From the NCBI RefSeq assembly GCF_032163395.1, contig NZ_CP119968.1, positions 2,692,001 through 2,756,000 of the forward strand: a DNA stretch of 64,000 bases. Direction: 5' to 3'. The DNA is from Gloeocapsopsis dulcis. Its GTDB lineage: Bacteria > Cyanobacteriota > Cyanobacteriia > Cyanobacteriales > Chroococcidiopsidaceae. Shown in pieces: positions 1 to 64,000 of this stretch; the first letter of the stretch is position 1, and every line of letters starts with the position of its first letter. A program made the translations under genes and the position numbers. Under the pieces are notes generated by a model. The model had not been told where the DNA came from, ran no database searches, and saw only the letters and a program-made list of their open reading frames with translations.

Positions 1-1160
1 ACATCGCCATACTGTGAATCCCACACTTCTGAGTCAAAGCCACCAGAAACTACTGCACCTACTGTCGGACAAACGCTATCAAATGCCCGTCCACCGTTCA
101 ACTGCCAAGCAATAGGGGAAGCTGTTCCCATAGCATCTACCAGTAAACGTCCGGTGACTTCGCGCTCGCGAGCTGTTGGTAAGTGCTTGACTTTTACTGT
201 TAAATGTGTATCGGCGATCGCCGCATTGACAAATTCCGCTTCATCCCAAATTTCTCCGCCAGCCGCTTGTAATTTTTCCCCGCACATTTGTAACAGCTTT
301 TCAGCATCGAGCGCAACATTCAACACAGTTGGAGTGTGCAAAACAGGTGCTTTGAGATGATGCGGGTTGTTGCTATCAAAAAACTTGTTAAATCCGTCTT
401 TATATTCACGGGCGATAATGCTTTCACATTCTGCTGGAGTCAACACGCCCAAATTGATCAAGCTTTGTAATTCGGCGCGGGAAATATTCCACTCGCGATT
501 CACTCTGCCAAACGGTAAACGCTCGATTAGCAATACTTTGTAACCTAACTGTGCCATCACCACCGCATGAATAACGCCTAATGCACCACCTATGTAGATC
601 AAGTCATACGCGGGTATTAAAGGATTTTGCTCAGTGAGTGCAGCTTTGAAAATAACTTGCTGTGGTTGTTGCGGATTGCGGACACCTTCACGCCATCGTT
701 TTTCCCACCAGTAAGCGCGGGTTAAGTCATACTCTCCTTGAGGAAATTTCTGAAAATACTTAACAGTTAAAGGATAATTAGGAGCTAATGCCTCAAAAAT
801 TGATTTGTCACCAATTTCAGGTGGTTCCGGATAGTGGTGTGGAAACCGAACTCGTAGTTCAGCCGTCAGACGTTGGAGAATCTGCTTTTCATGAGGGAAA
901 GCTTTATTACCCCAGCGAAAAACTTTAAGATAAGTTGTGCGCTGTACTGACCAAACAAAAGCGGAGAGTTCAGAAGGCACTTTATCTGCCGAAAAGTCAG
1001 AAACAGACGTTACCAAAGATAAATTTTCAGGCACTCTCAATCGTAGCCCTTCAGGAGTGATAATTTTCTCCCCTATTTCCGGTACCCATTCCGTTTGCAG
1101 CCAGTTCCGAACAGCTGCTGTGGCTAGTGTGGGAATTTCTATGTAAACAAGTTCTCTCAT
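1..1160 (-). CDS. cruA: CruA-type lycopene cyclase family FAD protein (C-terminus cut by window edge)
   Basis: The reading frame runs leftward from ATG at 1160 and leaves the window at base 1, so about 386 N-terminal residues are visible. After a roughly 220-residue N-terminal region that I recognise from cyanobacterial CruA proteins comes a Rossmann-type FAD-binding stretch (DLIYIGGALGVIHAVVMAQ), then the motif NREWNISRAE shared by CruA and CruP. CruA-type enzymes cyclise the ends of lycopene to make gamma- or beta-carotene; CruP is a paralog whose role differs. The GALG..HA form and the N-terminal region favour CruA, from memory only. It is divergent from the small gene at 1323, with a 162-base shared upstream region. 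Catalytic function cannot be judged without the missing C-terminus. Confidence 0.7.
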   Translation of the reverse strand, partial: MRELVYIEIPTLATAAVRNWLQTEWVPEIGEKIITPEGLRLRVPENLSLVTSVSDFSADKVPSELSAFVWSVQRTTYLKVFRWGNKAFPHEKQILQRLTAELRVRFPHHYPEPPEIGDKSIFEALAPNYPLTVKYFQKFPQGEYDLTRAYWWEKRWREGVRNPQQPQQVIFKAALTEQNPLIPAYDLIYIGGALGVIHAVVMAQLGYKVLLIERLPFGRVNREWNISRAELQSLINLGVLTPAECESIIAREYKDGFNKFFDSNNPHHLKAPVLHTPTVLNVALDAEKLLQMCGEKLQAAGGEIWDEAEFVNAAIADTHLTVKVKHLPTAREREVTGRLLVDAMGTASPIAWQLNGGRAFDSVCPTVGAVVSGGFDSEVWDSQYGD

Positions 1161-1322
1161 TTTGCTGATCTTAACTCCGAGTTAATTGTTTATGCAGGTA
1201 GATTTGACAAAATCACAGTTTGCGGTACACTTCCCCATACGAGTTAGCTGAGAATTTTTTTAAGAAAGTTTACAATCTAACTAAGTTTATTAAAGTAATT
1301 CCTAGTTGTGTGAAAGTACGCC

Positions 1323-1556
1323 ATGCATTATCCCATTCCTGCTAGTCCTGAAGAAATTGTTGATCTGCACCAAGAACCTGTAAATGAAGAATTAGTCGCA
1401 GCTGCGATCGCGGGTGTCATTAAAATTGTCCGCGCCCAAGGTCAATCCTTAGAACAGTTAACTGCTCAAGTGCTAGCCGATGACAGCTTACTTGATATTC
1501 AGCAACGACGTTGGTTAAGTGATGTCGTGGCTCAAGCTTGGGAGAGTTTCTCTTAG
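1323..1556 (+). CDS. small conserved cyanobacterial protein of unknown function
   Basis: A 77-residue acidic protein with ATG start at 1323, lacking signal peptide, membrane segment or metal motif. The centre (VNEELVAAAIAGVIKIVRAQGQSLEQLTAQVL) looks like two amphipathic helices. Proteins of this type occur beside other genes in many cyanobacteria, as far as I recall, but no function is known to me. It lies 34 bases upstream of the PAP2 phosphatase on the same strand and may be co-transcribed with it. HIP1 lies inside the gene, typical of native chromosomal sequence. A frame on the opposite strand is a shadow. Confidence 0.65.
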   Translation: MHYPIPASPEEIVDLHQEPVNEELVAAAIAGVIKIVRAQGQSLEQLTAQVLADDSLLDIQQRRWLSDVVAQAWESFS

Positions 1557-1590
1557 ACTGGGAAAAGACGATTTGAGTAAGATAAACTAG

Positions 1591-2277
1591 ATGCGATCCC
1601 AACTGATTTCGCTAGTATTTCGCATCAGAGTTGCAGGAATTTTGCTGGCGGGCTTATCTTTATGGATATTTGCCGAAGTTGCAGACGAAGTTTTAGAAAA
1701 AGAAAGCTACGCGCTTGATACTAAAATCTTGCTAACAATTCGACAATTACATAATACTTGGCTCGATCGAGCAATGATGGGAGTAACATTCCTGGGCGAT
1801 CCAGTTGTAATATTTGTCGTTTGCTTGATTGTAGGAATTTGGTTATACAGACAGCATCGTTCGGAAGCAACAACAGTAGGGATAGCCGCGATCGGCGCAG
1901 TATTACTTAACTATTGGCTTAAGCAACTATTTACTAGACCAAGACCAGCTTTGTGGGAACGTATCGTTAATGTGAGAGATTACAGCTTTCCCAGCGGTCA
2001 TGCAATGGTGTCCCTTGTGATCTACGGTGTCATCGGCTATATCCTAACAACTCACTTCCCGCAACACCAAAAGTTAATAACTAGCTTAACTATTTTACTT
2101 GCGATCGCAATTGGCTTCAGTCGAATGTATCTTGGCGTTCATTGGCCTACAGATGTCGTTGCGGGTTATGCTGCAGGAACAGTTTGGTTAGTTGCTTGTA
2201 TCCTTAGCTTGCGAGTTTGGCGTCAACGTCGCCGTCGTCACGCTCATGCTAAAAATTCGGTTTCTTCTAATCGATAA
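1591..2277 (+). CDS. PAP2-family membrane phosphatase
   Basis: A 228-residue integral membrane protein with about five or six hydrophobic segments. All three signature blocks of the PAP2/phosphatidic acid phosphatase superfamily are present: K111-x5-RP at 117-118, PSGH at 134-137, and SR-x5-H-x3-D within 178-188. The histidines and arginines form the phospho-histidine active site in known members. Likely substrates are lipid phosphates such as undecaprenyl pyrophosphate or phosphatidate; sequence alone does not choose between them. The active site would face the periplasm or lumen. The Arg/His-rich tail (RRRRHAHAK) is cytosolic by the positive-inside rule. Start ATG at 1591 follows the upstream small gene by 34 bases. 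Confidence 0.85.
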   Translation: MRSQLISLVFRIRVAGILLAGLSLWIFAEVADEVLEKESYALDTKILLTIRQLHNTWLDRAMMGVTFLGDPVVIFVVCLIVGIWLYRQHRSEATTVGIAAIGAVLLNYWLKQLFTRPRPALWERIVNVRDYSFPSGHAMVSLVIYGVIGYILTTHFPQHQKLITSLTILLAIAIGFSRMYLGVHWPTDVVAGYAAGTVWLVACILSLRVWRQRRRRHAHAKNSVSSNR

Positions 2278-2462
2278 AATAATTTCACGTGAGAAAGTAT
2301 GCTGGGAATTTTAGGAAATTTCCCTGTTACTAGTGTAGATACTCCTTACTGCTGATATAACGTCAGTTCGACGGAAAAAGCTGAGCAATCTTCAATTAGC
2401 TAACAGCTATAAAGTCAGCAGACGTCCGGTCGAATTCACGTTGATACTACTATACCCAACAG

Positions 2463-4031
2463 GTGAGCGCTGCCATGAAGATAGGAAGGAGTACCGCAAA
2501 GGACGGATTAAGAAACAATATTGAGTACTATGTCTTAACCCACTTCAGGTGGTTTTGGAACTTAGTGCAAAAAAATAACTACCTCAAACGTAGAATTAAT
2601 AAATTCCTCATCAACAATGCCATTTATAAAATTCCGACTCGTCCTTATCCTTTCAGCACGATGGCATCTTATACATCGTGGGATTCATTAACTGATAGAA
2701 AATACAGTGGAAGACATCTCCCCCCAGTCGATCAGGGCTACGGGAAACTACCATCACCTGAAACTATTGCCGAAACATTATTTGTGCGTAAGGGAAAAGA
2801 GATCTTATCGCCCAAATCTACACTGTTGTTTTCTTACTTTGCCCAGTGGTTTACTGATGGTTTTTTACGAACTGATAGAAATAACAACTTAAAAAATACT
2901 TCTAACCACGAAATCGATATCAGCCCAGTGTATGGCTTAAATAAAGATATTACCAACATCTTAAGATTACATCAAGATGGTAAGTTACGTTACCAGACGA
3001 TTGATGGAGAAGTCTACCCTCCTTACTACTTTGAAAACGGACAAGTCAAAGAAGAATTCAAAGAGTTACCTCCTCCAATCTTTCGTGAAGAATGGACTAC
3101 TCCAGAACAAAAAGATCGCCTTTTTGCTTTGGGTAATGAACGCGGAAATGTCCAGATCGGCTATGTGATGATGAATACCCTGTTTTTAAGGGAACACAAC
3201 CGTATTTGTGATGTTTTAGCACAAACCTATAAAGATTGGGATGACGAGCGGCTTTTTCAAACTGCTAGAAATATAGTCATTGTATTACTCCTCCAAATTG
3301 CCATCGAAGAGTACATCAATCACATCACTCCTTATCACTTCAAGTTCATTGTTGATCCGACTGCATTTACAAACGAGAAGTGGTATCGCCAAAATTGGAT
3401 GACGGTAGAATTTAATTTACTGTATCGCTGGCACAGTCTTGTACCAAATAAAGTTGTGTTAGACGATGTAGAACTTCCTATAGAAAAAACACAATGGAAT
3501 AACGATTTAATTACGAGTAGAGGCTTAGGAAAATTGTTCGATGCAGCTTCTAGGCAACCTGCTGGTGATATCGGATTGCACAATACTCCACATTTTATTC
3601 TTAATACTGATATCAACAGTATTAAATTAGGGCGCGATGCTCAACTAGCAAGCTACAACGACTATAGGGAAATGTGCAAGTTTCCCAGAGTCACAGATTT
3701 CAATCAAATTACTGAAGATGAAGGAACACAAAAGGATCTTAAAGATTTATATGGTCATGTAGATAATATTGAATATTATGCGGGTCTTTTTGCGGAAGAC
3801 ACCCGGCAGGATTCTGCTTTGTCTCCTTTAATTGGAAGACTTGTTGGGATTGATGCATTTTCTCAAGCGTTGACTAATCCCTTGCTAGCTGAAAATGTGT
3901 TTAATGAAAAAACCTTTTCTCCGATTGGGATGAAAATTATTCAAGCTACTCACAATCTTTCAGATGTACTTCATCGCAATATTGCACCAACTGATAAGCG
4001 TTTCCTTGTCTCTATGTCGCAAATAAGTTGA
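2463..4031 (+). CDS. cyclooxygenase-like haem fatty-acid dioxygenase
   Basis: A 522-residue protein closely resembling the catalytic domain of animal prostaglandin H synthases and their cyanobacterial relatives such as the Nostoc punctiforme linoleate 10S-dioxygenase. Landmarks are LREHNRICDVL at 242-252, the block FNLLYRWHSLVP with the radical-forming Tyr at 321 and the proximal haem ligand His at 324, and a C-terminal block (FSPIGMKIIQ) matching the cyclooxygenase end. No EGF domain or membrane-anchor domain is visible. At the distal haem site, where cyclooxygenases read QHFTHQ, this protein reads QWFTDG (128-133), so Asp132 replaces the distal His. Peroxidase activity may thus be weak while dioxygenation is retained; that is inference. 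Start is GTG at 2463 or ATG at 2475. No catalase-related hydroperoxide lyase gene is next to it, unlike the Nostoc pair. Confidence 0.85.
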   Translation: MSAAMKIGRSTAKDGLRNNIEYYVLTHFRWFWNLVQKNNYLKRRINKFLINNAIYKIPTRPYPFSTMASYTSWDSLTDRKYSGRHLPPVDQGYGKLPSPETIAETLFVRKGKEILSPKSTLLFSYFAQWFTDGFLRTDRNNNLKNTSNHEIDISPVYGLNKDITNILRLHQDGKLRYQTIDGEVYPPYYFENGQVKEEFKELPPPIFREEWTTPEQKDRLFALGNERGNVQIGYVMMNTLFLREHNRICDVLAQTYKDWDDERLFQTARNIVIVLLLQIAIEEYINHITPYHFKFIVDPTAFTNEKWYRQNWMTVEFNLLYRWHSLVPNKVVLDDVELPIEKTQWNNDLITSRGLGKLFDAASRQPAGDIGLHNTPHFILNTDINSIKLGRDAQLASYNDYREMCKFPRVTDFNQITEDEGTQKDLKDLYGHVDNIEYYAGLFAEDTRQDSALSPLIGRLVGIDAFSQALTNPLLAENVFNEKTFSPIGMKIIQATHNLSDVLHRNIAPTDKRFLVSMSQIS

Positions 4032-4039
4032 AAGGGATA

Positions 4040-4267
4040 TTACCGAGTTTGCACCTTGGATGACGGTTTGAGAAATAGCCAGCTGACAAAAAAGAAAGAT
4101 GCAGTAGATAACTGAATGATGTCTATTGCAGATAAGTAGCCATCTGAGAATGAAGCAATAGTTCTATCTGTAATACCAAACAGCCAGGAGGACGTACCTA
4201 ACAGCCATATTCCGTTCTTGAGGTTTCCGAGGAAAATAGCAGCATCTGCTGATTGCTGATTGTTCAT
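4040..4267 (-). CDS. possible small membrane protein
   Basis: A 75-residue frame convergent with the dioxygenase gene, ending 8 bases from its stop. Two hydrophobic segments are visible (about residues 16-32 and 50-66). ATG at 4267 is preceded by AAGG about ten bases upstream, a plausible ribosome binding site. I do not recognise the family; a distant likeness to small two-helix YrhK-type membrane domains is possible but not claimed. It could also be non-coding. Conservation of the frame in relatives would decide. Confidence 0.4.
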   Translation of the reverse strand: MNNQQSADAAIFLGNLKNGIWLLGTSSWLFGITDRTIASFSDGYLSAIDIIQLSTASFFFVSWLFLKPSSKVQTR

Positions 4268-4722
4268 AAATTTGACGCCTTACGGTCAATAACACTTGAT
4301 TGCACTGTTCAAGAGTCAGCAGGATCGCGATCCTCTTTACTCGCTTTGTTTCCTCAGGTTAAGAAATATTTCGTTTCTCCGCCATTAACCTAAAGAAGTA
4401 TTTCATGTACTTGACAAAAATTAGGTTTGTAACATTCTTGACAACAGGCAGAAAATACTTTCCTGCTGGCATTTTCACGAGGACAATTAGTTACTTATGC
4501 AAGGTTTTTGACTCTAAAAAACATACTTAGAGAAGAATTTACAATTTTTTTGTTTCTACATAAGGATGGTAGACAAATTTTGTCATCTGTCAGAAGATAG
4601 ATTACTGGTTAGAAATGGATATGAGCAAATTTGTGCCAGTGGTAGCCAATTATGCCTACAGATACTACTTTCTTAACAAAAAGCCCAGTTGAATAAGAAT
4701 GTGGTTAATCATCAATTAATGA
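4268..4722. other. intergenic region before uvsE
   Basis: 455 bases without a supported gene. It is AT-rich and carries a weak inverted repeat AGGTTAA/TTAACCT around 4356-4391. The promoter of uvsE presumably lies here, and that of the small gene at 4040-4267 near the left end, but no consensus promoter pair could be chosen with confidence. Confidence 0.5.
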
Positions 4723-5673
4723 ATGACAGCAGTTGAGCTAAACAATTTGTCTCAGACGATTTTACAAGGGCGATCGCATCAACCAAATCTTGGTTTAGTA
4801 TGTGTCACTTCTTCTCAGGAAGTACGCTTCCGCACGATCACGCGCACTCGCTATCTGAAACTTAGTGAAAGCGAACGGGAAAACACCCTGAAAGATATTT
4901 ATACAGATAATGTCAACCGTCTCCACAAAGCGCTTTCATTTTGTCAGCAACATGATATCAAGCTTTATCGCGCTTCCTCTGGTTTGTTTCCTCTAAACGA
5001 TTGGGAAGATGAAATTGGGGCACAAGTTTTAGAGGAAATGCGGGATGAGTTAGGTAAAATCGGACAACGTGCCATAGAATTAGGCATTCGGATTGTGCTG
5101 CACCCCGATCAGTACGTCGTAATAAGTTCTGATTCACCCGCAGTCGTGCAATCAAGTATTCAAATTTTGCAACGGCATGCAAAAGATTTAGACTTATTAG
5201 GATTACCGCGATCGCATTGGTCGTTGATGAATATTCATGGTGGTAAAGCGCAACGTCCAGAACAACTGATTCAAGTTGTCAATGAATTACCAGAGGAAAT
5301 CAAAAGCCGCTTAACATTCGAGAACGATGAATATGCCTATAGCGCCAGAGAAATTTTAGAAGTATGTCAAAGCACCGATATCCCCATGGTGTTCGATGCC
5401 CATCATCATATTTGTCATGAAAAATTAAGTAGCTACGAAGATCCTTCAGTAGCTGAGATGTTTTATGCAGCGCGCGACACTTGGCAGAATCCAGATTGGC
5501 AATTAGTACATATATCTAATGGTGAAACTGCTTTTAGCGATCGCAAGCACAGCAACTTAATTACTTCAATGCCAAGTGTCTACCGCGAAGCCCCCTGGAT
5601 CGAAATTGAAGCCAAAGCCAAAGAAGACGCGATCGCCCTATTACAAAAAGTGTGGCTAGGAACTAGTAGTTAG
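4723..5673 (+). CDS. uvsE: UV damage endonuclease UvsE/UVDE
   Basis: A 316-residue protein of the UvdE family, TIM-barrel endonucleases that nick DNA 5' of cyclobutane dimers and 6-4 photoproducts and start an excision pathway independent of UvrABC. Metal-site blocks are visible: LHPDQYVVISSD (His near residue 126), NIHGG, FENDEYAYSA (Glu near 201) and FDAHHHICHE (around 225-234). Length is normal for bacterial UvsE. ATG at 4723 has no clear Shine-Dalgarno sequence. UvrA, encoded at 28.8-31.7 kb, gives the cell the classical route as well. A hairpin-forming repeat follows the stop. Confidence 0.92.
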   Translation: MTAVELNNLSQTILQGRSHQPNLGLVCVTSSQEVRFRTITRTRYLKLSESERENTLKDIYTDNVNRLHKALSFCQQHDIKLYRASSGLFPLNDWEDEIGAQVLEEMRDELGKIGQRAIELGIRIVLHPDQYVVISSDSPAVVQSSIQILQRHAKDLDLLGLPRSHWSLMNIHGGKAQRPEQLIQVVNELPEEIKSRLTFENDEYAYSAREILEVCQSTDIPMVFDAHHHICHEKLSSYEDPSVAEMFYAARDTWQNPDWQLVHISNGETAFSDRKHSNLITSMPSVYREAPWIEIEAKAKEDAIALLQKVWLGTSS

Positions 5674-5766
5674 TGATTAGTTTTGAATTTTGAGTTATGA
5701 GTTTTGAATTGAATAAAATAACTCATAACTCATAACTTTCTTAAGCTCAACACTCATAACTCCTCT
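5674..5766. repeat. dispersed 'TTTTGAGTT/AACTCA' repeat, copy A, with 12-bp hairpin
   Basis: Low-complexity sequence built of GTTTTGAATT and ACTCATAACT words. It contains a perfect 12-bp inverted repeat, GAGTTATGAGTT at 5692-5703 and AACTCATAACTC at 5720-5731, which could terminate transcription from uvsE. Related copies lie at 51681-51813, 56047-56160 and, inverted, at 58201-58285. Confidence 0.75.
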
Positions 5767-5837
5767 GCTAACTTTTCACTTGTCCCCCAGTAAATAGTAT
5801 GAATAAGATGAGGACTTAAAGCATAGTAGATAGTTGA

Positions 5838-7430
5838 ATGGCGATCGCAATTGATTTTGGTACGAGCAATACTTGCATAGCGCGTTGGAACCCCGTGACG
5901 CAAAAGCCAGAAACAATGAGTTTAGGAGGGCTTTCGATACAACAAGCATTAAATCCGCCTTTAGTTCCGAGTTTGGTGTATGTGGAAGATGCAGCCCAAA
6001 AGAAGGTGATTGTAGGGCAAGCAGTACGCGATCGCGGGTTAGATTTAGCAAATAATCCGCGCTTTTTTCGGAGCTTCAAACGAGGAATTGGCGCAGATAT
6101 TCAAGGCTTTCTCCCCGAACTTGATGGTGAGATGGTAACTTTTGAGCAAGTGGGACAATGGTTTTTAACACAAATTATTTCCACACTGAATGCGGAAACT
6201 CCTGATATTGCTGAATCTTTGGTGTTAACTGTACCTGTAGATAGCTTTGAGGCTTATCGTCACTGGTTAGGGGGAGTCTGCCAATCGCTGGCAGTTGAAC
6301 AGGTGCGGCTGATTGATGAACCAACTGCTGCTGCTTTGGGTTATGGTTTAGCAGATCGAGAGAATTTACTCGTTGTTGACTTTGGTGGAGGAACACTTGA
6401 TTTATCTTTAGTCAGGTTAGATGGCAATGAAACAGGTAAAAAGCCACTAGGATTTGTGCTGAAATGGAGTGATAAGCTATTTAGCGAAAAATCAGGACAA
6501 AAGCCCAAAACAGCACGAGTACTTGCTAAAGCAGGACAAAATCTGGGTGGTTCTGATATTGATCATTGGTTAGTTGATTACTTTGCCACAACGCAGGGTT
6601 TAGTTGTCAATTCCTTAACGACACGACTTGCAGAAAAATTGAAGATTCAATTATCAACTCAACCGCAGGCAAGTGAAGTCTATTTCAATGATGAAACTTT
6701 TGAAAGTTATCAACTAGATTTAGATCGTGCGAGTTTGGAACATATTCTGCAAGAACACGCATTTTTTGAGCGGCTAGATGAGTCGATGACTCAACTTTTG
6801 CAACAAGCACGGCGACAAGGAATAGAAGTTGCTGATATTAATGCGGTATTACTTGTTGGCGGTACAGCCCAAATGCCAGCAGTACAAACATGGATACAAC
6901 AGTACTTTGATTCGGCAAAAATTCGCTGTGAAAAACCTTTTGAGGCGATCGCTCAAGGGGCTTTACAGTTAAGTCAAGGTGTTGAAATTAAAGATTTTCT
7001 TTACCATAGCTATGGTATTCGTTACTGGGATCGACGGCATAATTGTCATCAGTGGCATCCTTTAATTAAAGCTGGACAACCTTACCCGATGAGTGAGCCA
7101 GTAGAACTAGTTTTGGGTGCTTCGGTAGACAATCAACCCAGCATTGAATTAATTATCGGCGAGCTTGGGCAAGAAGGCGGTACTGAAGTGTATTTTGATA
7201 GCGATCGCCTAATCACGCGTCGTCTTGATAGTGGGTATCAAGTAAAACCTCTCAACGATCAAGATGGTGCGCGCTCAATTGCCCAACTGATACCACCAGG
7301 ATATCCAGGAAGCGATCGCGTTAAAGTGTTGTTTCAAGTCGATCAGCAGCGATTTTTACGTATTACCGTTGAAGATCTATTCACAAATCAAATGTTGTTG
7401 CAAAATCAACTTGTTGCTCAATTAAGTTAA
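5838..7430 (+). CDS. Hsp70/DnaK-like ATPase of non-canonical type
   Basis: A 530-residue Hsp70-family protein. The actin-like ATPase fold is shown by phosphate-1 IDFGTSNTCIA at residues 5-15, phosphate-2 VVDFGGGTLDLSLV and the adenosine block VLLVGGTAQMPAVQ. The C-terminal part (about 380-530) is shorter than the substrate-binding and lid domains of DnaK and ends without the EEVD-like tail, so this is one of the specialised cyanobacterial Hsp70 homologs, not the housekeeping DnaK. No DnaJ or GrpE gene lies nearby. ATG at 5838 is followed directly by a HIP1 site. Substrate and role are unknown; protein folding or complex assembly under stress is inference from the family. Confidence 0.85.
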   Translation: MAIAIDFGTSNTCIARWNPVTQKPETMSLGGLSIQQALNPPLVPSLVYVEDAAQKKVIVGQAVRDRGLDLANNPRFFRSFKRGIGADIQGFLPELDGEMVTFEQVGQWFLTQIISTLNAETPDIAESLVLTVPVDSFEAYRHWLGGVCQSLAVEQVRLIDEPTAAALGYGLADRENLLVVDFGGGTLDLSLVRLDGNETGKKPLGFVLKWSDKLFSEKSGQKPKTARVLAKAGQNLGGSDIDHWLVDYFATTQGLVVNSLTTRLAEKLKIQLSTQPQASEVYFNDETFESYQLDLDRASLEHILQEHAFFERLDESMTQLLQQARRQGIEVADINAVLLVGGTAQMPAVQTWIQQYFDSAKIRCEKPFEAIAQGALQLSQGVEIKDFLYHSYGIRYWDRRHNCHQWHPLIKAGQPYPMSEPVELVLGASVDNQPSIELIIGELGQEGGTEVYFDSDRLITRRLDSGYQVKPLNDQDGARSIAQLIPPGYPGSDRVKVLFQVDQQRFLRITVEDLFTNQMLLQNQLVAQLS

Positions 7431-7651
7431 GTCAACCCTAACTTTAACTTTTTTATCAAAGTCAACACATTTACAAGTTATTTAGGCAAGATTGAGTAAA
7501 CACTCTACTCAATATGCCGAACATCACAAAAGTTTCGCTGTTTAAAGTGTAGTTTGCCAATAAAAAAATTAGGTGTGGAATGGAGTGTAAGTGGCAACTA
7601 CACCTAAATAATAATGATTTTTTGCTTGGGTACGTACCAGCCAATACCATT

Positions 7652-8593
7652 ATGAACACTGAAGAACTGCTGCGGCGATACGCAGCAGGAGAACGCTACT
7701 TTCCCAATGTTGATTTAAGTCATGCAACCTTGCAGGAAGTCAATTTAAGTGGCATTGTCCTCAAGCGGGCAATATTATATGGCGCAGATTTGAGTCGCTC
7801 AAACTTAGTTGGTGCAGATTTGAATGGGGCTATCCTCAAGCAAGCTAATATGGTTGCAACTCACCTTAATGGCAGTCATTTGGTTGGGGTAGATTTAACA
7901 GCAGCAAATTTAGCAGGTGCCGATCTCAGTGGTGTCAATTTGTGGAGAGCAGATCTCAGAAAAGCAATATTGTGTGAAGCTAACTTAAGCCGTGCCAATT
8001 TACATGAGGTGAACCTAACAGAAGCAGATCTGAGCAAAGCCTCCTTAAGTGGAGTTCAACTGGGCAAAGCTAATTTGACTGCAGCCGTATTAGTTGATGC
8101 CAACCTGAATCGCGCAAATCTTACAGACACAAAATTGATGCGATCGCGTTTGTGTGGAACGCAGCTAGAAAGGGTAGAGTTGATTGCCAGCGACTTAACA
8201 GCCGCCGATTTGAGTAGAACAAATTTAGAAGGATCAAATCTGAGTGAAGCCAACTTAACTCAAGCAAATCTGAGTGGGGCAAATCTAACTGGGGTAAATT
8301 TACATCGTGCAAATCTGATCGCTGCCAAAGCTATTTTGGTAAATCTACGGGGCGCAAATCTAGAGCAAGCAGAACTGACAACCGCCAACTTAACTGAAGC
8401 AGACTTGAGTTGGGCAAACTTGAGTCAGACAAACTTGAGTGGAGCTAACTTACACCGTGCAATTTTAACGGATGTAAATCTCAATTCAGCAATTTTGCGG
8501 GGAGCAAACTTAATCGACGCCAAGCTATCTCAAGTAGAAATGAACAATGTCGATCTTAGTTGGGCAGTTGTGCCTCAAATGTTAAATCATTGA
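7652..8593 (+). CDS. pentapeptide-repeat protein
   Basis: About 313 residues composed almost wholly of tandem pentapeptides of the A(D/N)LxX type (e.g. ANLSGANLTGVNLHRANL), starting about 25 residues from the N-terminus. Such repeats fold as a right-handed quadrilateral beta-helix. The N-terminal MNTEELLRRYAAGER block is the usual start of cyanobacterial members, so ATG at 7652 is preferred over the in-frame ATG at 7580, which adds 24 residues unlike the family. Function is unknown; many paralogs occur in cyanobacterial genomes. It is convergent with eda, the two reading frames overlapping by seven bases. Confidence 0.85.
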   Translation: MNTEELLRRYAAGERYFPNVDLSHATLQEVNLSGIVLKRAILYGADLSRSNLVGADLNGAILKQANMVATHLNGSHLVGVDLTAANLAGADLSGVNLWRADLRKAILCEANLSRANLHEVNLTEADLSKASLSGVQLGKANLTAAVLVDANLNRANLTDTKLMRSRLCGTQLERVELIASDLTAADLSRTNLEGSNLSEANLTQANLSGANLTGVNLHRANLIAAKAILVNLRGANLEQAELTTANLTEADLSWANLSQTNLSGANLHRAILTDVNLNSAILRGANLIDAKLSQVEMNNVDLSWAVVPQMLNH

Positions 8594-9240
8594 ATTTGAT
8601 GCAGTTGTGCCATCAAGGTTTTAGCTTGCTGACGAATCGCCTCCCAATTTTCGACTTCAACTAAGTGCTTAGGAAATAATTCACTGGCTAAGCCTACAGC
8701 GATCGCTCCAGCTGCAATAAAGTCGCGTGCATTCGATAGCGTTACTCCTCCTGTCGGAATTAATGGTATATGTCCTAGTGGTCCTTGCAAACTTTTGATA
8801 TAACTTGCACCACCTACGGCTTCCACAGGAAAAACTTTAACGCAACTTGCACCTGCGCTGTAGGCATGAACAATTTCTGTTGGTGACAGCGCTCCAGGAA
8901 TAATTGGGATATTTTGTTGCACAGCAGCACGAATCATGGCAGTGTCGCAATGTGGACTGAAGAGAAATTGTGCTCCGGCAGCGATCGCATCGTTTAACTG
9001 TTCTAAATTTAGCAGTGTGCCTGTACCAATTGTACAGTAGGGTAACTCAGCTTGCAGGCGGGCGATTAAATCTGCACTTTTGTCACTATTCCAAGTCACT
9101 TCAATTAAGTGCATTCCTCCTGCAACTACGGCTTTTGCCATTTGATAGCCTTGTGCGCTTTGAATTGTCCGAATAACTGCGATCGCGCGATTCTGTTGCA
9201 ATAAGTCTAACCAAGCCGATACTTTTTTGCTAAGGTTCAT
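8587..9240 (-). CDS. eda: 2-keto-3-deoxy-6-phosphogluconate aldolase
   Basis: A 217-residue class I aldolase of the KDPG/KHG family, which splits 2-keto-3-deoxy-6-phosphogluconate to pyruvate and glyceraldehyde 3-phosphate in the Entner-Doudoroff route. The Schiff-base Lys is K135 in ASCVKVFPVE; the general acid/base Glu is E47 in LIEVTW; the phosphate loop is PTGGV. ATG at 9240 gives the family's usual N-terminus (NLSKKVSAWLDLLQQNRAIAVIR); an upstream in-frame GTG at 9252 is less likely. The ATG overlaps the stop codon of the IS607 tnpB (TAATG), so the gene's native upstream region has been replaced by the element or is absent. Confidence 0.92.
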   Translation of the reverse strand: MNLSKKVSAWLDLLQQNRAIAVIRTIQSAQGYQMAKAVVAGGMHLIEVTWNSDKSADLIARLQAELPYCTIGTGTLLNLEQLNDAIAAGAQFLFSPHCDTAMIRAAVQQNIPIIPGALSPTEIVHAYSAGASCVKVFPVEAVGGASYIKSLQGPLGHIPLIPTGGVTLSNARDFIAAGAIAVGLASELFPKHLVEVENWEAIRQQAKTLMAQLHQIQ

Positions 9241-10385
9241 TAACAAATACACTCTTTCAAGGGCGTATCAACCACTGCGCGAAGGAAAATCCCTCGCGCC
9301 CCGTTAAGATCCCGATTCATTAACTGCCCAGTTAGTTTAGACTGAATGACTTTAGCACCACCAAGAGCGGCAACAATCTCACCAGTCCAACTAACTGTTT
9401 TTGATGTAAAAGCTTCATTAACATCAAGTACTACTTTGCTATTCTCAAAAGCTTTGTGCTTGAGAAATTGCTGAAATTTGTAGTGCGAAAGCGTTAACAT
9501 CTGCCTGACTGATGAAGATCTAATCCTGCGTTTTGCTTTTAAAGACATTTGGGATGTTTCAAAAGTTGGCAGCAGCATCACGTCAAAGTTATCCACCAAA
9601 AATCGTGCAGTCTTTTTATGCAATTCGTCTACTAGGTTTTTGATTTTCCCACGCAGACGCATGACCGCAAATTTCAGCCGTTTCTTTTGTCTACATTTGG
9701 CTTTAGATAATTTGGAGATGATCGCATCAAGCTTGAAACAAAGTTTTTGAAGCTTGATATTAGCTTGTTCCCCCAGCCAGCCAAAACTAGTTTCACTAAA
9801 AAACGTTTGAAACGTGCGAACACCAGGATCTAGCGCCACAACTCTGCCTTGGTTTTCAGCAATCTGTCGTGGCGCATCTTCAGGAACACTCAAATAGTAA
9901 TCGCCATAGGCAAATACTAATCGACAATCCCCAAAGTTTTCCGGTAAGCGTTCTTTGAATGAAAGCTCACCTAATATAGTGTGGTAGACCCCCTTGCGGC
10001 TAACCGCAGACTTGGGAATGTAGCAAGACTGAATAGGGTCTTTTCGACTCCTAAATCTCATCTTACTAATACCACACCCCTGTTTGTATTTCTTCTTAGC
10101 ATTGCTGACCGCTTTGCAGGCATCCTTAATCGCTATCGATTTAATTTGATAAGGCACTGACTTGCAAAACTCTGGCAATGTATTCAATATTTCACCCTTA
10201 ATCGCTTTCCAATTGGCTTTTGTATTAGGCTGTTTTAGATAAGCAATCGTTTGGTTGTAGACGTAACGGGATACACCAAACCAAATCTTAAGAATTGCCT
10301 TCTGATTCGGATTTAGATAAATCCGGATCTTCCTTGATCTTTTTACCGTACTTCCTAAGTCCGTGCATTCTGCAAGAGAAGACAT
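9240..10385 (-). CDS. tnpB: IS607-associated TnpB (RuvC nuclease) with degenerate zinc ribbon
   Basis: A 381-residue TnpB from ATG at 10385. The frame stays open for another 145 codons upstream, but that part is out-of-frame tnpA sequence and is excluded. RuvC residues are all present: D186 in VVALDPGVRTF, E276 in LPTFETSQM, D359 in MNRDLNGARG. The usual CxxC..CxxC ribbon between the last two is missing; the region reads FTSKTVSWTGEIVAALGG with no cysteine. TnpB proteins are RNA-guided DNA nucleases encoded in IS200/605 and IS607 elements. Loss of the ribbon recurs, as I remember it, in a cyanobacterial IS607 subgroup ending in LVDTP-type tails, so it need not mean inactivation. The stop codon overlaps the eda start. 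Confidence 0.85.
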   Translation of the reverse strand: MSSLAECTDLGSTVKRSRKIRIYLNPNQKAILKIWFGVSRYVYNQTIAYLKQPNTKANWKAIKGEILNTLPEFCKSVPYQIKSIAIKDACKAVSNAKKKYKQGCGISKMRFRSRKDPIQSCYIPKSAVSRKGVYHTILGELSFKERLPENFGDCRLVFAYGDYYLSVPEDAPRQIAENQGRVVALDPGVRTFQTFFSETSFGWLGEQANIKLQKLCFKLDAIISKLSKAKCRQKKRLKFAVMRLRGKIKNLVDELHKKTARFLVDNFDVMLLPTFETSQMSLKAKRRIRSSSVRQMLTLSHYKFQQFLKHKAFENSKVVLDVNEAFTSKTVSWTGEIVAALGGAKVIQSKLTGQLMNRDLNGARGIFLRAVVDTPLKECIC

Positions 10386-10887
10386 GAATGATGCAGAGAA
10401 GATCGCTGGTAAGTTCTGTTTGCGGGCAGTGAACAGTGTTGTCGAGAACCAAGATTTTTCCACCGTTGAGTTTGACCATGTACTCAAATAACTCAAATCC
10501 AAATCGGCAGAGTCGGTCGCGACAGGCAACAATAAGCGTGAACTTATCGCCGCGCATAAGTCGTTCCAGTATGGATTGCAATCCTTTTCGTTTGAAGTTG
10601 AGTCCCGAGCCGATGTCTTTGATGATTTCGGCTTCTGGGAAGAGGGAGTGCATATAGGCGACTTGTCTATCGAGATCTTCGCGCTGCTTGGTGCTGGACA
10701 CTCGACAGTAGCACACTTCGTATTCTGCTGCTGGCTTTTTAGACTTGAGAAAGCTGTCAACGTCAAAGAGTCGTTGCCCTGCTGCATTCCGAATAGATCT
10801 GATTGTTCCGTCGTCTGCATACTTTCTCAACGTGTTAGGGTGTAGTCCCGTCGCCTCAACCGCTTTTCTCAGCGGAATAAAGCTCAT
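10288..10887 (-). CDS. tnpA: IS607-family serine recombinase TnpA
   Basis: A 199-residue transposase. The N-terminus has a MerR-like helix-turn-helix (PLRKAVEATGLHPNTLRKYADDG, residues 5-27) that binds DNA; residues about 57-190 form a serine-recombinase catalytic domain with the nucleophile Ser64 in CYCRVSSTKQREDLDRQV and the downstream CRDRLCRFG motif. Length and domain order are normal for IS607, and no frameshift or stop is seen, so it may be active. Its 3' end overlaps tnpB. Confidence 0.92.
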   Translation of the reverse strand: MSFIPLRKAVEATGLHPNTLRKYADDGTIRSIRNAAGQRLFDVDSFLKSKKPAAEYEVCYCRVSSTKQREDLDRQVAYMHSLFPEAEIIKDIGSGLNFKRKGLQSILERLMRGDKFTLIVACRDRLCRFGFELFEYMVKLNGGKILVLDNTVHCPQTELTSDLLCIIHVFSCRMHGLRKYGKKIKEDPDLSKSESEGNS

Positions 10888-11228
10888 ACAAACATATTAG
10901 CATATATGAGTAATTGTTAGTATACTAAATACTATTATTCAACCTTCATCATATAGCTAACACATTTAATCCACGATATCTTCGATTTGTCAAAAGACAG
11001 AAGGCAAGTTTAATTATTTTCTTTAACACCATAGCGTTTCTGGGTAAGTCTTTCCTTAATAAGTCTTCTCATTATTTTCAAAATTCTTAAATATTAAGAT
11101 TACCTAGCTTTGTACTGAGTAGCCCTAACCTTATTTCAAGGCTAAGTCAGTCGTCAGAAGGATGAATTCACGTATAGATATTTTTAGTCTAAGTATTAAG
11201 TAATATAGATAAACAGGTGATTAATAGT
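10888..11228. other. intergenic region between IS607 element and DUF2382 genes
   Basis: 341 bases, AT-rich, without a supported gene. The IS607 left end must lie in the left part but cannot be delimited. AGGTGA at 11215-11220 is the ribosome binding site of the next gene. Confidence 0.5.
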
Positions 11229-12089
11229 ATGCCGTTGCATAAACTTGAAGACTTCAATCCAAATTCTCAAGATTTCGGTGATGATATTAAAAGTATGAAG
11301 CTTTATACCGAAGGAGGAGAAGACATTGGTACAGTTCGTGATGCCTTAGTAGATCCAGAAGGTCATTTTCGGTATTTAGTGATTGAGACAGGCTTCGAGA
11401 CTGCAAGTAAGAAAATTTTACTACCAATAGGTTTAGCTCGAATTGATTACAACACACACCGCGTTACTGTAGATGGATTAACTAAATTACAAGTTGAAGG
11501 TTTACCAGAATATAACGAACAATTGACTGTAGACTACGACTATGAGGAGCAGGTCAGGAACGTTTATCGTCCTTTAGTCGCTACAACACAAGGTAACGAA
11601 TTAACCACTCCTACTTACAATCAAGATTCGTATAGCTACGAGAATGATTCCTTGCTCTACAACCTTAACAAGCCAAATCAGCAAACATTAAAGCTATATG
11701 AAGAAAGGTTAATTGCAAGCAAGAATCGTGTCAAAACAGGCGAAGTAGCGGTTGGTAAACATGTTGAAACCGAAACCGCAAAAGTATCTGTAGCGCTGGA
11801 AAAAGAGCGAGTTGTCATTGAGCGTGTGTCGTCTGTAGAAGGTGAAAAGGGTCTTAATCCTGGAGAATTTAACTTTCAAGAAGGCGAAATCGCACGTATA
11901 GAGGTTTATGAGGAAACTCCAGAGATACACAAAGAAGCATTTGTTCGCGAAGAAATCAGAATTAGAAAAATTGTAGAACACAATACAGTAGAGGCTGAAG
12001 AGATAATTCGTCGTGAAGAGTTAGACATTGATACTAAAGGTCAGCCAGACGTTAACCAAATGAATACAGTCACTCACGATGGAATGTAA
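11229..12089 (+). CDS. PRC-barrel / DUF2382 protein, first of three
   Basis: About 286 residues. The N-terminal 90 residues form a PRC-barrel-like domain (GEDIGTVRDALVDPEGHFRYLVIETG). The C-terminal half is a DUF2382 domain with two similar charged segments (VKTGEVAVGKHVETETAKVSVALEKERVVIERV and the later EVYEETPEIHKEAFVREEIRIRK region). ATG at 11229 is preferred to GTG at 11217 because AGGTGA lies eight bases before it and the paralog at 12780 starts at the same place (MALLKISDF against MPLHKLEDF). No signal peptide. DUF2382 (YsnF-like) proteins are linked to general stress in Bacillus and to stress responses in cyanobacteria; the molecular role is unknown. Confidence 0.85.
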   Translation: MPLHKLEDFNPNSQDFGDDIKSMKLYTEGGEDIGTVRDALVDPEGHFRYLVIETGFETASKKILLPIGLARIDYNTHRVTVDGLTKLQVEGLPEYNEQLTVDYDYEEQVRNVYRPLVATTQGNELTTPTYNQDSYSYENDSLLYNLNKPNQQTLKLYEERLIASKNRVKTGEVAVGKHVETETAKVSVALEKERVVIERVSSVEGEKGLNPGEFNFQEGEIARIEVYEETPEIHKEAFVREEIRIRKIVEHNTVEAEEIIRREELDIDTKGQPDVNQMNTVTHDGM

Positions 12090-12128
12090 GCCAAGCAGTT
12101 CTTTCTGATTTTTTATTAGTAGTTTATG

Positions 12129-12171
12129 CTCCAAGTTTCTTTAACCATAGAAATTTGGAGTTGATTTTATT
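12129..12171 (+). terminator. rho-independent terminator after first DUF2382 gene
   Basis: Stem CTCCAAGTTTCT (12129-12140) with AGAAATTTGGAG (12149-12160), 12 pairs with one G-U, an 8-base loop, then TTGATTTTATT. It lies 40 bases after the stop codon. Confidence 0.7.
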
Positions 12172-12779
12172 GCCTAAGTGCTGAGAAGTTAAATAGAAGT
12201 GTTTATTTGGTATTCCAAAAGAAACACTCAAACCTTATGGAGAATAATATCTCTGTTATTGATAATGTTTTTGAAGCTTACTATTTGAGCTATAAGATTT
12301 TTTTAAACAAACCGCAAATTAGGCGAAAGAAAGAAATCTAGAGAGAATTTCAGAAATAATTGAGGATTTTTACACCATATTGTCAAACAAATAAGTGTGA
12401 AGACAGAATTAAACCATATTAGACCATAGACCTAATTAATAAATGGTATGATTCAAACTCTATCTATCTTTAGCAATACATACAGCGGAATCTATTACTT
12501 GAGCAGAAACACACATTTTATAATATTTGAATTGGATTACCTATCAACTGCCTAGGCTTTACATCATAATATGTTATATATATTTTTATAAATTTTTACA
12601 TTTTCTACCTCAATTGTAATAGGGATAAATCGTTTTAACTAACAGCATAATGAAAAAATATCTGTCACTAGTAAGCTTTTAAAAAATCAGAAGTCATTCG
12701 ATAGGAAGATGAACAATAATTACATAAGTTTTTATATTAGAAGCTGTGTACAGTAAAACGGTCAAGGAAACATAAAAGT
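12172..12779. other. long AT-rich leader region before second DUF2382 gene
   Basis: About 600 bases without a convincing gene; a 34-codon frame at 12238-12342 has no ribosome binding site and was not accepted. The length and AT-richness suggest promoter or regulatory sequence for the 12780 gene. AAGGA about ten bases before 12780 is its ribosome binding site. No riboswitch family was recognised. Confidence 0.5.
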
Positions 12780-13703
12780 ATGGCACTTCTAAAAATTAGC
12801 GATTTCGATCCAGACTATCGCGAAGCCTTTGATGGTAATGATGTTAAAGGAATGAGCGTATACGCACAAGGCTCAGACGAAAAGATTGGTACTGTTAACG
12901 ACGTTTTAGTGGATGAAGAAGGCAATTTCCGCTACTTTGTTGTTGATTTAGGTTTCTGGATTTTCGGTAAAAAAGTATTGATGCCTGTAGGTCGTTCTCG
13001 TATTGACTACGGTGCAGACAGAGTATATGCAGTAGGAATGACCAGAGAACAAGCAGAAAATTTGCCAGAGTTTGATGAAAGCATGGCGGTAGACTATGAG
13101 CATGAAGAACGCGTTCGCAACGTATATCGCGGTCAAACTGCCACATCTGAAGTTCCTCTAGAAACTGCACCTCTAGATACATCTGCAACTGTTGGTACCA
13201 CTGGTAGAGCGGCTCCTGCTCCTCGACCAACTTACACACGCGATACTTATGACTACAAGCATGATGAAGATTTGTATAACCTCAAAGAAGATACAAATCA
13301 AAACCTCAAGCTTTACCAAGAACGTTTAGTTGCAAATAAGGTACGTAGAAAAGCAGGTGAAGTTTCTATTGGTAAGCATGTAGAAACTGAAACCGCTCAA
13401 GTTTCTATTCCTCTTGAAAAAGAGCGGGTAGTAGTCGAAAGAGTATCTCCTACCGATGCTGGTAGGGCTGTAGATCCTAACCAAGTTCACTTTGGCGAAG
13501 GTGCAACAACTCGCGTAGAACTGTACGAAGAAACTCCAGAGGTTCGTAAAGAAGCGTTTGTTCGTGAAGAAGTTAGAGTAAGAAAAGAAGTAGAACAAGA
13601 AACTGTACAGGCTCAAGAAACGATTCGTCGTGAAGAGTTAGACATTCATAACGAAGGTACAATTGTTGAAGGCTCAGATCGCCTACCTAACGATCGCGTG
13701 TAG
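12780..13703 (+). CDS. PRC-barrel / DUF2382 protein, second of three
   Basis: 307 residues, clearly paralogous to the 11229 gene through both domains: N-terminal PRC-barrel-like part (DEKIGTVNDVLVDEEGNFRYFVVDLGF), a variable Ala/Thr/Pro linker (about 120-160), then DUF2382 with GEVSIGKHVETETAQVSIPL, the basic-acidic VREEVRVRKEV segment and the ending RREELDIHNEG. Highly charged and probably cytosolic. A strong terminator hairpin follows, so it is likely transcribed by itself from the long upstream region. Stress-related function is inferred from the family only. Confidence 0.87.
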   Translation: MALLKISDFDPDYREAFDGNDVKGMSVYAQGSDEKIGTVNDVLVDEEGNFRYFVVDLGFWIFGKKVLMPVGRSRIDYGADRVYAVGMTREQAENLPEFDESMAVDYEHEERVRNVYRGQTATSEVPLETAPLDTSATVGTTGRAAPAPRPTYTRDTYDYKHDEDLYNLKEDTNQNLKLYQERLVANKVRRKAGEVSIGKHVETETAQVSIPLEKERVVVERVSPTDAGRAVDPNQVHFGEGATTRVELYEETPEVRKEAFVREEVRVRKEVEQETVQAQETIRREELDIHNEGTIVEGSDRLPNDRV

Positions 13704-13754
13704 ATAGATAAAATTTCACTTTTACACGTTGCAGTATAAGGTTTGAGTGAGAGT

Positions 13755-13800
13755 AAAGTAGGGGTGGAGATAAATAAATAGCCCCTACTTTTAAATCTTT
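13755..13800 (+). terminator. rho-independent terminator after second DUF2382 gene
   Basis: Perfect 10-bp stem AAAGTAGGGG (13755-13764) with CCCCTACTTT (13782-13791), a 17-base loop, followed by TTAAATCTTT. Confidence 0.75.
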
Positions 13801-13850
13801 AACTATTAATAAAATGAATAAATCCAAAGTTTTTACTCAGAGATGAATCT

Positions 13851-14768
13851 ATGCAAAACCATAATCGTATAGATGCACTACTGGAAAAGCTCAAAAGTAG
13901 ATTGAGTAATTTTATTGTTTTGAACAACCAAGGTAATATTTTTGCTAAAGTCGTAGACCTAAAACTAGATAATAATAAGCAAATCAATTTAGTTTTATCA
14001 ACTCAAGATAGTTTCCAGCAATCCCATCTAGTTCTACTAGTTAGCAAGCTTGTTCAGAAAATTGACCCTGTGAACAGGACTGTTTTGGTAAATATCAACC
14101 AAGCAGAAAGTGAAAAATTACCGCAGTGTATAACTACAGAGACACAAAGCATGGAATTTTCAGAAGTTAATAATAACCAAGCAACACCTGCTTACGCAAA
14201 AGAAGAAAATAGTGTTAGCACACAAAGTAGTAGTGAATCTCCTGGAATTACTGCAGAAGTTGTAGCTGATTTAAGCGAATCAGAAAACTTAGTAGATGAA
14301 GTCATTCGCTTGCTTGGAGAAAGAGTCATTGTTGACCGAAATAAACGTAAAGTTGGTGAGGTAATTGTCCGTAAAGAAATTGAAACTCGCATGGTAGAAA
14401 TCCCTGTAAGACGGGAAAAGCTAATAGTTGAACAAGTCAGTCCAGAACGAAAGCAACTAGCGGAAATAGAACTAGGACAACAAGAAATTACTGGGCTTGA
14501 ATTGAGGGACGCAGAGGTCAATCACTTATCATCACTTAGTTCCAGAATAGGGACAAGTAACGGTTTAATTGTTAGTGGTGAGTTTGATTCTCCTAAAATT
14601 GCCAGTTTACTCCTGAATGCGATCGCATTAGAACGCCGCCAAGGTTGTAAGAAAGTGAGAATAGAAGTTATTGTAGAAGATACTGAACGGCAAAAAACCT
14701 ACCAAGAATGGTTTGAACGTGCTTCAGGTAAACAAAAAACTGGAGTTACAGCAAACAATCAGTCTTGA
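13851..14768 (+). CDS. DUF2382 protein with divergent N-terminal barrel, third of three
   Basis: 305 residues. The first about 90 residues (FIVLNNQGNIFAKVVDLKLDNNKQINLVLS) look like a much-diverged PRC-like barrel. After a Ser/Glu-rich linker, one compact DUF2382 segment is present (LLGERVIVDRNKRKVGEVIVRKEIETRMVEIPVRREKLIVEQV, about 163-205). The last 80 residues (GEFDSPKIASLLLNAIALERRQGCKKVRIEVIVED) form an extra domain absent from the other two. The start codon ATG at 13851 is 50 bases after the terminator of the preceding gene, so it needs its own promoter. Function unknown; the cluster suggests a shared stress role. Confidence 0.82.
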   Translation: MQNHNRIDALLEKLKSRLSNFIVLNNQGNIFAKVVDLKLDNNKQINLVLSTQDSFQQSHLVLLVSKLVQKIDPVNRTVLVNINQAESEKLPQCITTETQSMEFSEVNNNQATPAYAKEENSVSTQSSSESPGITAEVVADLSESENLVDEVIRLLGERVIVDRNKRKVGEVIVRKEIETRMVEIPVRREKLIVEQVSPERKQLAEIELGQQEITGLELRDAEVNHLSSLSSRIGTSNGLIVSGEFDSPKIASLLLNAIALERRQGCKKVRIEVIVEDTERQKTYQEWFERASGKQKTGVTANNQS

Positions 14769-14814
14769 GGATTGATTGTGGTTAAAATAGAAAAGTATGA
14801 ATCACAGATGCCCT

Positions 14815-14927
14815 CCGACTGAAGTCGGGGCTACTCAAGCAAAGTGTACCTTCGTACACTAAAACAAGATTTTTATAAGTAAGTCCAGGGTGGTGGACTT
14901 AGTTTATGTATCAGCGAATTCATTCGC
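14815..14927. repeat. four-hairpin dispersed repeat, copy 1
   Basis: Four consecutive short hairpins in 113 bases: CCGACT-GA-AGTCGG (14815-14828), AGTGTAC-CTTC-GTACACT (14843-14860), AAGTCCA-GGGTGG-TGGACTT (14881-14900), GCGAAT-TC-ATTCGC (14914-14927). All stems are perfect. The same order of hairpins, with different stem sequences, is found at 62069-62188, and the last two at 17777-17828. It lies between the convergent DUF2382 and ftsH genes. Confidence 0.8.
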
Positions 14928-15020
14928 ACTCGCTAAAAAAATTAGGGTAACTCTAGTTCATCCCAGAATTACCCCAACTTTAAAAATGACGAGCGTGACG
15001 ATTCGCACTCAGTTATGCAG

Positions 15021-16868
15021 TTATGCAAAAGCTGCTGTTTTGACGTCACTGTTTGCTAGTAGTTCTTGCAGTTCATCAGCGTCTACAGTTTCTTTTTCTA
15101 CAAGCATCTGTGCTAGCCGATCGAGAATGTGACGATTACCGACAAGAACTTCTTTAGCGCGGCGATAAGCTACTTCTACTAATTCGCGAACTTCATCATC
15201 GATTGCAGCAGCCGTTTCTTCCGAGAAATCACGTTCAGCAACAATATCGCGACCAAGGAACATGTTACCTTGTTGGCGACCTAATGCTACAGGACCTAAG
15301 CGATCGCTCATTCCAAAGCGAGTTACCATCTGACGTGCAACACGAGCAACTTGCTGTAAGTCGTTAGAAGCACCAGTGGTGACTTCTTCTTCACCAAAGA
15401 TAACCTCTTCAGCAATACGACCGCCCAAAGCTACCGCCATTTGGTTTTCCAGGTAGGAACGGCTGTAAAGCCCTGTTTCCATACGATCTTCACTTGGGGT
15501 AAACCAAGTTAAACCACCTGCACGACCGCGAGGAATAATGCTAACTTTCTGCACAGGATCGTAATCAGGCATTAAAGCACCAACCAAAGCGTGACCAGCT
15601 TCGTGGTATGCAACTAAAGTTTTGCGCTTCTCGCTCATAACGCGGTCTTTCTTCTCTGGACCTGCCAAAACGCGGTCAATCGCATCGTTAACTTCGTCCA
15701 TCGAAATTTCAGTTAGATTGCGCCGTGCGGCTAAAATTGCGGCTTCGTTAAGTAGGTTGGATAAATCTGCACCGGTAAAGCCAGGAGTACGACGGGCAAT
15801 CTTTTCGACATCGACATCTTTGGCTAAAGTCTTACCACGGGCGTGGACTCTGAGTATTTCTACCCGTCCAGCGTAGTCAGGGCGATCTACAACAACTTGA
15901 CGATCAAAACGACCTGGGCGCAACAATGCTGCATCAAGTACATCAGGACGGTTAGTAGCCGCAATGATAATAATCCCCGTATTACCCTCAAAACCATCCA
16001 TTTCAGTTAATAGCTGGTTGAGAGTTTGTTCGCGTTCATCGTTACCGCCGCCTAAGCCAGCACCACGTTGACGACCAACAGCATCAATTTCATCAATAAA
16101 CACGATACAAGGTGCATTTGCTTTCGCTTGTTCAAACAAGTCACGCACACGGGAAGCACCAACACCTACGAACATTTCTACAAATTCTGAACCTGAGATT
16201 GAGAAGAACGGAACACCTGCTTCTCCCGCAACTGCACGTGCGAGTAAAGTTTTACCTGTTCCTGGCGGTCCTACCAGCAGCACACCTTTAGGAATTTTTG
16301 CCCCGACTGCGGTGAAGCGGTCTGCGTTTTTCAGAAAGTCTACAACTTCATTGAGTTCTAGCTTAGCTTGATCGATACCTGCAACATCACCAAATGTCAC
16401 TTGGGTTTGCGGTTCCATCTGAACTCTGGCTTTGGATTTACCAAAGTTCATGGCTTGGCTACCAGGACCATTCTGCGCGCGCCGCAGTAAGAAAAATAAA
16501 CCAACTAAAAGTAGTGCTGGAACAAATAAACTACTTAATGCTCTAAACCAAAAACCATCGTCGGTTTGTGGCAAAACAGAGATATCTACTTCGTTTCTAG
16601 TCAGAATATTAATTAAGTCGGGGTCATTTGGCAAGTTTACGACTCTTCTTTCCCCGTCTAGAGGTGTTACTAAGGCTCTGGTGCGGTCTGCACTTAAGCT
16701 AACTCGCTCAACTCTGCCTTGTTCTACTTCTTGAATAAATTGACTGTAACGCCATGTTTCTCGACTTTGAGGTTGTCTATCGAAAAACGCTGTTCCTAGC
16801 GCAACGACAACAACAGCAAGCAGTGCGTACAGCCCCGCGTTTCTCCACCGTTTATTCACTGAGGTCAA
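15021..16868 (-). CDS. ftsH: ATP-dependent zinc metalloprotease FtsH (FtsH3-like)
   Basis: A 615-residue membrane protease. Two transmembrane helices (about 12-29 and 111-128) flank a periplasmic/lumenal domain; the AAA module has Walker A GPPGTGKT at 200-207 and Walker B IVFIDEID at 255-262; the M41 protease zinc site is HEAGH at 422-426. The whole sequence, including the N-terminus [12 protein letters not shown], matches my memory of the Synechocystis slr1604 (FtsH3) subfamily, an essential cytoplasmic-membrane subunit that pairs with FtsH1 and also acts in iron-dependent regulation; the assignment to FtsH3 rather than FtsH2 is from recall. ATG at 16868. Convergent with the DUF2382 cluster. 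Confidence 0.95.
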
Positions 16869-16947
16869 TCCTCCTAATTTAATGTGCGAGGGCGCTTTTT
16901 TCTCAATTGTTAACTATTCTTAATCTACATTAATTTTTTACTAGTTG

Positions 16948-17745
16948 TCATGCTACGTAAAATTGTTGCAATAGCTTGAGACTAGAGTGGTAGGGATCGT
17001 ACGTCTTTTGGACGATTTCTCCATGCTGTTCAATAACTGTATGAATCGGAATCACTTCGACAACGCTATTAGAGTAGGCGATCGCCTCAAACGTACTGAC
17101 TGCTTCCGCAAACCAAGGTTCCTCTTGAACTCGACACTGATGTTGTATCCATTCTAATATTTGCGATCGCGCAACTCCTGGTAGAATACCCGCCGTTAAA
17201 GGTGGTGTCCACCAACAGTTATCTCGCCACCCCCATAAATTACCTGTACTCGTCTCTAACCAATTCCCGTTTTCATCCACTAAAATTGCTTCGGCTGCTG
17301 AGTGTTGCTGTGCTGCTAGTTTAGCTAACCATGCTGAGAGATAGTTTCCTGTTTTATGTGTTGGTAAGGATCTTTCATAATTCGTTGCAATCCATGCTTG
17401 TACGCCATGTTTTTGTTTTTTTGTCAAGTCGGCAGGTAGGTGTCTTCCTGTAATTAACTCGCGTCCATTAGGAAATAAAGTAATTCTGAGAACGGGGAAA
17501 TGGGGTATTAAGCTAGTTGCACCTTGCGCAATTTGCTCCCAATTAGGGAGTTGCCAGCCGAATGTTTCAATGCTGTGGCGGAGGCGATCGCAGTGAGCTT
17601 GCCAGTTTGTCAGTGGATGATTAAGTGATTGATGATATACTCGCAACGTTGTAAAGACGGTTGCACCGTAGAGTAAACCAGGATCGTCAACTCCGAGTTC
17701 TATAGTTTTGCTTTCGATTACTTTACCGTTGTACCAATAGATAAT
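16948..17745 (-). CDS. pabC: aminotransferase class IV, probable 4-amino-4-deoxychorismate lyase; probable ATT start
   Basis: About 265 residues of a fold-type IV PLP enzyme. The N-terminus YWYNGKVIES and LYGATVFTTLRVY, the block NWLETSTGNLWGW and the TAGILPGVAR segment are typical of PabC-like proteins, which split aminodeoxychorismate to p-aminobenzoate for folate; branched-chain or D-amino-acid transaminases share the fold, so substrate is moderately sure. Start: the frame opens at TTG 17805, but those first 20 codons lie in a dispersed hairpin repeat and do not resemble the family. No ATG, GTG or TTG lies nearer. AGGAGA at 17752-17757 is six bases before ATT at 17743-17745, exactly where relatives begin, so ATT initiation is proposed. 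It is 87 bases downstream of the next gene upstream. Confidence 0.75.
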   Translation of the reverse strand: MIYWYNGKVIESKTIELGVDDPGLLYGATVFTTLRVYHQSLNHPLTNWQAHCDRLRHSIETFGWQLPNWEQIAQGATSLIPHFPVLRITLFPNGRELITGRHLPADLTKKQKHGVQAWIATNYERSLPTHKTGNYLSAWLAKLAAQQHSAAEAILVDENGNWLETSTGNLWGWRDNCWWTPPLTAGILPGVARSQILEWIQHQCRVQEEPWFAEAVSTFEAIAYSNSVVEVIPIHTVIEQHGEIVQKTYDPYHSSLKLLQQFYVA

Positions 17746-17751
17746 AAGTTG

Positions 17752-17757
17752 TCTCCT
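17752..17757 (-). promoter_or_regulatory. Shine-Dalgarno sequence deciding the pabC start
   Basis: AGGAGA on the minus strand, spaced six bases from ATT at 17745-17743. It is a good match to the anti-Shine-Dalgarno sequence and has no ATG/GTG/TTG at proper distance, which argues for a non-standard ATT (or ATC at 17742) start codon. Confidence 0.55.
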
Positions 17758-17776
17758 AGCTACATATTTTCTCCCC

Positions 17777-17828
17777 AGTCCACGGAGGTGGACTTTGTTT
17801 GTCAAGCCGCGACTTCAGTCGCCAGGCT
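17777..17828. repeat. four-hairpin dispersed repeat, partial copy 2
   Basis: Contains AGTCCAC-GGAG-GTGGACT (17777-17794) and GCGACT-TC-AGTCGC (17809-17822), the latter enclosed by AGCC/GGCT (17805-17808 and 17825-17828). This matches the last two hairpins of the copies at 14815 and 62069, with linker GTTTGT..AGCC conserved. It separates the stop of the 17832 gene from pabC and overlaps the TTG-initiated version of pabC. Confidence 0.75.
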
Positions 17829-17831
17829 TTT

Positions 17832-18626
17832 TTAGTCTTCTTTTGGAGGTTTTACTTGTACAACTCCTTCAGAAGAGATTGAAACTTCTCCGCCAAGGGC
17901 TTGGATGCGACGAATCGCTAAGTCACGTGTTGCTATGTCTACTGGATTGCTGAGAACCATTGTCCAAGCACCAATTTGTGCTGATTTACTTTTGGGGTTG
18001 CGGGAGAGAAATTCTGCGGTTTTTTGGGAAATGGCTGCAACTTGTTTGCTTTCCTCATCAGGATAAACACTCGCCCACTGTGCTGCGGTTGTAAATGATT
18101 GCTGTGCTGCGGCAGAATCTCCTAAAAATAATAATTCATCAATTCCTTTGTAGCGCCAAATGTAATAAGATTTTTGCGGAACGGTAGGAGAAAGCAGTTT
18201 TAAATTTCTCTCCATTAAAGCAATTGAACGCTCTGGCATTCCGGCATAGAGTGAGGTACTTGAAGAAAGAAACAAGTATGCTTGTAGAAAACGCGGATCG
18301 CGGTCTAAAATAATTTCAAAATATTCAGGACTAAGACTATAGCCTGTTTTTGGACGAATTTCATCATCGCCGAAATACTGAAGAAAGTTTAAAAATATCC
18401 AGCTTGCTATGAGATTATCAAAGCCAAAACTAGGTAATTGTTTTAATAAATTCAGACGAACTTTTTCGGTTTCAGTTTCTCTTATTAGTGATTCTTTAGT
18501 AATAGTTTTATGTGTAGTTAACTGATGTAATTGAGGTACTTGAAGAGAAATAACCCCAAATATGCACAAAAGTACGGCGACAGATGCAGCTAATGATTCT
18601 TGGTATCTTCGTAATGCAGTAAACAT
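17832..18626 (-). CDS. membrane-anchored TPR-like protein, cyanobacterial unknown
   Basis: 264 residues. An N-terminal hydrophobic helix (about 13-30, ASVAVLLCIFGVISLQVP) can serve as signal anchor; the rest is helical with tetratricopeptide-like spacing (YFEIILDRDPRFLQAYLFLSS; AAAQQSFTTAAQWASVYPDEE). A C-terminal stretch (RDLAIRRIQALGGEVSISSEGVVQVKPP) is typical of a family I know only from cyanobacteria, with no assigned function. ATG at 18626. It lies 17 bases downstream of cimA on the same strand and is probably co-transcribed with it; the partial repeat follows its stop. Confidence 0.7.
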   Translation of the reverse strand: MFTALRRYQESLAASVAVLLCIFGVISLQVPQLHQLTTHKTITKESLIRETETEKVRLNLLKQLPSFGFDNLIASWIFLNFLQYFGDDEIRPKTGYSLSPEYFEIILDRDPRFLQAYLFLSSSTSLYAGMPERSIALMERNLKLLSPTVPQKSYYIWRYKGIDELLFLGDSAAAQQSFTTAAQWASVYPDEESKQVAAISQKTAEFLSRNPKSKSAQIGAWTMVLSNPVDIATRDLAIRRIQALGGEVSISSEGVVQVKPPKED

Positions 18627-18643
18627 CTTAAACCTTTACTGTT

Positions 18644-20272
18644 TTATTGATGTGTACTTAACGCCGCTTCCGTAGATAAATATAATAGTAATCCATATTC
18701 TAATCCTTCTACTACCGCTTGATAAGAGGCTGCCAAAATATTCGTAGAAACACCGACAGTTGTCCATCGTTGATGATGGCTCCGTGATTCTAATAAGACG
18801 CGAGTTTTGGCTGAAGTGCCGCTATGTTCGTCGAGTATTCTTACTTTATAGTCGGATAATTCAAATTCTGCGATTTGTGGATAGAAGTTAACTAATGCCT
18901 TACGCAATGCTGCATCTAACGCTGCTACTGGACCATTACCTTCTGCTGCTTCCAGAATATCTTGACCATTAACAGTAATTTTTACGGTTGCTAAAGCATT
19001 ACTATTTTGCTGTTCAATTCCTGATACTAAATCACAGTGAACTTGAAAGCCTTTAATCGTAAAAAACTGCTGGCGTTTTCCTAAAGCTTCGCGCATTAAT
19101 AAATCAAAGCTAGCTTCAGCGGCTTCAAACTGATAACCTTCGCTTTCTAGGTTTTTGAGGTGTTGTAAAATTTGACGAGCAGCAGGGTTTTGTTTATCAA
19201 GTTCAATGCCAAAAGTTCGCGCTTTGGCGATGACATTACTTAGTCCTGCTTGATCGGAAATGACAATGCGGCGACTATTGCCAACCTGTTCGGGTTGAAT
19301 GTGTTCATAAGTTAAAGGATTACGTTCAACTGCAGAAACGTGAATACCGCCCTTATGGGCAAACGCTGAACGTCCGACAAAGGGTGCATGATCGTCTGGT
19401 GCAAGATTAACGACTTCGCTAATCAGGCGGCTTGTTTGGGCAAGTTGGGCAAGTTGATCTGTTTGAATACACGAGTAGCCTAATTTCAGTTGTAGGTTAG
19501 GAATGAGTGAGCAAAGGTTAGCATTACCGCAACGTTCGCCATAACCATTCATTGTGCCTTGTACCATTCTCGCGCCTTCGAGTACACCAGCAAGCGCATT
19601 TGCTACCGCAGTATCAGAATCATTGTGTGTGTGGATACCGATTTGAGGTGAGTTGCGATCGCCTACTACCTGGATAACATCTTTAACAACTGAGCTAACT
19701 TCATGTGGTAAAGTACCACCATTCGTATCACACAATACAAGCCATTCAGCCCCTGCTGCGATCGCTGCATTAAGTGTTTCTAAAGCATATTCTCGGTTGT
19801 ACTTCAAGCCATCAAACCAGTGTTCAGCATCGTAAATCACGCGGCGTCCTTGGCTGCGGAGGTACTCAATCGTATCCCGAATCATTGCCAGGTTTTCATC
19901 TAAGCTGGTTTTTAAGCCTTCAGTAACGTGTAAATCCCAAGATTTACCAAAAATAGTCACCCAGCGCGTTCCTGCTGAGAGAATCGCTTGTAGGAGTGGG
20001 TCTTCGGCTGCCGGAATATGCGGACGGCGTGTAGAACAAAACGCCACAATTTCTGCTTGTAGGAGTGGTTCTTCTTGCAATTGCCAGAAAAATTGTACAT
20101 CCTTGGGATTCGCTCCAGGCCAACCACCTTCAATAAATGGTATCCCTAATTGATCTAACCTACGAGCAATTCGCAGTTTGTCTTCAGTTGACACCGATAG
20201 TCCTTCACGCTGAGTACCATCACGCAACGTAGTGTCATAAATCCAAAGTTGATTCGAGGAATTTGCATTCAT
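18644..20272 (-). CDS. cimA: (R)-citramalate synthase
   Basis: A 542-residue DRE-TIM metallolyase with a C-terminal LeuA-type regulatory domain. The start of the barrel, IYDTTLRDGTQREG, the metal motif IHTHND and GERCGNANL are visible; the C-terminal part (about 400-540) resembles the allosteric domain of isopropylmalate synthases. Citramalate synthases join pyruvate and acetyl-CoA in a threonine-independent isoleucine route, which is common in cyanobacteria. Overall sequence and length fit CimA better than LeuA. ATG at 20272 is chosen because the extra 58 in-frame codons upstream fall in the IS605-type element; a Shine-Dalgarno sequence is not obvious. The tnpB pseudogene begins 68 bases upstream. 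Confidence 0.87.
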   Translation of the reverse strand: MNANSSNQLWIYDTTLRDGTQREGLSVSTEDKLRIARRLDQLGIPFIEGGWPGANPKDVQFFWQLQEEPLLQAEIVAFCSTRRPHIPAAEDPLLQAILSAGTRWVTIFGKSWDLHVTEGLKTSLDENLAMIRDTIEYLRSQGRRVIYDAEHWFDGLKYNREYALETLNAAIAAGAEWLVLCDTNGGTLPHEVSSVVKDVIQVVGDRNSPQIGIHTHNDSDTAVANALAGVLEGARMVQGTMNGYGERCGNANLCSLIPNLQLKLGYSCIQTDQLAQLAQTSRLISEVVNLAPDDHAPFVGRSAFAHKGGIHVSAVERNPLTYEHIQPEQVGNSRRIVISDQAGLSNVIAKARTFGIELDKQNPAARQILQHLKNLESEGYQFEAAEASFDLLMREALGKRQQFFTIKGFQVHCDLVSGIEQQNSNALATVKITVNGQDILEAAEGNGPVAALDAALRKALVNFYPQIAEFELSDYKVRILDEHSGTSAKTRVLLESRSHHQRWTTVGVSTNILAASYQAVVEGLEYGLLLYLSTEAALSTHQ

Positions 20273-20325
20273 AGGTAGGAATAAGACGAAACTGGAACCT
20301 AAAAAGATTATTTTAGGAAAATGTC

Positions 20326-21560
20326 TTGACACTCCTCGGGCTAAAGCCGCGAGGATTCTTCGTTCATAGACCCAACTTGCTCTGACAGGATTGCTCCAAT
20401 CAAAGTAGAGGTCGAATCTCCCGAAGCGTTCGGGTCTATGACCCAAGTTCCCACATGCCCTGTGGTACTCAAGGCTAATTTCAGGATGTTAAGAGCCGCA
20501 TTCCAGTCCCGATCCAAGATAAACCCGCACTGGCAAGCGTGAGTTCTTATGGATAGGGACTTTTTGATAAGAGTGCCGCAATTAGAACATTCTTGGCTTG
20601 TATAGGCAGGATTAACCGCAATAGTTATCTTGCCAAACTTAACTCCAAAATGCTCTAACCATTTCCTGAATTGATACCAACCCGCATCATTAATCGACTT
20701 AGCGAGACAGTGATTTTTAACTAAGTTCCGAATCCTCAAATCTTCGTAAGCGATCAGGTCGTTAGACCGACAAACGCAACGCGCCATTCTACAAGCGTGT
20801 TCTTCACGTTGCCTACTTATTTTGAGATGTACTCGCCCTAGTCGATTAATGGCTTTTCTCCGGTTGGCAGAGCCTTTCTTTTTCCGAGAAACACGACGCT
20901 GCTAGTAGTTCAGCCGTTTCTCACCCATTCGATAAAACTTAGGGTTAGGCTCGGTGTGACCGTTGGAATCAGTGTAGAACTCTTTGAGTCCCACATCTAA
21001 GCCAACCATCTTGCCTGTTAGTTCCATGTCTACCTTGTTCTTAGCATCCACTAAGAACTGTACATAGTAACCATCGGCACGGCGCACCACCCTAACCCGT
21101 TTTATCTGTTCTAATTGGTAGTAGTTTAAATCCCAGGTTCCTTTGAGTTTTAGTTTGCCAATCCCTTTCTTGTCCGTGAAAGTGATTTGTTTGCGAGTTT
21201 CGCAGAGCGACCAACCTGAAGTCTTGTACTCGAGTGAGCGACAATTTTTCTTGAACGTTGGGTATCCCTTCTTTCCTGAAACCGACTTCTTGCAATTGCT
21301 GTAGAACCGAGCAATCGCGCTAGATGCTCTTTCAACTGCAACTTGGCAAGCGTGAGAGTTCAAAGCTTTCACAAACGGGAATTCAGCTCTCAGCGCCGTA
21401 TTGTAGCGATACAACTCTTTTTGTCCTACCCCTCGGTTGTCCATCCAAAAACGGAGAACCTTGTTGCGTACAAATTGGGCTGTTCTTATCGCCTCATTGA
21501 TCTTTGCATATTGAGTTGTTTTTCCCTTAGCCTTGAACTCTAGGACTATCATTTGACGTG
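20326..21560 (-). mobile_element. IS200/IS605-type (IS1341-like) element, tnpB only
   Basis: A tnpB without tnpA, ending in a right-end hairpin CCTCGCGGC-TTTA-GCC-CGAGG (20334-20354, minus strand) typical of this group, with the likely end soon after at TGTCAAGAC. The left boundary, somewhere above 21552, is not determined. The element is inserted directly upstream of cimA. It is non-autonomous, lacking TnpA, and its tnpB is interrupted. Confidence 0.7.
20341..21552 (-). pseudogene. tnpB: IS605-family TnpB interrupted by a single amber codon
   Basis: The N-terminal 216 codons (21552 to 20905) and the C-terminal part (onward to 20341) are in the same frame, separated only by TAG at 20902-20904, so one point mutation, for instance CAG to TAG, explains the break. 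Together they form a normal-length TnpB of about 403 residues. The RuvC aspartate (MVGLDVGLKEF), glutamate (IAYEDLRI) and last aspartate (LDRDWNAALNIL) and the zinc ribbon (CSNCG..CQCG) are all intact. An internal ATG at 20787 could begin a C-terminal fragment, and suppression of the amber codon could in principle restore the protein. Confidence 0.88.
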
Positions 21561-21875
21561 GAAAAACCTACATCAAAATCATATCATGAGTAAAGTCCCC
21601 CTAGAAGGCTTGTACTGAGCAGTTCGGCAAGCTCACTGTGGCACCCTGAGCTTGTCGAAGGGCCGAAGTGGGGAGGCTTGTATCCCATTATTTTCGGTCA
21701 AACTCAAGTATTAGGAAACTTGAAAGTGACAAAATTTAACGGTTTTTGGGGGCAAGGTGCACAAATTGTGTGGAACTAACCACTCGCTCCTCGCTCCTCC
21801 ATTAGCGTTAGTCTAGAGATAAGACTGTAAAATTTTGAATTCGATCCGCAGTAGAGGCAAGTCAGCTTTTTAGCA
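21553..21875. other. intergenic region with REP-like inverted repeat, before thiO-thiG
   Basis: 323 bases without a gene. The left end must hold the left end of the IS605-type element. A long inverted repeat sits at 21623-21659 and a gag-like word, CTCGCTCCTCGCTCCTCC, at 21783-21800. I looked for a TPP riboswitch before the thiamine gene and saw none. Confidence 0.5.
21623..21659. repeat. REP-like inverted repeat with CTTGTCGAA core
   Basis: TTCGGCAAGCTCA (21623-21635) pairs with TGAGCTTGTCGAA (21647-21659) over 13 positions with one G-U, around an 11-base loop. The core GAGCTTGTCGAAGG is a word seen in REP-like repeats of several bacterial genomes. Confidence 0.7.
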
Positions 21876-23852
21876 ATGACGACAAGTGACATTTTAATTA
21901 TTGGCGGCGGCGTTGTTGGTTTAGCGATCGCTGTTGAACTTAAACTACGTGGTGCTTCGGTTACGGTACTCAGTCGTGACTTTCGTGCAGCTGCAAGTCA
22001 TGCGGCAGCAGGAATGCTAGCACCGCAGGCGGAGGAAATTCCTCCTGGGGCAATGCGCGATTTATGCTTAGAATCGCGATCGCTGTATCCTGAATGGGTC
22101 GATAAACTCGAACAACTTTCTGGTGTCACGACAGGATATTGGGCTTGTGGAATCTTAGCCCCTGTGTATCAAAACCATAGTAGTACGGCGGCAGACGATG
22201 AGGTTGCTTACTGGCTGGAACGCGATGCAATTAATTTATATCAACCAGGATTGAGTGTTGATGTTGTTGGTGGTTGGTGGTATCCCGAAGATGGGCAAGT
22301 TGATAATCGGGCATTGATGCGATCGCTGCGGACAGCCGCTGAGTCATTAGGTATTGATTTACAAGACAACATTACTGTACAAGCAATTCAACAACAGCAA
22401 CGGCGCGTTATTGGCGTACAAACTTCGGTGGGTATCTATCGTGCTGAACATTATGTACTAGCTGCGGGTGCTTGGTCAAACGAATTATTACCCGTCGCTG
22501 TAAGTCCGAAAAAAGGGCAAATGCTATCGCTGCGAGTACCTGAAGGTAATTATGGATTACCGCTACAGCGAGTTTTGTTTGGCTCAGACACGTATATTGT
22601 GCCGCGCCGCGATGGCAGAATAATTGTTGGGGCAACGAGTGAAGAGGTTGGATTTACGCCCTACAATACCTCTTTAGGAATTCAAACTCTACTACAGAAC
22701 GCAACGCGCTTATTCTCACAATTACAAAATTATCCAATTGATGAATTATGGTGGGGATTTCGTCCTGCAACACCTGATGAGTTACCAATTCTGGGTTCTA
22801 GCACTTGCCATAATTTGACGCTTGCTACTGGGCATTATCGCAATGGTATTTTATTAGCACCAATCACTGCGAGTTTAATTGCTGAGTACATTTGGAAACA
22901 AAAATCTCATCCGCTGCTAGAACATTTTCATTTCTCGCGGTTTTACCAAGAAAATAAATTTACTCTGGCGTTGCCAAAATCCTTACCAAGTCAATTTTTA
23001 TCACCTTCGGCAAAAATGCAAACTATCGAAAAACCAATAGAAAATTCATTAGCAGAAATTGACACTCCTTTAACGATCGCAGGGCGGACGTTTTATTCGC
23101 GCTTGATGACAGGTACCGGGAAATATCGCAGTATTGAGCAAATGCAGCAAAGTGTTGTTGCCAGTGGTTGCGAAATTGTGACAGTTGCAGTCCGTCGCGT
23201 CCAAACTAATGCACCAGGACACGAAGGTCTAGCAGAAGCCTTGGATTGGAGTAAAATCTGGATGCTGCCCAATACTGCAGGTTGTCAAACAGCGGAAGAG
23301 GCGATTCGCGTTGCGCGTCTGGGGCGAGAGATGACGAAGTTGTTAGGACAAGAAGATAATAACTTTGTCAAGTTAGAAGTCATTCCTGATGCTAAGTATT
23401 TGTTACCCGATCCCATTGGCACATTGGAAGCCGCAGAAAAGTTGGTTAAAGAAGGCTTTGCCGTACTTCCGTACATCAATGCCGATCCGATGCTGGCTAA
23501 GCGGTTGGAAGAAGTCGGGTGTGTCACAGTTATGCCTTTGGCTTCGCCCATTGGTTCGGGGCAAGGATTGAAAACTACTGCAAATATTCAAATTATCATT
23601 GAAAATGCTAATGTTCCAGTCGTGGTAGATGCGGGAATTGGCACTCCTAGTGAAGCTGCGCAAGCAATGGAGTTAGGCGCGGATGCTTTGTTAATTAATA
23701 CGGCGATCGCCCAAGCTAAAAACCCACCTGCAATGGCACGGGCAATGAGTATGGCTGCGATCGCCGGACGACTTGCCTATCTTGCTGGCAGAATTCCTAT
23801 CAAGGACTATGCTAGCCCCAGTTCACCACTTTCAGGCACAATTACTAGCTAG
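21876..23852 (+). CDS. thiOG: fused glycine oxidase ThiO - thiazole synthase ThiG
   Basis: 658 residues in two enzymes. Residues 1 to about 370 are an FAD-dependent amine oxidase (ThiO): [18 protein letters not shown] at 9-26 and the C-terminal [11 protein letters not shown] motif. It oxidises glycine to the imine used by ThiG. A Gln/Ser-rich linker follows, and about 395-655 are thiazole synthase ThiG, with the Schiff-base Lys candidate K499 in FVKLEVI and the phosphate loops [13 protein letters not shown] and [12 protein letters not shown]. The fusion is known in cyanobacteria and channels the unstable imine. ATG at 21876. ThiS and other thi genes are not in the window. Both domains look complete. 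Confidence 0.95.
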
Positions 23853-23965
23853 TTTCTGATTCTTACCAGTCGCTTTGTTGTAACAATTTGTAACTAACGT
23901 GGTAGAGTATATATACTAGTTGTAATTACGCTTAGGTAAAATAAGCAGGAAAAAGGATTTTACTC

Positions 23966-24145
23966 ATGCCCTATACCACAGAAGAAGGCGGTCGTCTTAA
24001 CAATTTTGCCAAAGAACCAAAGATGTATGCAGCCGAACCCCCAACTAAAACACAGCAGCGCAAGTTTGTCATCTGGGGAGTAGTAGCCGCCGTCTTAGTT
24101 AGTGGAATCATTTTTGTCGCCTTCTCGGTATCGAGCGTTAGCTAA
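23966..24145 (+). CDS. psb34: photosystem II assembly protein Psb34 (Ssl1498-like)
   Basis: A 59-residue protein: N-terminus MPYTTEEGGRLNNFAKEPKMY, a short Lys/Gln-rich stretch, and one transmembrane helix (about 34-54). The N-terminal motif is the hallmark of the family that includes Synechocystis Ssl1498 and the thermophilic cyanobacterial Psb34, a single-helix protein found on photosystem II assembly intermediates with Psb27 and Psb28. It resembles Hlips in size but lacks the chlorophyll-binding motif. AAAAGGA lies 10-16 bases before the ATG. A hairpin with a T tract follows the stop, so the gene is probably monocistronic. Confidence 0.88.
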   Translation: MPYTTEEGGRLNNFAKEPKMYAAEPPTKTQQRKFVIWGVVAAVLVSGIIFVAFSVSSVS

Positions 24146-24174
24146 TAACTAATTTCCACTATCATATAGTTTTC

Positions 24175-24210
24175 AACCAGGTTCCTGAAGTAGTGGGTAT
24201 CTGGTTTTTT
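24175..24210 (+). terminator. terminator after psb34
   Basis: AACCAG (24175-24180) pairs with CTGGTT (24201-24206), followed by TTTT. The stem is short and the loop 20 bases, so confidence is moderate; it would also sit at the 3' end of the convergent dehydrogenase gene. Confidence 0.5.
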
Positions 24211-24218
24211 ATCACCCA

Positions 24219-25076
24219 TTACTCAGGATTGACAACAGAAAATAGCGCGGAATAATCTGTATCAGAGAAACCTTGACTAAGTGCAACTTCGATAATTTGT
24301 TGTACTCCTGCGATACCACTCACATTTAAACCAGAGGCTTGCGCTTCAGCAATAAATAAGTTGATATCTTTTAGTAAATGTTTTGTTGGAAAATTGGGAT
24401 TGTCGTAATTACGCTCGACCATTCTTGATAGTTTTTTCTCAAACGTTGGCGCATATAGCGCACTATTACGGAGAATTTGCATAAATAATTCAATATTGAT
24501 TCCCTGACGTTGAATGAGTCCTAAACTTTGAGCAAAGGCTGTTGTCAGAGACGCAATGAGTTGATTGAGTGCGAGTTTAACCGCAGCAGCTGTCCCAACT
24601 TCACCAATATGCAGTGGTTCGGAACCAAAGTTTTGCAATAATGGCAACCAATGTTGAAATTGTTCTGCGGTTGCGCCTACCATGACAATTAACTTTCCTG
24701 CGGTTGCTTCAGGGATACTACCTAAAACAGGTGCTTCTAAATATTCACCTTTAGCTGCAATAACTTCGTCGCGAATTTCTTTGCTATCGGTAGGAGAAAT
24801 TGTTCCCATTTGAATAACTGTTCTTCCTGCTAACTCTTGAGAAGAGTCTGGAAAAAGTACGCTACGAATCGCGGTAGCATCTGTCAGCATTAAAATGATA
24901 CATTCTGCTGCTTGAATGACTGCTTGAGGATGCGTTGCAATTTCTGCACCAGCTTCTTTGAGTGGTGTCAACTTTTCTACGGTACGGTTGTAGGCAATAA
25001 GGTCTAGATTTGTATCTAATAATCTTTGTGCCATGGGAAGTCCCATGAGTCCAGTACCAAGAATTCCTACTTTCAT
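24219..25076 (-). CDS. beta-hydroxyacid dehydrogenase, glyoxylate/succinic semialdehyde reductase type
   Basis: 285 residues. N-terminal Rossmann fold with GILGTGLMGLPMAQRLL (about 4-20), then the substrate region PVLGSIPEA and the catalytic-lysine block KLALNQLIASLTTAFAQSLGL. This is the 3-hydroxyisobutyrate dehydrogenase superfamily; cyanobacterial members such as Synechocystis Slr0229 reduce glyoxylate or succinic semialdehyde with NADPH. The exact substrate is inferred. ATG at 25076. It is 18 bases downstream of the membrane protein gene and probably forms an operon with it. Confidence 0.82.
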   Translation of the reverse strand: MKVGILGTGLMGLPMAQRLLDTNLDLIAYNRTVEKLTPLKEAGAEIATHPQAVIQAAECIILMLTDATAIRSVLFPDSSQELAGRTVIQMGTISPTDSKEIRDEVIAAKGEYLEAPVLGSIPEATAGKLIVMVGATAEQFQHWLPLLQNFGSEPLHIGEVGTAAAVKLALNQLIASLTTAFAQSLGLIQRQGINIELFMQILRNSALYAPTFEKKLSRMVERNYDNPNFPTKHLLKDINLFIAEAQASGLNVSGIAGVQQIIEVALSQGFSDTDYSALFSVVNPE

Positions 25077-25094
25077 GTGTTGATTCCTTTTTTA

Positions 25095-25508
25095 CTAGCG
25101 CCAGTAGGGACGACCTTTCCAGAATACGCCAATAATAATTCCGATTAAACCTGCTTGGTTTAAGTTAAATAAGACTGCTGGTAGTGGTAGAAGTGTTTTG
25201 AGAAATAGCACTACAGCTAAACATAGAACTAATGCCCATAAAGAGCCTGTGTTGATTGATACTAAGCGATAAAAGCGCTCAAGTAAATAAACTCCTAATG
25301 CACCAAGCCCTACTGATATTGCCAAAGAGATGACGATCCCCAGTGGTGGGGCGTATACCAGCATGAGTAAACGTTGAAATACATTTGATTGAATGTATCC
25401 CAGAACAAGGAGAAAGTCTAAAACGATGACAACGACAGCAACTAGCAGCGAAACTTGCAATAGCGATCGCCAGGGTAAAAACTTTAAACTACGCAGAGGA
25501 TCGTGCAT
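25095..25508 (-). CDS. small cyanobacterial membrane protein
   Basis: 137 residues from ATG at 25508 (MHDPLRSLKFLPWRSLLQVSL), preferred over an in-frame start at 25547 because the extra 13 residues look random. Four hydrophobic helices are visible (about 18-38, 48-70, 80-98, 100-120). Similar proteins with the MxDPL..PW..LLQ start occur in cyanobacteria and have no known role. It lies between the hydrolase and the dehydrogenase genes on the same strand. Confidence 0.7.
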   Translation of the reverse strand: MHDPLRSLKFLPWRSLLQVSLLVAVVVIVLDFLLVLGYIQSNVFQRLLMLVYAPPLGIVISLAISVGLGALGVYLLERFYRLVSINTGSLWALVLCLAVVLFLKTLLPLPAVLFNLNQAGLIGIIIGVFWKGRPYWR

Positions 25509-25554
25509 ATAACATGAGGTGCTGTGAGCATGAGCTGATTTTACCAAACAGTGT

Positions 25555-26409
25555 CTAAGCTAGAAACTCGCGCATATATTGATTAACAATCTGAGGTTTT
25601 TCTTGCTGTACCCAGTGGCTACAGTTGGGAATGTATTTAATTTGTAAGTTTCTCACGTACTTATCTGTACCGTAGGTAAGTTCTTTGCCAAGTGCAGTAT
25701 CGCTTTCGCCCCAAATGAGTAATGTCGGAACTTCTAAAACATCCCAGTTGTGGTTAAGTAATCCTTGTTGCCATACGTTACGGTAATAATTGAGTATTGC
25801 TGTTAAAGCACCGCGTTTGCTGGCTGCATCTTTGTAGGCATCTATATCTGCTTGGGTAAAAGTGCTTTTATCGACTGCCATGCCCTTGAAAGCTGTCTCA
25901 ATTACTTGGTAGTCTGATGCTTGAAGCAACATTTCTGGTAGCCAAGGTAACTGAAAGAGAAACATATAAGAACTACGCATCAGTTGTTGTGGTGTGCGTA
26001 GTCCCTCAGCAAATTTGGCTGGGTGGGGTATGTTCATGACAATCAGACGTTCTACCATTTCAGGGTGAGTGTGGGCAAAACTCCAAGCAATTGCACCTCC
26101 CCAATCGTGTCCGACTAAAATACACTTGTCGTATCCAAGTCCGGTAATAACACCTTTAATATCTTGAATAAATTCACGCATGACATACGCTGACTGCTGT
26201 TTTGGTTTGTCGCTATCGTTGTAACCGCGTAAGTCTAAGGCAACGACTTTATAATCTTTAGCAAATTCTGGTATTTGATGTCGCCAGGAGTACCAAAATT
26301 CTGGAAACCCATGCAACATTAGCATTAAGGGACCCTCTCCTTGGGTGACGTAGTGCAGTTTGATGCCGTTGGTAGTGATGTAGTCGTGTTTCCAGTCGGT
26401 TGTATACAT
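25555..26409 (-). CDS. alpha/beta-hydrolase, epoxide-hydrolase-like
   Basis: 284 residues. Oxyanion-hole motif HGFPEFWYSWRHQI (about 33-46), nucleophile elbow VGHDWGG with Asp as nucleophile (about 104), cap domain between about 130 and 215, acid residue near WGESDTALG and catalytic His in CSHWVQQEKP. An Asp nucleophile and the HGFPEFW motif are typical of soluble epoxide hydrolases and related haloalkane dehalogenases. The substrate is not known. ATG at 26409. It is divergent from the GHL10 gene at 26474 and is the first gene of a probable three-gene operon reading leftward. Confidence 0.85.
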   Translation of the reverse strand: MYTTDWKHDYITTNGIKLHYVTQGEGPLMLMLHGFPEFWYSWRHQIPEFAKDYKVVALDLRGYNDSDKPKQQSAYVMREFIQDIKGVITGLGYDKCILVGHDWGGAIAWSFAHTHPEMVERLIVMNIPHPAKFAEGLRTPQQLMRSSYMFLFQLPWLPEMLLQASDYQVIETAFKGMAVDKSTFTQADIDAYKDAASKRGALTAILNYYRNVWQQGLLNHNWDVLEVPTLLIWGESDTALGKELTYGTDKYVRNLQIKYIPNCSHWVQQEKPQIVNQYMREFLA

Positions 26410-26473
26410 AGATTGTGTTGAATGAACTACAAGGACACAAAGAAATTGTTGTAAGTGTTGTTGCTAAGAAATT

Positions 26474-27583
26474 ATGGCGATTCGAGGTGTTTGGATAACT
26501 AGTACTGATAGTCAGGTGCTTCATTCGCGGCAGAATATTGCTGAAGCAATGGCGTTTTTAGCACAGACAGGGTTTAATGTTGTGTTTCCCGATGTTTGGA
26601 ATAAAGGATTTACGCTTTACCCTAGTCAAATTATGCGATCGCTGTTTGATATAGAAATCAACCCACAGTATCAAGATAGAGATCCTTTAGCAGAAATTAT
26701 TGTCGAGGCGCGGCGGGTTGGTATTAAAGTTATTCCGTGGTTTGAATACGGTTTTGCCAGTTCTTACAATGCCAACGGCGGCACGATCCTCGCGAAAAAA
26801 CCTGAGTGGGTGGCGCGGGATATTAACGGTAATTTACTCAAAAAAAATGGCTTTGAGTGGATGAACGCGCTTGATCCGCAGGTGCAAGAGTTTATGCTAA
26901 GTTTGGTATTGGAAGTCGTTCAAAACTACGATATTGATGGAATTCAAGGCGATGATCGATTACCTGCATTACCGTGTGAAGGCGGTTACGATTCAAATAC
27001 TGTAGAGCGTTATCGTCAAACTTTTAATTGTCATCCACCGCAAAATCCAAAAGAGCGTCAATGGTTACAATGGCGGGCAGATATTCTGACAAATTTTTTA
27101 GCACGTCTCTATCAAGAAGTCAAAGCTATTAATCCTAATTTAATAGTATCAATGTCCCCAAATATTTATGATTGGGGGTTAAAAGAATACCTCCAAGATT
27201 CTCAAGCTTGGTTAGAACGTGGTTTAGTCGATATCATCCATCCCCAAATTTATCGCCGCGACTTTGCGAGTTATAAACAAGTTGTCGATCGAGTCACGCA
27301 GCAGTTTAATCGCGAACAATTAGCAAAGCTGTCTCCAGGAATTTTAATTAAGCTGGGTTCTTATCGCATCAATGCAGAACATTTGCGACAGGCGATCGCC
27401 TACAATCGGAGTTGTGGCATTCAAGGTGAAGTGTTCTTCTTTTACGAAGGGCTACGCGAGGATAATGATGCTTTGGGAAAGGTTTTGCGATCGCTGCCCT
27501 ATACTGACTACAGCACACAACCCGCCTCAGACTTGAATCGAGGCATTCAAGGTTTACTGAGGTTTTTACGAAATCGCTTTTAA
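26474..27583 (+). CDS. GHL10-type glycoside-hydrolase-like protein
   Basis: 369 residues of the GHL10 (DUF187) family, TIM-barrel proteins related to glycoside hydrolases: MAIRGVWITSTDSQVL at the start, PDVWNKGFTLYPS, GIKVIPWFEYGF, NALDPQVQEF and DGIQGDDRLPALPCE. The aspartates in the last block are candidate catalytic acids. No signal peptide is seen, although many relatives carry one, so this form may be cytosolic. Known substrates are poor; cell-wall or exopolysaccharide turnover is a guess. The DUF2358 gene follows after six bases. Confidence 0.83.
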   Translation: MAIRGVWITSTDSQVLHSRQNIAEAMAFLAQTGFNVVFPDVWNKGFTLYPSQIMRSLFDIEINPQYQDRDPLAEIIVEARRVGIKVIPWFEYGFASSYNANGGTILAKKPEWVARDINGNLLKKNGFEWMNALDPQVQEFMLSLVLEVVQNYDIDGIQGDDRLPALPCEGGYDSNTVERYRQTFNCHPPQNPKERQWLQWRADILTNFLARLYQEVKAINPNLIVSMSPNIYDWGLKEYLQDSQAWLERGLVDIIHPQIYRRDFASYKQVVDRVTQQFNREQLAKLSPGILIKLGSYRINAEHLRQAIAYNRSCGIQGEVFFFYEGLREDNDALGKVLRSLPYTDYSTQPASDLNRGIQGLLRFLRNRF

Positions 27584-27589
27584 GGCGCA

Positions 27590-28021
27590 ATGAACCCAGA
27601 ATATCAATCCCAAATCGAAAAAGTCATTGCCACACTCAAACAGGATTTACCAACACTTTTTGAGCAGGATATTTCCTATGATATTTATACCAAAGATATT
27701 TACTTTCAAGATCCAGTTAACAAATTCAAAGGAAAATTAAACTACCGCATTATCTTTTGGACATTACGATTTCACGGTCAGCTATTTTTCACTGAAATTC
27801 ACTTCGATCTGCATGACGTATATCAAGCCGAAGCAGATACTATTATGGCTAATTGGACAGTTCGTGGTGTGTTGCGCGTACCCTGGAAAGCCGATATTTT
27901 CTTCAATGGTTACTCAACCTACAAACTCACTGAAGAATGTTTGATATACGAACACATAGATCGCTGGGATCGTAAACCCAGCGAGATTCTACAGCAGTTT
28001 TTTCAAAAGGGAAAAATTTAG
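27590..28021 (+). CDS. DUF2358 family protein
   Basis: 143 residues. The block LFEQDISYDIYTKDIYFQDPVNKFKGKLNYRIIFWTLR is typical of DUF2358, a SnoaL/NTF2-like cone fold found in cyanobacteria and plastids with no defined activity. ATG at 27590, six bases after the GHL10 stop, implies co-transcription. No catalytic residues can be named. Confidence 0.82.
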   Translation: MNPEYQSQIEKVIATLKQDLPTLFEQDISYDIYTKDIYFQDPVNKFKGKLNYRIIFWTLRFHGQLFFTEIHFDLHDVYQAEADTIMANWTVRGVLRVPWKADIFFNGYSTYKLTEECLIYEHIDRWDRKPSEILQQFFQKGKI

Positions 28022-28040
28022 AACAGAGATTAATACTTAA

Positions 28041-28181
28041 CTATTTGCCTTGGCTCAAACGAATGTGTTCCATAATCTGCTGCTTGCGCTGTTCTGAATA
28101 GATCGGAGTTTTGATAAACTCTCCTTTACTACGAGCTATATGCTCCATAATCCGTTTTTGACGGTCTGACATTTCAGCCAT
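28041..28181 (-). CDS. 46-residue basic protein with an internal duplicated motif
   Basis: ATG at 28181 opens a 46-residue frame ending with TAG at 28041. Two halves repeat: RQKRIMEHIARSKGEF (about 7-22) and RKQQIMEHIRLSQGK (32-46), sharing IMEHI. The repetition and the basic charge argue for a real peptide. A ribosome binding site is not clear (AAGTTAAAGAACT precedes the ATG). It is convergent with the DUF2358 gene. I do not recognise a function; nucleic-acid binding would be a guess from charge only. Confidence 0.55.
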   Translation of the reverse strand: MAEMSDRQKRIMEHIARSKGEFIKTPIYSEQRKQQIMEHIRLSQGK

Positions 28182-28356
28182 AGTTCTTTAACTTGGTAGT
28201 TTAGTGTAATCAACTATTTACATTATTTAATATTAGCGCATTTTCACAAAAAAATGCTGGGATTAAGCGAACTACAGAGGCGCAGAGAACACAGAGGAAA
28301 CAGATAAGAAGAGATATTTCACAAACAATTTAAGATTGTTATATAGAGGACAAATG

Positions 28357-28750
28357 TTAACTAGCAACTCCGGCTTGTTGCAATGCCTGTGTTAATATCT
28401 CTGTTAGATTTAAATCACTCCACTGAGTTAAATAATTAATATCAAGGCGATCAGATTGAACCTTGAGCACTCCTAAAACATCACGCCGCCTATCTGAAAC
28501 TCCACCACCCATACGATACCAGATAAATTTTTGTAAAATAATATCTTCAGCAGAAGGTAGCCAAGCCAGTCTTTGAGGATTCTGAGTAATAATTAACTGC
28601 TGAGGTCGTTGCATTTCAGATTGATCCAAAGGTCGATTTGATAATAGAAAAATATCTGCTTTCTGCATACTTTCAAGATGAATAACATTGAATGATGAGT
28701 TACGCTCGATTGCTTCTGTCACCATCCATTCATCAATAAAAAAATCCTTG
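28357..28750 (-). pseudogene. N-terminally truncated nucleotidyltransferase-like (antitoxin/AbiE-type) gene
   Basis: A 122-residue frame starts at ATG 28725, but similarity to a family of nucleotidyltransferase-fold proteins continues upstream (FFIDEWMVTEAIERNSSFNVIH) to about 28750, where a TGA blocks it 10-15 bases from the uvrA stop. Typical relatives have another 60-80 residues carrying the GGxAS nucleotide-binding motif, absent here. Retained blocks are FNVIHLESMQKADIFLL, LPSAEDIILQKFIWYRMGGGVSDRR and the C-terminus QALQQAGV. The loss of the catalytic part suggests a remnant. Confidence 0.7.
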
Positions 28751-28760
28751 CTGTTTCACT

Positions 28761-31733
28761 TCATTTGGCTAATGGATGCTGCTGCAAAACCTGCTTAATA
28801 TATTGTCCTGTATAAGAGTGTGGATTCTCTGCTACTGACTCCGGTGTACCTGCTGCAACTAATTCTCCACCTTTATCGCCGCCATCGGGTCCCAAATCAA
28901 TAATCCAATCGCTACAACGAATCACATCTAAATTGTGTTCAATCACTAAAATTGAATTACCTTTATCTACCAAACGTTGCAAAACATCTAACAATTTATG
29001 CACATCATAAAATGATAAACCTGTTGTTGGTTCATCAATTAAATACAAAGTTTTTCCTGTTGCACGACGCGATAACTCGGTTGCTAATTTCACCCGCTGC
29101 GCTTCACCACCAGATAACGTTGTTGCAGGTTGACCAAGTTTGATATATCCTAATCCGACATCAACTAATGTTTGCAATCGTGTAAAAGCTTTAGGAATAT
29201 TTTGGAAAACTTCTAAGCTTTCTTCCACTGTCATATCAAGAACATCAGCAATCGATTTTCCCTTGTATTTGACTTGCAATGTTTCGCGGTTATACCGCGC
29301 ACCTTTACAAACTTCACACTGCACATAAACATCAGGAAGAAAGTTCATTTCAATGACATTTACACCTTGTCCGCTACAGGCTTCGCAGCGTCCACCTTTG
29401 ACATTAAATGAAAATTGTCCAGGTTTATAACCTCTAGCTTTCGCTTCAATTGTTTGACTAAAAACATCTCGAATTGCATCAAAAACGCCCGTATAGGTAG
29501 CGGGGTTAGAACGTGGTGTCCGCCCAATGGGAGATTGATCGATAACTATAGCTTTATCAACTGCGTCCAATCCCTGAACCGTATCAATGTGTTGCGGAAA
29601 CGGAACTTTGCGCGTGAGGTGATGTTGTAAAGTGGGATAAAGTAATTCGTTAATTAGTGTCGATTTACCAGAACCCGAAACCCCAGTCACGCAAACAAGT
29701 TTACCGAGGGGAATCTCAACATCAATATTTCTTAAGTTATTGCGGTAGGCGTTTTTCATGACAAGCGATCGCCCGTTACCCTCGCGCCGCTGTGCAGGTG
29801 TTGCGATCGCCTGTCGCCCTGATAAATACGCACCTGTCAGCGAATCTTGGGCTGCTAGTAATGCTTGCAAGTCACCTTGGGCAATAATATTACCACCATG
29901 AATCCCCGCACCAGGACCAATATCGACAACATGATCCGCCGCACGAATTGTTTCTTCATCATGTTCGACGACAATCAAGGTATTACCCAAATCGCGTAAT
30001 CGCGTCAAAGTTTTTAGCAAGCGTCCGTTGTCACGTTGATGCAATCCAATACTCGGTTCATCTAAGACATAGAGTACGCCCGTGAGTCCTGAACCAATTT
30101 GCGTTGCTAAGCGAATGCGTTGGGCTTCTCCTCCCGAAAGCGTCATTGCTGGACGATCTAATGTCAGGTAATCTAACCCTACATCCAAAAGAAACTGCAA
30201 GCGTGCTTTAATTTCGCGGAGTACCAAATCTGCAATTTGCATTTGGCGATCGCTGAGTTTTAAATTATGAATGCGCTGCTGACAATCGCGAATCGAAACT
30301 CCTGTGAGATCGAGAATACGATGTTGTCCTAAGCGAACTGCGAGGGCTTCGGGTTTTAAGCGTTGTCCTTGACAAACTTCGCAAGGTTGGTTGACAAGAT
30401 ACTGTTCGAGTTTTTGTTTAATTAGTTCTGAAGCATCATTATATTGCCGCTGTAAAATCGGAATAACGCCTGCATAACGGCGGTAGTCGTTGCGATCGTG
30501 GTTCCAAATCGGTTGTTCCGCACCATGCAAAATCACTTGTTGCTGTTCGGGCGTTAAGTGTTTCCACAGCGTTTTGATTTCAAACCCAAAAGCTTGCCCT
30601 ACACTATAGAGTAAGGAAAGATAGTAGGAATTGTCTTTTTCTGACCACGGGGCGATCGCCGCATAAACTGGTTGTGATGGATCGGGAATGACTAATTCTG
30701 GTGAAAATGTCCGCAAGCTACCTAATCCATGACAGTGCGGACACGCACCATACGGCGAATTAAACGAAAATAACCGTGGTGACAGTTCTTCCATTACCGC
30801 GCCATGTTCGGGACAGGCAAAGTTTTCAGAAAAGACGATTTCTTTTTCTAAGGGTGATGTGACGTATGCTGTAGATTCCTCCGCTGCTTTCATCTGTGTC
30901 GCAGTGGGATGCATAATCACGTTATTAGCATCTGCTTCGGAGCGATCTAGAATTTCAATAACCGCAATACCCTCGGAACGTCGCAGACAAGTGGTTAACG
31001 AATCAGTCAAACGTTCTGTAATACCTGGTTTTTTAATCAGGCGGTCAACCACAACTTCAATATTATGCGTTTGATTTTTATCAAGTTCAATCGAGTCGCT
31101 GAGTTCGCGGACTTCACCATTAATCCGAACGCGGGCAAATCCTTCGGAAGCAAGGCTAGATAAGAGTTTGCGATGTGTTCCTTTTTTACCCCGTACTACT
31201 GGTGCGAGAATTTGAAACCGAGTACGATCGGGTAATTCCATAATGCGATCGCTCATCTCATCAATTGTCTGTGGTGCAATTGAGCGATCGCAGATCGGAC
31301 AATGGGGTTTCCCAGCACGTCCAAACAATAACCGCAAGTAATCGTAAATTTCTGTTACTGTTCCTACAGTAGAACGCGGATTATGGGAAGTTGATTTTTG
31401 GTCAATTGAAATCGCAGGGCTTAAACCCTCAATGGCTTCGACGTCAGGCTTATCGAGTTGCCCTAAAAACTGTCTTGCATAGGCACTGAGAGATTCTACA
31501 TAACGTCGCTGTCCCTCGGCAAAAATTGTATCAAACGCCAAGGAAGACTTACCTGAACCAGATACACCAGTGAACACGATCAAGCGATCGCGTGGTAACT
31601 CTAAATCAATATTCTTGAGATTATGCTGTCTAGCCCCACGGATACGGATCGTATTCTGACTAGCGCGATCGGCACTAAGGGGACGATGCCCATTTGCATC
31701 CAGCGTGTCTAAGGTTTCAGCAGGGTGAGACAT
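28761..31733 (-). CDS. uvrA: excinuclease ABC subunit A
   Basis: A 990-residue UvrA, full length. Two ABC ATPase modules: the first Walker A GVSGSGKS around 55-62, the second [10 protein letters not shown] around 680; two LSGGEAQR signatures; and zinc modules [13 protein letters not shown] and [18 protein letters not shown]. With UvrB it searches DNA for bulky lesions such as UV photoproducts in nucleotide excision repair. ATG at 31733 gives about 25 extra residues before [14 protein letters not shown], which is common among cyanobacteria; a shorter start is possible. No LexA-like site was recognised upstream. uvrB and uvrC are not in the window. Confidence 0.96.
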
Positions 31734-31965
31734 GAGGCAGAGGAAAAACCATTGCTTAATGATTTTAGCGTTGCCTCTCGATTCGCGGTCAAGGAAAGTT
31801 AGACGGATCAGTCTTGCAAGAAAACCTACACTGAAAAACGTGGGATTAGATATCGACTCACAAATCTATTTTCTCTTGATGACTAAAACCGTGGGCTTTA
31901 ACCTCTTAGATTGAGTTCAGGAGAAGAGAAACGAGCCTAAACTTTGTCCTTTGAACCCTTTCAGA

Positions 31966-32544
31966 TTAAGCTTTGGGATATAGCCACTGCCGAAATAACT
32001 GCGTCAAGCGTGGCATGACTAAATAGGTGAGAAGGGCTACTACGAGTCCAGTTGTGATTAATTGGTGGAGTAATACAGGCAATCCGGACAGCGGCGAGAG
32101 TAGGCGACTGAGGATTGCGAGAGTGATAAACACTCCCAACCACGTTATCAATGCCATCTTGTAGCGAGGAGGCAGAGATTTCAGCGGTTTGTCAGACAGC
32201 GTAAACCACGTCTCCAGTCCAGTCAGGGTTTGAACAGCTTCAGGTTTTTCAATCAGCGGCTGCAATCGCTCAATCCATTCTCGCCGAATATCTGACTCCA
32301 GCCACGTTTTGAGATTGCTGTAGCGGTCAAATCGAACAATGGCAACATACTCAAGATGTTCGCGATCACGCGGTCGAATCACATTCACTCCTAAATGTCC
32401 TTTGAACTTACGGGCAGCTGTAGCGATGCCGTGAAACCATTCTTCGTAGCCCTGCTCCCGTCCTGGTCGGATAATATGGGAAATGATGGCCGTCACCTGA
32501 TCGCTTTCTGCATCCGTATCGAGGGTTAAAGGTTCGTTTAACAC
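31966..32544 (-). CDS. antibiotic-biosynthesis-monooxygenase (ABM) domain membrane protein
   Basis: About 192 residues from GTG at 32544 (VLNEPLTLDTDAESDQVTAIISHI). Residues about 15-110 form an ABM-type ferredoxin-like domain (RPGREQGYEEWFHGIATAARKF); two hydrophobic helices follow (about 133-150 and 157-178). Such ABM-plus-two-helix proteins are widespread and of unknown activity. The frame is open up to GTG 32613, but that part is residual quinone-reductase sequence, so the internal GTG preceded by GGA is preferred. It lies at the edge of the accessory patch. Confidence 0.75.
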   Translation of the reverse strand: MLNEPLTLDTDAESDQVTAIISHIIRPGREQGYEEWFHGIATAARKFKGHLGVNVIRPRDREHLEYVAIVRFDRYSNLKTWLESDIRREWIERLQPLIEKPEAVQTLTGLETWFTLSDKPLKSLPPRYKMALITWLGVFITLAILSRLLSPLSGLPVLLHQLITTGLVVALLTYLVMPRLTQLFRQWLYPKA

Positions 32545-32561
32545 AGAAATTTCCGTCCTTA

Positions 32562-32641
32562 CTAAACGACTTGCAGCACAATCTTGCCGCGTGTATGTCC
32601 CGTTTGAATTCACTCACGACCATGCGAACTGCCTTCATCAT
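32562..32641 (-). pseudogene. deletion scar of an NADPH:quinone reductase gene
   Basis: The first codons MMKAVRM (from about 32641) match the start of zinc-type quinone oxidoreductases, and GHTRGKIVLQVV followed by TAG (32600 to 32562) matches their exact C-terminal end. The two are out of frame and separated by about 20 bases, so roughly 300 internal codons have been lost. Too short to be functional. Confidence 0.75.
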
Positions 32642-32731
32642 CGTCATGATTATTCCTCATCCTCAGAAGATTCTCGTTCACGTTAAACGAATGAAAAAGT
32701 AGGATGGGCAGTGCCACCCTACCGATGAGTT

Positions 32732-33352
32732 CTACTGCTTCACGGCATAACTAGTCATCAAGTTTTGGTAATCAGGAATGTAACCCGCCAACAGACTACC
32801 CAAACCAGTGATATCGTTACGCCAATCACGATGCAGTTCGCACACTACACTGAACCAGTTGACTAGTTGAACTCCAGCACTAGCCATACGATTCCAAGCA
32901 GCGTCACGGCAAACTTCATTGAACGTGCCCGATGCGTCGGTGACGACGAACACATCATATCCAGCTTCGATCGCAGATAAAGCGCAAAATGCGACACAAA
33001 CATCCGTAACGATGCCAGCAATGATGAGTTGTTTGCGACCTGTCGCCTCAACTGCTTTGACGAAATCCTCGTTGTCCCAGGCATTAATTTGTCCAGGGCG
33101 AGGAATGTATGGCGCATCAGGAAACTTCTCTTTCAGTTCGGGCAGGATGGGTCCATTCGGACCCTGCTCAAAGCTGGTCGTTAAAACGGTAGGAAGATTG
33201 AAAAACTTGGCTGCGCTGGCAAGCGCTAGCACATTGTTTTTGAAGTCAGCGGCGGCAAAGTCACGCACCAGTGAAAACAGTCCAGTCTGATGATCAACCA
33301 GTAAAACCGCAGCATTATCTTTATCTAGACGATTGTATTTGAATATAGACAT
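32732..33352 (-). CDS. isochorismatase-family (YcaC-like) hydrolase
   Basis: 206 residues of the cysteine hydrolase superfamily. The triad is visible as Asp20 in LLVDHQTGLF, Lys in the region GRKQLIIAG and Cys in GIVTDVCVAFCAL (about 118). Overall sequence is of the YcaC type, whose physiological substrate is unknown. ATG at 33352. It lies in a patch of redox and detoxification genes, on the same strand as the GST gene upstream but separated by 177 bases. Base composition is richer in G+C than the surrounding chromosome. Confidence 0.87.
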   Translation of the reverse strand: MSIFKYNRLDKDNAAVLLVDHQTGLFSLVRDFAAADFKNNVLALASAAKFFNLPTVLTTSFEQGPNGPILPELKEKFPDAPYIPRPGQINAWDNEDFVKAVEATGRKQLIIAGIVTDVCVAFCALSAIEAGYDVFVVTDASGTFNEVCRDAAWNRMASAGVQLVNWFSVVCELHRDWRNDITGLGSLLAGYIPDYQNLMTSYAVKQ

Positions 33353-33529
33353 GGTAGTATTCTTAATTGAATATTGGTGGTTTGTTGCAGCCTGGAATCA
33401 GGAGTAAGAGAGCATCTGTCTCTAACCTCCTCTTTGTCGCGTTAGCGGAGACAAAGTCTGTGTTTGAAGTAGGATCCACTCGCTAATCCTCGGTTGGCTT
33501 TAGCCTTTTTCGCAGCTAATCAAATTCGT

Positions 33530-34150
33530 CTAGAGAGTAATACCTTGCGCCTGCATCGCTCGCTGCACGCTCTCATCGTCTGCCATCTGCATCATGAAGC
33601 GATGCAGGTTGGGGTAGTCGGTGAAGGGTTTGGGCAGAGATTTACCCCAACGACAAAAAACAAACAAATACGGGTCAAGAACGGTTCGGCGGTCTTCAAC
33701 CAGATACGTTCGATTTTCCATATGGTGGTCGAGTAGTTGAAAACACGCATCAATTTGTGTGTAAGCTGCTTCTCGAATAGCATGATACTGATGGGTATCA
33801 GCAATGTAGCGTTGAGGCAAAAAGTAGGGGTAGAAGGCAGGATGCACATCTCCTGTGAGGTAAGACATCCACTTGTGCATTTCGTATCGCGCTTCTGCTG
33901 TTGGGCTAGCACCTAATTGGTCATCGGGAAACTTTTCGGCAAGATAGAGCAATATTGCTTCTGCCTCGGTCAGCACCCGACCATCATCCTCAATTAAAGC
34001 GGGCACTTTTCCGGCTGGGTTCACGGCTAAGAATTCGGGTTCGCGGGTTTTGCCACGCTCCACTCGACCCAGTTCAAAGGGTTTACCAATCCATTCCAAA
34101 ACAATGTGAGGGGCAAGCGAACAGGCTCCGGGCATATAGAACAGCTTCAT
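33530..34150 (-). CDS. glutathione S-transferase
   Basis: 206 residues. N-terminal thioredoxin-like domain starts MKLFYMPGACSLAPHIVLEW, matching the bacterial beta-class GST signature around Ser11 and Cys10; the cis-Pro block is AGKVPALIEDDG and the SNAIL-like glutathione contact is LTEAEAILLYLAEKF. The C-terminal helical domain is complete. Beta-class enzymes conjugate or reduce with glutathione. ATG at 34150. Likely acquired with its neighbours, which are of the same detoxification type. Confidence 0.9.
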   Translation of the reverse strand: MKLFYMPGACSLAPHIVLEWIGKPFELGRVERGKTREPEFLAVNPAGKVPALIEDDGRVLTEAEAILLYLAEKFPDDQLGASPTAEARYEMHKWMSYLTGDVHPAFYPYFLPQRYIADTHQYHAIREAAYTQIDACFQLLDHHMENRTYLVEDRRTVLDPYLFVFCRWGKSLPKPFTDYPNLHRFMMQMADDESVQRAMQAQGITL

Positions 34151-34226
34151 AAAGTCTTCCTTGGGGGTGATCGCTTCAACGTACGGTCAAGAGGATGTCT
34201 GAATGCTCCTCAGACATCCTCCAAAT

Positions 34227-34592
34227 CTATGCCGCCATGTTAAACAACAACACTTCAGAATCGTTAGACGCGCCTTGCAGCGTGATTTGTGATTCTTGAG
34301 CAATGGCAGCGCCATCTCCAGCAGTGAGCATTTGGTCATTCAGATGCACCGCACCTCTCACCACTTGCAGCCAAGCGACTCGTTTGTCTGCTAAGGCATG
34401 ACTCACTGTTTCACCTTCCTGTAAGACCGCGGTATAAAGATTTACATCCTGGTGAATGGAGATCGATCCATCACGCCCATCACGGGAGCCAAGTAACCGC
34501 AATGTGCCGCGCTTTTCTTCCTCAGAGAATGTTTTCTGCTCGTAGCCTGGCTCAATCCCTTTTTGCTCTGGCAGAATCCAGATTTGAAGAAA
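34227..34592 (-). pseudogene. C-terminal half of a pirin (YhaK-type) gene
   Basis: Pirin similarity runs from about 34592 (FLQIWILPEQKGIEPGY, then EQKTFSEEEKRGTLRLLGS) to the stop at 34227 (AEVLLFNMAA-like end). A shorter frame starting at TTG 34502 exists but the true similarity continues upstream of it without a start codon until TAA at 34596-34598. The N-terminal metal-binding cupin (about 110 residues) is missing. The upstream end abuts the truncated azoreductase on the other strand, marking a deletion. Confidence 0.85.
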
Positions 34593-35113
34593 CTGTTACT
34601 TATCGTGATTTGGGACATCATCCAGTACCGCACGTTGATGAACAATGGATTGCTGCTGCCTACACCCCACTAGCGCAACGGACACCGGAGTTAATCTCTG
34701 CGCTGCAAAAGTCAGAAATTTTGGTAGATGAGTTTCTGGCAGCAGATACCTGTGTCTTCGGTATACCGATGTACAACTTTAGTGTGCCATCGACCTTCAA
34801 AGCCTACATTGATCAAGTGGTTCGGGTCGATCGCACGTTTGCTGTAGATGCAAACGGCTTTCGAGGATTGGCTGGGGGCAGAAAGATAATCGTGATTACG
34901 GCACGGGGCGGAAATTTTCGTCCTGGAACCCCGTTGGCTGCCTATGACCACCAGGAACCTTATTTGCGAACAGTGTTTGGCTTCATGGGTATCACGGATG
35001 TTGAATTCATTCACGCCGATCGCCTCAACCCAATCACCAGCGATGCAGCGACGCGATCGCAGTCTGTTGCAGAAGCACGCACAGCCATTCAAGAAGTTGT
35101 TTTGAGTAGGTAA
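34586..35113 (+). pseudogene. FMN-dependent NADH-azoreductase (AzoR) lacking its N-terminus
   Basis: From EETVTYRDLGHHPVPHV (34586 on) to the stop at 35113 the protein matches AzoR/AcpD: VFGIPMYNFSVPSTFKAYIDQVVR, TFAVDANGFRGLAGGRK and ARGGNF. The first about 37 residues of the family, which hold the SSPR..S FMN-phosphate loop, are missing. A frame open from ATG 34502 supplies 28 unrelated residues, but these are encoded by the antisense strand of pirin. It may be translated as a chimeric 203-residue protein, though FMN binding would be impaired. SDR gene starts eight bases downstream. Confidence 0.8.
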
Positions 35114-35121
35114 ATACAATC

Positions 35122-35862
35122 ATGACCGAACTAAATGGAAAAGTGGCTCTGGTTACAGGAGCCTCACGGGGTATTGGAGCAGCAACCGCTAAGCATCTAG
35201 CAGCCGCAGGTGCCAAGGTAGCGGTGAACTATGTCAAGAATGCTGACGCTGCCTATCAGGTTGTGCAAGCGATCGAGCAGGTAGGAGGAGTGGCGATTGC
35301 AATCGCTGCTGATGTTGCCGACCCTACTCAAGTCAAACAGCTATTTACAACCGTGACGGAGCAGTTTGGGACGCTGCATATTCTAGTGAATAATGCAGGC
35401 ACAGCTGAATCTGCACCGCTGAGTCAGATTGACGACGGGCATATTGAGCGACAGTTTGACCTAAATGTGCGCGGACTGATCTACGCCTGTCAGGAAGCAA
35501 GCCGTTGGTTCGAGGGTGAGGGTCGCATTATCAACCTCAGTTCGGTTGTGGCTGATGGTGTACCCGGAGGGGCAGTCTATGCCGCAACGAAGGCAGCGGT
35601 CAATGCCATTACCCGCAGTCTAGCTATCGAGCTGGGCGATCGCCAGATCGCGGTCAATGCTGTTTCTCCAGGTCCGGTTGACACAGACTTGGCTCAAACC
35701 GTGAACACCGCCAAGTCATTTCAACAAATGGTGTCTCGTACGCCTTTGGGACGTTTGGGTGTTCCCGATGATATTGCCCGGGCGATCGCGTTTCTGGCAC
35801 CTGATGATGCGGCATGGATTACCGGACAGATCATCGGAACAGACGGTGGCTTCCGCTTCTAG
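35122..35862 (+). CDS. short-chain dehydrogenase/reductase (3-oxoacyl-ACP-reductase-like)
   Basis: 246 residues. Classical SDR: NADP(H)-binding TGASRGIGAATAKHL at 13-27, NNAG at about 90, catalytic Ser and the YAATKAAVNA (Tyr-x3-Lys) site at about 153-157, then SPGPVDTDLA and the C-terminal GQIIGTDGGFRF. Resembles FabG but in this redox-gene context is more likely a quinone/aldehyde/ketone reductase. ATG at 35122, eight bases after the azoreductase remnant, with which it was probably an operon. Bases 35161-35220 contain 36 G+C in 60. Confidence 0.88.
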   Translation: MTELNGKVALVTGASRGIGAATAKHLAAAGAKVAVNYVKNADAAYQVVQAIEQVGGVAIAIAADVADPTQVKQLFTTVTEQFGTLHILVNNAGTAESAPLSQIDDGHIERQFDLNVRGLIYACQEASRWFEGEGRIINLSSVVADGVPGGAVYAATKAAVNAITRSLAIELGDRQIAVNAVSPGPVDTDLAQTVNTAKSFQQMVSRTPLGRLGVPDDIARAIAFLAPDDAAWITGQIIGTDGGFRF

Positions 35863-35906
35863 TTACAAACTTCAGTTCACACAACTCAAACAGCTAGGAA
35901 CTTACC

Positions 35907-35990
35907 ATGATTGGTTTCTACTATTCGCCCTCACCGAAACCTTGGAAGATCAGCATCATGCGGGAAGAGATCTTGTGGGGCAGAAATTAA
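35907..35990 (+). pseudogene. N-terminal remnant of a second glutathione S-transferase
   Basis: MIGFYYSPSPKPWKISIM followed by nine residues and a stop. This matches the first 18-20 residues of Nu/YfcG-type GSTs (M-I-x-F-Y-x-x-P-x-P-x-x-W-K-I-S-I-M), after which the similarity ends suddenly. It lies 44 bases after the SDR stop in the same direction and is the third truncated gene in this patch. Confidence 0.65.
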
Positions 35991-36163
35991 CACTTGCTGA
36001 AAACCCGTAACGACTTCAAGAATTGTCTTTAGCCTAGTTCTAGCGAATTTTGTGGAAAGGGTGAAAGGTTGACTGTGCACGAATTCAGTTCATCAACGCT
36101 TTCGACTTGAAGCACGGACATTGAACACTGACTATCTGCTAACCACAGATTAAATATTATCAT

Positions 36164-38749
36164 TTATGCTGAATCCTGAACTAGACTATTAAGAGGTAAA
36201 TGCAGTGTAAAGCAGCTACCACGTCCTACTTTTGAAGTGACTGTAACATCTCCACCATGTAAGCGTGCTAATTTACGTGATAACGCCAAGCCTAAGCCAG
36301 TACCTTCGTATTTACGATTTAAACCACTATCAAGTTGCTGGAATGGTTGAAATAAATTTGGTAAATCTTTGGCTGCAATCCCGATTCCGGTATCAGTAAC
36401 AGAGAACGTAATAAAGTCTGAGTTTTTACTGACTTCAAGTGTCACACTTCCTTCTTGAGTGAACTTGACTGCATTATTAATGATATTGAAGAGAATTTGT
36501 TTGAGACGACGCTTGTCTGCAATACAAGTAGTTGCTTCTTGTTTAATAATTAACGATAATTCTAACTTTTTCTTTTGGGCTTTTTCCTGAACGAGAGATA
36601 AACATCCTTGAAAAACTTCTTCAACAGATAGTCTTTCAAGCGTTAGATCTTCTTTTCCTGCTTCAATTTTTGATAAGTCTAAAAGATCGTTGATTAACTC
36701 TAATAAATGTTCCCCAGAAGAGTAAATCAATGAAACATATTGTTGCTGTTTTTCATTCAGTTGTCCAAAAATTTGTTTGAGTAAAAGGTTAGAAAAACCG
36801 ATAATTCCTGTTAGCGGAGTCCGCAGTTCGTGACTCATGTTAGCAAGGAAGTCAGTTTTTGCGCGATCAGCGGCTTCTGAAAGAAGTTTCTCTTGCTCTA
36901 GTTCTTGAGTGCGTTCTTGGACTAACTGCTCTAAACGTTCGTAACTTTGGGCATTGTAAAGCGCGATGGCTGCTTGATTTGCAATACGTTGTAAAAGTTG
37001 AATTTCCTCTGGAGTAAATGTCCGCTGAGTCGCTGTCGTTTGTAGTGATAATCCGCCAAAGAACTGATCGCGGATAAAAATCGGTACTCGCAACTCCGAA
37101 CGCATTTGCGTTTGTTGAACGAGAGGCTTTTGTTTGGGATCAATATTAAATTCTGTAAAATTAGGTACGTGAAAAACTTGATAGTAAGAAGCAAAATGCG
37201 TGGGATTTAGTAACTCTATATGCTCGGATATTGGAACTTCCAAATCTAGAATAGAAACAACTTCCAGACTTTTCCGCCACTCTTTAACTACACGAATATG
37301 CGTCGTATTAATTGCAAAAATGGTGACGCGATCAACAGCAAAACCTTCACCTGTAAGGTTAACAATTTCTTGTAAAATATGTTCTGGATCAAGACTAGAG
37401 TTCAGCGATTGACTAATATAATTGAGTAAGTGTTCCCGCGATGCTTGTTGTTGTACTTGGCTGAAAAGTTGTGCTTGTTGAAGTGCGATCGCTACTTGTG
37501 TTGCTAACTTCTCAATCAAATCGATTTCACTGAGTTGCCATTGTCGCGATCGCGAGCATTGATGCACTACTAATAATCCCCAAGCATAGTCACCTTGTAA
37601 AATAGGCACAACTAACCGAGCTTTGACGTGCAATCGCTGCAGTAATGTGGCAAATTTAGGGTTGATGTCTGCTTGAGCAATATCATTAATCTCTTGAACA
37701 CAGCCCCGCCGACATTCTGCCTGAATCTCTTGAAACCAAGTGCCACGAATTTTGATCTTAGGAGCTAAAGACCAATGAGCATCGACAGATGCTGCCACAA
37801 TTGTGGCATTATGATTATCTTCAAAGCGAAAAATCATCACGCGGTCGGCGTGTAAAAATTGCCGAACTTCCCCAACAGTCGTGCTGAGAATTTCATCTAG
37901 GTTGAGTGATTGACGAATTCGGGTAGCAATTGCACTTATGAGGCGATCGCGTTCGGCTTGTTGCTGAATTTGAATTTCGACTTGCTTGCGGGCAGTTACA
38001 TTGCGGATAATTCCCTCAAGCGCAATTAAAGCCCCATCATCGTAAATCGTCACATTGCTTTGTTCAGTCCAGATGACCGCACCATCTTTACGAATCCAGC
38101 GCAGCATTAGGGATTGAGGCATTTCGCCATCAAGCGATCGCTGCCATAGTGGTTGATCGCCTAGATGAACAATTTGTGAAATTAACAATGGATTGCTATA
38201 ACATTCTTGCGGTGTATAACCTGTCATTTTGGTGACAGCAGGACTAATATAATCAAAACCTAGAGTTGGAGTAAAGCGATAGCGGTAAATAATATCTTGG
38301 GCATTATCAGCAAGACGGCGAAAGCGTTCTTCACTTTCTTGCAAAGCAATTTCAGCTTGGTGCTTTTGCTCGCGGAGAATTTTTTGCTCGACAGCTTGTT
38401 TAACTGCTTCTCCTAATCTGATCAAGCGATCTTTGAGTAAGTAGTCAGCTGCTCCTTGCTTCATGCACTCTACAGCAACTTCTTCACTCACACTGCCAGT
38501 GACAACGATAAATGGAATATCCAATTTCTTTTTCTGTAACAACTGCAAAGCTTGCAGCGCACCGAATCGCGGCATGCCGTAATCTGAAAGAATAACGTCC
38601 CACTCGCTATCCAAACACGCGAGATAATCTACTTCATTTTCGACGCGCTGCCATTCTGCTTCAATGCCACAAGCACGAAGTTCGTACAGCATCAGTTCCG
38701 TATCACTTAGCGAGTCTTCTAAAATCAAAATCCGTAAACAAGTGGACAT
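36164..38749 (-). CDS. receiver-PAS-GAF-GAF sensor histidine kinase
   Basis: 861 residues, no transmembrane segment. Order: N-terminal receiver (1-120) with acceptor Asp56 in [12 protein letters not shown] (about 140-255); two GAF domains (about 280-430 and 445-600); HisKA with His640 in [12 protein letters not shown]; HATPase with [11 protein letters not shown] (N box), DTGIGI and GTGLGLALS. The kinase thus accepts phosphate at its N-terminus and passes signals to its kinase domain. It is the third gene of a co-directional set: MHYT kinase, small regulator, this gene, with gaps of 10 and 6 bases. Signals are unknown; neither GAF shows an obvious bilin-binding motif. Confidence 0.9.
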
Positions 38750-38755
38750 AATTTT

Positions 38756-39199
38756 TTAAGATACCGGAGGTTGATTCAGCAGCCGCCAATACAAGCCTAT
38801 CTGTCGTACAGCCTCTGTGAACTGCTCAAAGTTCACTGGTTTTACGATGTAGCTATTGACTCCTAACTGATAACTTTCGACTATGTCGCGCTCTTCGCGC
38901 GAAGATGTGAGAACGACGACAGGAATCATCCTGGTGCGCGGATCAGATTTGATTTTTTGCAGAACTTCTAATCCATCAACTTTTGGCAGTTTGAGATCGA
39001 GAAGAATTACCCGAGGACCATTATCAATTGAGCAGTGTGCATAGCTGCCAGTACAGAAGATAAAGTCGAGTGCCTGCGCGCCATCCCGCGCCACCTCAAT
39101 ATGATTGGTAAGATGACTGCTTTTAAGTAAATGAAGTGTCAGTTCCACATCACACGGATTATCTTCAATGAGCAAAATTTCAACCGCGCTATCTGTCAT
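38756..39199 (-). CDS. Rcp1-like response regulator
   Basis: 147 residues, a receiver only. Acid pocket IEDNP (11-15), acceptor Asp68 in [13 protein letters not shown], Thr/Ser LTSS and Lys in VKPVNFEQF. The insert and overall type match Rcp1-like regulators that pair with cyanobacterial phytochromes and GAF kinases. ATG at 39199 is preferred over upstream in-frame starts, which read into the end of the kinase gene. It sits 10 bases after the MHYT kinase and 6 before the receiver-kinase and probably relays phosphate between them. Confidence 0.9.
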
Positions 39200-39209
39200 C
39201 AATATCGCC

Positions 39210-41645
39210 TCACAAAAGAAAGTAGAAAGCTGCACCGCGATCGACTTCTGCTTCTGCCCAAACACGTCCTCCATGACGGTGAATAATGCACTGCACGATC
39301 GCTAAACCAACACCAGTTCCCTCATATTCCTCCGCACGGTGCAACCGTTGGAAGACGCCAAAAAGTTTATGCGCGTATTGCATGTCAAAACCGACACCAT
39401 TATCTTTGACAAAATAAACATGACGTCTGTTGGGAATTGACAGTGCGTTCCTGTTTCCTTGCAGACAACCAACAGTGATATGGGCAACAGCATTTTTGTA
39501 CGTATACTTCAAAGCATTTGAGAGCAAATTTACCCAAACTTGCTTGAGTAAAGCAGGATCGGCTTCACACGCTGGCAACTCTGCAATCGTAATTTCGACT
39601 TGTCGATTTTTTTGCTCTTCAGCTAAATCTCTCAGCACCTGACACACGATTTCACTTGGTTTTACCAATTGTTTTTTTAAGGGAGCGCGACTCAGTCGTG
39701 AAAATGTCAGCAAATCGTCAATCAAACATCCCATTTGCTGCGCATTATCTCGTACCAATTGCAAGTAACGCTGTGCATCGGGAGTCAATTGGGGGGCACA
39801 ATCTTTTAAGAGAATCCGCGAAAAGCCATTGATGGCACGTAATGGTGCTCGTAAATCATGCGATACCGAATAGGAAAAGGCTTCTAGTTCTTGGTTGGCT
39901 GTTTCCAGTTCCACCGCGCGATTTTGCAAGTCGGCATTTAAATGAATAATTTCAGCTTCGGCGCGTTTGCGTTCAGCAAGTTCTGTTTGTGCTTGTTGAT
40001 AAAGTTCAGATTGTTGAATGGCGATCGCAACTTGGATTGCGAGTTGCTGTAAGAGATTAATTTCGATCGGTTGCCATTGACGCGGTTCCGAACAATGGTT
40101 AGCGATTAGTAATCCCCACAGTTGTTCTTCTTTTAAAATAGAGACAACTAAGTTTGCCCGCACCTGTAACTGTGCAAGTAAATCTGCATGGCAGGGATTT
40201 AATCCGGCAGTATGAATATCATCTACGACTTGAATTTTTCCTTGTTGATATAACTCGCGGTTGCCAGGGTAGCTAAAAAAAGTATCTTTAATATTCTTTC
40301 CTGCAATTGAATCCCATTCAGGTGCTACAGATTCGACAACAACAATCCCGCTCCAGTCTGGCTCGAAGCGATAAACAAATACGCGCTCTGCTTGTAAAAA
40401 CTGCCGCACTTCGGCTACTGTTGTTTCTAAAATCGTTGCCAAATTCAAAGACTGGCGGATGCGTTGCGTAATCTCAGCAACTAATAGCTCGCGCTCGGTT
40501 TGCTGTAGCTGGAATTTTGCCGCTTGTATGCGTTCGGTGATATCGCGGTAGGTTGTCACAATGCCTGTAACTGCTGGATCGTGTAAGAGATTATTGACAA
40601 TCACTTCAAAATCTCGTGTTTGTCCATGCGCGGTGCGTAATCGAAATTCGGTTGCAATATTGACATTTGGATGAATTTTTGCTTTCCCAAGCAAATTTTC
40701 AGCGATCGCTCGATCTTCCTGCAGGACAAAATCAAAGATATGATGCCACGCATCAGGTTCATAACCCAAGATGCGTTTAATTGAGGCGCTGGTGTAATTG
40801 ACCGTGCCATCTGCAGCGATCACGGCAATAATATCAGAGGCATTTTGTACTAAAGAACGAAAACGCTCTTCGCTTTGACGTAATACTTCGGCTCGCGCAG
40901 TTTCTGCACTCAGTCGCTGATCGAACATAGAAGACATAAGTGCAAGTATCAACACAACTAATGTCGCTACTGCAACTGCAATCCCTAACAGCGTGTTGTC
41001 AATTATGTCTGTACCACCAACAAACTGTTGATTGTGCTTAAAGCTCACTGCCGCCATTGCCGTGTAGTGCATTCCAGCGATCGCAAAACCCATCACAATC
41101 GCACCACCAATTTGCCATCTACCTTGGGCTATGGTAGCTTTTTGCAGGCGAAATGCCAGTTGTAGTGCCACTAAAGAAGCACCAATCGCGATCGCCAGTG
41201 ACAAGGCAACTAACTTGGGATCGTATTCTGAAGTAGCTTGGAGACGCATTGCTGCCATACCTGTGTAGTGCATTGCGGCAATACTCAACCCCATGACAAT
41301 TCCACCAGCAATCAGTTGAGGTAAGCCAAATTCATGACTCACAACAAATAAAGCAACACCAGAGGCAATGACAGCAACTGCCATTGAAAGCAAAACAAGT
41401 GGTAGATCATACGTAATAGCAATTGGCAGATTATAAGCAAGCATTGCGATGAAGTGCATCGCCCAGATGCCTACTCCCATAGCGATCGCTCCCCCACTTA
41501 ACCAGAGTTTCCGAATTTGCCCAGTAGTAACAGTAACGCGTCCAGATAAACTCAATGCAGTGTAAGAAGCAACAATTGCGATCGCAATCGAGAGGAATAC
41601 AAGTCCTAAATCGTGATGGGATAACAATATATCTGTATCAGACAT
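39210..41645 (-). CDS. MHYT-PAS-GAF membrane sensor histidine kinase
   Basis: 811 residues from ATG at 41645; the 86 in-frame codons upstream contain no family sequence and were dropped. The first about 250 residues form seven helices with three MHYT-type motifs (MHFIAM at 63, MHYTGM at 125, MHYTAM at 192), a sensor proposed to bind copper and sense oxygen, CO or NO. Then PAS (about 275-390), GAF (about 420-560), HisKA with His596 in [13 protein letters not shown], and a HATPase with [17 protein letters not shown] and [10 protein letters not shown]. First gene of the three-gene signalling operon; a terminator of the upstream gene lies 126 bases before its start. Confidence 0.9.
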
Positions 41646-41770
41646 CGTTTTTACCAGCTCCTCTGCCACCCTGAACCCTGAACCGCAGGTCTGCGTAGCA
41701 TCCCTGACCCCTGCTATATAACCTGCGCGATAGCAAACAATGCTAACAAACCGTAAAACCGAGTGTCTAT

Positions 41771-41793
41771 AAAAAAACCTCTCAATTGAGAGG
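41771..41793 (-). terminator. rho-independent terminator of the repeat membrane-protein gene
   Basis: On the minus strand CCTCTCAATTGAGAGG, a perfect 16-base palindrome (41778-41793), is followed by seven T (41771-41777). It lies 34 bases after the stop of the 41828 gene and before the kinase operon. Confidence 0.85.
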
Positions 41794-41827
41794 CTGTTGT
41801 CCTTTTCAAAAGAAACTGAGTGAATTT

Positions 41828-44800
41828 TTAGGCGAGAACAGCAATGACACCACCCATCGCCGCCGCAATTGCCGAAACAACCGCAGTAGCAAAAAGCCAC
41901 CAAGCAGCACTTCCTGCCGCCTTGCGAGTTTCTTCAGCTTGCCGTTGGGCTTGAATTTTGACTTGTTCGAGGCGACGTTGTGCTTCCTGTTGAACGCGTT
42001 CTGCACGTTGCAGGACGTTATTACGCGCACCTTCAATTTGGTCAATAACTCGGTTAGCATCTGCTTCCGAAATATCCTCGCGCGAACTCATAATGGCAAC
42101 GAGTGTTTCGCGGTTAAACGAACCTAAGCGATCGCGAATTGCTTCAAAACCCGCCTGCGGATCGTCAAACAACTTACGCACATCCTTTTTGATGCCATCA
42201 TAGTTGAGTTCAGGGCGATCCAGCGAATTCAAGTAATTACGAATTCTGCCAAAAATACCATCAATGACGTCTTGAATGCGGCGTTGAATTGCCCGTACCT
42301 GCTCGACGAATTGATCGCGTACCGCTAGCACTTGATCGACAGTACGAGCCGCTTCCTGTTCCGACATATCTCCCCGCGCTTGGAGGAGCGCAATAATCGT
42401 TGAACGATCAAAATGCGACAAGCGATCGCCTAAACTTTCTGCCCCAGCGCGTGGATCGTTAAGCAATAGGTACAGTTCGCGCTTAATCGCTGCGGGATTC
42501 AATTCATCCTTACCAGTACTGCGTAGGTAATCTTCCAAGTTTTGTTGGAAGTTTTGCACTCTGGCTTGAGTACGTGCTGCCAAACGGCGCGGCGAACGAA
42601 TAATATCGCGAATTGAGACTTGGATTTGATTGATAATTTGGTTAACTTGCTCTTCGCTCAAGTCTTGGCGTTGACTCAAAAGCTTCACCAAAGTATCGCG
42701 ATCAACTTGGGCAAGCCGTCGTCTAAGTGCAGCAGCACCTGCTTGCGGATTATCAAACAAGCGCGCAAAGTCGCGTTGAATGCCTTCAGGGTTGAGTTCC
42801 TCTTTACCTGTATTGCGCAGGTATTCAGCGATCGTATGTGTCACCGAATCATATTGCTCTTTAGCTTTATCTGCAACGATTTGCGGTACGTGTGTAATGT
42901 CGTGCCACGTTCCTTCTACCTGCTGCAGCGTTTGGTTGATCTGTTCTTCAGATAAGTCATCGCGCTGATTTAACAGCTGGAATAAGGTATCGCGATCAAA
43001 ACGCGATAACCGTGCTTGGACTGCGGCCGCACCCGCTTGAGGATCTTCAAGCAGCCTTTGCAAATCGCGTTTGATTCCTTCAGGATTAAGTTCGTCTTTA
43101 CCGGTATTACGGAGATAAGACTCTAAATTAATCCACAGTGTTTCTGCTTGTTGTTTAGCTTGATCCGCAACGTTTTGCGACTCAAATAAAACTTGCTGGC
43201 GGACATCTTCCACTGCATTGAGGATCGTTTCTGCTTCCTCTGGCGTGATGTCGCTGCGTTGTAGCAGAATTGGTCTTAACGAATCGCGTTCTAACCGCGC
43301 CAGGCGCAAAGTCAGTAATTCGTGATCGGCTTCGTCATCTTCTAGTAATGGCTTGAAATCTTGTGCCATTTTTTCAGGAGTCAAATCTGCCTTGCTTGTT
43401 ACCAGTAGATAACTCTCGACACGACGCTGTAAGTCTTGAACTGCTTCTCTTTCTTCTTCTGCTCGAACGATAGTCAACACTTCTTGGCGAATGCTTTCTA
43501 GCTGATCGGCAATTTCCTGAATTTTTGCCTGCGTAAAGACACCCCGTTGTTGCAGCAGATCGGCAAAGTCCTGACGTGAAATTTGCTCAATCTGACGCCT
43601 TACTGTACCTGGATCGGCAGCCGGATCGTACAGCACATCACGAAACTCTTGATTAACTTTTTCTCGGTTAATTTGCCAAGAATAAGTATTAAGCAAATAG
43701 TTTTCTACATCTGCCCGAATCGTATTGAATGGTACCGCAGCACTTTTTATGCCTACTTGATCGGCAACCTTATCAGCTTGATCCGTTGCCTTGTCTCTCG
43801 CTTGCGAAAGCGAACTTAAGATCTTCTCAACATCAAAGTCTGAGAGATCTGCTCTACCCAGCACAAGTCCCATCAAGGTTGTTATCCCTTGCTGAATTGT
43901 AGTTTGGATAGACCCTGCGCCTCCTGCAGTCGAGCTTTGAGTAGTTCCCTGACCCGAACGTACCTCTGCCATCAACTGCTCTACTTTGGCACTTAATTCA
44001 TCAGTTTTGGCTTGCCCAGGTTGTACTGACTTGAGATAGTCTACCAACTCGCCCAAGCGATCTTTCTGGGGAACGTGCTGCGAAACAACCTGTCGCCACA
44101 CACTTTCAAGTTGATCTACGATCCGGTTGATATCTCGTTTTGAAAGATCGGTACGACTACCTACCAATTCTACGAACTTCTGTCGGTCGATATTGCGTAT
44201 ATCTTCAGTACCCGCAATTTCTCTAAGCTGCGGATCGTTCAACAGGTTTTCAAATTCCTTGCGGATATTAGACAGGTCTAATTCGGGAGGACGGAGCGTG
44301 TCTAAGTAATCCTCAATGTTTTCCCGAATTGTCATGGGATCGATCGCGCTGCCGATTTCACGACGTACCGCCGCTGCTGCCGCTTCAGCCGTTGCCACTA
44401 CCTGATTGTTTACTGCTTTTGCTCCCAATGCAGCAGTTGCTGTACCAACAATTGCTTGGAATCCAGATGTTGCTGTATTGACAACTGAGCCGACTAGGGA
44501 ACCTACGGTAGTGGAACTAAACCAAAACAGAAGTAAAAAGTATGCCCCCCATATGACAAGTCCGAGAATTGCTCCTAGTCCTACAGTTGTAGGAAGATCT
44601 AGCAAACTCAATTGCACCGCCAAAAGACAAGCAATGAATAAAGCAACACTGACTGTGACTAGTGTCCAAATTCCTACCGCAGTGCCTATTTTACGAATTG
44701 TTCCTCCGACGCTACCAGAGCTATCATTACTTGAGTCTGAGTCTGAGGAATGACCTAGGTAAGATATGCCAGCTGCAACCGAGAGGTTTGTTAGCACTAA

Positions 44801-44965
44801 CTGAATGGCAAAGGCAAGAATAACACCAGAAATTAAAGCAACAAAAAATCTCGGTCCTGAGAAAGCTAGTGCGGCTTCCGTTGGTGTTATTGGTACTGGA
44901 GCTACCTGCGCTATCCAAGATAGCGCGTGGTAAGGTTCCAGTGGTATTTCCGTATTCTGAAACAT
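41828..44965 (-). CDS. large membrane protein with tandem ~100-residue helical repeats
   Basis: 1045 residues. Three N-terminal transmembrane helices (about 41-63, 98-119, 126-149), then a long soluble helical region (about 210-1010) and one C-terminal helix (about 1022-1043). The soluble part has six clear repeats plus one or two degenerate ones, each with two half motifs: YLRNTGKxELNPEGIKRDL..LLxDP and LSRFDRDTLxxLLxQRxDLSEEQxNQIxxQ(V/I)E. Copies begin near 213, 440, 520, 615, 705, 800 and 895. The C-terminal region before the last helix is coiled (QRAERVQQEAQRRLEQVKIQAQRQ). I know similar proteins only from cyanobacteria and no function. A scaffold or tether at a membrane would suit the shape, as inference. 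ATG 44965; terminator follows. Confidence 0.8.
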   Translation of the reverse strand: MFQNTEIPLEPYHALSWIAQVAPVPITPTEAALAFSGPRFFVALISGVILAFAIQLVLTNLSVAAGISYLGHSSDSDSSNDSSGSVGGTIRKIGTAVGIWTLVTVSVALFIACLLAVQLSLLDLPTTVGLGAILGLVIWGAYFLLLFWFSSTTVGSLVGSVVNTATSGFQAIVGTATAALGAKAVNNQVVATAEAAAAAVRREIGSAIDPMTIRENIEDYLDTLRPPELDLSNIRKEFENLLNDPQLREIAGTEDIRNIDRQKFVELVGSRTDLSKRDINRIVDQLESVWRQVVSQHVPQKDRLGELVDYLKSVQPGQAKTDELSAKVEQLMAEVRSGQGTTQSSTAGGAGSIQTTIQQGITTLMGLVLGRADLSDFDVEKILSSLSQARDKATDQADKVADQVGIKSAAVPFNTIRADVENYLLNTYSWQINREKVNQEFRDVLYDPAADPGTVRRQIEQISRQDFADLLQQRGVFTQAKIQEIADQLESIRQEVLTIVRAEEEREAVQDLQRRVESYLLVTSKADLTPEKMAQDFKPLLEDDEADHELLTLRLARLERDSLRPILLQRSDITPEEAETILNAVEDVRQQVLFESQNVADQAKQQAETLWINLESYLRNTGKDELNPEGIKRDLQRLLEDPQAGAAAVQARLSRFDRDTLFQLLNQRDDLSEEQINQTLQQVEGTWHDITHVPQIVADKAKEQYDSVTHTIAEYLRNTGKEELNPEGIQRDFARLFDNPQAGAAALRRRLAQVDRDTLVKLLSQRQDLSEEQVNQIINQIQVSIRDIIRSPRRLAARTQARVQNFQQNLEDYLRSTGKDELNPAAIKRELYLLLNDPRAGAESLGDRLSHFDRSTIIALLQARGDMSEQEAARTVDQVLAVRDQFVEQVRAIQRRIQDVIDGIFGRIRNYLNSLDRPELNYDGIKKDVRKLFDDPQAGFEAIRDRLGSFNRETLVAIMSSREDISEADANRVIDQIEGARNNVLQRAERVQQEAQRRLEQVKIQAQRQAEETRKAAGSAAWWLFATAVVSAIAAAMGGVIAVLA

Positions 44966-45372
44966 GGTATCCTTTCGTCAAAGCTTAAATCAGCGTAAAT
45001 TATAAGATTACATGAGAAAAAACTCTGTATCTTCAGCAATACTCAACTTTTAGGTCAGAGTCTTTGAATCGGATAGGCTAAGGCATCCCTCTGTGGTCTG
45101 AAAACCTCTATCCTCAACAAAATTAGGTAGGCATAAGAATCAATAAAGTCTAGTACTTCCCTTACTCTAACTTTATTAACCTACGGTAAGATGTAACACT
45201 TTATTGAAATCTTTGAAGACTTACACCCTCCAACGATAGAATTACTACCTTTAAAAATACCCTAATAATCGCTCTTTAGACTTGGTTAAAGTTTGTGTCT
45301 ATAGACAGAAAGCGCTATTTAAATAGCTCGATACAGTTAAAAGCATCAAGAGGAATTTTTTAGGAGCAAAAT
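44966..45372. other. divergent intergenic region between repeat protein and hli
   Basis: 407 bases without a gene, presumably holding both divergent promoters. GGATAG/CTATCC (45073-45115) could form a weak stem, not a tRNA. GAGGAATTTTTTAGGAGC before 45373 supplies the hli ribosome binding site (AGGAG). Confidence 0.5.
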
Positions 45373-45570
45373 ATGGATAGCAACACAAATCTACCTCCAG
45401 TCGCTAAAGAGTATAACGGCAAAGATCGCAATGCTTTTCTCTTTGGATGGAATCCACAAGCTGAGCTTTGGAACGGACGCTTAGCTATGATTGGTTTCCT
45501 TGCCTATTTGCTTTGGGATTTAGCTGGCTACAGTGTTCTTCGAGATGTATTGCACTTGATGAGCTACTAA
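45373..45570 (+). CDS. hli: high-light-inducible protein (one-helix chlorophyll-binding)
   Basis: 65 residues. The chlorophyll-binding helix reads ELWNGRLAMIGFLAYLLWDL, with the Hlip motif E-x2-N-G-R-x-A-M at about 31-38. The N-terminal part is longer than in HliA/B and resembles HliC/HliD-sized or Scp proteins with a NxFxFGWNPQAE lead-in. Hlips bind chlorophyll and carotenoid and quench energy near photosystem II during assembly or strong light. A strong AGGAG lies eight bases before ATG at 45373. A hairpin follows the stop. Confidence 0.92.
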   Translation: MDSNTNLPPVAKEYNGKDRNAFLFGWNPQAELWNGRLAMIGFLAYLLWDLAGYSVLRDVLHLMSY

Positions 45571-45586
45571 TTACTTAAGCACTCGC

Positions 45587-45628
45587 TCGCGGACAGGTTA
45601 GTTACAAGTTTAAGTAGCCTGTTCGCGA
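45587..45628 (+). terminator. hairpin at the 3' end of hli
   Basis: TCGCGGACAGG (45587-45597) pairs with CCTGTTCGCGA (45618-45628), 11 pairs including one G-U, loop 20 bases. No T tract follows, so it may be a processing or stability hairpin rather than a terminator. Confidence 0.5.
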
Positions 45629-45908
45629 GTAGAGGTATGATTATTCTATATTTAAATAAACTTCTTTATTTTGTTAACGTAACAAACGATTAATTTTCAA
45701 ATAGTATCTGAAAGTATAATTTTATAGTATCTTTTAAAGTTTTTTACTGAAAAAAATAATCCTGGCTGTAATTCAAGTAGTTATTGAAACCGCAATATCT
45801 GCTCATAAAAAAGAAGTTATAAGTTGTAATTAAGTAAAAAAAACTAGCTTCATTGGTTGGTTTCAAGCCTTCAAATTTTTCTGTAGAGAATCTTAAAAAT
45901 TGTTCAGA

Positions 45909-45940
45909 GATGGCGTGCTCTCCTTGACAAACACGCCATC
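45909..45940 (-). terminator. inverted repeat after the carotenoid oxygenase gene
   Basis: Perfect 9-bp stem GATGGCGTG (45909-45917) / CACGCCATC (45932-45940) with a 14-base loop. On the minus strand it is followed by TCTGAACAATTTTT, so a terminator for the 46026 gene is plausible though the T run is displaced. Confidence 0.5.
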
Positions 45941-46025
45941 GAGGTTAGGTCATCTGATTTGGCATCCAGAGATTGCATAACTCTTGATTTCGACTCCTAA
46001 CCTTACTTAAGTGCAATATAACAGC

Positions 46026-47507
46026 TTAGGGAATAAATAATTCTGACGTAAAGCTACCATGTAATCCATAAGGAATATGATGCTTGAGGTGGAGACGCGC
46101 GATCGCACCTTGCTCAAGATCTCGCGCATCTAAAATCACGACATCTGAACGATGATGCGTCGCATCGTAAACCAAGGCTAATATCCAGCCATCATCTTCA
46201 TCACCATCAGGACGTTCCACAAAAATTGGTTCGCTGACAAAGCCACGAGGGGCGGCACTCCACACTTGTCGGTGTTCTGACTCTAAATCAACTTTGAGAA
46301 TCGCTTGCAGGGGAGCATTACCGCTAGCGGTGTGTGCTGCACCCATATACAAGTAACGGCAAAAACGTCCAACTTTTTCAGGATGCATTGTTGGAAATTC
46401 ACAACAGCGTGGTTCAATCAACTTCCGCGATACTGATTGCTGTTGTAGATTGAGATGAAAGCGCCATAGTTGTCCTGGCTTAAGTGCATCAAATTCAACT
46501 TGTTTGAAGTTACTTCCAGCTTCGACTTCCGGAAAAGATTCGTAGCAAATTGAGTCTATGAAAATTTCATCACCTTGCTCAAACGCATTCGCATGATGAA
46601 ATACGAAACCAGATTGCGTTTCTAAAATTTGTACTTGCCGCGATTTATGTCGCGGAATCACAACAATGCGTGTTGGTTGATTTGGCTGAAACTTAATACA
46701 CTCTCCTGCACCACGCAAACCGAAAACAAAAGGAAGCGGATTAAATGCGATCGGGTTTTGGAAGAAAATGCAATAATTTTCGGTGATGGCAAAATCATGA
46801 ATAAACGCGAACCCAGGAACATTGTGCGCGTGTTGCCGAATTACATTACCGGCTGGATCTAACTCAAAAATCGTAATTGTTGAAGATAAACCTGGCTTGA
46901 TCGAGAAGTTGACCATGCACGGTGCGCCACCATCTTGGTTACACCGAGGATCAATACGAGGATGGGCAGCAAAAGCTTCACCATCAGCTAAAATACCGTT
47001 GAGTGAGTCTTTACCTAATGTTTCTAGCGTGGCAGGATCGAGTCGGTGGGGATCGGCAGCTTCCCACAGAGCGAGGAGTTTACCACCCCAGTAAACAACG
47101 TTAGTATTAGCGATATTTTTTAGTCGGAGATCAAAAGCGTTCGCTAGCCAACCACCAGGCTTTTGTGTGCCAAAAACGCCACGATAGAGAATTTTACCAG
47201 CTTGTTGTTCTTCTACATAGGCCGCAGTACGCACAAAACGATTGCGGAAGTGAGCGCGACCATTTTCAAAGGCGATCGCACTAATCATGCCATCACCATC
47301 AAACGGATGATGTACCGCGTCACCATTGACATCTAATAACCCTGGACCATTACGAAACAAAGTTCCTTGCAGATCTGGTGGAATTTGCCCCTCAATATCA
47401 TCAATCCAGTAATCATATTCAGTTTTAAGAGATTCGTATCCTCCTTGCCAGTCTTGGCGCTGATAGGAGTGGGTAGGAACTGTAGATGCGCGTTCGTGAA
47501 GTTGCAT
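46026..47507 (-). CDS. carotenoid oxygenase (apocarotenoid-cleaving type)
   Basis: 493 residues of the RPE65/carotenoid-cleavage dioxygenase family. Candidates for the four iron-binding His are in AAHPRIDP, FIHDFAITENYC, FVFHHANAF and the C-terminal HGSFTSELF. Length and the N-terminal sequence DIEGQIPPDLQGTLFRNGPGL fit the cyanobacterial apocarotenoid-15,15'-oxygenase group (as in Synechocystis), which makes retinal from apocarotenals; cleavage of whole carotenoids is also possible. ATG at 47507. It follows a BT1-type transporter gene by 31 bases on the same strand, probably in one transcript. Confidence 0.9.
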   Translation of the reverse strand: MQLHERASTVPTHSYQRQDWQGGYESLKTEYDYWIDDIEGQIPPDLQGTLFRNGPGLLDVNGDAVHHPFDGDGMISAIAFENGRAHFRNRFVRTAAYVEEQQAGKILYRGVFGTQKPGGWLANAFDLRLKNIANTNVVYWGGKLLALWEAADPHRLDPATLETLGKDSLNGILADGEAFAAHPRIDPRCNQDGGAPCMVNFSIKPGLSSTITIFELDPAGNVIRQHAHNVPGFAFIHDFAITENYCIFFQNPIAFNPLPFVFGLRGAGECIKFQPNQPTRIVVIPRHKSRQVQILETQSGFVFHHANAFEQGDEIFIDSICYESFPEVEAGSNFKQVEFDALKPGQLWRFHLNLQQQSVSRKLIEPRCCEFPTMHPEKVGRFCRYLYMGAAHTASGNAPLQAILKVDLESEHRQVWSAAPRGFVSEPIFVERPDGDEDDGWILALVYDATHHRSDVVILDARDLEQGAIARLHLKHHIPYGLHGSFTSELFIP

Positions 47508-47538
47508 AGCTAGTGGCTAGTGGTGGGTGATTAGACTT

Positions 47539-48969
47539 TTATTCGGCTGGTTCTTCGGCTGTTTGTTGCAGCACTGAGTGTGGAACTAACTCAGACATCA
47601 ATGGCAACAAACTTTGTCCAAGCTTATTAGGATTCGTATCAGTGTCCATAGCAGGTTCGCTAGGCTGAGTTGCATCTGTTGCGGGAAGCCAGCCTAAAAA
47701 CGGAAGTGGTAACAATGTGCTGACATTGGCAATAACAACCAGTATCCAGAGGTTACTAAAATTTGTCTGTGTAATTCCCATCAAATGCATTAGTAACGCG
47801 CCTAATTGATAGGAAAGCAGTCCTCCTAAGTTGGAAATCGACATCAATAAAGCAAATAACGTTGCCTCCACTCCTGGGGGACACAAGCGGGCTGCTAAGA
47901 CCAAAACTGGCATATAGGCAATCTGTCCCATTACTGTGAGAATCAGACTATCGCCAATACTAAACCAATGGTCATCAATACCTAAAGCACGGTTAGTATG
48001 CGTAACTAACAGCAGCATACTCATGCCTAGCACTGCTGAAAGTAGGGTACTCCAACCAAAAATGACGCGAAAAGAGACATTTTTTAAAAAGCGATGAAAC
48101 ACCCACACTCCAACTAATGAGGCGATGCTTGTCACTAGGCGGACTCTTCCTAAAAACTCTGGTTCAAATCCCAATTCGTTAGTGGTGAAGAAGAAGAAAG
48201 CTGCGTCAGCCGTGGGAGTTGCTTGCCAGATGAAGACAAATGCGGCGGGTAGCCAAATTGCTTTTTGAGTAATGGCTTTACGTAATTGCTCAAACTGATG
48301 CTTGACGGTTGATAAGTCAGGTTTCTCTGTGATTGGAGACTCAGCAATTAACCAAGCAACTCCAGAGACAATTAAAGGAAAAGAGGCGGTAATCCAGAAG
48401 ATTGTGCGAGTGGAAAAGTGTTCGAGGAGTAGTCCACTAAAATAAGCAGTGATTAAGCCACCAAAAGCTGAAGTGCCCCAACATAAAGATTGTAACGAGC
48501 CGACTTCTCCTTGTGATTCTGCGCGCGCGCGTTCTACTACAAGTGAGTCAACAATAACATCACCAATCGCGACTGACAAAGAACCAAGTGCCAGTGCTAA
48601 GGTTGCAGCGGTGGAAGTTTGGACAATGGTTGCTAAACCTGCCCAAGAAAGCGCTCCCAAAATGCCAGACAAGATGAGATAGGGACGCCGACGATAACCG
48701 AGAATCGGCAAACCATCTGAGATGAAGCCAAACAGCGGCTTAACGATCCAAGGCAACGCCACAATCCCAAACAGCGCTGATACCTCGGCTGGGCTTAAAC
48801 CTAGCTCATCCTTGAGAAAAAAGCTCACTGCCAACCGCGCCAACCCCAAAATACCCTGCACAAAGTAAACAACTAAGATACCCAGTAACTCTGGAGTCGG
48901 TTCGTGACCAAAAAATAGCGTTTTTGTCAAGGAGTTTTTCAAACTCGTACCACTTAGAGAAATAAACAT
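47539..48969 (-). CDS. folate/biopterin (BT1-family) MFS transporter
   Basis: 476 residues with about 12 transmembrane helices. The block LAVSFFLKDELGLSPAEVSALFGIVALPWIVKPLFGFISDG is typical of the BT1/FBT family, whose plastid and Synechocystis (Slr0642) members carry folates. A cytosolic C-terminal tail of about 50 residues is variable. ATG at 48969. Upstream of the carotenoid oxygenase gene with a 31-base gap; why the two are paired is not apparent. Confidence 0.85.
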   Translation of the reverse strand: MFISLSGTSLKNSLTKTLFFGHEPTPELLGILVVYFVQGILGLARLAVSFFLKDELGLSPAEVSALFGIVALPWIVKPLFGFISDGLPILGYRRRPYLILSGILGALSWAGLATIVQTSTAATLALALGSLSVAIGDVIVDSLVVERARAESQGEVGSLQSLCWGTSAFGGLITAYFSGLLLEHFSTRTIFWITASFPLIVSGVAWLIAESPITEKPDLSTVKHQFEQLRKAITQKAIWLPAAFVFIWQATPTADAAFFFFTTNELGFEPEFLGRVRLVTSIASLVGVWVFHRFLKNVSFRVIFGWSTLLSAVLGMSMLLLVTHTNRALGIDDHWFSIGDSLILTVMGQIAYMPVLVLAARLCPPGVEATLFALLMSISNLGGLLSYQLGALLMHLMGITQTNFSNLWILVVIANVSTLLPLPFLGWLPATDATQPSEPAMDTDTNPNKLGQSLLPLMSELVPHSVLQQTAEEPAE

Positions 48970-49062
48970 TGATAATTCTTAATAAATATCAATGCTTACT
49001 ATAGTAGCCATCTATCCTAGGATGTGTAACCCCTATGACGCCAATGCCATTGTCTACTGCGG

Positions 49063-49713
49063 TTACAAAACCCCCTTTGAGCTAGGAATTGCACCTGCAC
49101 GGCGGGGATCGACTTCTACCGCCATGCGCATGGCTCTGGCGAACGCTTTAAAGGTAGCTTCAATAATGTGATGTGAGTTAATACCATCAAGTTGGCGAAT
49201 GTGCAGTGTCATTTGACTATGGTTGACGATCGCCACAAAAAATTCCCGCACCAGTTGAGTATCGTATGTGCCAACACGCTGAGTCGGAATTTGTAAGCCG
49301 TAGCTCAGATGAGGACGTCCCGAGAAGTCTAGCACGACTTGAATTAAAGCCTCGTCTAAGGGCGCGAGAAAGTTGCCAAAGCGGATGATGCCTTTGCGAT
49401 CGCCTAACGCTTTATGAAGCGCTTGTCCTAGAGTAATGCCAACATCTTCGTTGGTGTGGTGATCGTCAATTTCCAGATCGCCGGTTGCTTGCACGTCTAA
49501 GTCAATCAAACCATGCGACGCGATTTGATGCAGCATATGATCGAGAAACGGAATGCCAGTTGCTGCTGTACACTTTCCTGTACCGTCGAGATTCAAATTC
49601 ACTTGGACATCAGTTTCACCTGTAGTGCGGTGAATTGAGGCAGTCCGAGCTACTGTGATATTGGAAATTTCGCTGAGGGTGTCACCCTGACCTAGAGCAC
49701 TGCTTACCTGCAT
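49063..49713 (-). CDS. hisB: imidazoleglycerol-phosphate dehydratase
   Basis: 216 residues. Manganese-binding repeats [11 protein letters not shown] and [15 protein letters not shown] are in place, as is the second copy ([14 protein letters not shown]). This enzyme performs the sixth histidine-biosynthesis step. It is the monofunctional type without the histidinol-phosphate phosphatase domain. ATG at 49713; a start about 20 residues downstream is also possible as the first residues are not conserved. It lies 77 bases downstream of fabI on the same strand, a pairing common in cyanobacteria. Confidence 0.95.
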
Positions 49714-49764
49714 GGAGTCAAAATTAACTACTAGAAAATTCTACTACTATGCTACATTGTGCTT

Positions 49765-49781
49765 GCAGGCGGGATGCCTGC
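49765..49781. repeat. short GCAGGC/GCCTGC hairpin repeat between fabI and hisB
   Basis: GCAGGC-GGGAT-GCCTGC followed by GCCCAC. This is one of the short hairpin words that recur between genes in cyanobacterial genomes. Only one copy was noticed here. Confidence 0.5.
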
Positions 49782-49790
49782 GCCCACTAG

Positions 49791-50567
49791 TTACATTCCC
49801 ATAATTTGATATCCAGCATCGACATACAAAACCTGACCAGTAATACCGCTAGCAAGATCGCTACACAAGAAGGCTGCTGCATTACCAACTTCAATTTGAG
49901 TAACGGTACGCCGCAACGGAGCAACTTCTTCAACGTGGTGAATCATATCCAAAATCCCACCAACTGCTGAAGAGGCAAGAGTGCGGATAGGTCCTGCTGA
50001 AATGGCATTGACACGAATATTTTGCGAACCGAGTTCTGAGGCTAAATAGCGGACACTCATTTCTAATCCGGCTTTGGCAACTCCCATGACGTTATAGTTG
50101 GGTACTACGCGATCGCCACCGAGATATGTCAATGTCACAATACTTCCGCCTTCTGTCATTAAGGGTTTAGCAGCTCCACTTAACTGAATAAGTGAATAGG
50201 TGCTAATTTCTAAAGCTTTAGCAAAACCAGAGCGTGAAGTATGGCTAAATTCACCACTTAAGTCTTCTTTGTTGGCAAAAGCAAGACAATGAATCAGAAT
50301 ATCAAGTTTGCTCCATTTTTCTTGAATTGTGGCAAATGTAGACTCAATCTGTGCCTCGTTTTGAACATCGCAGGGAACAAATAAGCTGGGATTAAGTGGT
50401 TCTACAAGTTCTGCCACTTTTTTTTCCATCTTTCCCTTCTCATCAGGAAGGTAGCTTACCCCAATATTGGCTCCTGCTTTGTGCAGTTGTTGAGCAATTC
50501 CCCAGGCGATCGAGCGATTGTTAGCAATGCCAGTTACTAAGGCATTTTTTCCATTTAAATCAAGCAT
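49791..50567 (-). CDS. fabI: enoyl-[acyl-carrier-protein] reductase (NADH)
   Basis: 258 residues from ATG at 50567 (MLDLNGKNALVTGIANNRSIAWGIA). FabI landmarks: GIANNRSIAWGIAQQL for NADH binding, CDVQNEAQ, and YNVMGVAKAG carrying the Tyr-x6-Lys pair. C-terminus GQVLYVDAGYQIMGM is conserved. Performs the last reduction of fatty-acid elongation. An upstream in-frame ATG at 50585 adds six residues and is less likely. HisB is encoded immediately downstream. Confidence 0.95.
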   Translation of the reverse strand: MLDLNGKNALVTGIANNRSIAWGIAQQLHKAGANIGVSYLPDEKGKMEKKVAELVEPLNPSLFVPCDVQNEAQIESTFATIQEKWSKLDILIHCLAFANKEDLSGEFSHTSRSGFAKALEISTYSLIQLSGAAKPLMTEGGSIVTLTYLGGDRVVPNYNVMGVAKAGLEMSVRYLASELGSQNIRVNAISAGPIRTLASSAVGGILDMIHHVEEVAPLRRTVTQIEVGNAAAFLCSDLASGITGQVLYVDAGYQIMGM

Positions 50568-50643
50568 GGTAGTTAACTTATGCAACCTTCTTGAGGATAC
50601 TGGAATCTGAGCAGCTTTTTTAGGGGCTAGTGATGAGGTATGT

Positions 50644-50703
50644 TAGCGTTCACGTAGTGTAGCGTTCACGAAGTGTAGCGAAGCGTCTAGCGTCTAGCGT
50701 TTA
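50644..50703. repeat. tandem short repeat TAGCGTTCACG(T/A)AGTG
   Basis: Two adjacent 16-base units (50644-50659 and 50660-50675) differ at one position (T or A), followed by decaying units TAGCGAAGCGTC, TAGCGTC, TAGCGTTT. Confidence 0.7.
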
Positions 50704-50886
50704 AGCGGGACGAAGTCCGGGGTGAGTAGAATAGTTGTACAAGTCTCCCCCAGTTTCCCCAGTCTCTCCAGCTTTCTTATAAGGACTTGACAAGTTATGC
50801 TAGCTAATAGTATCCAAACAAATACTAAGTAAATTAATATTAAAGTTTCGATTGAAGGGCAAAGAATTTGTAATTTTAAACTTTAT

Positions 50887-50900
50887 GTAAATTAGAATAC
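50887..50900 (+). promoter_or_regulatory. NtcA box GTA-N8-TAC upstream of ntcA
   Basis: GTAAATTAGAATAC exactly fits the NtcA consensus GTA-N8-TAC and lies 102 bases before the ntcA start. A TA-N3-T word (50933-50938) is 32 bases further on, longer than the usual 20-24 spacing of NtcA-activated promoters. Autoregulation of ntcA is known in other cyanobacteria. Confidence 0.6.
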
Positions 50901-51002
50901 AAAACCCCGAATGCAAGTCGGCTTAAGTGATTTAAAGTCTAAAAGCTGGTGTGGAATGTTGAATTGGTGTAGGCTTTCGAGCATCGGTAAGGGCAAGGAT
51001 AT

Positions 51003-51674
51003 ATGGTCGTGACGCAAGATAGACCGCTAGCAGCTGTATTTCGTCAGGTGGGGGCTGGTTCGTTTCCACCAGTTGTAGAAACCTTTGAAAGAGGTAAAAC
51101 TATATTTTTTCCTGGCGATCCAGCAGAACGAGTTTATTTTCTCATTAAAGGTGCAGTTAAGCTTTCGCGGGTTTATGAGGCTGGAGAGGAAATCACGGTG
51201 GCGCTGCTGCGCGAAAACAGCGTTTTTGGGGTATTGTCACTGCTAACAGGAAACCGATCTGATCGGTTTTATCATGCTGTGGCTTTTACACCTGTAGAGT
51301 TGTTATCAGCACCAATAGAGCAAGTAGAACAATCTTTAAAAGATAATCCTGAGTTATCTATGTTGATGCTGCGAGGTTTATCTTCACGGATCTTACAGAC
51401 CGAAATGATGATTGAAACTTTAGCGCACCGCGATATGGGTTCTCGATTGGTGAGCTTTTTATTAATTTTGTGTCGCGACTTTGGTGTTCCCAATGCAGAT
51501 GGAATCACAATTGACTTGAAGTTGTCGCACCAAGCGATCGCCGAAGCAATTGGTTCGACGCGTGTAACTGTCACAAGACTACTAGGAGACTTGCGTCAAG
51601 AGAATATGATTTCAATTCATAAGAAAAAAATTACAGTACACAATCCAGTTGCTTTGAGTCAACAGTTTAGTTGA
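51003..51674 (+). CDS. ntcA: global nitrogen regulator NtcA
   Basis: 223 residues, Crp/Fnr family. N-terminal cyclic-nucleotide-like effector domain (about 25-130, [21 protein letters not shown]) senses 2-oxoglutarate; the long dimer helix [19 protein letters not shown] follows; the C-terminal helix-turn-helix is [21 protein letters not shown] (about 173-193). Near-identical in length and sequence to NtcA across cyanobacteria. ATG at 51003. It binds GTA-N8-TAC to activate nitrogen-assimilation genes with PipX. A matching box is found in its own upstream region. Confidence 0.97.
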
Positions 51675-51680
51675 CGAAGT

Positions 51681-51813
51681 AGGGGTGAGGGGTGAGTGAT
51701 TAGTTTTGAGTTCTCAGTTTTGAGTTTTGAATTAAAAGAATTTTCTTAACTCAACACTTCACGACTCTCTTAAACTCGTAACTCAACACTCAACACTCCT
51801 AGTCTCCCCCAGC
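51681..51813. repeat. dispersed 'TTTTGAGTT/AACTCA' repeat, copy B
   Basis: Begins GGGGTGAGGGGTGAGTGATTAG, then GTTTTGAGTT words, a centre GAATTAAAAGAATTTTC, and AACTCAACACTCAACACTCC ending in CTCCCCC. Same architecture as the copies at 5674 and 56047, lying after ntcA. Confidence 0.7.
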
Positions 51814-51905
51814 TCAAGAACAGCTCTCTCTAAGATTCTTGCCTGACCTTAACTTTCTCCTAAAAGGTAGTAGGCTGTATCTGGAGGGGTAATAGAAAGC
51901 TAAAA

Positions 51906-53354
51906 ATGACCACCGGATACATCTTAGTTGCAGCAATTTTAATTTTAGGAGGCGTAATTGCAACGGTGGGCGATCGCCTAGGCACGCGAGTTGGTAAAGC
52001 GCGTTTAAGCTTATTTAATCTTCGCCCCCGTAACACTGCTGTCGTCATCACTATTTTGACTGGAAGTATTATTTCTGCTTCTACTTTGGCAATTTTATTT
52101 GCTGCAGATGAGCGGTTACGTACTGGAGTCTTTGAACTTGAAGAAATTCAAAGTGAACTGCGAGACAGACGTCAACAACTTGAAGCAACAACTGAAGAAA
52201 AAACGCAAGTCCAACAAGCATTAGTCCAAGCAAGAACAGAACAACGAGCAGAACAACGAGAAGCCCAAAGACGCGAAGCAGAAGCGCAGCAACGTCTAGA
52301 GGCAATTAATGAATCGCTACAAACAGCACGGGCACAACAAGCACAGACACAAGCACAACTCAATCGCACACAAGCCAGACAAGCACAGACACAAGCACAA
52401 CTCAATCGCACACAAGAACAACTAAGTCAGGTTTCTGCTCAGTTTCAGCAAGCACAAACAAGGTTAAGAACTGTTTCTCAGCGAGCCAAAGAATTGCGTG
52501 CAGAAATTCAACAAGTACAAGCAGAATTGCAGCAGTTAACCGAGCAGCGAGATCAGCTAAGAGCACAGATTGCTAAGCGGGATCAAGAAATTGCCAAGCT
52601 AGATGAAAGTATTACCCAACGGGATCAAGTAATTGCGCAACGAGAAAGTCTTCTCAAACAATTAGAAACTCAGCAGAACTATCTAGAACAAGAAGCACAA
52701 AACTTAGAAAGAAACTTACAAGTATTACGGCGCGGAAATGTTGCTTTGTTCCGAGGACAAGTTTTGGCTGGTGGCGTTGTGCGGATTGTCGATCCCAAAG
52801 CTGCTCGTCAAGCAGTCGATCAACTGTTGGGAGAAGCAAATAGAACTGCGGTGAGATTTACTCAACCAGGAATCGAGCAAAATGAACAAGTGGTAAATAT
52901 CTCTGCTGCACAAGTTGACCAATTGATCAAGCAGATTGATGATGGGCGTGACTATGTTGTCCGAATCATGTCAGCAGGTAACTATGTTTTGGGAGAAAGA
53001 TCAGTCCAAGTGATTGCAGATGCTGCCCAAAACCAAGTGGTTTTTCGCCCTGGAGATGTCTTAGCTGCCATTTCTGCTAATCCTGCTACTATGTCAGACA
53101 CAGAACTGAGGCAAAGGGTAGAACTCCTGTTAGGAGCTTCTAATTTTCGGGCACAACGAGCAGGTATTTTAGGCGATACAATCCAAATAGGAGACAATCG
53201 TATTGAAACACTGATTGGTTTTATAGATCAATTGAAGCAATACAATCTCCCAGTAGAAATTCAAGCAGTAGCCGCAGAGGTTACTTACACGTCGGGACCT
53301 TTAAAGGTGGAATTATTAGCAATGCAAAATGGGCAAGTCGTATTTCGCACCTAA
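51906..53354 (+). CDS. DUF3084 membrane-anchored coiled-coil protein
   Basis: 482 residues of DUF3084, a cyanobacterial family. Two N-terminal transmembrane helices (about 4-23 and 46-66); a coiled coil of about 210 residues rich in Gln, Glu, Arg and Ala (76-285); a globular C-terminal part (290-482) with NVALFRGQVLAGGVVR and VVFRPGDVLAAIS. The coil holds two identical 12-13-residue units (QAQTQAQLNRTQ) from a recent 42-bp duplication. Function is unknown; orthologs often neighbour the small RuvC-like gene seen next. ATG at 51906. Confidence 0.87.
   Translation: MTTGYILVAAILILGGVIATVGDRLGTRVGKARLSLFNLRPRNTAVVITILTGSIISASTLAILFAADERLRTGVFELEEIQSELRDRRQQLEATTEEKTQVQQALVQARTEQRAEQREAQRREAEAQQRLEAINESLQTARAQQAQTQAQLNRTQARQAQTQAQLNRTQEQLSQVSAQFQQAQTRLRTVSQRAKELRAEIQQVQAELQQLTEQRDQLRAQIAKRDQEIAKLDESITQRDQVIAQRESLLKQLETQQNYLEQEAQNLERNLQVLRRGNVALFRGQVLAGGVVRIVDPKAARQAVDQLLGEANRTAVRFTQPGIEQNEQVVNISAAQVDQLIKQIDDGRDYVVRIMSAGNYVLGERSVQVIADAAQNQVVFRPGDVLAAISANPATMSDTELRQRVELLLGASNFRAQRAGILGDTIQIGDNRIETLIGFIDQLKQYNLPVEIQAVAAEVTYTSGPLKVELLAMQNGQVVFRT
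52337..52420 (+). repeat. 42-bp in-frame tandem duplication inside the DUF3084 gene
   Basis: Units at 52337-52378 and 52379-52420 are identical over the first 38 bases and differ in the last four. The period of 42 bases is 14 codons, twice a heptad, so the coiled-coil phase is kept. Confidence 0.85.
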
Positions 53355-53553
53355 TTGAAGGGGTCAGGGAATTGCTGCCTTGATTGCTTCACGCTTCGCA
53401 TCTAAAAACAAATCGTTCGTTGCTCATTAACTAAAGTTAGCAGCATCAGACCTTTTTGAGGTCAGGAGCGCCAAAAATCCCGCTCTTAGACCTCAGATTC
53501 TCGACCTCTCCTAAAGAAGTGCTTTCTTGAATTTATCTGCAAGGTTTTTGTCA

Positions 53554-53964
53554 ATGCAGCCAACAATTTTGGGTTTTGATCCAGGGCGAGATAAGTGTGG
53601 AATAGCAGTTATGGGATTAGATCGCAAACTGTACTATCATCAAGTTGTCTTAGCCACAGAGGCGATCGCTGCTATCGAACAACTCCGCGAACAATTCCCT
53701 ATTTCTCTGGTTGTCATTGGAGATCAAACAACTGCCAAAAACTGGACGCAGAAATTAAAAACAGAACTATCTGAACCACCATCTATTGTGATGGTTGATG
53801 AAAGATATACCAGCTTGGAAGCACGCGATCGCTACTGGCAAATGTTTCCCCCCCAAGGACTGCAACAATTATTACCGCGCGGTTTACGCCAACCACCAAA
53901 ACCTATCGATGATATTGTCGCCATTCTGTTAATTGAACGATATCTCAATCGGCTAGCACAGTAA
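53554..53964 (+). CDS. small RuvC/RNase H-fold (YqgF-like) protein
   Basis: 136 residues from ATG at 53554 (MQPTILGFDPGRDKCGIAV). LGFDPGRDKCG carries the first catalytic Asp of the RuvC/RNase H fold, VVIGDQTTAK and VDERYTSLEAR the second block, and PKPIDDIVAILLIERYL the last. Related to YqgF/RuvX pre-16S rRNA nucleases and RuvC resolvases but to a separate cyanobacterial family. A TTG-initiated version from 53527 is less likely. Downstream of DUF3084 on the same strand, 199 bases away. Confidence 0.8.
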   Translation: MQPTILGFDPGRDKCGIAVMGLDRKLYYHQVVLATEAIAAIEQLREQFPISLVVIGDQTTAKNWTQKLKTELSEPPSIVMVDERYTSLEARDRYWQMFPPQGLQQLLPRGLRQPPKPIDDIVAILLIERYLNRLAQ

Positions 53965-53977
53965 GACTGTTCTTGAG

Positions 53978-54241
53978 CTAAAGTTCCGCACGGATAGTAA
54001 AAGCGTAGTCTCCTCCTGGTTCGAGTTGATAATCTTTCTGTTCTAAAAAGCGTCCTAGCGGTTCTTTGATGAGAGCACGACCTTGAGAAGGTTTGACAGA
54101 CAGTTCACCGCGCCGAAAACACCATTGAAACTGCCATTCAAAATCTCCAGCTCTTACTTCCCCTTCGAGCAAGCCATACTGCCAGGACTGTCGCGTAATT
54201 CTAACATGGGCAGTAGTTTCAGGTAAATGCTTACGACTCAC
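53978..54241 (-). CDS. DUF3146 family protein
   Basis: 87 residues: LPETTAHVRITRQSWQYGLLEGEV and the C-terminus PLGRFLEQKDYQLEPGGDYAFTIRAEL are characteristic of DUF3146, a small cyanobacterial family of unknown role. Predicted mainly beta. ATG at 54241. Convergent with the RuvC-like gene, 13 bases between stops. Confidence 0.83.
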   Translation of the reverse strand: MSRKHLPETTAHVRITRQSWQYGLLEGEVRAGDFEWQFQWCFRRGELSVKPSQGRALIKEPLGRFLEQKDYQLEPGGDYAFTIRAEL

Positions 54242-54510
54242 AATCCTTCTTTTCCCAATCTTGACAGCTTGAACAATCAGATAATTAAATTTCCATTGTG
54301 ACTAGAGGGTACTACTCAAAACAAAAGTACAAAGACATAAATTTGCATTTCTACTAAGGTAGATCGTCTCAGATGTTAATCGCTTTTTGGTGAGAGAACC
54401 GAACACCTTTTATCCTCAAGACGTGATTAGGATCGAGATGAAGCGATCGCATATTTATATTTATATTTATGTAAGTCATCTCGCAAGCATCACCAATCAC
54501 ATGCTGATAC

Positions 54511-54517
54511 TAGGAGG
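54511..54517 (+). promoter_or_regulatory. strong Shine-Dalgarno supporting a TTG start
   Basis: AGGAGGT just upstream of TTG 54526, eight bases spacing. No ATG lies in frame nearby except far downstream in the protein, so TTG is favoured. Confidence 0.65.
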
Positions 54518-54525
54518 TAAGACAA

Positions 54526-56067
54526 TTGACTTTTGCATTGCCTGACCCAACTTCTGATGAAAACAAGTTACCCCCAAATATAGAGCAGCGATCGCAGCGC
54601 GATCAAATGCCATCAAAATCTTTTGGAGACAACTCTTCCCTCTTAGATGCTTGGGATGATGCAGATTTAGATCAGGCAATTTCGAGTGTTGCTGAAATTC
54701 AAGCAGAGTTGAACTACCAACAAGCAAAAGTTACTTTGCACAATTTAGTCACAAAACTCGATTTGACTTCTCAAGAGCGTCGTGGTTTAGAAGCCGAGAT
54801 TCAACAATTAGAAACGATGCTTGGTAATTTAGAGCGTCGAGTGTTACAAATTGCTGCCTTTGGTATGGTAGGTCGCGGGAAGTCATCTTTACTCAACGCT
54901 TTAGTAGGACAACCAGTATTTGCAACTGGTCCACTGCATGGGGTAACACGTACTGCATCACGGGTAGCCTGGAGCGTTAGTGAAGAAAGTATCAATGGCG
55001 ATCGCTATCAAAAAGCAACGTTCACGGGTGCGGGGGCTGCTCAAATTGAACTGATTGATACTCCAGGTTTAGACGAGGTTGATGGTGAAACTCGCGCTGA
55101 GTTAGCAAGACAAATTGCTGCACAAGCTGATTTAATTTTGTTCGCCGTTGCTGGTGATATAACGCAGGTAGAGCATGGGGCTTTGTCACAACTGCGGGAA
55201 GCTGGTAAACCAATTTTGCTTGTCTTCAACAAGATAGACCAGTATCCGCAAGCAGACCGCATGGCAATTTATCACAAAATTCGTGACGAGCGCGTGCGAG
55301 AGTTGCTGTCACCTGACGAAATTGTGATGGCGGCTGCTTCTCCGTTAGTGAGAACAGCAGTGCAACGTGCTGATGGGACGCGCGGCGTACAGTTACAGGC
55401 AAGCACACCTCAAATGGAGGAACTCAAGCTGAAAATCTTAGAAATTATGCATCGCGAGGGTAAAGCTTTAGTCGCACTCAACAGTATGCTTTATGCCGAT
55501 AATATCAATGAGCAATTAGTCCAGCGCAAGCTCGAAATTCGCGATCGCAGTGCAAATGAACTCATTTGGCGTGCAGTAATGACTAAAGCAACAGCGATCG
55601 CTCTCAATCCTTTAACAGTTGTTGACCTGGTGAGTGGTGCAGTCATTGATATTGCCTTAATTCTGAGTTTGTCTAAACTTTACGATCTTCCTATGACTCA
55701 AACTGGTGCTGCTGGGCTATTACAAAAAATCGCCATCAGCATGGGTGGAATTAGTATCAGTGAACTCCTAGCAAACTTAGGACTCAGTTCGCTGAAATCT
55801 TTACTTGGTTTATCCGCGACTGCGACTGGTGGTCTTTCTTTAGGTCCTTATGTTTCTATTGCACTTACGCAAGCAGGAGTTGCGGGCGTATCATCTTATG
55901 GAATCGGACAAGTTACTAAGACTTACCTAGCTAATGGCGCGACTTGGGGACCCGAAGGCCCCAAGGCAGTTGTTCAAAGCATTTTGGCATCACTCGATGA
56001 AACTTCTATTATTAGTCGCATCAAAGATGAACTACGCAGTAAGTTAGGGGCGAGGAGCGAGGGGTGA
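54526..56067 (+). CDS. Era-like GTPase with C-terminal membrane domain (DUF697-like)
   Basis: 513 residues. A helical N-terminal region, then a G domain: G1 GMVGRGKS at 113-120, G2 Thr in the HGVTRTAS region, G3 DTPG at 178-181, G4 NKID at 235-238. The C-terminal 180 residues contain hydrophobic segments (ALNPLTVVDLVSGAVIDIALILSL; SLSLGPYVSIALTQAGVAGVSSYGIG) of the DUF697 type. TTG start at 54526 is supported by AGGAGG eight bases upstream. The final residues GARSEG come from the repeat that begins in the gene's 3' end. Role unknown; membrane-linked GTPases of this type are common in cyanobacteria. Confidence 0.85.
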   Translation: MTFALPDPTSDENKLPPNIEQRSQRDQMPSKSFGDNSSLLDAWDDADLDQAISSVAEIQAELNYQQAKVTLHNLVTKLDLTSQERRGLEAEIQQLETMLGNLERRVLQIAAFGMVGRGKSSLLNALVGQPVFATGPLHGVTRTASRVAWSVSEESINGDRYQKATFTGAGAAQIELIDTPGLDEVDGETRAELARQIAAQADLILFAVAGDITQVEHGALSQLREAGKPILLVFNKIDQYPQADRMAIYHKIRDERVRELLSPDEIVMAAASPLVRTAVQRADGTRGVQLQASTPQMEELKLKILEIMHREGKALVALNSMLYADNINEQLVQRKLEIRDRSANELIWRAVMTKATAIALNPLTVVDLVSGAVIDIALILSLSKLYDLPMTQTGAAGLLQKIAISMGGISISELLANLGLSSLKSLLGLSATATGGLSLGPYVSIALTQAGVAGVSSYGIGQVTKTYLANGATWGPEGPKAVVQSILASLDETSIISRIKDELRSKLGARSEG

Positions 56068-56160
56068 GCGATCAGTTTTGAGTTTTGAATTGAAGAAAAT
56101 TACTCAACACTCAACACTGAGAACTCATAACTCTCATAACTCCTACTCTCCCCCAGCTCT
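56047..56160. repeat. dispersed 'TTTTGAGTT/AACTCA' repeat, copy C
   Basis: GGGGCGAGGAGCGAGGGGTGAGCGATCAG, then GTTTTGAGTTTTGAATTG, AAGAAAATTACTCAACACTC, AACTCATAACTC and CTCTCCCCCAGCTCTC. It starts within the last codons of the GTPase gene and ends four bases from the channel gene stop. The copy at 58201-58285 has opposite orientation. Confidence 0.75.
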
Positions 56161-56163
56161 CTT

Positions 56164-57951
56164 TTATGAACGTGGTGGTTGATTGCGTTGTTCTTGGAAG
56201 GAACTTAAGACATTACGCACTTGTTGCGCGGCAATATCGCGACCACCTAAACCAAAAGCGATCGCTACAGCGACAGCGACAGCACCTAAAAGTAACCCAA
56301 ATGCTAAGTTAACAATCTCAGTGGCAATTCCGATTTGTTGTAATGCCAAAGCAGAGACAAAGACAATGATCGCAATACGTGCCACTTGACCAAGAAGCTG
56401 TGCCTGACGGTTGCCAGAGGAACTAACAATGAGACTGTAAGCAAGATTGGCAAGAAATAGACCAATTGCAAATACAATCAAGCCAGCTAAAATTCGTCCG
56501 AAGATGACAATTAAACCGCTCACAAGAAGTGTTAGCGCTGCAATATTTAAAATATTCACTGCTGCTACAGTAGCAAACAGCATAATCCCTACTAAGGTAA
56601 TAATGCCGGCGGCTTCTGATGGGGTGCGCGTTGTGATTGCTGCTGCGGTGCTTTCAGCAGTAGTGCGTTCAGGCTGCAATACAGTTTCTTGGTCGCTACC
56701 AGGAGGTGGAATAACGAAGACTTCTTCAGTTCTTCTCACATCAGTAGGAGTACGACGTCTGTGCAAGCCAGACAATCCGATGACTGAGAAGATATTGTCA
56801 AAACCTAAGCTTGAGAGAATGTTGGTAACAAGATCAGCAACAAAGCGCCCCAGGAAATAACCCAAAATGAGAATCAATGCAGCGGTGAAGATTGCTGGTA
56901 GCGCATTCAAGATTTGCTGCAGCATCGCGATCGCCGGCACAGAAATCGCATTAATTCGCAGGGCATTTAATGCTGCAATTGCTACTGGAATTAAAATCAG
57001 CACGTAAACAATTGTGCCAATAATCCCTGAGAGCGATTGTGTTGATGTACTGGTTCGAGTTCTTCGTAAACCGAACCGCTCGCCCATTTGATCGACTCCA
57101 GTGGACGCTAGTAAGTTGGTGACAATTCGGCGGACAACTGTAGCGAGTAACCAACCTGCAGCAGCAATTAAAATGGCTGCCAAAATATTTGGCAAGATTA
57201 AAAGAATCTCATTAACCAAGTTCTGTACTGGGAGCAGTGCTTGCTGAAGTCCTAGCGTATCGAGAACCGGAATGAGAAATAGTAAAAAGATGAACCAGTA
57301 CAGCGCATTTCCAATCGTTTCGCTCAGCGACATCCGGTTAGGTTCGCGGGTTTCGTCGGGCGCACGCTGGTCTAAGCGTTCATCCAGCCGCAATGCTTGT
57401 AGTCCTCGGACTGTGATTAACTTGACAAGTGTTGCAATCAGCCACGCTACACCAAAGAGTAATGCTGCTCCTACCAACCGAGGAATAAAGCCAAGAACAA
57501 GATTAAGAAAATTGTTCAGTGGCTGCGATACCGCTTGCAGATTTAATGCTTGTAAAACTGCGACAGCAGTAAATAGGATAATAATCCAGAAGACGATATT
57601 GGCGATTAAATTTTCGACACGCGGTAGATCTCCTGAGTCAGTACGTCCAACAAGACCTCCGGCAATTCGGTTATCTAAATTGGTACGATTAAGGAGATTT
57701 CTTGTGAGCGATTTCGCGATCGCTGCAATGATCCAGCCGACGATCAAAACTAACAGGGCTGCTAGTAAGCTAGGAAGAAAGGCAACTAAGCCTGCTAGTA
57801 AGCCAGTTGTGACACCCACCGTTTCTTGTACTGCTTGCCCTGTTTGCTGTAGTGGTTGTCCTCCTGGCGCTTGTTGAAATTGTGCCAGTACTTGATAGTC
57901 TAGAATTGGCACTTTCATCATCGTTGCTATGCCTTGCCAAGTTCCATTCAT
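56164..57951 (-). CDS. mechanosensitive ion channel family protein, multi-helix
   Basis: 595 residues with about twelve hydrophobic helices arranged as repeats of the conserved TM-helix domain often attached to MscS proteins (LPSLLAALLVLIVGWIIAAIAKSLTRNLL; ILLILPNILAAILIAAAGWLLATVVRRI; LNALPAIFTAALILILGYFLGRF). A hydrophilic Arg/Thr-rich loop lies at about 395-445. No full MscS beta-domain follows, so this may form a channel only by the repeats or act as a membrane scaffold. ATG at 57951, an alternative start at M11 (57921). It lies between two inverted copies of a dispersed repeat. Confidence 0.83.
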   Translation of the reverse strand: MNGTWQGIATMMKVPILDYQVLAQFQQAPGGQPLQQTGQAVQETVGVTTGLLAGLVAFLPSLLAALLVLIVGWIIAAIAKSLTRNLLNRTNLDNRIAGGLVGRTDSGDLPRVENLIANIVFWIIILFTAVAVLQALNLQAVSQPLNNFLNLVLGFIPRLVGAALLFGVAWLIATLVKLITVRGLQALRLDERLDQRAPDETREPNRMSLSETIGNALYWFIFLLFLIPVLDTLGLQQALLPVQNLVNEILLILPNILAAILIAAAGWLLATVVRRIVTNLLASTGVDQMGERFGLRRTRTSTSTQSLSGIIGTIVYVLILIPVAIAALNALRINAISVPAIAMLQQILNALPAIFTAALILILGYFLGRFVADLVTNILSSLGFDNIFSVIGLSGLHRRRTPTDVRRTEEVFVIPPPGSDQETVLQPERTTAESTAAAITTRTPSEAAGIITLVGIMLFATVAAVNILNIAALTLLVSGLIVIFGRILAGLIVFAIGLFLANLAYSLIVSSSGNRQAQLLGQVARIAIIVFVSALALQQIGIATEIVNLAFGLLLGAVAVAVAIAFGLGGRDIAAQQVRNVLSSFQEQRNQPPRS

Positions 57952-58200
57952 GTTTTTTTAGAGTAAACGTCAGGTGTGAGGAGAGATACGAGTATTTTTA
58001 GCAGATTCGGTTATTCTTGTGAATAATCCTACAGTTGAGTTGGTTTATTTGCTTGCGTTGGTGAGTAAATTACCCAATAAATTAGAATATTACGTCAATA
58101 ATTAGATTGATCGTGAATCTTCTATTTGGCATCTACCTCTATGGGTAACTATCTCTAAAAACTTATTGTTCTCGCTTGATTTTCCTTGAACTCAAGACAG

Positions 58201-58285
58201 TGGTGAAGTGTTAAGTGTTGAATTATGAGTTATTTTCTTCAATTCAAAACTCAAAATTCAAAACTCTTTAGGACTCAAAACTTTT
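58201..58285. repeat. dispersed 'TTTTGAGTT/AACTCA' repeat, copy D, inverted
   Basis: AAGTGTTGAATTATGAGTTATTTTCTTCAATTCAAAACTC reads, on the other strand, like copy C (GAGTTTTGAATTGAAGAAAAT). It lies in the 337-base gap 57952-58288 before the SRPBCC gene; the rest of that gap is AT-rich and shows nothing else. Confidence 0.75.
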
Positions 58286-58288
58286 GAT

Positions 58289-58741
58289 ATGTCCCCTAGG
58301 CAAGTTTTAGAGCAATCAATTGATATCGATGCGAGTCCTACTGTAGTAGATCGTTGTATTACAGATCGCACGCTGATGCATCGTTGGTTGAATCCTCTGC
58401 TGCGCTGTGAGCCAGTAGGAGATTGGAGTACAAATGTGGGTAGCCGCAGTCGCTTTATTATTCAAATTCCGCTACTCAAACCTGCGCTTAATAATGTCGT
58501 GATTGAGCGATCGCCTGGGGTAGTCGTGTGGCAATTTCAAGGTTTCTTCCACGGATGCGATCGCTGGGAATGTCAACCTATAAATCAAGGTACGCATTTA
58601 ATCAATCACTTTGAGTTTGAAATTCCAAATACTGTTGTTCGCTGGGGCTTTAACACGTTTGCCTTTGCTTTGACACAGAAAGATATGCAAGCTCAGTTAC
58701 ACCGCTTGAAGCGCTTGGCAGAGCAAATTGAGATGAAGTAG
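58289..58741 (+). CDS. SRPBCC-fold protein
   Basis: 150 residues of the START/Bet v1-like (SRPBCC) superfamily: QSIDIDASPTVVDRCITDRTLMHRWLNPLLRCEPVGDW at the start and a C-terminal amphipathic helix. The fold makes a deep hydrophobic cavity for lipids or other ligands; which one is not evident. Cyanobacterial members of this length are common. ATG at 58289 directly follows repeat copy D, which therefore supplies its 5' leader. Confidence 0.82.
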   Translation: MSPRQVLEQSIDIDASPTVVDRCITDRTLMHRWLNPLLRCEPVGDWSTNVGSRSRFIIQIPLLKPALNNVVIERSPGVVVWQFQGFFHGCDRWECQPINQGTHLINHFEFEIPNTVVRWGFNTFAFALTQKDMQAQLHRLKRLAEQIEMK

Positions 58742-58792
58742 TTGAGTAAGGGTCAGGGGTATTGACCATTGCTATATCTTTAATTTGCAAAG

Positions 58793-59617
58793 TTAGAAAT
58801 TGCTACCAAGTTGATTTAAGAGACGACGAATGACAGTCGCATCTGAGGCATAAGGAACTTTTTCTAGATACACTTGTAAGTCATTCACTGCTGCATTCCA
58901 GTAGCCTAGCTGATAATAAATCAAACCGCGATCGCGTAGTTCTGTCGGTAGCTCAGGAAATAATAGTAATATTCTCTCAACTGCTGCGAGTGCTTTTGTT
59001 AATTGCTCTTTTTGAAGATGAGCAAACTTAAGATTTGTCAGCATTCGTGCTAAAAACTGCCGATGGCTCATAACGTCTAAAAAGGAACTTTGCAGCGTCA
59101 CTGGTTGACCATAAATTTGACTGAGTTTTTCTTGACAATCTTCGAGAAACAAGATCTCGCCACGGTTGAACGGATCGACAAAGATTTCCATTTGTTGAAC
59201 ATTAGGGCGAATCAGGAAATGTCCTGGCATTCCAACACCCGACATAGGAAAATCAATGCGTTTAGTGATTTCTAAGTAAACCAAAGAAAGTGTAATCGGA
59301 ATTCCTGTCCGCCGCTCAATGACATCGTTGAAAAAACTGTTGCGAGGGTCATAATAGTTACTTGTGTTACCAGTAAATCCTAAATCATCATATAAGTAAT
59401 GATTGACAGTCTGAACAATCCGCAGCGGATAGCGTTCACTAGGCAGTTGTTCTTGTACTTCTGCTGCCATGGTATCAAGTGCATTCAGGTATTCTTCAAG
59501 CTCGAGGTGCGGGTATTCTTCTTGAGCGATGTAAAGTGCGGCTTTGGCTAAGTCAATTTGCTCATCAGGTTGATGAGTTTCTTGGTAAAAATACTGTCGT
59601 GCTGGAGGGAAATCCAT
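58793..59617 (-). CDS. SirB1-family protein (transglutaminase-like plus TPR)
   Basis: 274 residues. N-terminal part (about 30-170) is transglutaminase-like: NHYLYDDLGFTGNTSNYYDPRNSFFNDVIERRTGIPITLSLVYLEI, GVGMPGHFLIR and VDPFNRGEIL. The C-terminal part (about 190-265) has TPR repeats (ALAAVERILLLFPELPTELRDRGLIYYQLGYW). The catalytic Cys of true transglutaminases is absent at the expected place. Known members are annotated as SirB1 with uncertain role. ATG at 59617. Confidence 0.85.
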   Translation of the reverse strand: MDFPPARQYFYQETHQPDEQIDLAKAALYIAQEEYPHLELEEYLNALDTMAAEVQEQLPSERYPLRIVQTVNHYLYDDLGFTGNTSNYYDPRNSFFNDVIERRTGIPITLSLVYLEITKRIDFPMSGVGMPGHFLIRPNVQQMEIFVDPFNRGEILFLEDCQEKLSQIYGQPVTLQSSFLDVMSHRQFLARMLTNLKFAHLQKEQLTKALAAVERILLLFPELPTELRDRGLIYYQLGYWNAAVNDLQVYLEKVPYASDATVIRRLLNQLGSNF

Positions 59618-59855
59618 AAGGATTTTACTGGTTACTTGTTTAGACGGCGATCGCTAAGTGATAACTAGTAACAAGCATTACATGACTTTTGAGTCGTATA
59701 CTGAACAACAAGCTTGTTTTAATCTGCTATTAAATTTTAGCGGTAAGGTAAATCTTACAATTGATCCTAAGCTAGAAACACACTTTAGTTGAAGGTAGAA
59801 AGTTTATGCAAAAGTTCAGTTAATCAGGTCGTAACTCAACACTGAATGAAACGTG

Positions 59856-61325
59856 ATGCAACTTAAACAAGTTCGCAAATGGCATAGATTTTTACTCAGT
59901 GCTAGAACGCGCATTTTAGCTTGGTATATCGTTTTGATGGCTACCTCTTCTATGGTGTCCATTTTTGCAATTCGCCAAGAGTTGTTTACGCGGGTTCAAG
60001 AACGAGTCGAGCGATCGCTATCACAAGAAGTACAGGAGTTTCGTCAATTAGTTAATAGTGTTAATCCAAAGACAAACAAACCTTTTGCAAGTCATGAGGT
60101 TATTGATCTTTTTGACTTATTTGTGATGCGTAATATTCCAAACGACGATGAGTTTTTGTTAACACTGTTAAATGGTCGTTTGTACAAGCATAGTCCGAGA
60201 GCATTACCGGAAACGCTACAACCTGACTCGCCATTAATTCAACATTGGGGTCAGTTGACTAAGCCAGAAAGAGGGCAAATAGAGACAACCTTGGGAGAAT
60301 TGTTGTATTTGGCAGAACCAGTCACAATTACGTATCAAGCTGAACCCCTGAGAAGCACGGAGGATGTTCAGGGAGTGTTTGTTGTCGCTCATATGACAAT
60401 AGGAGAGCGCGAAGAGGTGGATGAAGCGATCTCAGTTGTTGTCGAGGTAACAATTGTTGTTTTAACAGCAGCCTCGATCCTGGCTTGGGTAATTGCGGGA
60501 AGAGTTTTAGCTCCTTTACGCTTATTGACAAGAACGGCTCTTTCTATTAGCAACGATTCTGATTTAACGCAGCGTATCCCAGTGCAAGGAAGCGATGAAA
60601 TAACAGAACTAACGATAACTTTTAATGAAATGATGGAGCGGTTAGAGAATGCTTTTGCAAGTCAACGCGATTTTATCAATGATGCAAGCCACGAGTTGCG
60701 CACGCCAATCACAATTATTCGCGGTCATTTAGAACTTCTCAGTGATGACCTCCAAGAACGGCGAGAAACAATGGAAGTGATCGCTGATGAGCTTGATCGG
60801 ATGAATCGCTTTGTCGATGATTTGTTGCTTCTGGCTAAGGCTGAGCAACCCAAGTTTTTATGTCTGGAAATGGTAGATGTCGGCTTATTAACAGAGGAAG
60901 TATACACCAAAGCAAAAACACTTGCTGCACGTAACTGGCGATTGGATAGTAAAGGTTGTGGCTCAATAGTTGCTGACCGGCAACGGCTCACGCAAGCCAT
61001 CATAAATTTGGCCCAGAATGCGACACAACATACATACACCGAAGATGTTATTGCGCTAGGTTCAATTGTGAGAAATGGGAAAGCCCGCTTTTGGGTCAGT
61101 GATACAGGTCCAGGAATTGCCTATAGCGAGCAAAAGCGAGTCTTTAAACGCTTTGCTCGTGGAGTTAATGGTCGTCGTTCAGAAGGTGCCGGATTAGGAT
61201 TAGCAATTGTCCAAGCGATCGCAGCTGCTCATAACGGTCAAGTAGAACTTTCTAGCCAACCTGGTGTTGGATCAACTTTTACATTAGTTATCCCTGTCGA
61301 TCCTCCTACACCTAAATCAAATTAG
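59856..61325 (+). CDS. membrane sensor histidine kinase (HAMP)
   Basis: 489 residues from ATG at 59856 (GTG at 59853 adds one residue). TM1 about 22-41, an extracytoplasmic sensor of about 150 residues, TM2 about 195-216, HAMP (GRVLAPLRLLTRTA..) at about 217-270, HisKA with His279 in NDASHELRTPITIIRGHLE, and HATPase with NLAQNATQHT, DTGPGIA and GAGLGLAIV. Typical OmpR-partner kinase. The response regulator starts 25 bases after its stop, on the same strand, so the pair is probably one operon. The stimulus is unknown. Confidence 0.93.
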   Translation: MQLKQVRKWHRFLLSARTRILAWYIVLMATSSMVSIFAIRQELFTRVQERVERSLSQEVQEFRQLVNSVNPKTNKPFASHEVIDLFDLFVMRNIPNDDEFLLTLLNGRLYKHSPRALPETLQPDSPLIQHWGQLTKPERGQIETTLGELLYLAEPVTITYQAEPLRSTEDVQGVFVVAHMTIGEREEVDEAISVVVEVTIVVLTAASILAWVIAGRVLAPLRLLTRTALSISNDSDLTQRIPVQGSDEITELTITFNEMMERLENAFASQRDFINDASHELRTPITIIRGHLELLSDDLQERRETMEVIADELDRMNRFVDDLLLLAKAEQPKFLCLEMVDVGLLTEEVYTKAKTLAARNWRLDSKGCGSIVADRQRLTQAIINLAQNATQHTYTEDVIALGSIVRNGKARFWVSDTGPGIAYSEQKRVFKRFARGVNGRRSEGAGLGLAIVQAIAAAHNGQVELSSQPGVGSTFTLVIPVDPPTPKSN

Positions 61326-61350
61326 AACGTTGAGTATTTGCATACCGCTT

Positions 61351-62019
61351 ATGAGCTATATTCTCATTGCCGAAGATGAACCGCGAATTGCTTCTTTTCT
61401 AGAGAAAGGGCTTAAAGCAGCTGGTTTTACCACTGCAGTGGCAAAAGATGGCAATGAAACTGTTCTCATGGTACAGGGCGATCGCTTCGACCTGCTGTTG
61501 TTGGATATTGGTCTTCCTGGTAAAGATGGTTGGCGAGTTTTGGAGGAACTACGCGGTTTAGGTGAGCAGTTACCAATTATTATTCTCAGCGCTCGCGATG
61601 ATATAAACGATAAAGTTGCTGGACTCGAAGGTGGTGCAGATGATTATGTCACCAAACCTTTTCGCTTTGAAGAGTTGCTGGCACGGGTGCGATTGCGGCT
61701 GCGGGATAAGCACGTCCCAAAAGCTAATCAGGAGATAGTGTTGAGGGTAGGCAACATTACTCTTGACTTGCGTACGCGCAAAGCTACAGTAGGCGATCGC
61801 CTAATAGAGTTACCAGCTAGAGAATTTACCCTAGCAGAGACTTTTCTGCGTCATCCTGGACAAATTTTGAGTCGCGAACAATTACTTAACCGTGTTTGGG
61901 GTTACGATTACGATCCTGGCTCAAATATTGTTGATGTCTACGTAGGCTACTTGCGTAAGAAGTTGGGTAATGAGTTTATTGAAACAGTTCGAGGCATGGG
62001 TTATCGATTGCGTGGATGA
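61351..62019 (+). CDS. OmpR-family response regulator
   Basis: 222 residues from ATG at 61351 (an in-frame TTG at 61330 is less likely). Receiver domain 1-120 with AEDEPR, acceptor Asp52 in LLLLDIGLPGKDGW, Ser in LSARDD and Lys in VTKPFRFEELL. C-terminal winged helix about 125-222 (LPAREFTLAETFLRHPGQILSREQLLNRVWGYDYDPGSNIVDVYVGYLRKKL). Partner of the kinase just upstream; targets unknown. A four-hairpin repeat follows 50 bases downstream. Confidence 0.94.
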   Translation: MSYILIAEDEPRIASFLEKGLKAAGFTTAVAKDGNETVLMVQGDRFDLLLLDIGLPGKDGWRVLEELRGLGEQLPIIILSARDDINDKVAGLEGGADDYVTKPFRFEELLARVRLRLRDKHVPKANQEIVLRVGNITLDLRTRKATVGDRLIELPAREFTLAETFLRHPGQILSREQLLNRVWGYDYDPGSNIVDVYVGYLRKKLGNEFIETVRGMGYRLRG

Positions 62020-62068
62020 CAAGTAGGATTGAGATCGCAGTTATTAGTAATTTCACATCTTGCACTTA

Positions 62069-62188
62069 GTGGTTGAAACCACAGCTAATCAGACAAAACC
62101 TGCCTACGCAGGTAAAAAAAACTCGATTTTTCGTTAGTCCACGCAGGCGGACTTGGTTTGTATAGCCGCGAATTCCCTTCGCAAGGCT
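62069..62188. repeat. four-hairpin dispersed repeat, copy 3
   Basis: Hairpins in order: GTGGTT-GA-AACCAC (62069-62082), ACCTGC-CTAC-GCAGGT (62098-62113), AGTCCAC-GCAG-GCGGACT (62136-62153, one mismatch), GCGAA-TTCCC-TTCGC (62168-62182), the last enclosed by AGCC/GGCT. Between hairpins 3 and 4 the linker GGTTTGTATAGCC resembles copy 2 (TGTTTGTCAAGCC). Lies in the 273-base gap after the response regulator. Confidence 0.8.
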
Positions 62189-62292
62189 TGGTGCTGTGGT
62201 TCAGCAGAACAAAACTGTATTGTCTTGTCAAGAATAATATTTGATGCTTTGTATGGCGATCGGCACTGACAACTCTCGATAGGAAAAGTTCA

Positions 62293-63480
62293 ATGGACTC
62301 GCAGTCTAGTGCAGAATTGGGTTCTACCCGTATCATTTTGGTACGTCATGGTCAGACTACCTTCAACGCTGAAGGAAGATATCAAGGACGTAGTGATGAG
62401 TCGATGTTAACTGCAAAAGGTTATCGCTCAGCTTATCAAACTGGAGTTGCTCTGCAAAGAATACCAATAGACGCCATTTACACAAGTCCATTGCAATGCG
62501 CAATTGAAACAACGCAGGAAATTATTAAAGGAATTGACCCACAGAATAAATCTTTACTTAAATTCAATATAGATCGTAATTTAACAGAAATTGACTTACC
62601 TACATGGCAAGGAAAATCCTTTGAGGATGTACGCCACAACTTTGCTGCAGAATATAAATGTTGGCAACAACGTCCGCATCAATTTCAAATTAATAGCCCA
62701 GACGCGGATGCAGGCTACCATCTTCGTGTTGCAACTGCATTGAAGCAGTGCTTTCCAGTTTTGAACCTTTATGAACAGGCACAGCAGTTTTGGCAAACAA
62801 TTTTGCCCCGCCATCGTGGTAAAACGATATTAGTTGTTAGTCATGGTGGTACAAACCGCGCACTCATTGGTAGTGCTCTCAATTTGTCACCAGCACAGTA
62901 TCATACGATTCAGCAGTCAAACTGTGGTATTAGTATTCTGAATTTTCCGGCAAGTAGCCTATCAGCAAAGTTAAGTGGATTAAATTTAACATCACACTTA
63001 GGAGAAATTCTCCCTAAACTCAAAGCTGGAAAACAGGGCTTGCGTTTATTGCTACTTCCTCTGGATGCGATCGCCTCAAACCAGATACAGCACTTAGCCT
63101 TTCTCAAACCAGTATCGATAGACTTCAGCCTCACCAGTGAATTGTGTATCTCTCAAGAAATTACTGCCAATCTTTTACAAAACCATCCAACCACAGTCCA
63201 ACTGCAAGTATCGCGACACAATTTTCCTCTAGTGTGGCAACAAACTATTGATTCGCGCCCTTCTTCTATATCAACTAATACATTAGTTACCGGACTCGTC
63301 GTTGCTAGCAGTGCCATTATTAAGTGTATTTTAGGTCAGATATTAAGATTAAATGCTCATAATTTATGGCGCTTACAATTGAATTCTGGTGACTTAAGCA
63401 TTGTTCACTATCCCTTAGGAGACAACTTCCCAGTCAGTCAAACTATAAACTTATCTGATACTCAAATAAAGATTCTATAG
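62293..63480 (+). CDS. histidine phosphatase family protein with C-terminal extension
   Basis: 395 residues. The phosphoglycerate-mutase-like domain occupies about 12-210: LVRHGQTTFNAEGRYQG with His19, Arg in the YTSPLQCAIETT region, and the second His in LVVSHGGTNRAL. The remaining 185 residues (about 230-395) are not a second histidine phosphatase domain and resemble no family I know. In other cyanobacteria longer two-domain relatives occur. ATG at 62293 follows AGGAAAAG. The epimerase gene begins 18 bases downstream, hinting at a cell-surface sugar operon. Confidence 0.85.
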   Translation: MDSQSSAELGSTRIILVRHGQTTFNAEGRYQGRSDESMLTAKGYRSAYQTGVALQRIPIDAIYTSPLQCAIETTQEIIKGIDPQNKSLLKFNIDRNLTEIDLPTWQGKSFEDVRHNFAAEYKCWQQRPHQFQINSPDADAGYHLRVATALKQCFPVLNLYEQAQQFWQTILPRHRGKTILVVSHGGTNRALIGSALNLSPAQYHTIQQSNCGISILNFPASSLSAKLSGLNLTSHLGEILPKLKAGKQGLRLLLLPLDAIASNQIQHLAFLKPVSIDFSLTSELCISQEITANLLQNHPTTVQLQVSRHNFPLVWQQTIDSRPSSISTNTLVTGLVVASSAIIKCILGQILRLNAHNLWRLQLNSGDLSIVHYPLGDNFPVSQTINLSDTQIKIL

Positions 63481-63497
63481 CAGATGGAGAAAAAAAT

Positions 63498-64000
63498 ATG
63501 AAAGTGTTAGTTACAGGAGTTGCCGGATTTGTTGGATTTCATTTAGCACAGCGTTTGTTAAATGATGGTTTTCAAGTCTACGGTATTGATAATTTAAATA
63601 ATTACTATGATATCAACTTAAAGAAAGATAGATTATCACAAATCCACTCTCATCCTAACTTTTCATTTCAGTTGCTTGACCTGATTGATCGTGAAGGTAT
63701 TTTTGAATTATTTCAAAATATCCAGTTTGATTATGTGGTAAATTTAGCAGCTCAAGCTGGAGTGCGTTATTCGCTTGAAAATCCTTTTGCTTATGTCGAT
63801 AGTAATTTGTCTGGATTTGTTAATTTACTAGAAGGTTGTCGCCGTAGTAACATCAAACATTTGGTGTTTGCTTCCTCTAGTTCAGTTTACGGTGCCAATA
63901 AAAAAGTTCCTTTTTCTGTTACAGACAACGTAGATCACCCCATTTCTTTGTATGCAGCTAGTAAGAAAGCTAATGAACTTGTAGCACACGTCTATAGTCA
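63498..64000 (+). CDS. NAD-dependent sugar epimerase, UDP-glucuronate 4-epimerase-like (cut by window edge)
   Basis: The first 167 residues are visible. N-terminal NAD site TGVAGFVGFHLAQRLL at 6-21, DNLNNYYD, LAAQAGVRYS and the active-site block SSSVYGANKKVPF, then YAASKKANEL with the Tyr-x3-Lys pair just inside the edge. The FxxxDNLNxYYDxxLKxxR pattern is typical of UDP-glucuronate 4-epimerases and capsule CapI enzymes. ATG at 63498 after AGATGGAGAAA. The rest of the gene lies beyond base 64000. Confidence 0.88.
   Translation, partial: MKVLVTGVAGFVGFHLAQRLLNDGFQVYGIDNLNNYYDINLKKDRLSQIHSHPNFSFQLLDLIDREGIFELFQNIQFDYVVNLAAQAGVRYSLENPFAYVDSNLSGFVNLLEGCRRSNIKHLVFASSSSVYGANKKVPFSVTDNVDHPISLYAASKKANELVAHVYS

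Follow-up and report, generated by a model that had tools for sequence, protein, structure and literature searches.

A probable rearrangement scar joining truncated pirin and azoreductase genes in a putatively acquired gene block of Gloeocapsopsis dulcis

Results

In a 64,000-nucleotide stretch of the Gloeocapsopsis dulcis genome (here, the window), two genes that have lost their 5' ends, one for a pirin on the minus strand and one for an azoreductase (AzoR) on the plus strand, meet head to head. We consider this locus, with a probability of roughly 0.75, to be a rearrangement scar within an acquired island, where illegitimate joining brought together two operons that relatives regulate separately. 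The first would be a cluster of pirin, glutathione S-transferase (GST), YcaC-type hydrolase, and ABM-like genes, of a type that frequently has a LysR regulator as its divergent partner. The second would be a cluster of AzoR, short-chain dehydrogenase (SDR), and GST-like genes, for which an AraC-type regulator is the divergent partner in the nearest relatives. The broken leading genes of both would have been joined at a junction with up to ca. 4 nucleotides of common sequence. The features of the locus are collected in Table 1.

Table 1. Features of the locus, in window coordinates.
Feature	Positions	Strand	Basis
Putatively acquired block, ca. 4.36 kb, flanked by uvrA and a histidine-kinase gene (approximate edges)	31796..36158		Flank comparison, five relatives
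Gene for ABM-like membrane protein of the pirin-type cluster	31966..32613	-	PF03992, E 0.0012, below its cut-off
Gene for YcaC-type cysteine hydrolase, intact	32732..33352	-	NF041461, 387 bits versus cut-off of 310
Intact gene for glutathione S-transferase, downstream of pirin	33530..34150	-	GST_N, GST_C
Pirin remnant, C-terminal domain only, first ca. 113 codons missing	34227..34592	-	Pfam, L153, 24 relatives
28-codon leader of the 203-residue ORF, antisense to pirin	34502..34585	+	ORF list, leader search
Junction, 7-nucleotide overlap of the homologies (GAAGAAA)	34586..34592		Codon-position agreement with relatives
AzoR remnant, ca. 34 to 41 N-terminal codons missing	34586..35113	+	Pfam, 80 AzoR loci, aligned relatives
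Short-chain dehydrogenase gene, intact, 8 bases past the AzoR stop	35122..35862	+	Pfam
Second GST-like gene, a stub with 22 matching codons ahead of a stop	35907..35990	+	Match in L061 to L063

Two truncated genes and their junction

The minus-strand frame at 34227-34595 matched the pirin C-terminal profile PF17954 over its full length (E 1.8e-28, positions 1 to 86 of 86), while the N-terminal cupin domain, PF02678, was absent from this frame and present in a full-length relative (locus L153) in the same Pfam comparison. Over their common part, the two pirins are 85% identical, and that of L153 is 113 codons longer upstream, close to the loss of about 110 codons that the original prediction had put forward. 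In bicupin pirins, the metal-bearing domain is the N-terminal one. Pirin 1J1L and YhhW 1TQ5 are both given as bicupins in PMC2684688, each with one of its two domains carrying metal.

On the plus strand, the AzoR core matched Flavodoxin_2 (PF02525) with E 1.3e-42; the match starts at profile position 17, or at 35 when the leader is removed. In an NCBIfam scan that covered the window, three azoreductase models also matched this ORF below their cut-offs. The best relative, from Iningainema tapete (L061), is 83% identical. The window gene lacks 41 codons compared with L061 and 34 compared with the 206-residue protein of L148, values that bracket the ca. 37 codons predicted to be lost. The N terminus is present in 80 of 80 AzoR loci (the best 80 of 225), the match starting at query residues 1 to 4 in each. 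Missing from the window protein are the first strand and the DSSPR loop, which in AzoR have a role in FMN-phosphate binding; the DSSPR motif is found in all four aligned relatives.

The pirin side of the junction was mapped against 24 relatives anchored at an exact HFLQ(I/V)W motif, 4 of the 28 tried having been left out for lack of it. From 34553 to 34592, the first and second codon positions match in most of these relatives (0.58 to 1.0), and beyond that point the agreement is chance-like, except for two bases at 34594-34595. Given that pirin agreement runs through 34592 and agreement with the three nearest AzoRs starts at 34586, the two homologies overlap by 7 nucleotides. Both limits coincide with those originally predicted, as does the head-to-head meeting of the two genes, and the 5' ends and upstream regions of both are gone; both regulators are absent. 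The GAAA at 34589-34592 is compatible with half of the pirin relatives and with two of the three nearest AzoRs. It suits joining at a short microhomology but is no proof of it, and so few shared bases may be due to chance. Only short, chance-like repeats were detected in and around the island, and a promoter scan gave 4 sites versus a mean of 5.0 in shuffled sequences. A literature search for junctions of this kind retrieved nothing specific.

The putatively acquired block

We compared a 19.5-kb stretch of the window with two congeners (G001 and G002) and three further members of the family. In all five relatives, the uvrA side (to ca. 31796) adjoins the histidine-kinase side (from ca. 36159 or 36206), with gaps between the flanks of 0.11 kb in G001 and G002, 0.21 kb in G014, and 0.94 kb in G004 and G010, although in G010 only parts of the histidine-kinase gene match. 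The block itself had no match in any of the five stretches compared. Since it is missing at this site from two congeners and three family members, it looks acquired. Its GC content is 0.46 to 0.55 versus 0.36 to 0.47 in the surroundings. As a whole, the block has the appearance of a horizontally acquired island, an insertion relative to close relatives.

On the pirin side of the block, the window GST has relatives with 86 to 90% identity downstream of pirin in L163, L167, L173, and L246, and the ABM-like gene has a 77% relative downstream of pirin in L154. On the AzoR side, the SDR has relatives with 62 to 63% identity in the AzoR clusters of L062 and L063, and 35907-35972, close to where the block ends on the right, corresponds to the start of the GST-like gene found downstream of AzoR (64% to L061 over 22 residues and 55% to L062; E 3e-6 from a search of 441 bases). 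This match breaks off after 22 residues; therefore, the AzoR-SDR piece is cut at both ends. Elsewhere in the window, at 20341-21552, two adjacent minus-strand ORFs resemble by eye parts of a TnpB-type (IS200/IS605-associated) gene.

Gene order in relatives

In order to describe the intact arrangement, we used 61 pirin loci, the best-scoring part of the matched places, with G153 and G254 contributing more than one place each. Four of them (L034, L154, L157, and L170) were dropped, their N terminus being split or missing or the upstream sequence shorter than 600 bases. The remaining 57 have an intact N terminus and at least 600 bases upstream (ca. 1.0 to 1.2 kb covered per locus). The pirin of L170 (G286) seems to break at the same codon as that of the window, but it is split over three frames and was set aside. 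The adjacent LysR gene there is split over two frames, a matter of sequencing errors or decay with no relation to the window.

A divergent LysR gene (assigned by PF00126 and PF03466) was present at 27 of the 57 pirin loci and at 21 of the 29 in the closer set, while the stretch covered showed none at the other 30 (8 closer). Inspection by eye of these 8 closer loci revealed a sensor-kinase-like gene, a transposase-like ORF, a response-regulator-like ORF, and a transporter-like gene on the pirin strand, each at one locus; one of the 8 has a pirin-strand gene with PF01243. Downstream, pirin heads a same-strand cluster with GST, YcaC-like hydrolases, and an ABM-like protein in L217 and L218 of G153, and parts of this cluster were found in L163, L159, L154, and L176. 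For AzoR, the three nearest loci (L061, L062, and L063) have a divergent AraC-type gene, likewise confirmed by Pfam, 112 bases upstream. No such gene was seen, over the stretches covered, at the other 77 of the best 80 of 225 loci, some of which have a short upstream stretch.

Origin of the junction

Two routes could have led from these clusters to the present locus. The clusters may once have stood side by side, in which case a single deletion of ca. 2.5 kb or more would have taken both regulators, or else two broken fragments may have been joined end to end. The balance tilts only slightly toward the deletion. No genome was found, among the loci inspected, to carry the two clusters side by side and oriented as one deletion would require. 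Because a divergent LysR gene was unseen at 30 of 57 pirin loci and the AraC-type gene was seen at 3 of 80 AzoR loci (best 80 of 225), we infer, rather than observe, that this lineage once had the regulators.

Joining of fragments of different origin, during or after acquisition and with no intact adjacent clusters ever having existed, is a variant of the scar reading that we regard as a serious, if less probable, possibility. The nearest relatives of the two halves belong to different organisms: those of pirin and GST come mostly from other families of the class, and those of AzoR and SDR from Iningainema, Hydrococcus, and one metagenome-assembled genome (MAG). Along the same lines, the window pirin falls within a 34-row clade (97/87) drawn mostly from other families, while the two other pirins of this genome cluster with pirins from the same genus and family, in a tree built on few columns and poorly supported around the window row; G006, one family member, also carries a pirin of the foreign type. 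The second cut of the AzoR-SDR piece, in the GST-like gene, and the lack of an inspected locus with both clusters in the window orientation also favor separate fragments. On the other hand, two fragments would have to land at one site, and the donors are judged from similarity within a limited sample, in which the SDR had no match at E ≤ 1e-85 in 388 class genomes other than its own. The pirin remnant had no match in viral contigs.

We also searched the genome itself for the missing parts. No ortholog of the LysR or AraC-type regulator was found in it, the best LysR match reaching 37% and the best AraC match, a single one at 50%, lying under the limit used; at the locus, no divergent LysR ORF precedes the window pirin. 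Front halves of pirin and AzoR occurred only within intact paralogs (pirin at C1:1071817-1072512 and C1:2564591-2565262; AzoR at C1:1263538-1264152 and C1:3542792-3543403), apart from one partial match (54%) to the pirin N-terminal cupin at G000:C3:286536-286724 (L279), in a 301-residue frame that perhaps encodes a different cupin protein. With no clear orphan front halves elsewhere, an origin by inversion or translocation, in which they would have been preserved, is unlikely.

The original prediction explained the same geometry in a simpler way, with pirin and AzoR as a directly divergent pair around a common promoter region, from which a short deletion took only the 5' ends and the spacer. 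The present head-to-head arrangement and the base-level junction would fit this, and the two genes do share a cluster in three genomes (G132, G210, and G270), where AzoR lies downstream of pirin on the same strand. In one of these (L195 of G270), a single strand carries pirin, GST, YcaC-like, AzoR, and ABM-like genes. Three of the matches (GST, AzoR, and ABM-like) each fall into two pieces, and this may be a further copy of the cluster that is decaying or contains errors. However, AzoR was divergent from pirin at 0 of 57 pirin loci, pirin appeared in 0 of 80 AzoR loci (best 80 of 225) over the stretches covered, and in the nearest relatives each gene faces its own regulator. Nor did an intact divergent pair turn up among 60 relatives, 388 class genomes, two families, genome contigs, and plasmids, a search in which the neighborhoods of selected loci were inspected rather than every match (only Kovacikia among the plasmid matches). 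The divergent pair therefore lacks support and appears improbable. The original prediction had itself named an intact relative with another gene order as evidence against it; such relatives exist, although the direct progenitor of the locus was not among them.

That the junction is an assembly artefact is very unlikely, as the assembly comprises just 3 contigs, the surroundings of the block are conserved, and no repeat of at least 14 nucleotides was found at the junction in the 4.7 kb scanned.

The 203-residue ORF

Across the junction, an ATG ORF at 34502-35113 stays open for 203 residues, with the leader in phase with the AzoR part. As predicted, its first 28 residues are antisense pirin sequence: when the leader was searched against all loci compared, the best matches outside the window were pirin genes in antisense (E values down to 1.7e-7), while matches at AzoR loci were at chance level (E above 4).

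Given the open, in-phase frame, one could imagine a working chimera whose first helix has been replaced by one encoded in antisense pirin DNA. The Pfam alignment places the leader on the first AzoR helix, for a gain of 6.6 bits in the Flavodoxin_2 score, and AlphaFold2 with a 29-row alignment places a helix at residues 6 to 27 (whole-model pLDDT of 88.7; block means of 49 for residues 1 to 10 and 82 to 86 for residues 11 to 30). Against this, the leader contributes 3.5 bits in a profile of 80 AzoRs (best 80 of 225), a value reached or exceeded by 183 of 1,000 shuffled leaders and 214 of 1,500 random open frames, whereas the N termini of four relatives, themselves included in that profile, add 51 to 70 bits. 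Antisense stretches of the pirins of 21 relatives, placed like the leader, add 1.4 to 5.4 bits to the AzoR score; thus, the window leader is nothing special, and by these scores its likeness to AzoR is within chance. Without the alignment, AlphaFold2 gave a helix at residues 13 to 31 with very low confidence and a mean pLDDT of 38.0, so structure prediction says little about the leader segment alone. With the first strand and DSSPR loop also missing, a functional chimera is hardly credible. The stronger version, gene birth from antisense coding DNA in which the junction made a new expressed chimeric flavoprotein with its first helix from the antisense pirin strand, is less credible still.

Selection on the remnants

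Both remnant frames are still open. The GST, YcaC, ABM-like, and SDR genes are also open frames, although they have lost the sequence found upstream of the leading gene in relatives. Relaxed selection was examined in both remnants through counts of synonymous and nonsynonymous changes per branch. For AzoR, with L062 as the outgroup, the counts (synonymous/nonsynonymous) were 46/26 on the window branch and 20/10 on the L061 branch; with a second outgroup, they were 15/8 on the window branch and 9/4 on the other. For pirin, four settings gave, with the window branch first, 8/7 and 29/11, 17/8 and 7/13, 9/7 and 10/7, and 6/11 and 7/7. There was no consistent relaxation on the window branch in either remnant. 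Together, the open frames and the lack of consistent relaxation suggest that the event is recent, or else that the data are too few to tell. Judging from the sequence, both remnants are probably dead: the loss of the N-terminal cupin should disable the pirin, and the loss of the first strand and DSSPR loop should do likewise for the AzoR.

Discussion

In Synechocystis sp. PCC 6803, the divergent LysR gene pirR is a reported repressor of pirAB (PMC5318462). Close relatives of the window cluster often share this layout of a pirin-type gene with a divergent LysR gene; unlike pirR-pirAB as presented there, the window has neither the regulator, nor the upstream region, nor the front half of the pirin. 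A similar comparison holds for the AzoR half, whose counterparts in Iningainema tapete (L061) and Hydrococcus sp. Prado102 (L062) belong to AraC-type/AzoR clusters with AzoRs 83% and 73% identical to that of the window. In L062, AzoR is followed by a GST-like gene and then by an SDR, while L061 has a GST-like gene downstream and no SDR match was seen. The window differs from both, its AzoR being truncated at the 5' end, the regulator absent, the SDR first in line, and the GST-like gene reduced to a stub.

Bacterial genomes contain gene remnants (pseudogenes) at places where a deletion or end joining has occurred, and the window resembles such cases in having two genes with lost 5' ends that meet at a few bases common to both. 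It departs from them only in that the fused frame stays open and gives a plausible-looking ORF. In this sense, the locus is an ordinary scar of genome rearrangement, which holds no surprise for a specialist in that field.

Its value is mainly a caution for annotation. A gene caller would report an intact-looking azoreductase of 203 residues, really a remnant with an antisense leader, next to a pirin fragment; the original warning about automatic annotation was well placed, as the leader search confirms that the predicted azoreductase begins in antisense pirin. Beyond this, and with an empty site in close relatives, the locus offers a clear example of what looks like an acquired island of stress genes that is without the regulators its genes have elsewhere.
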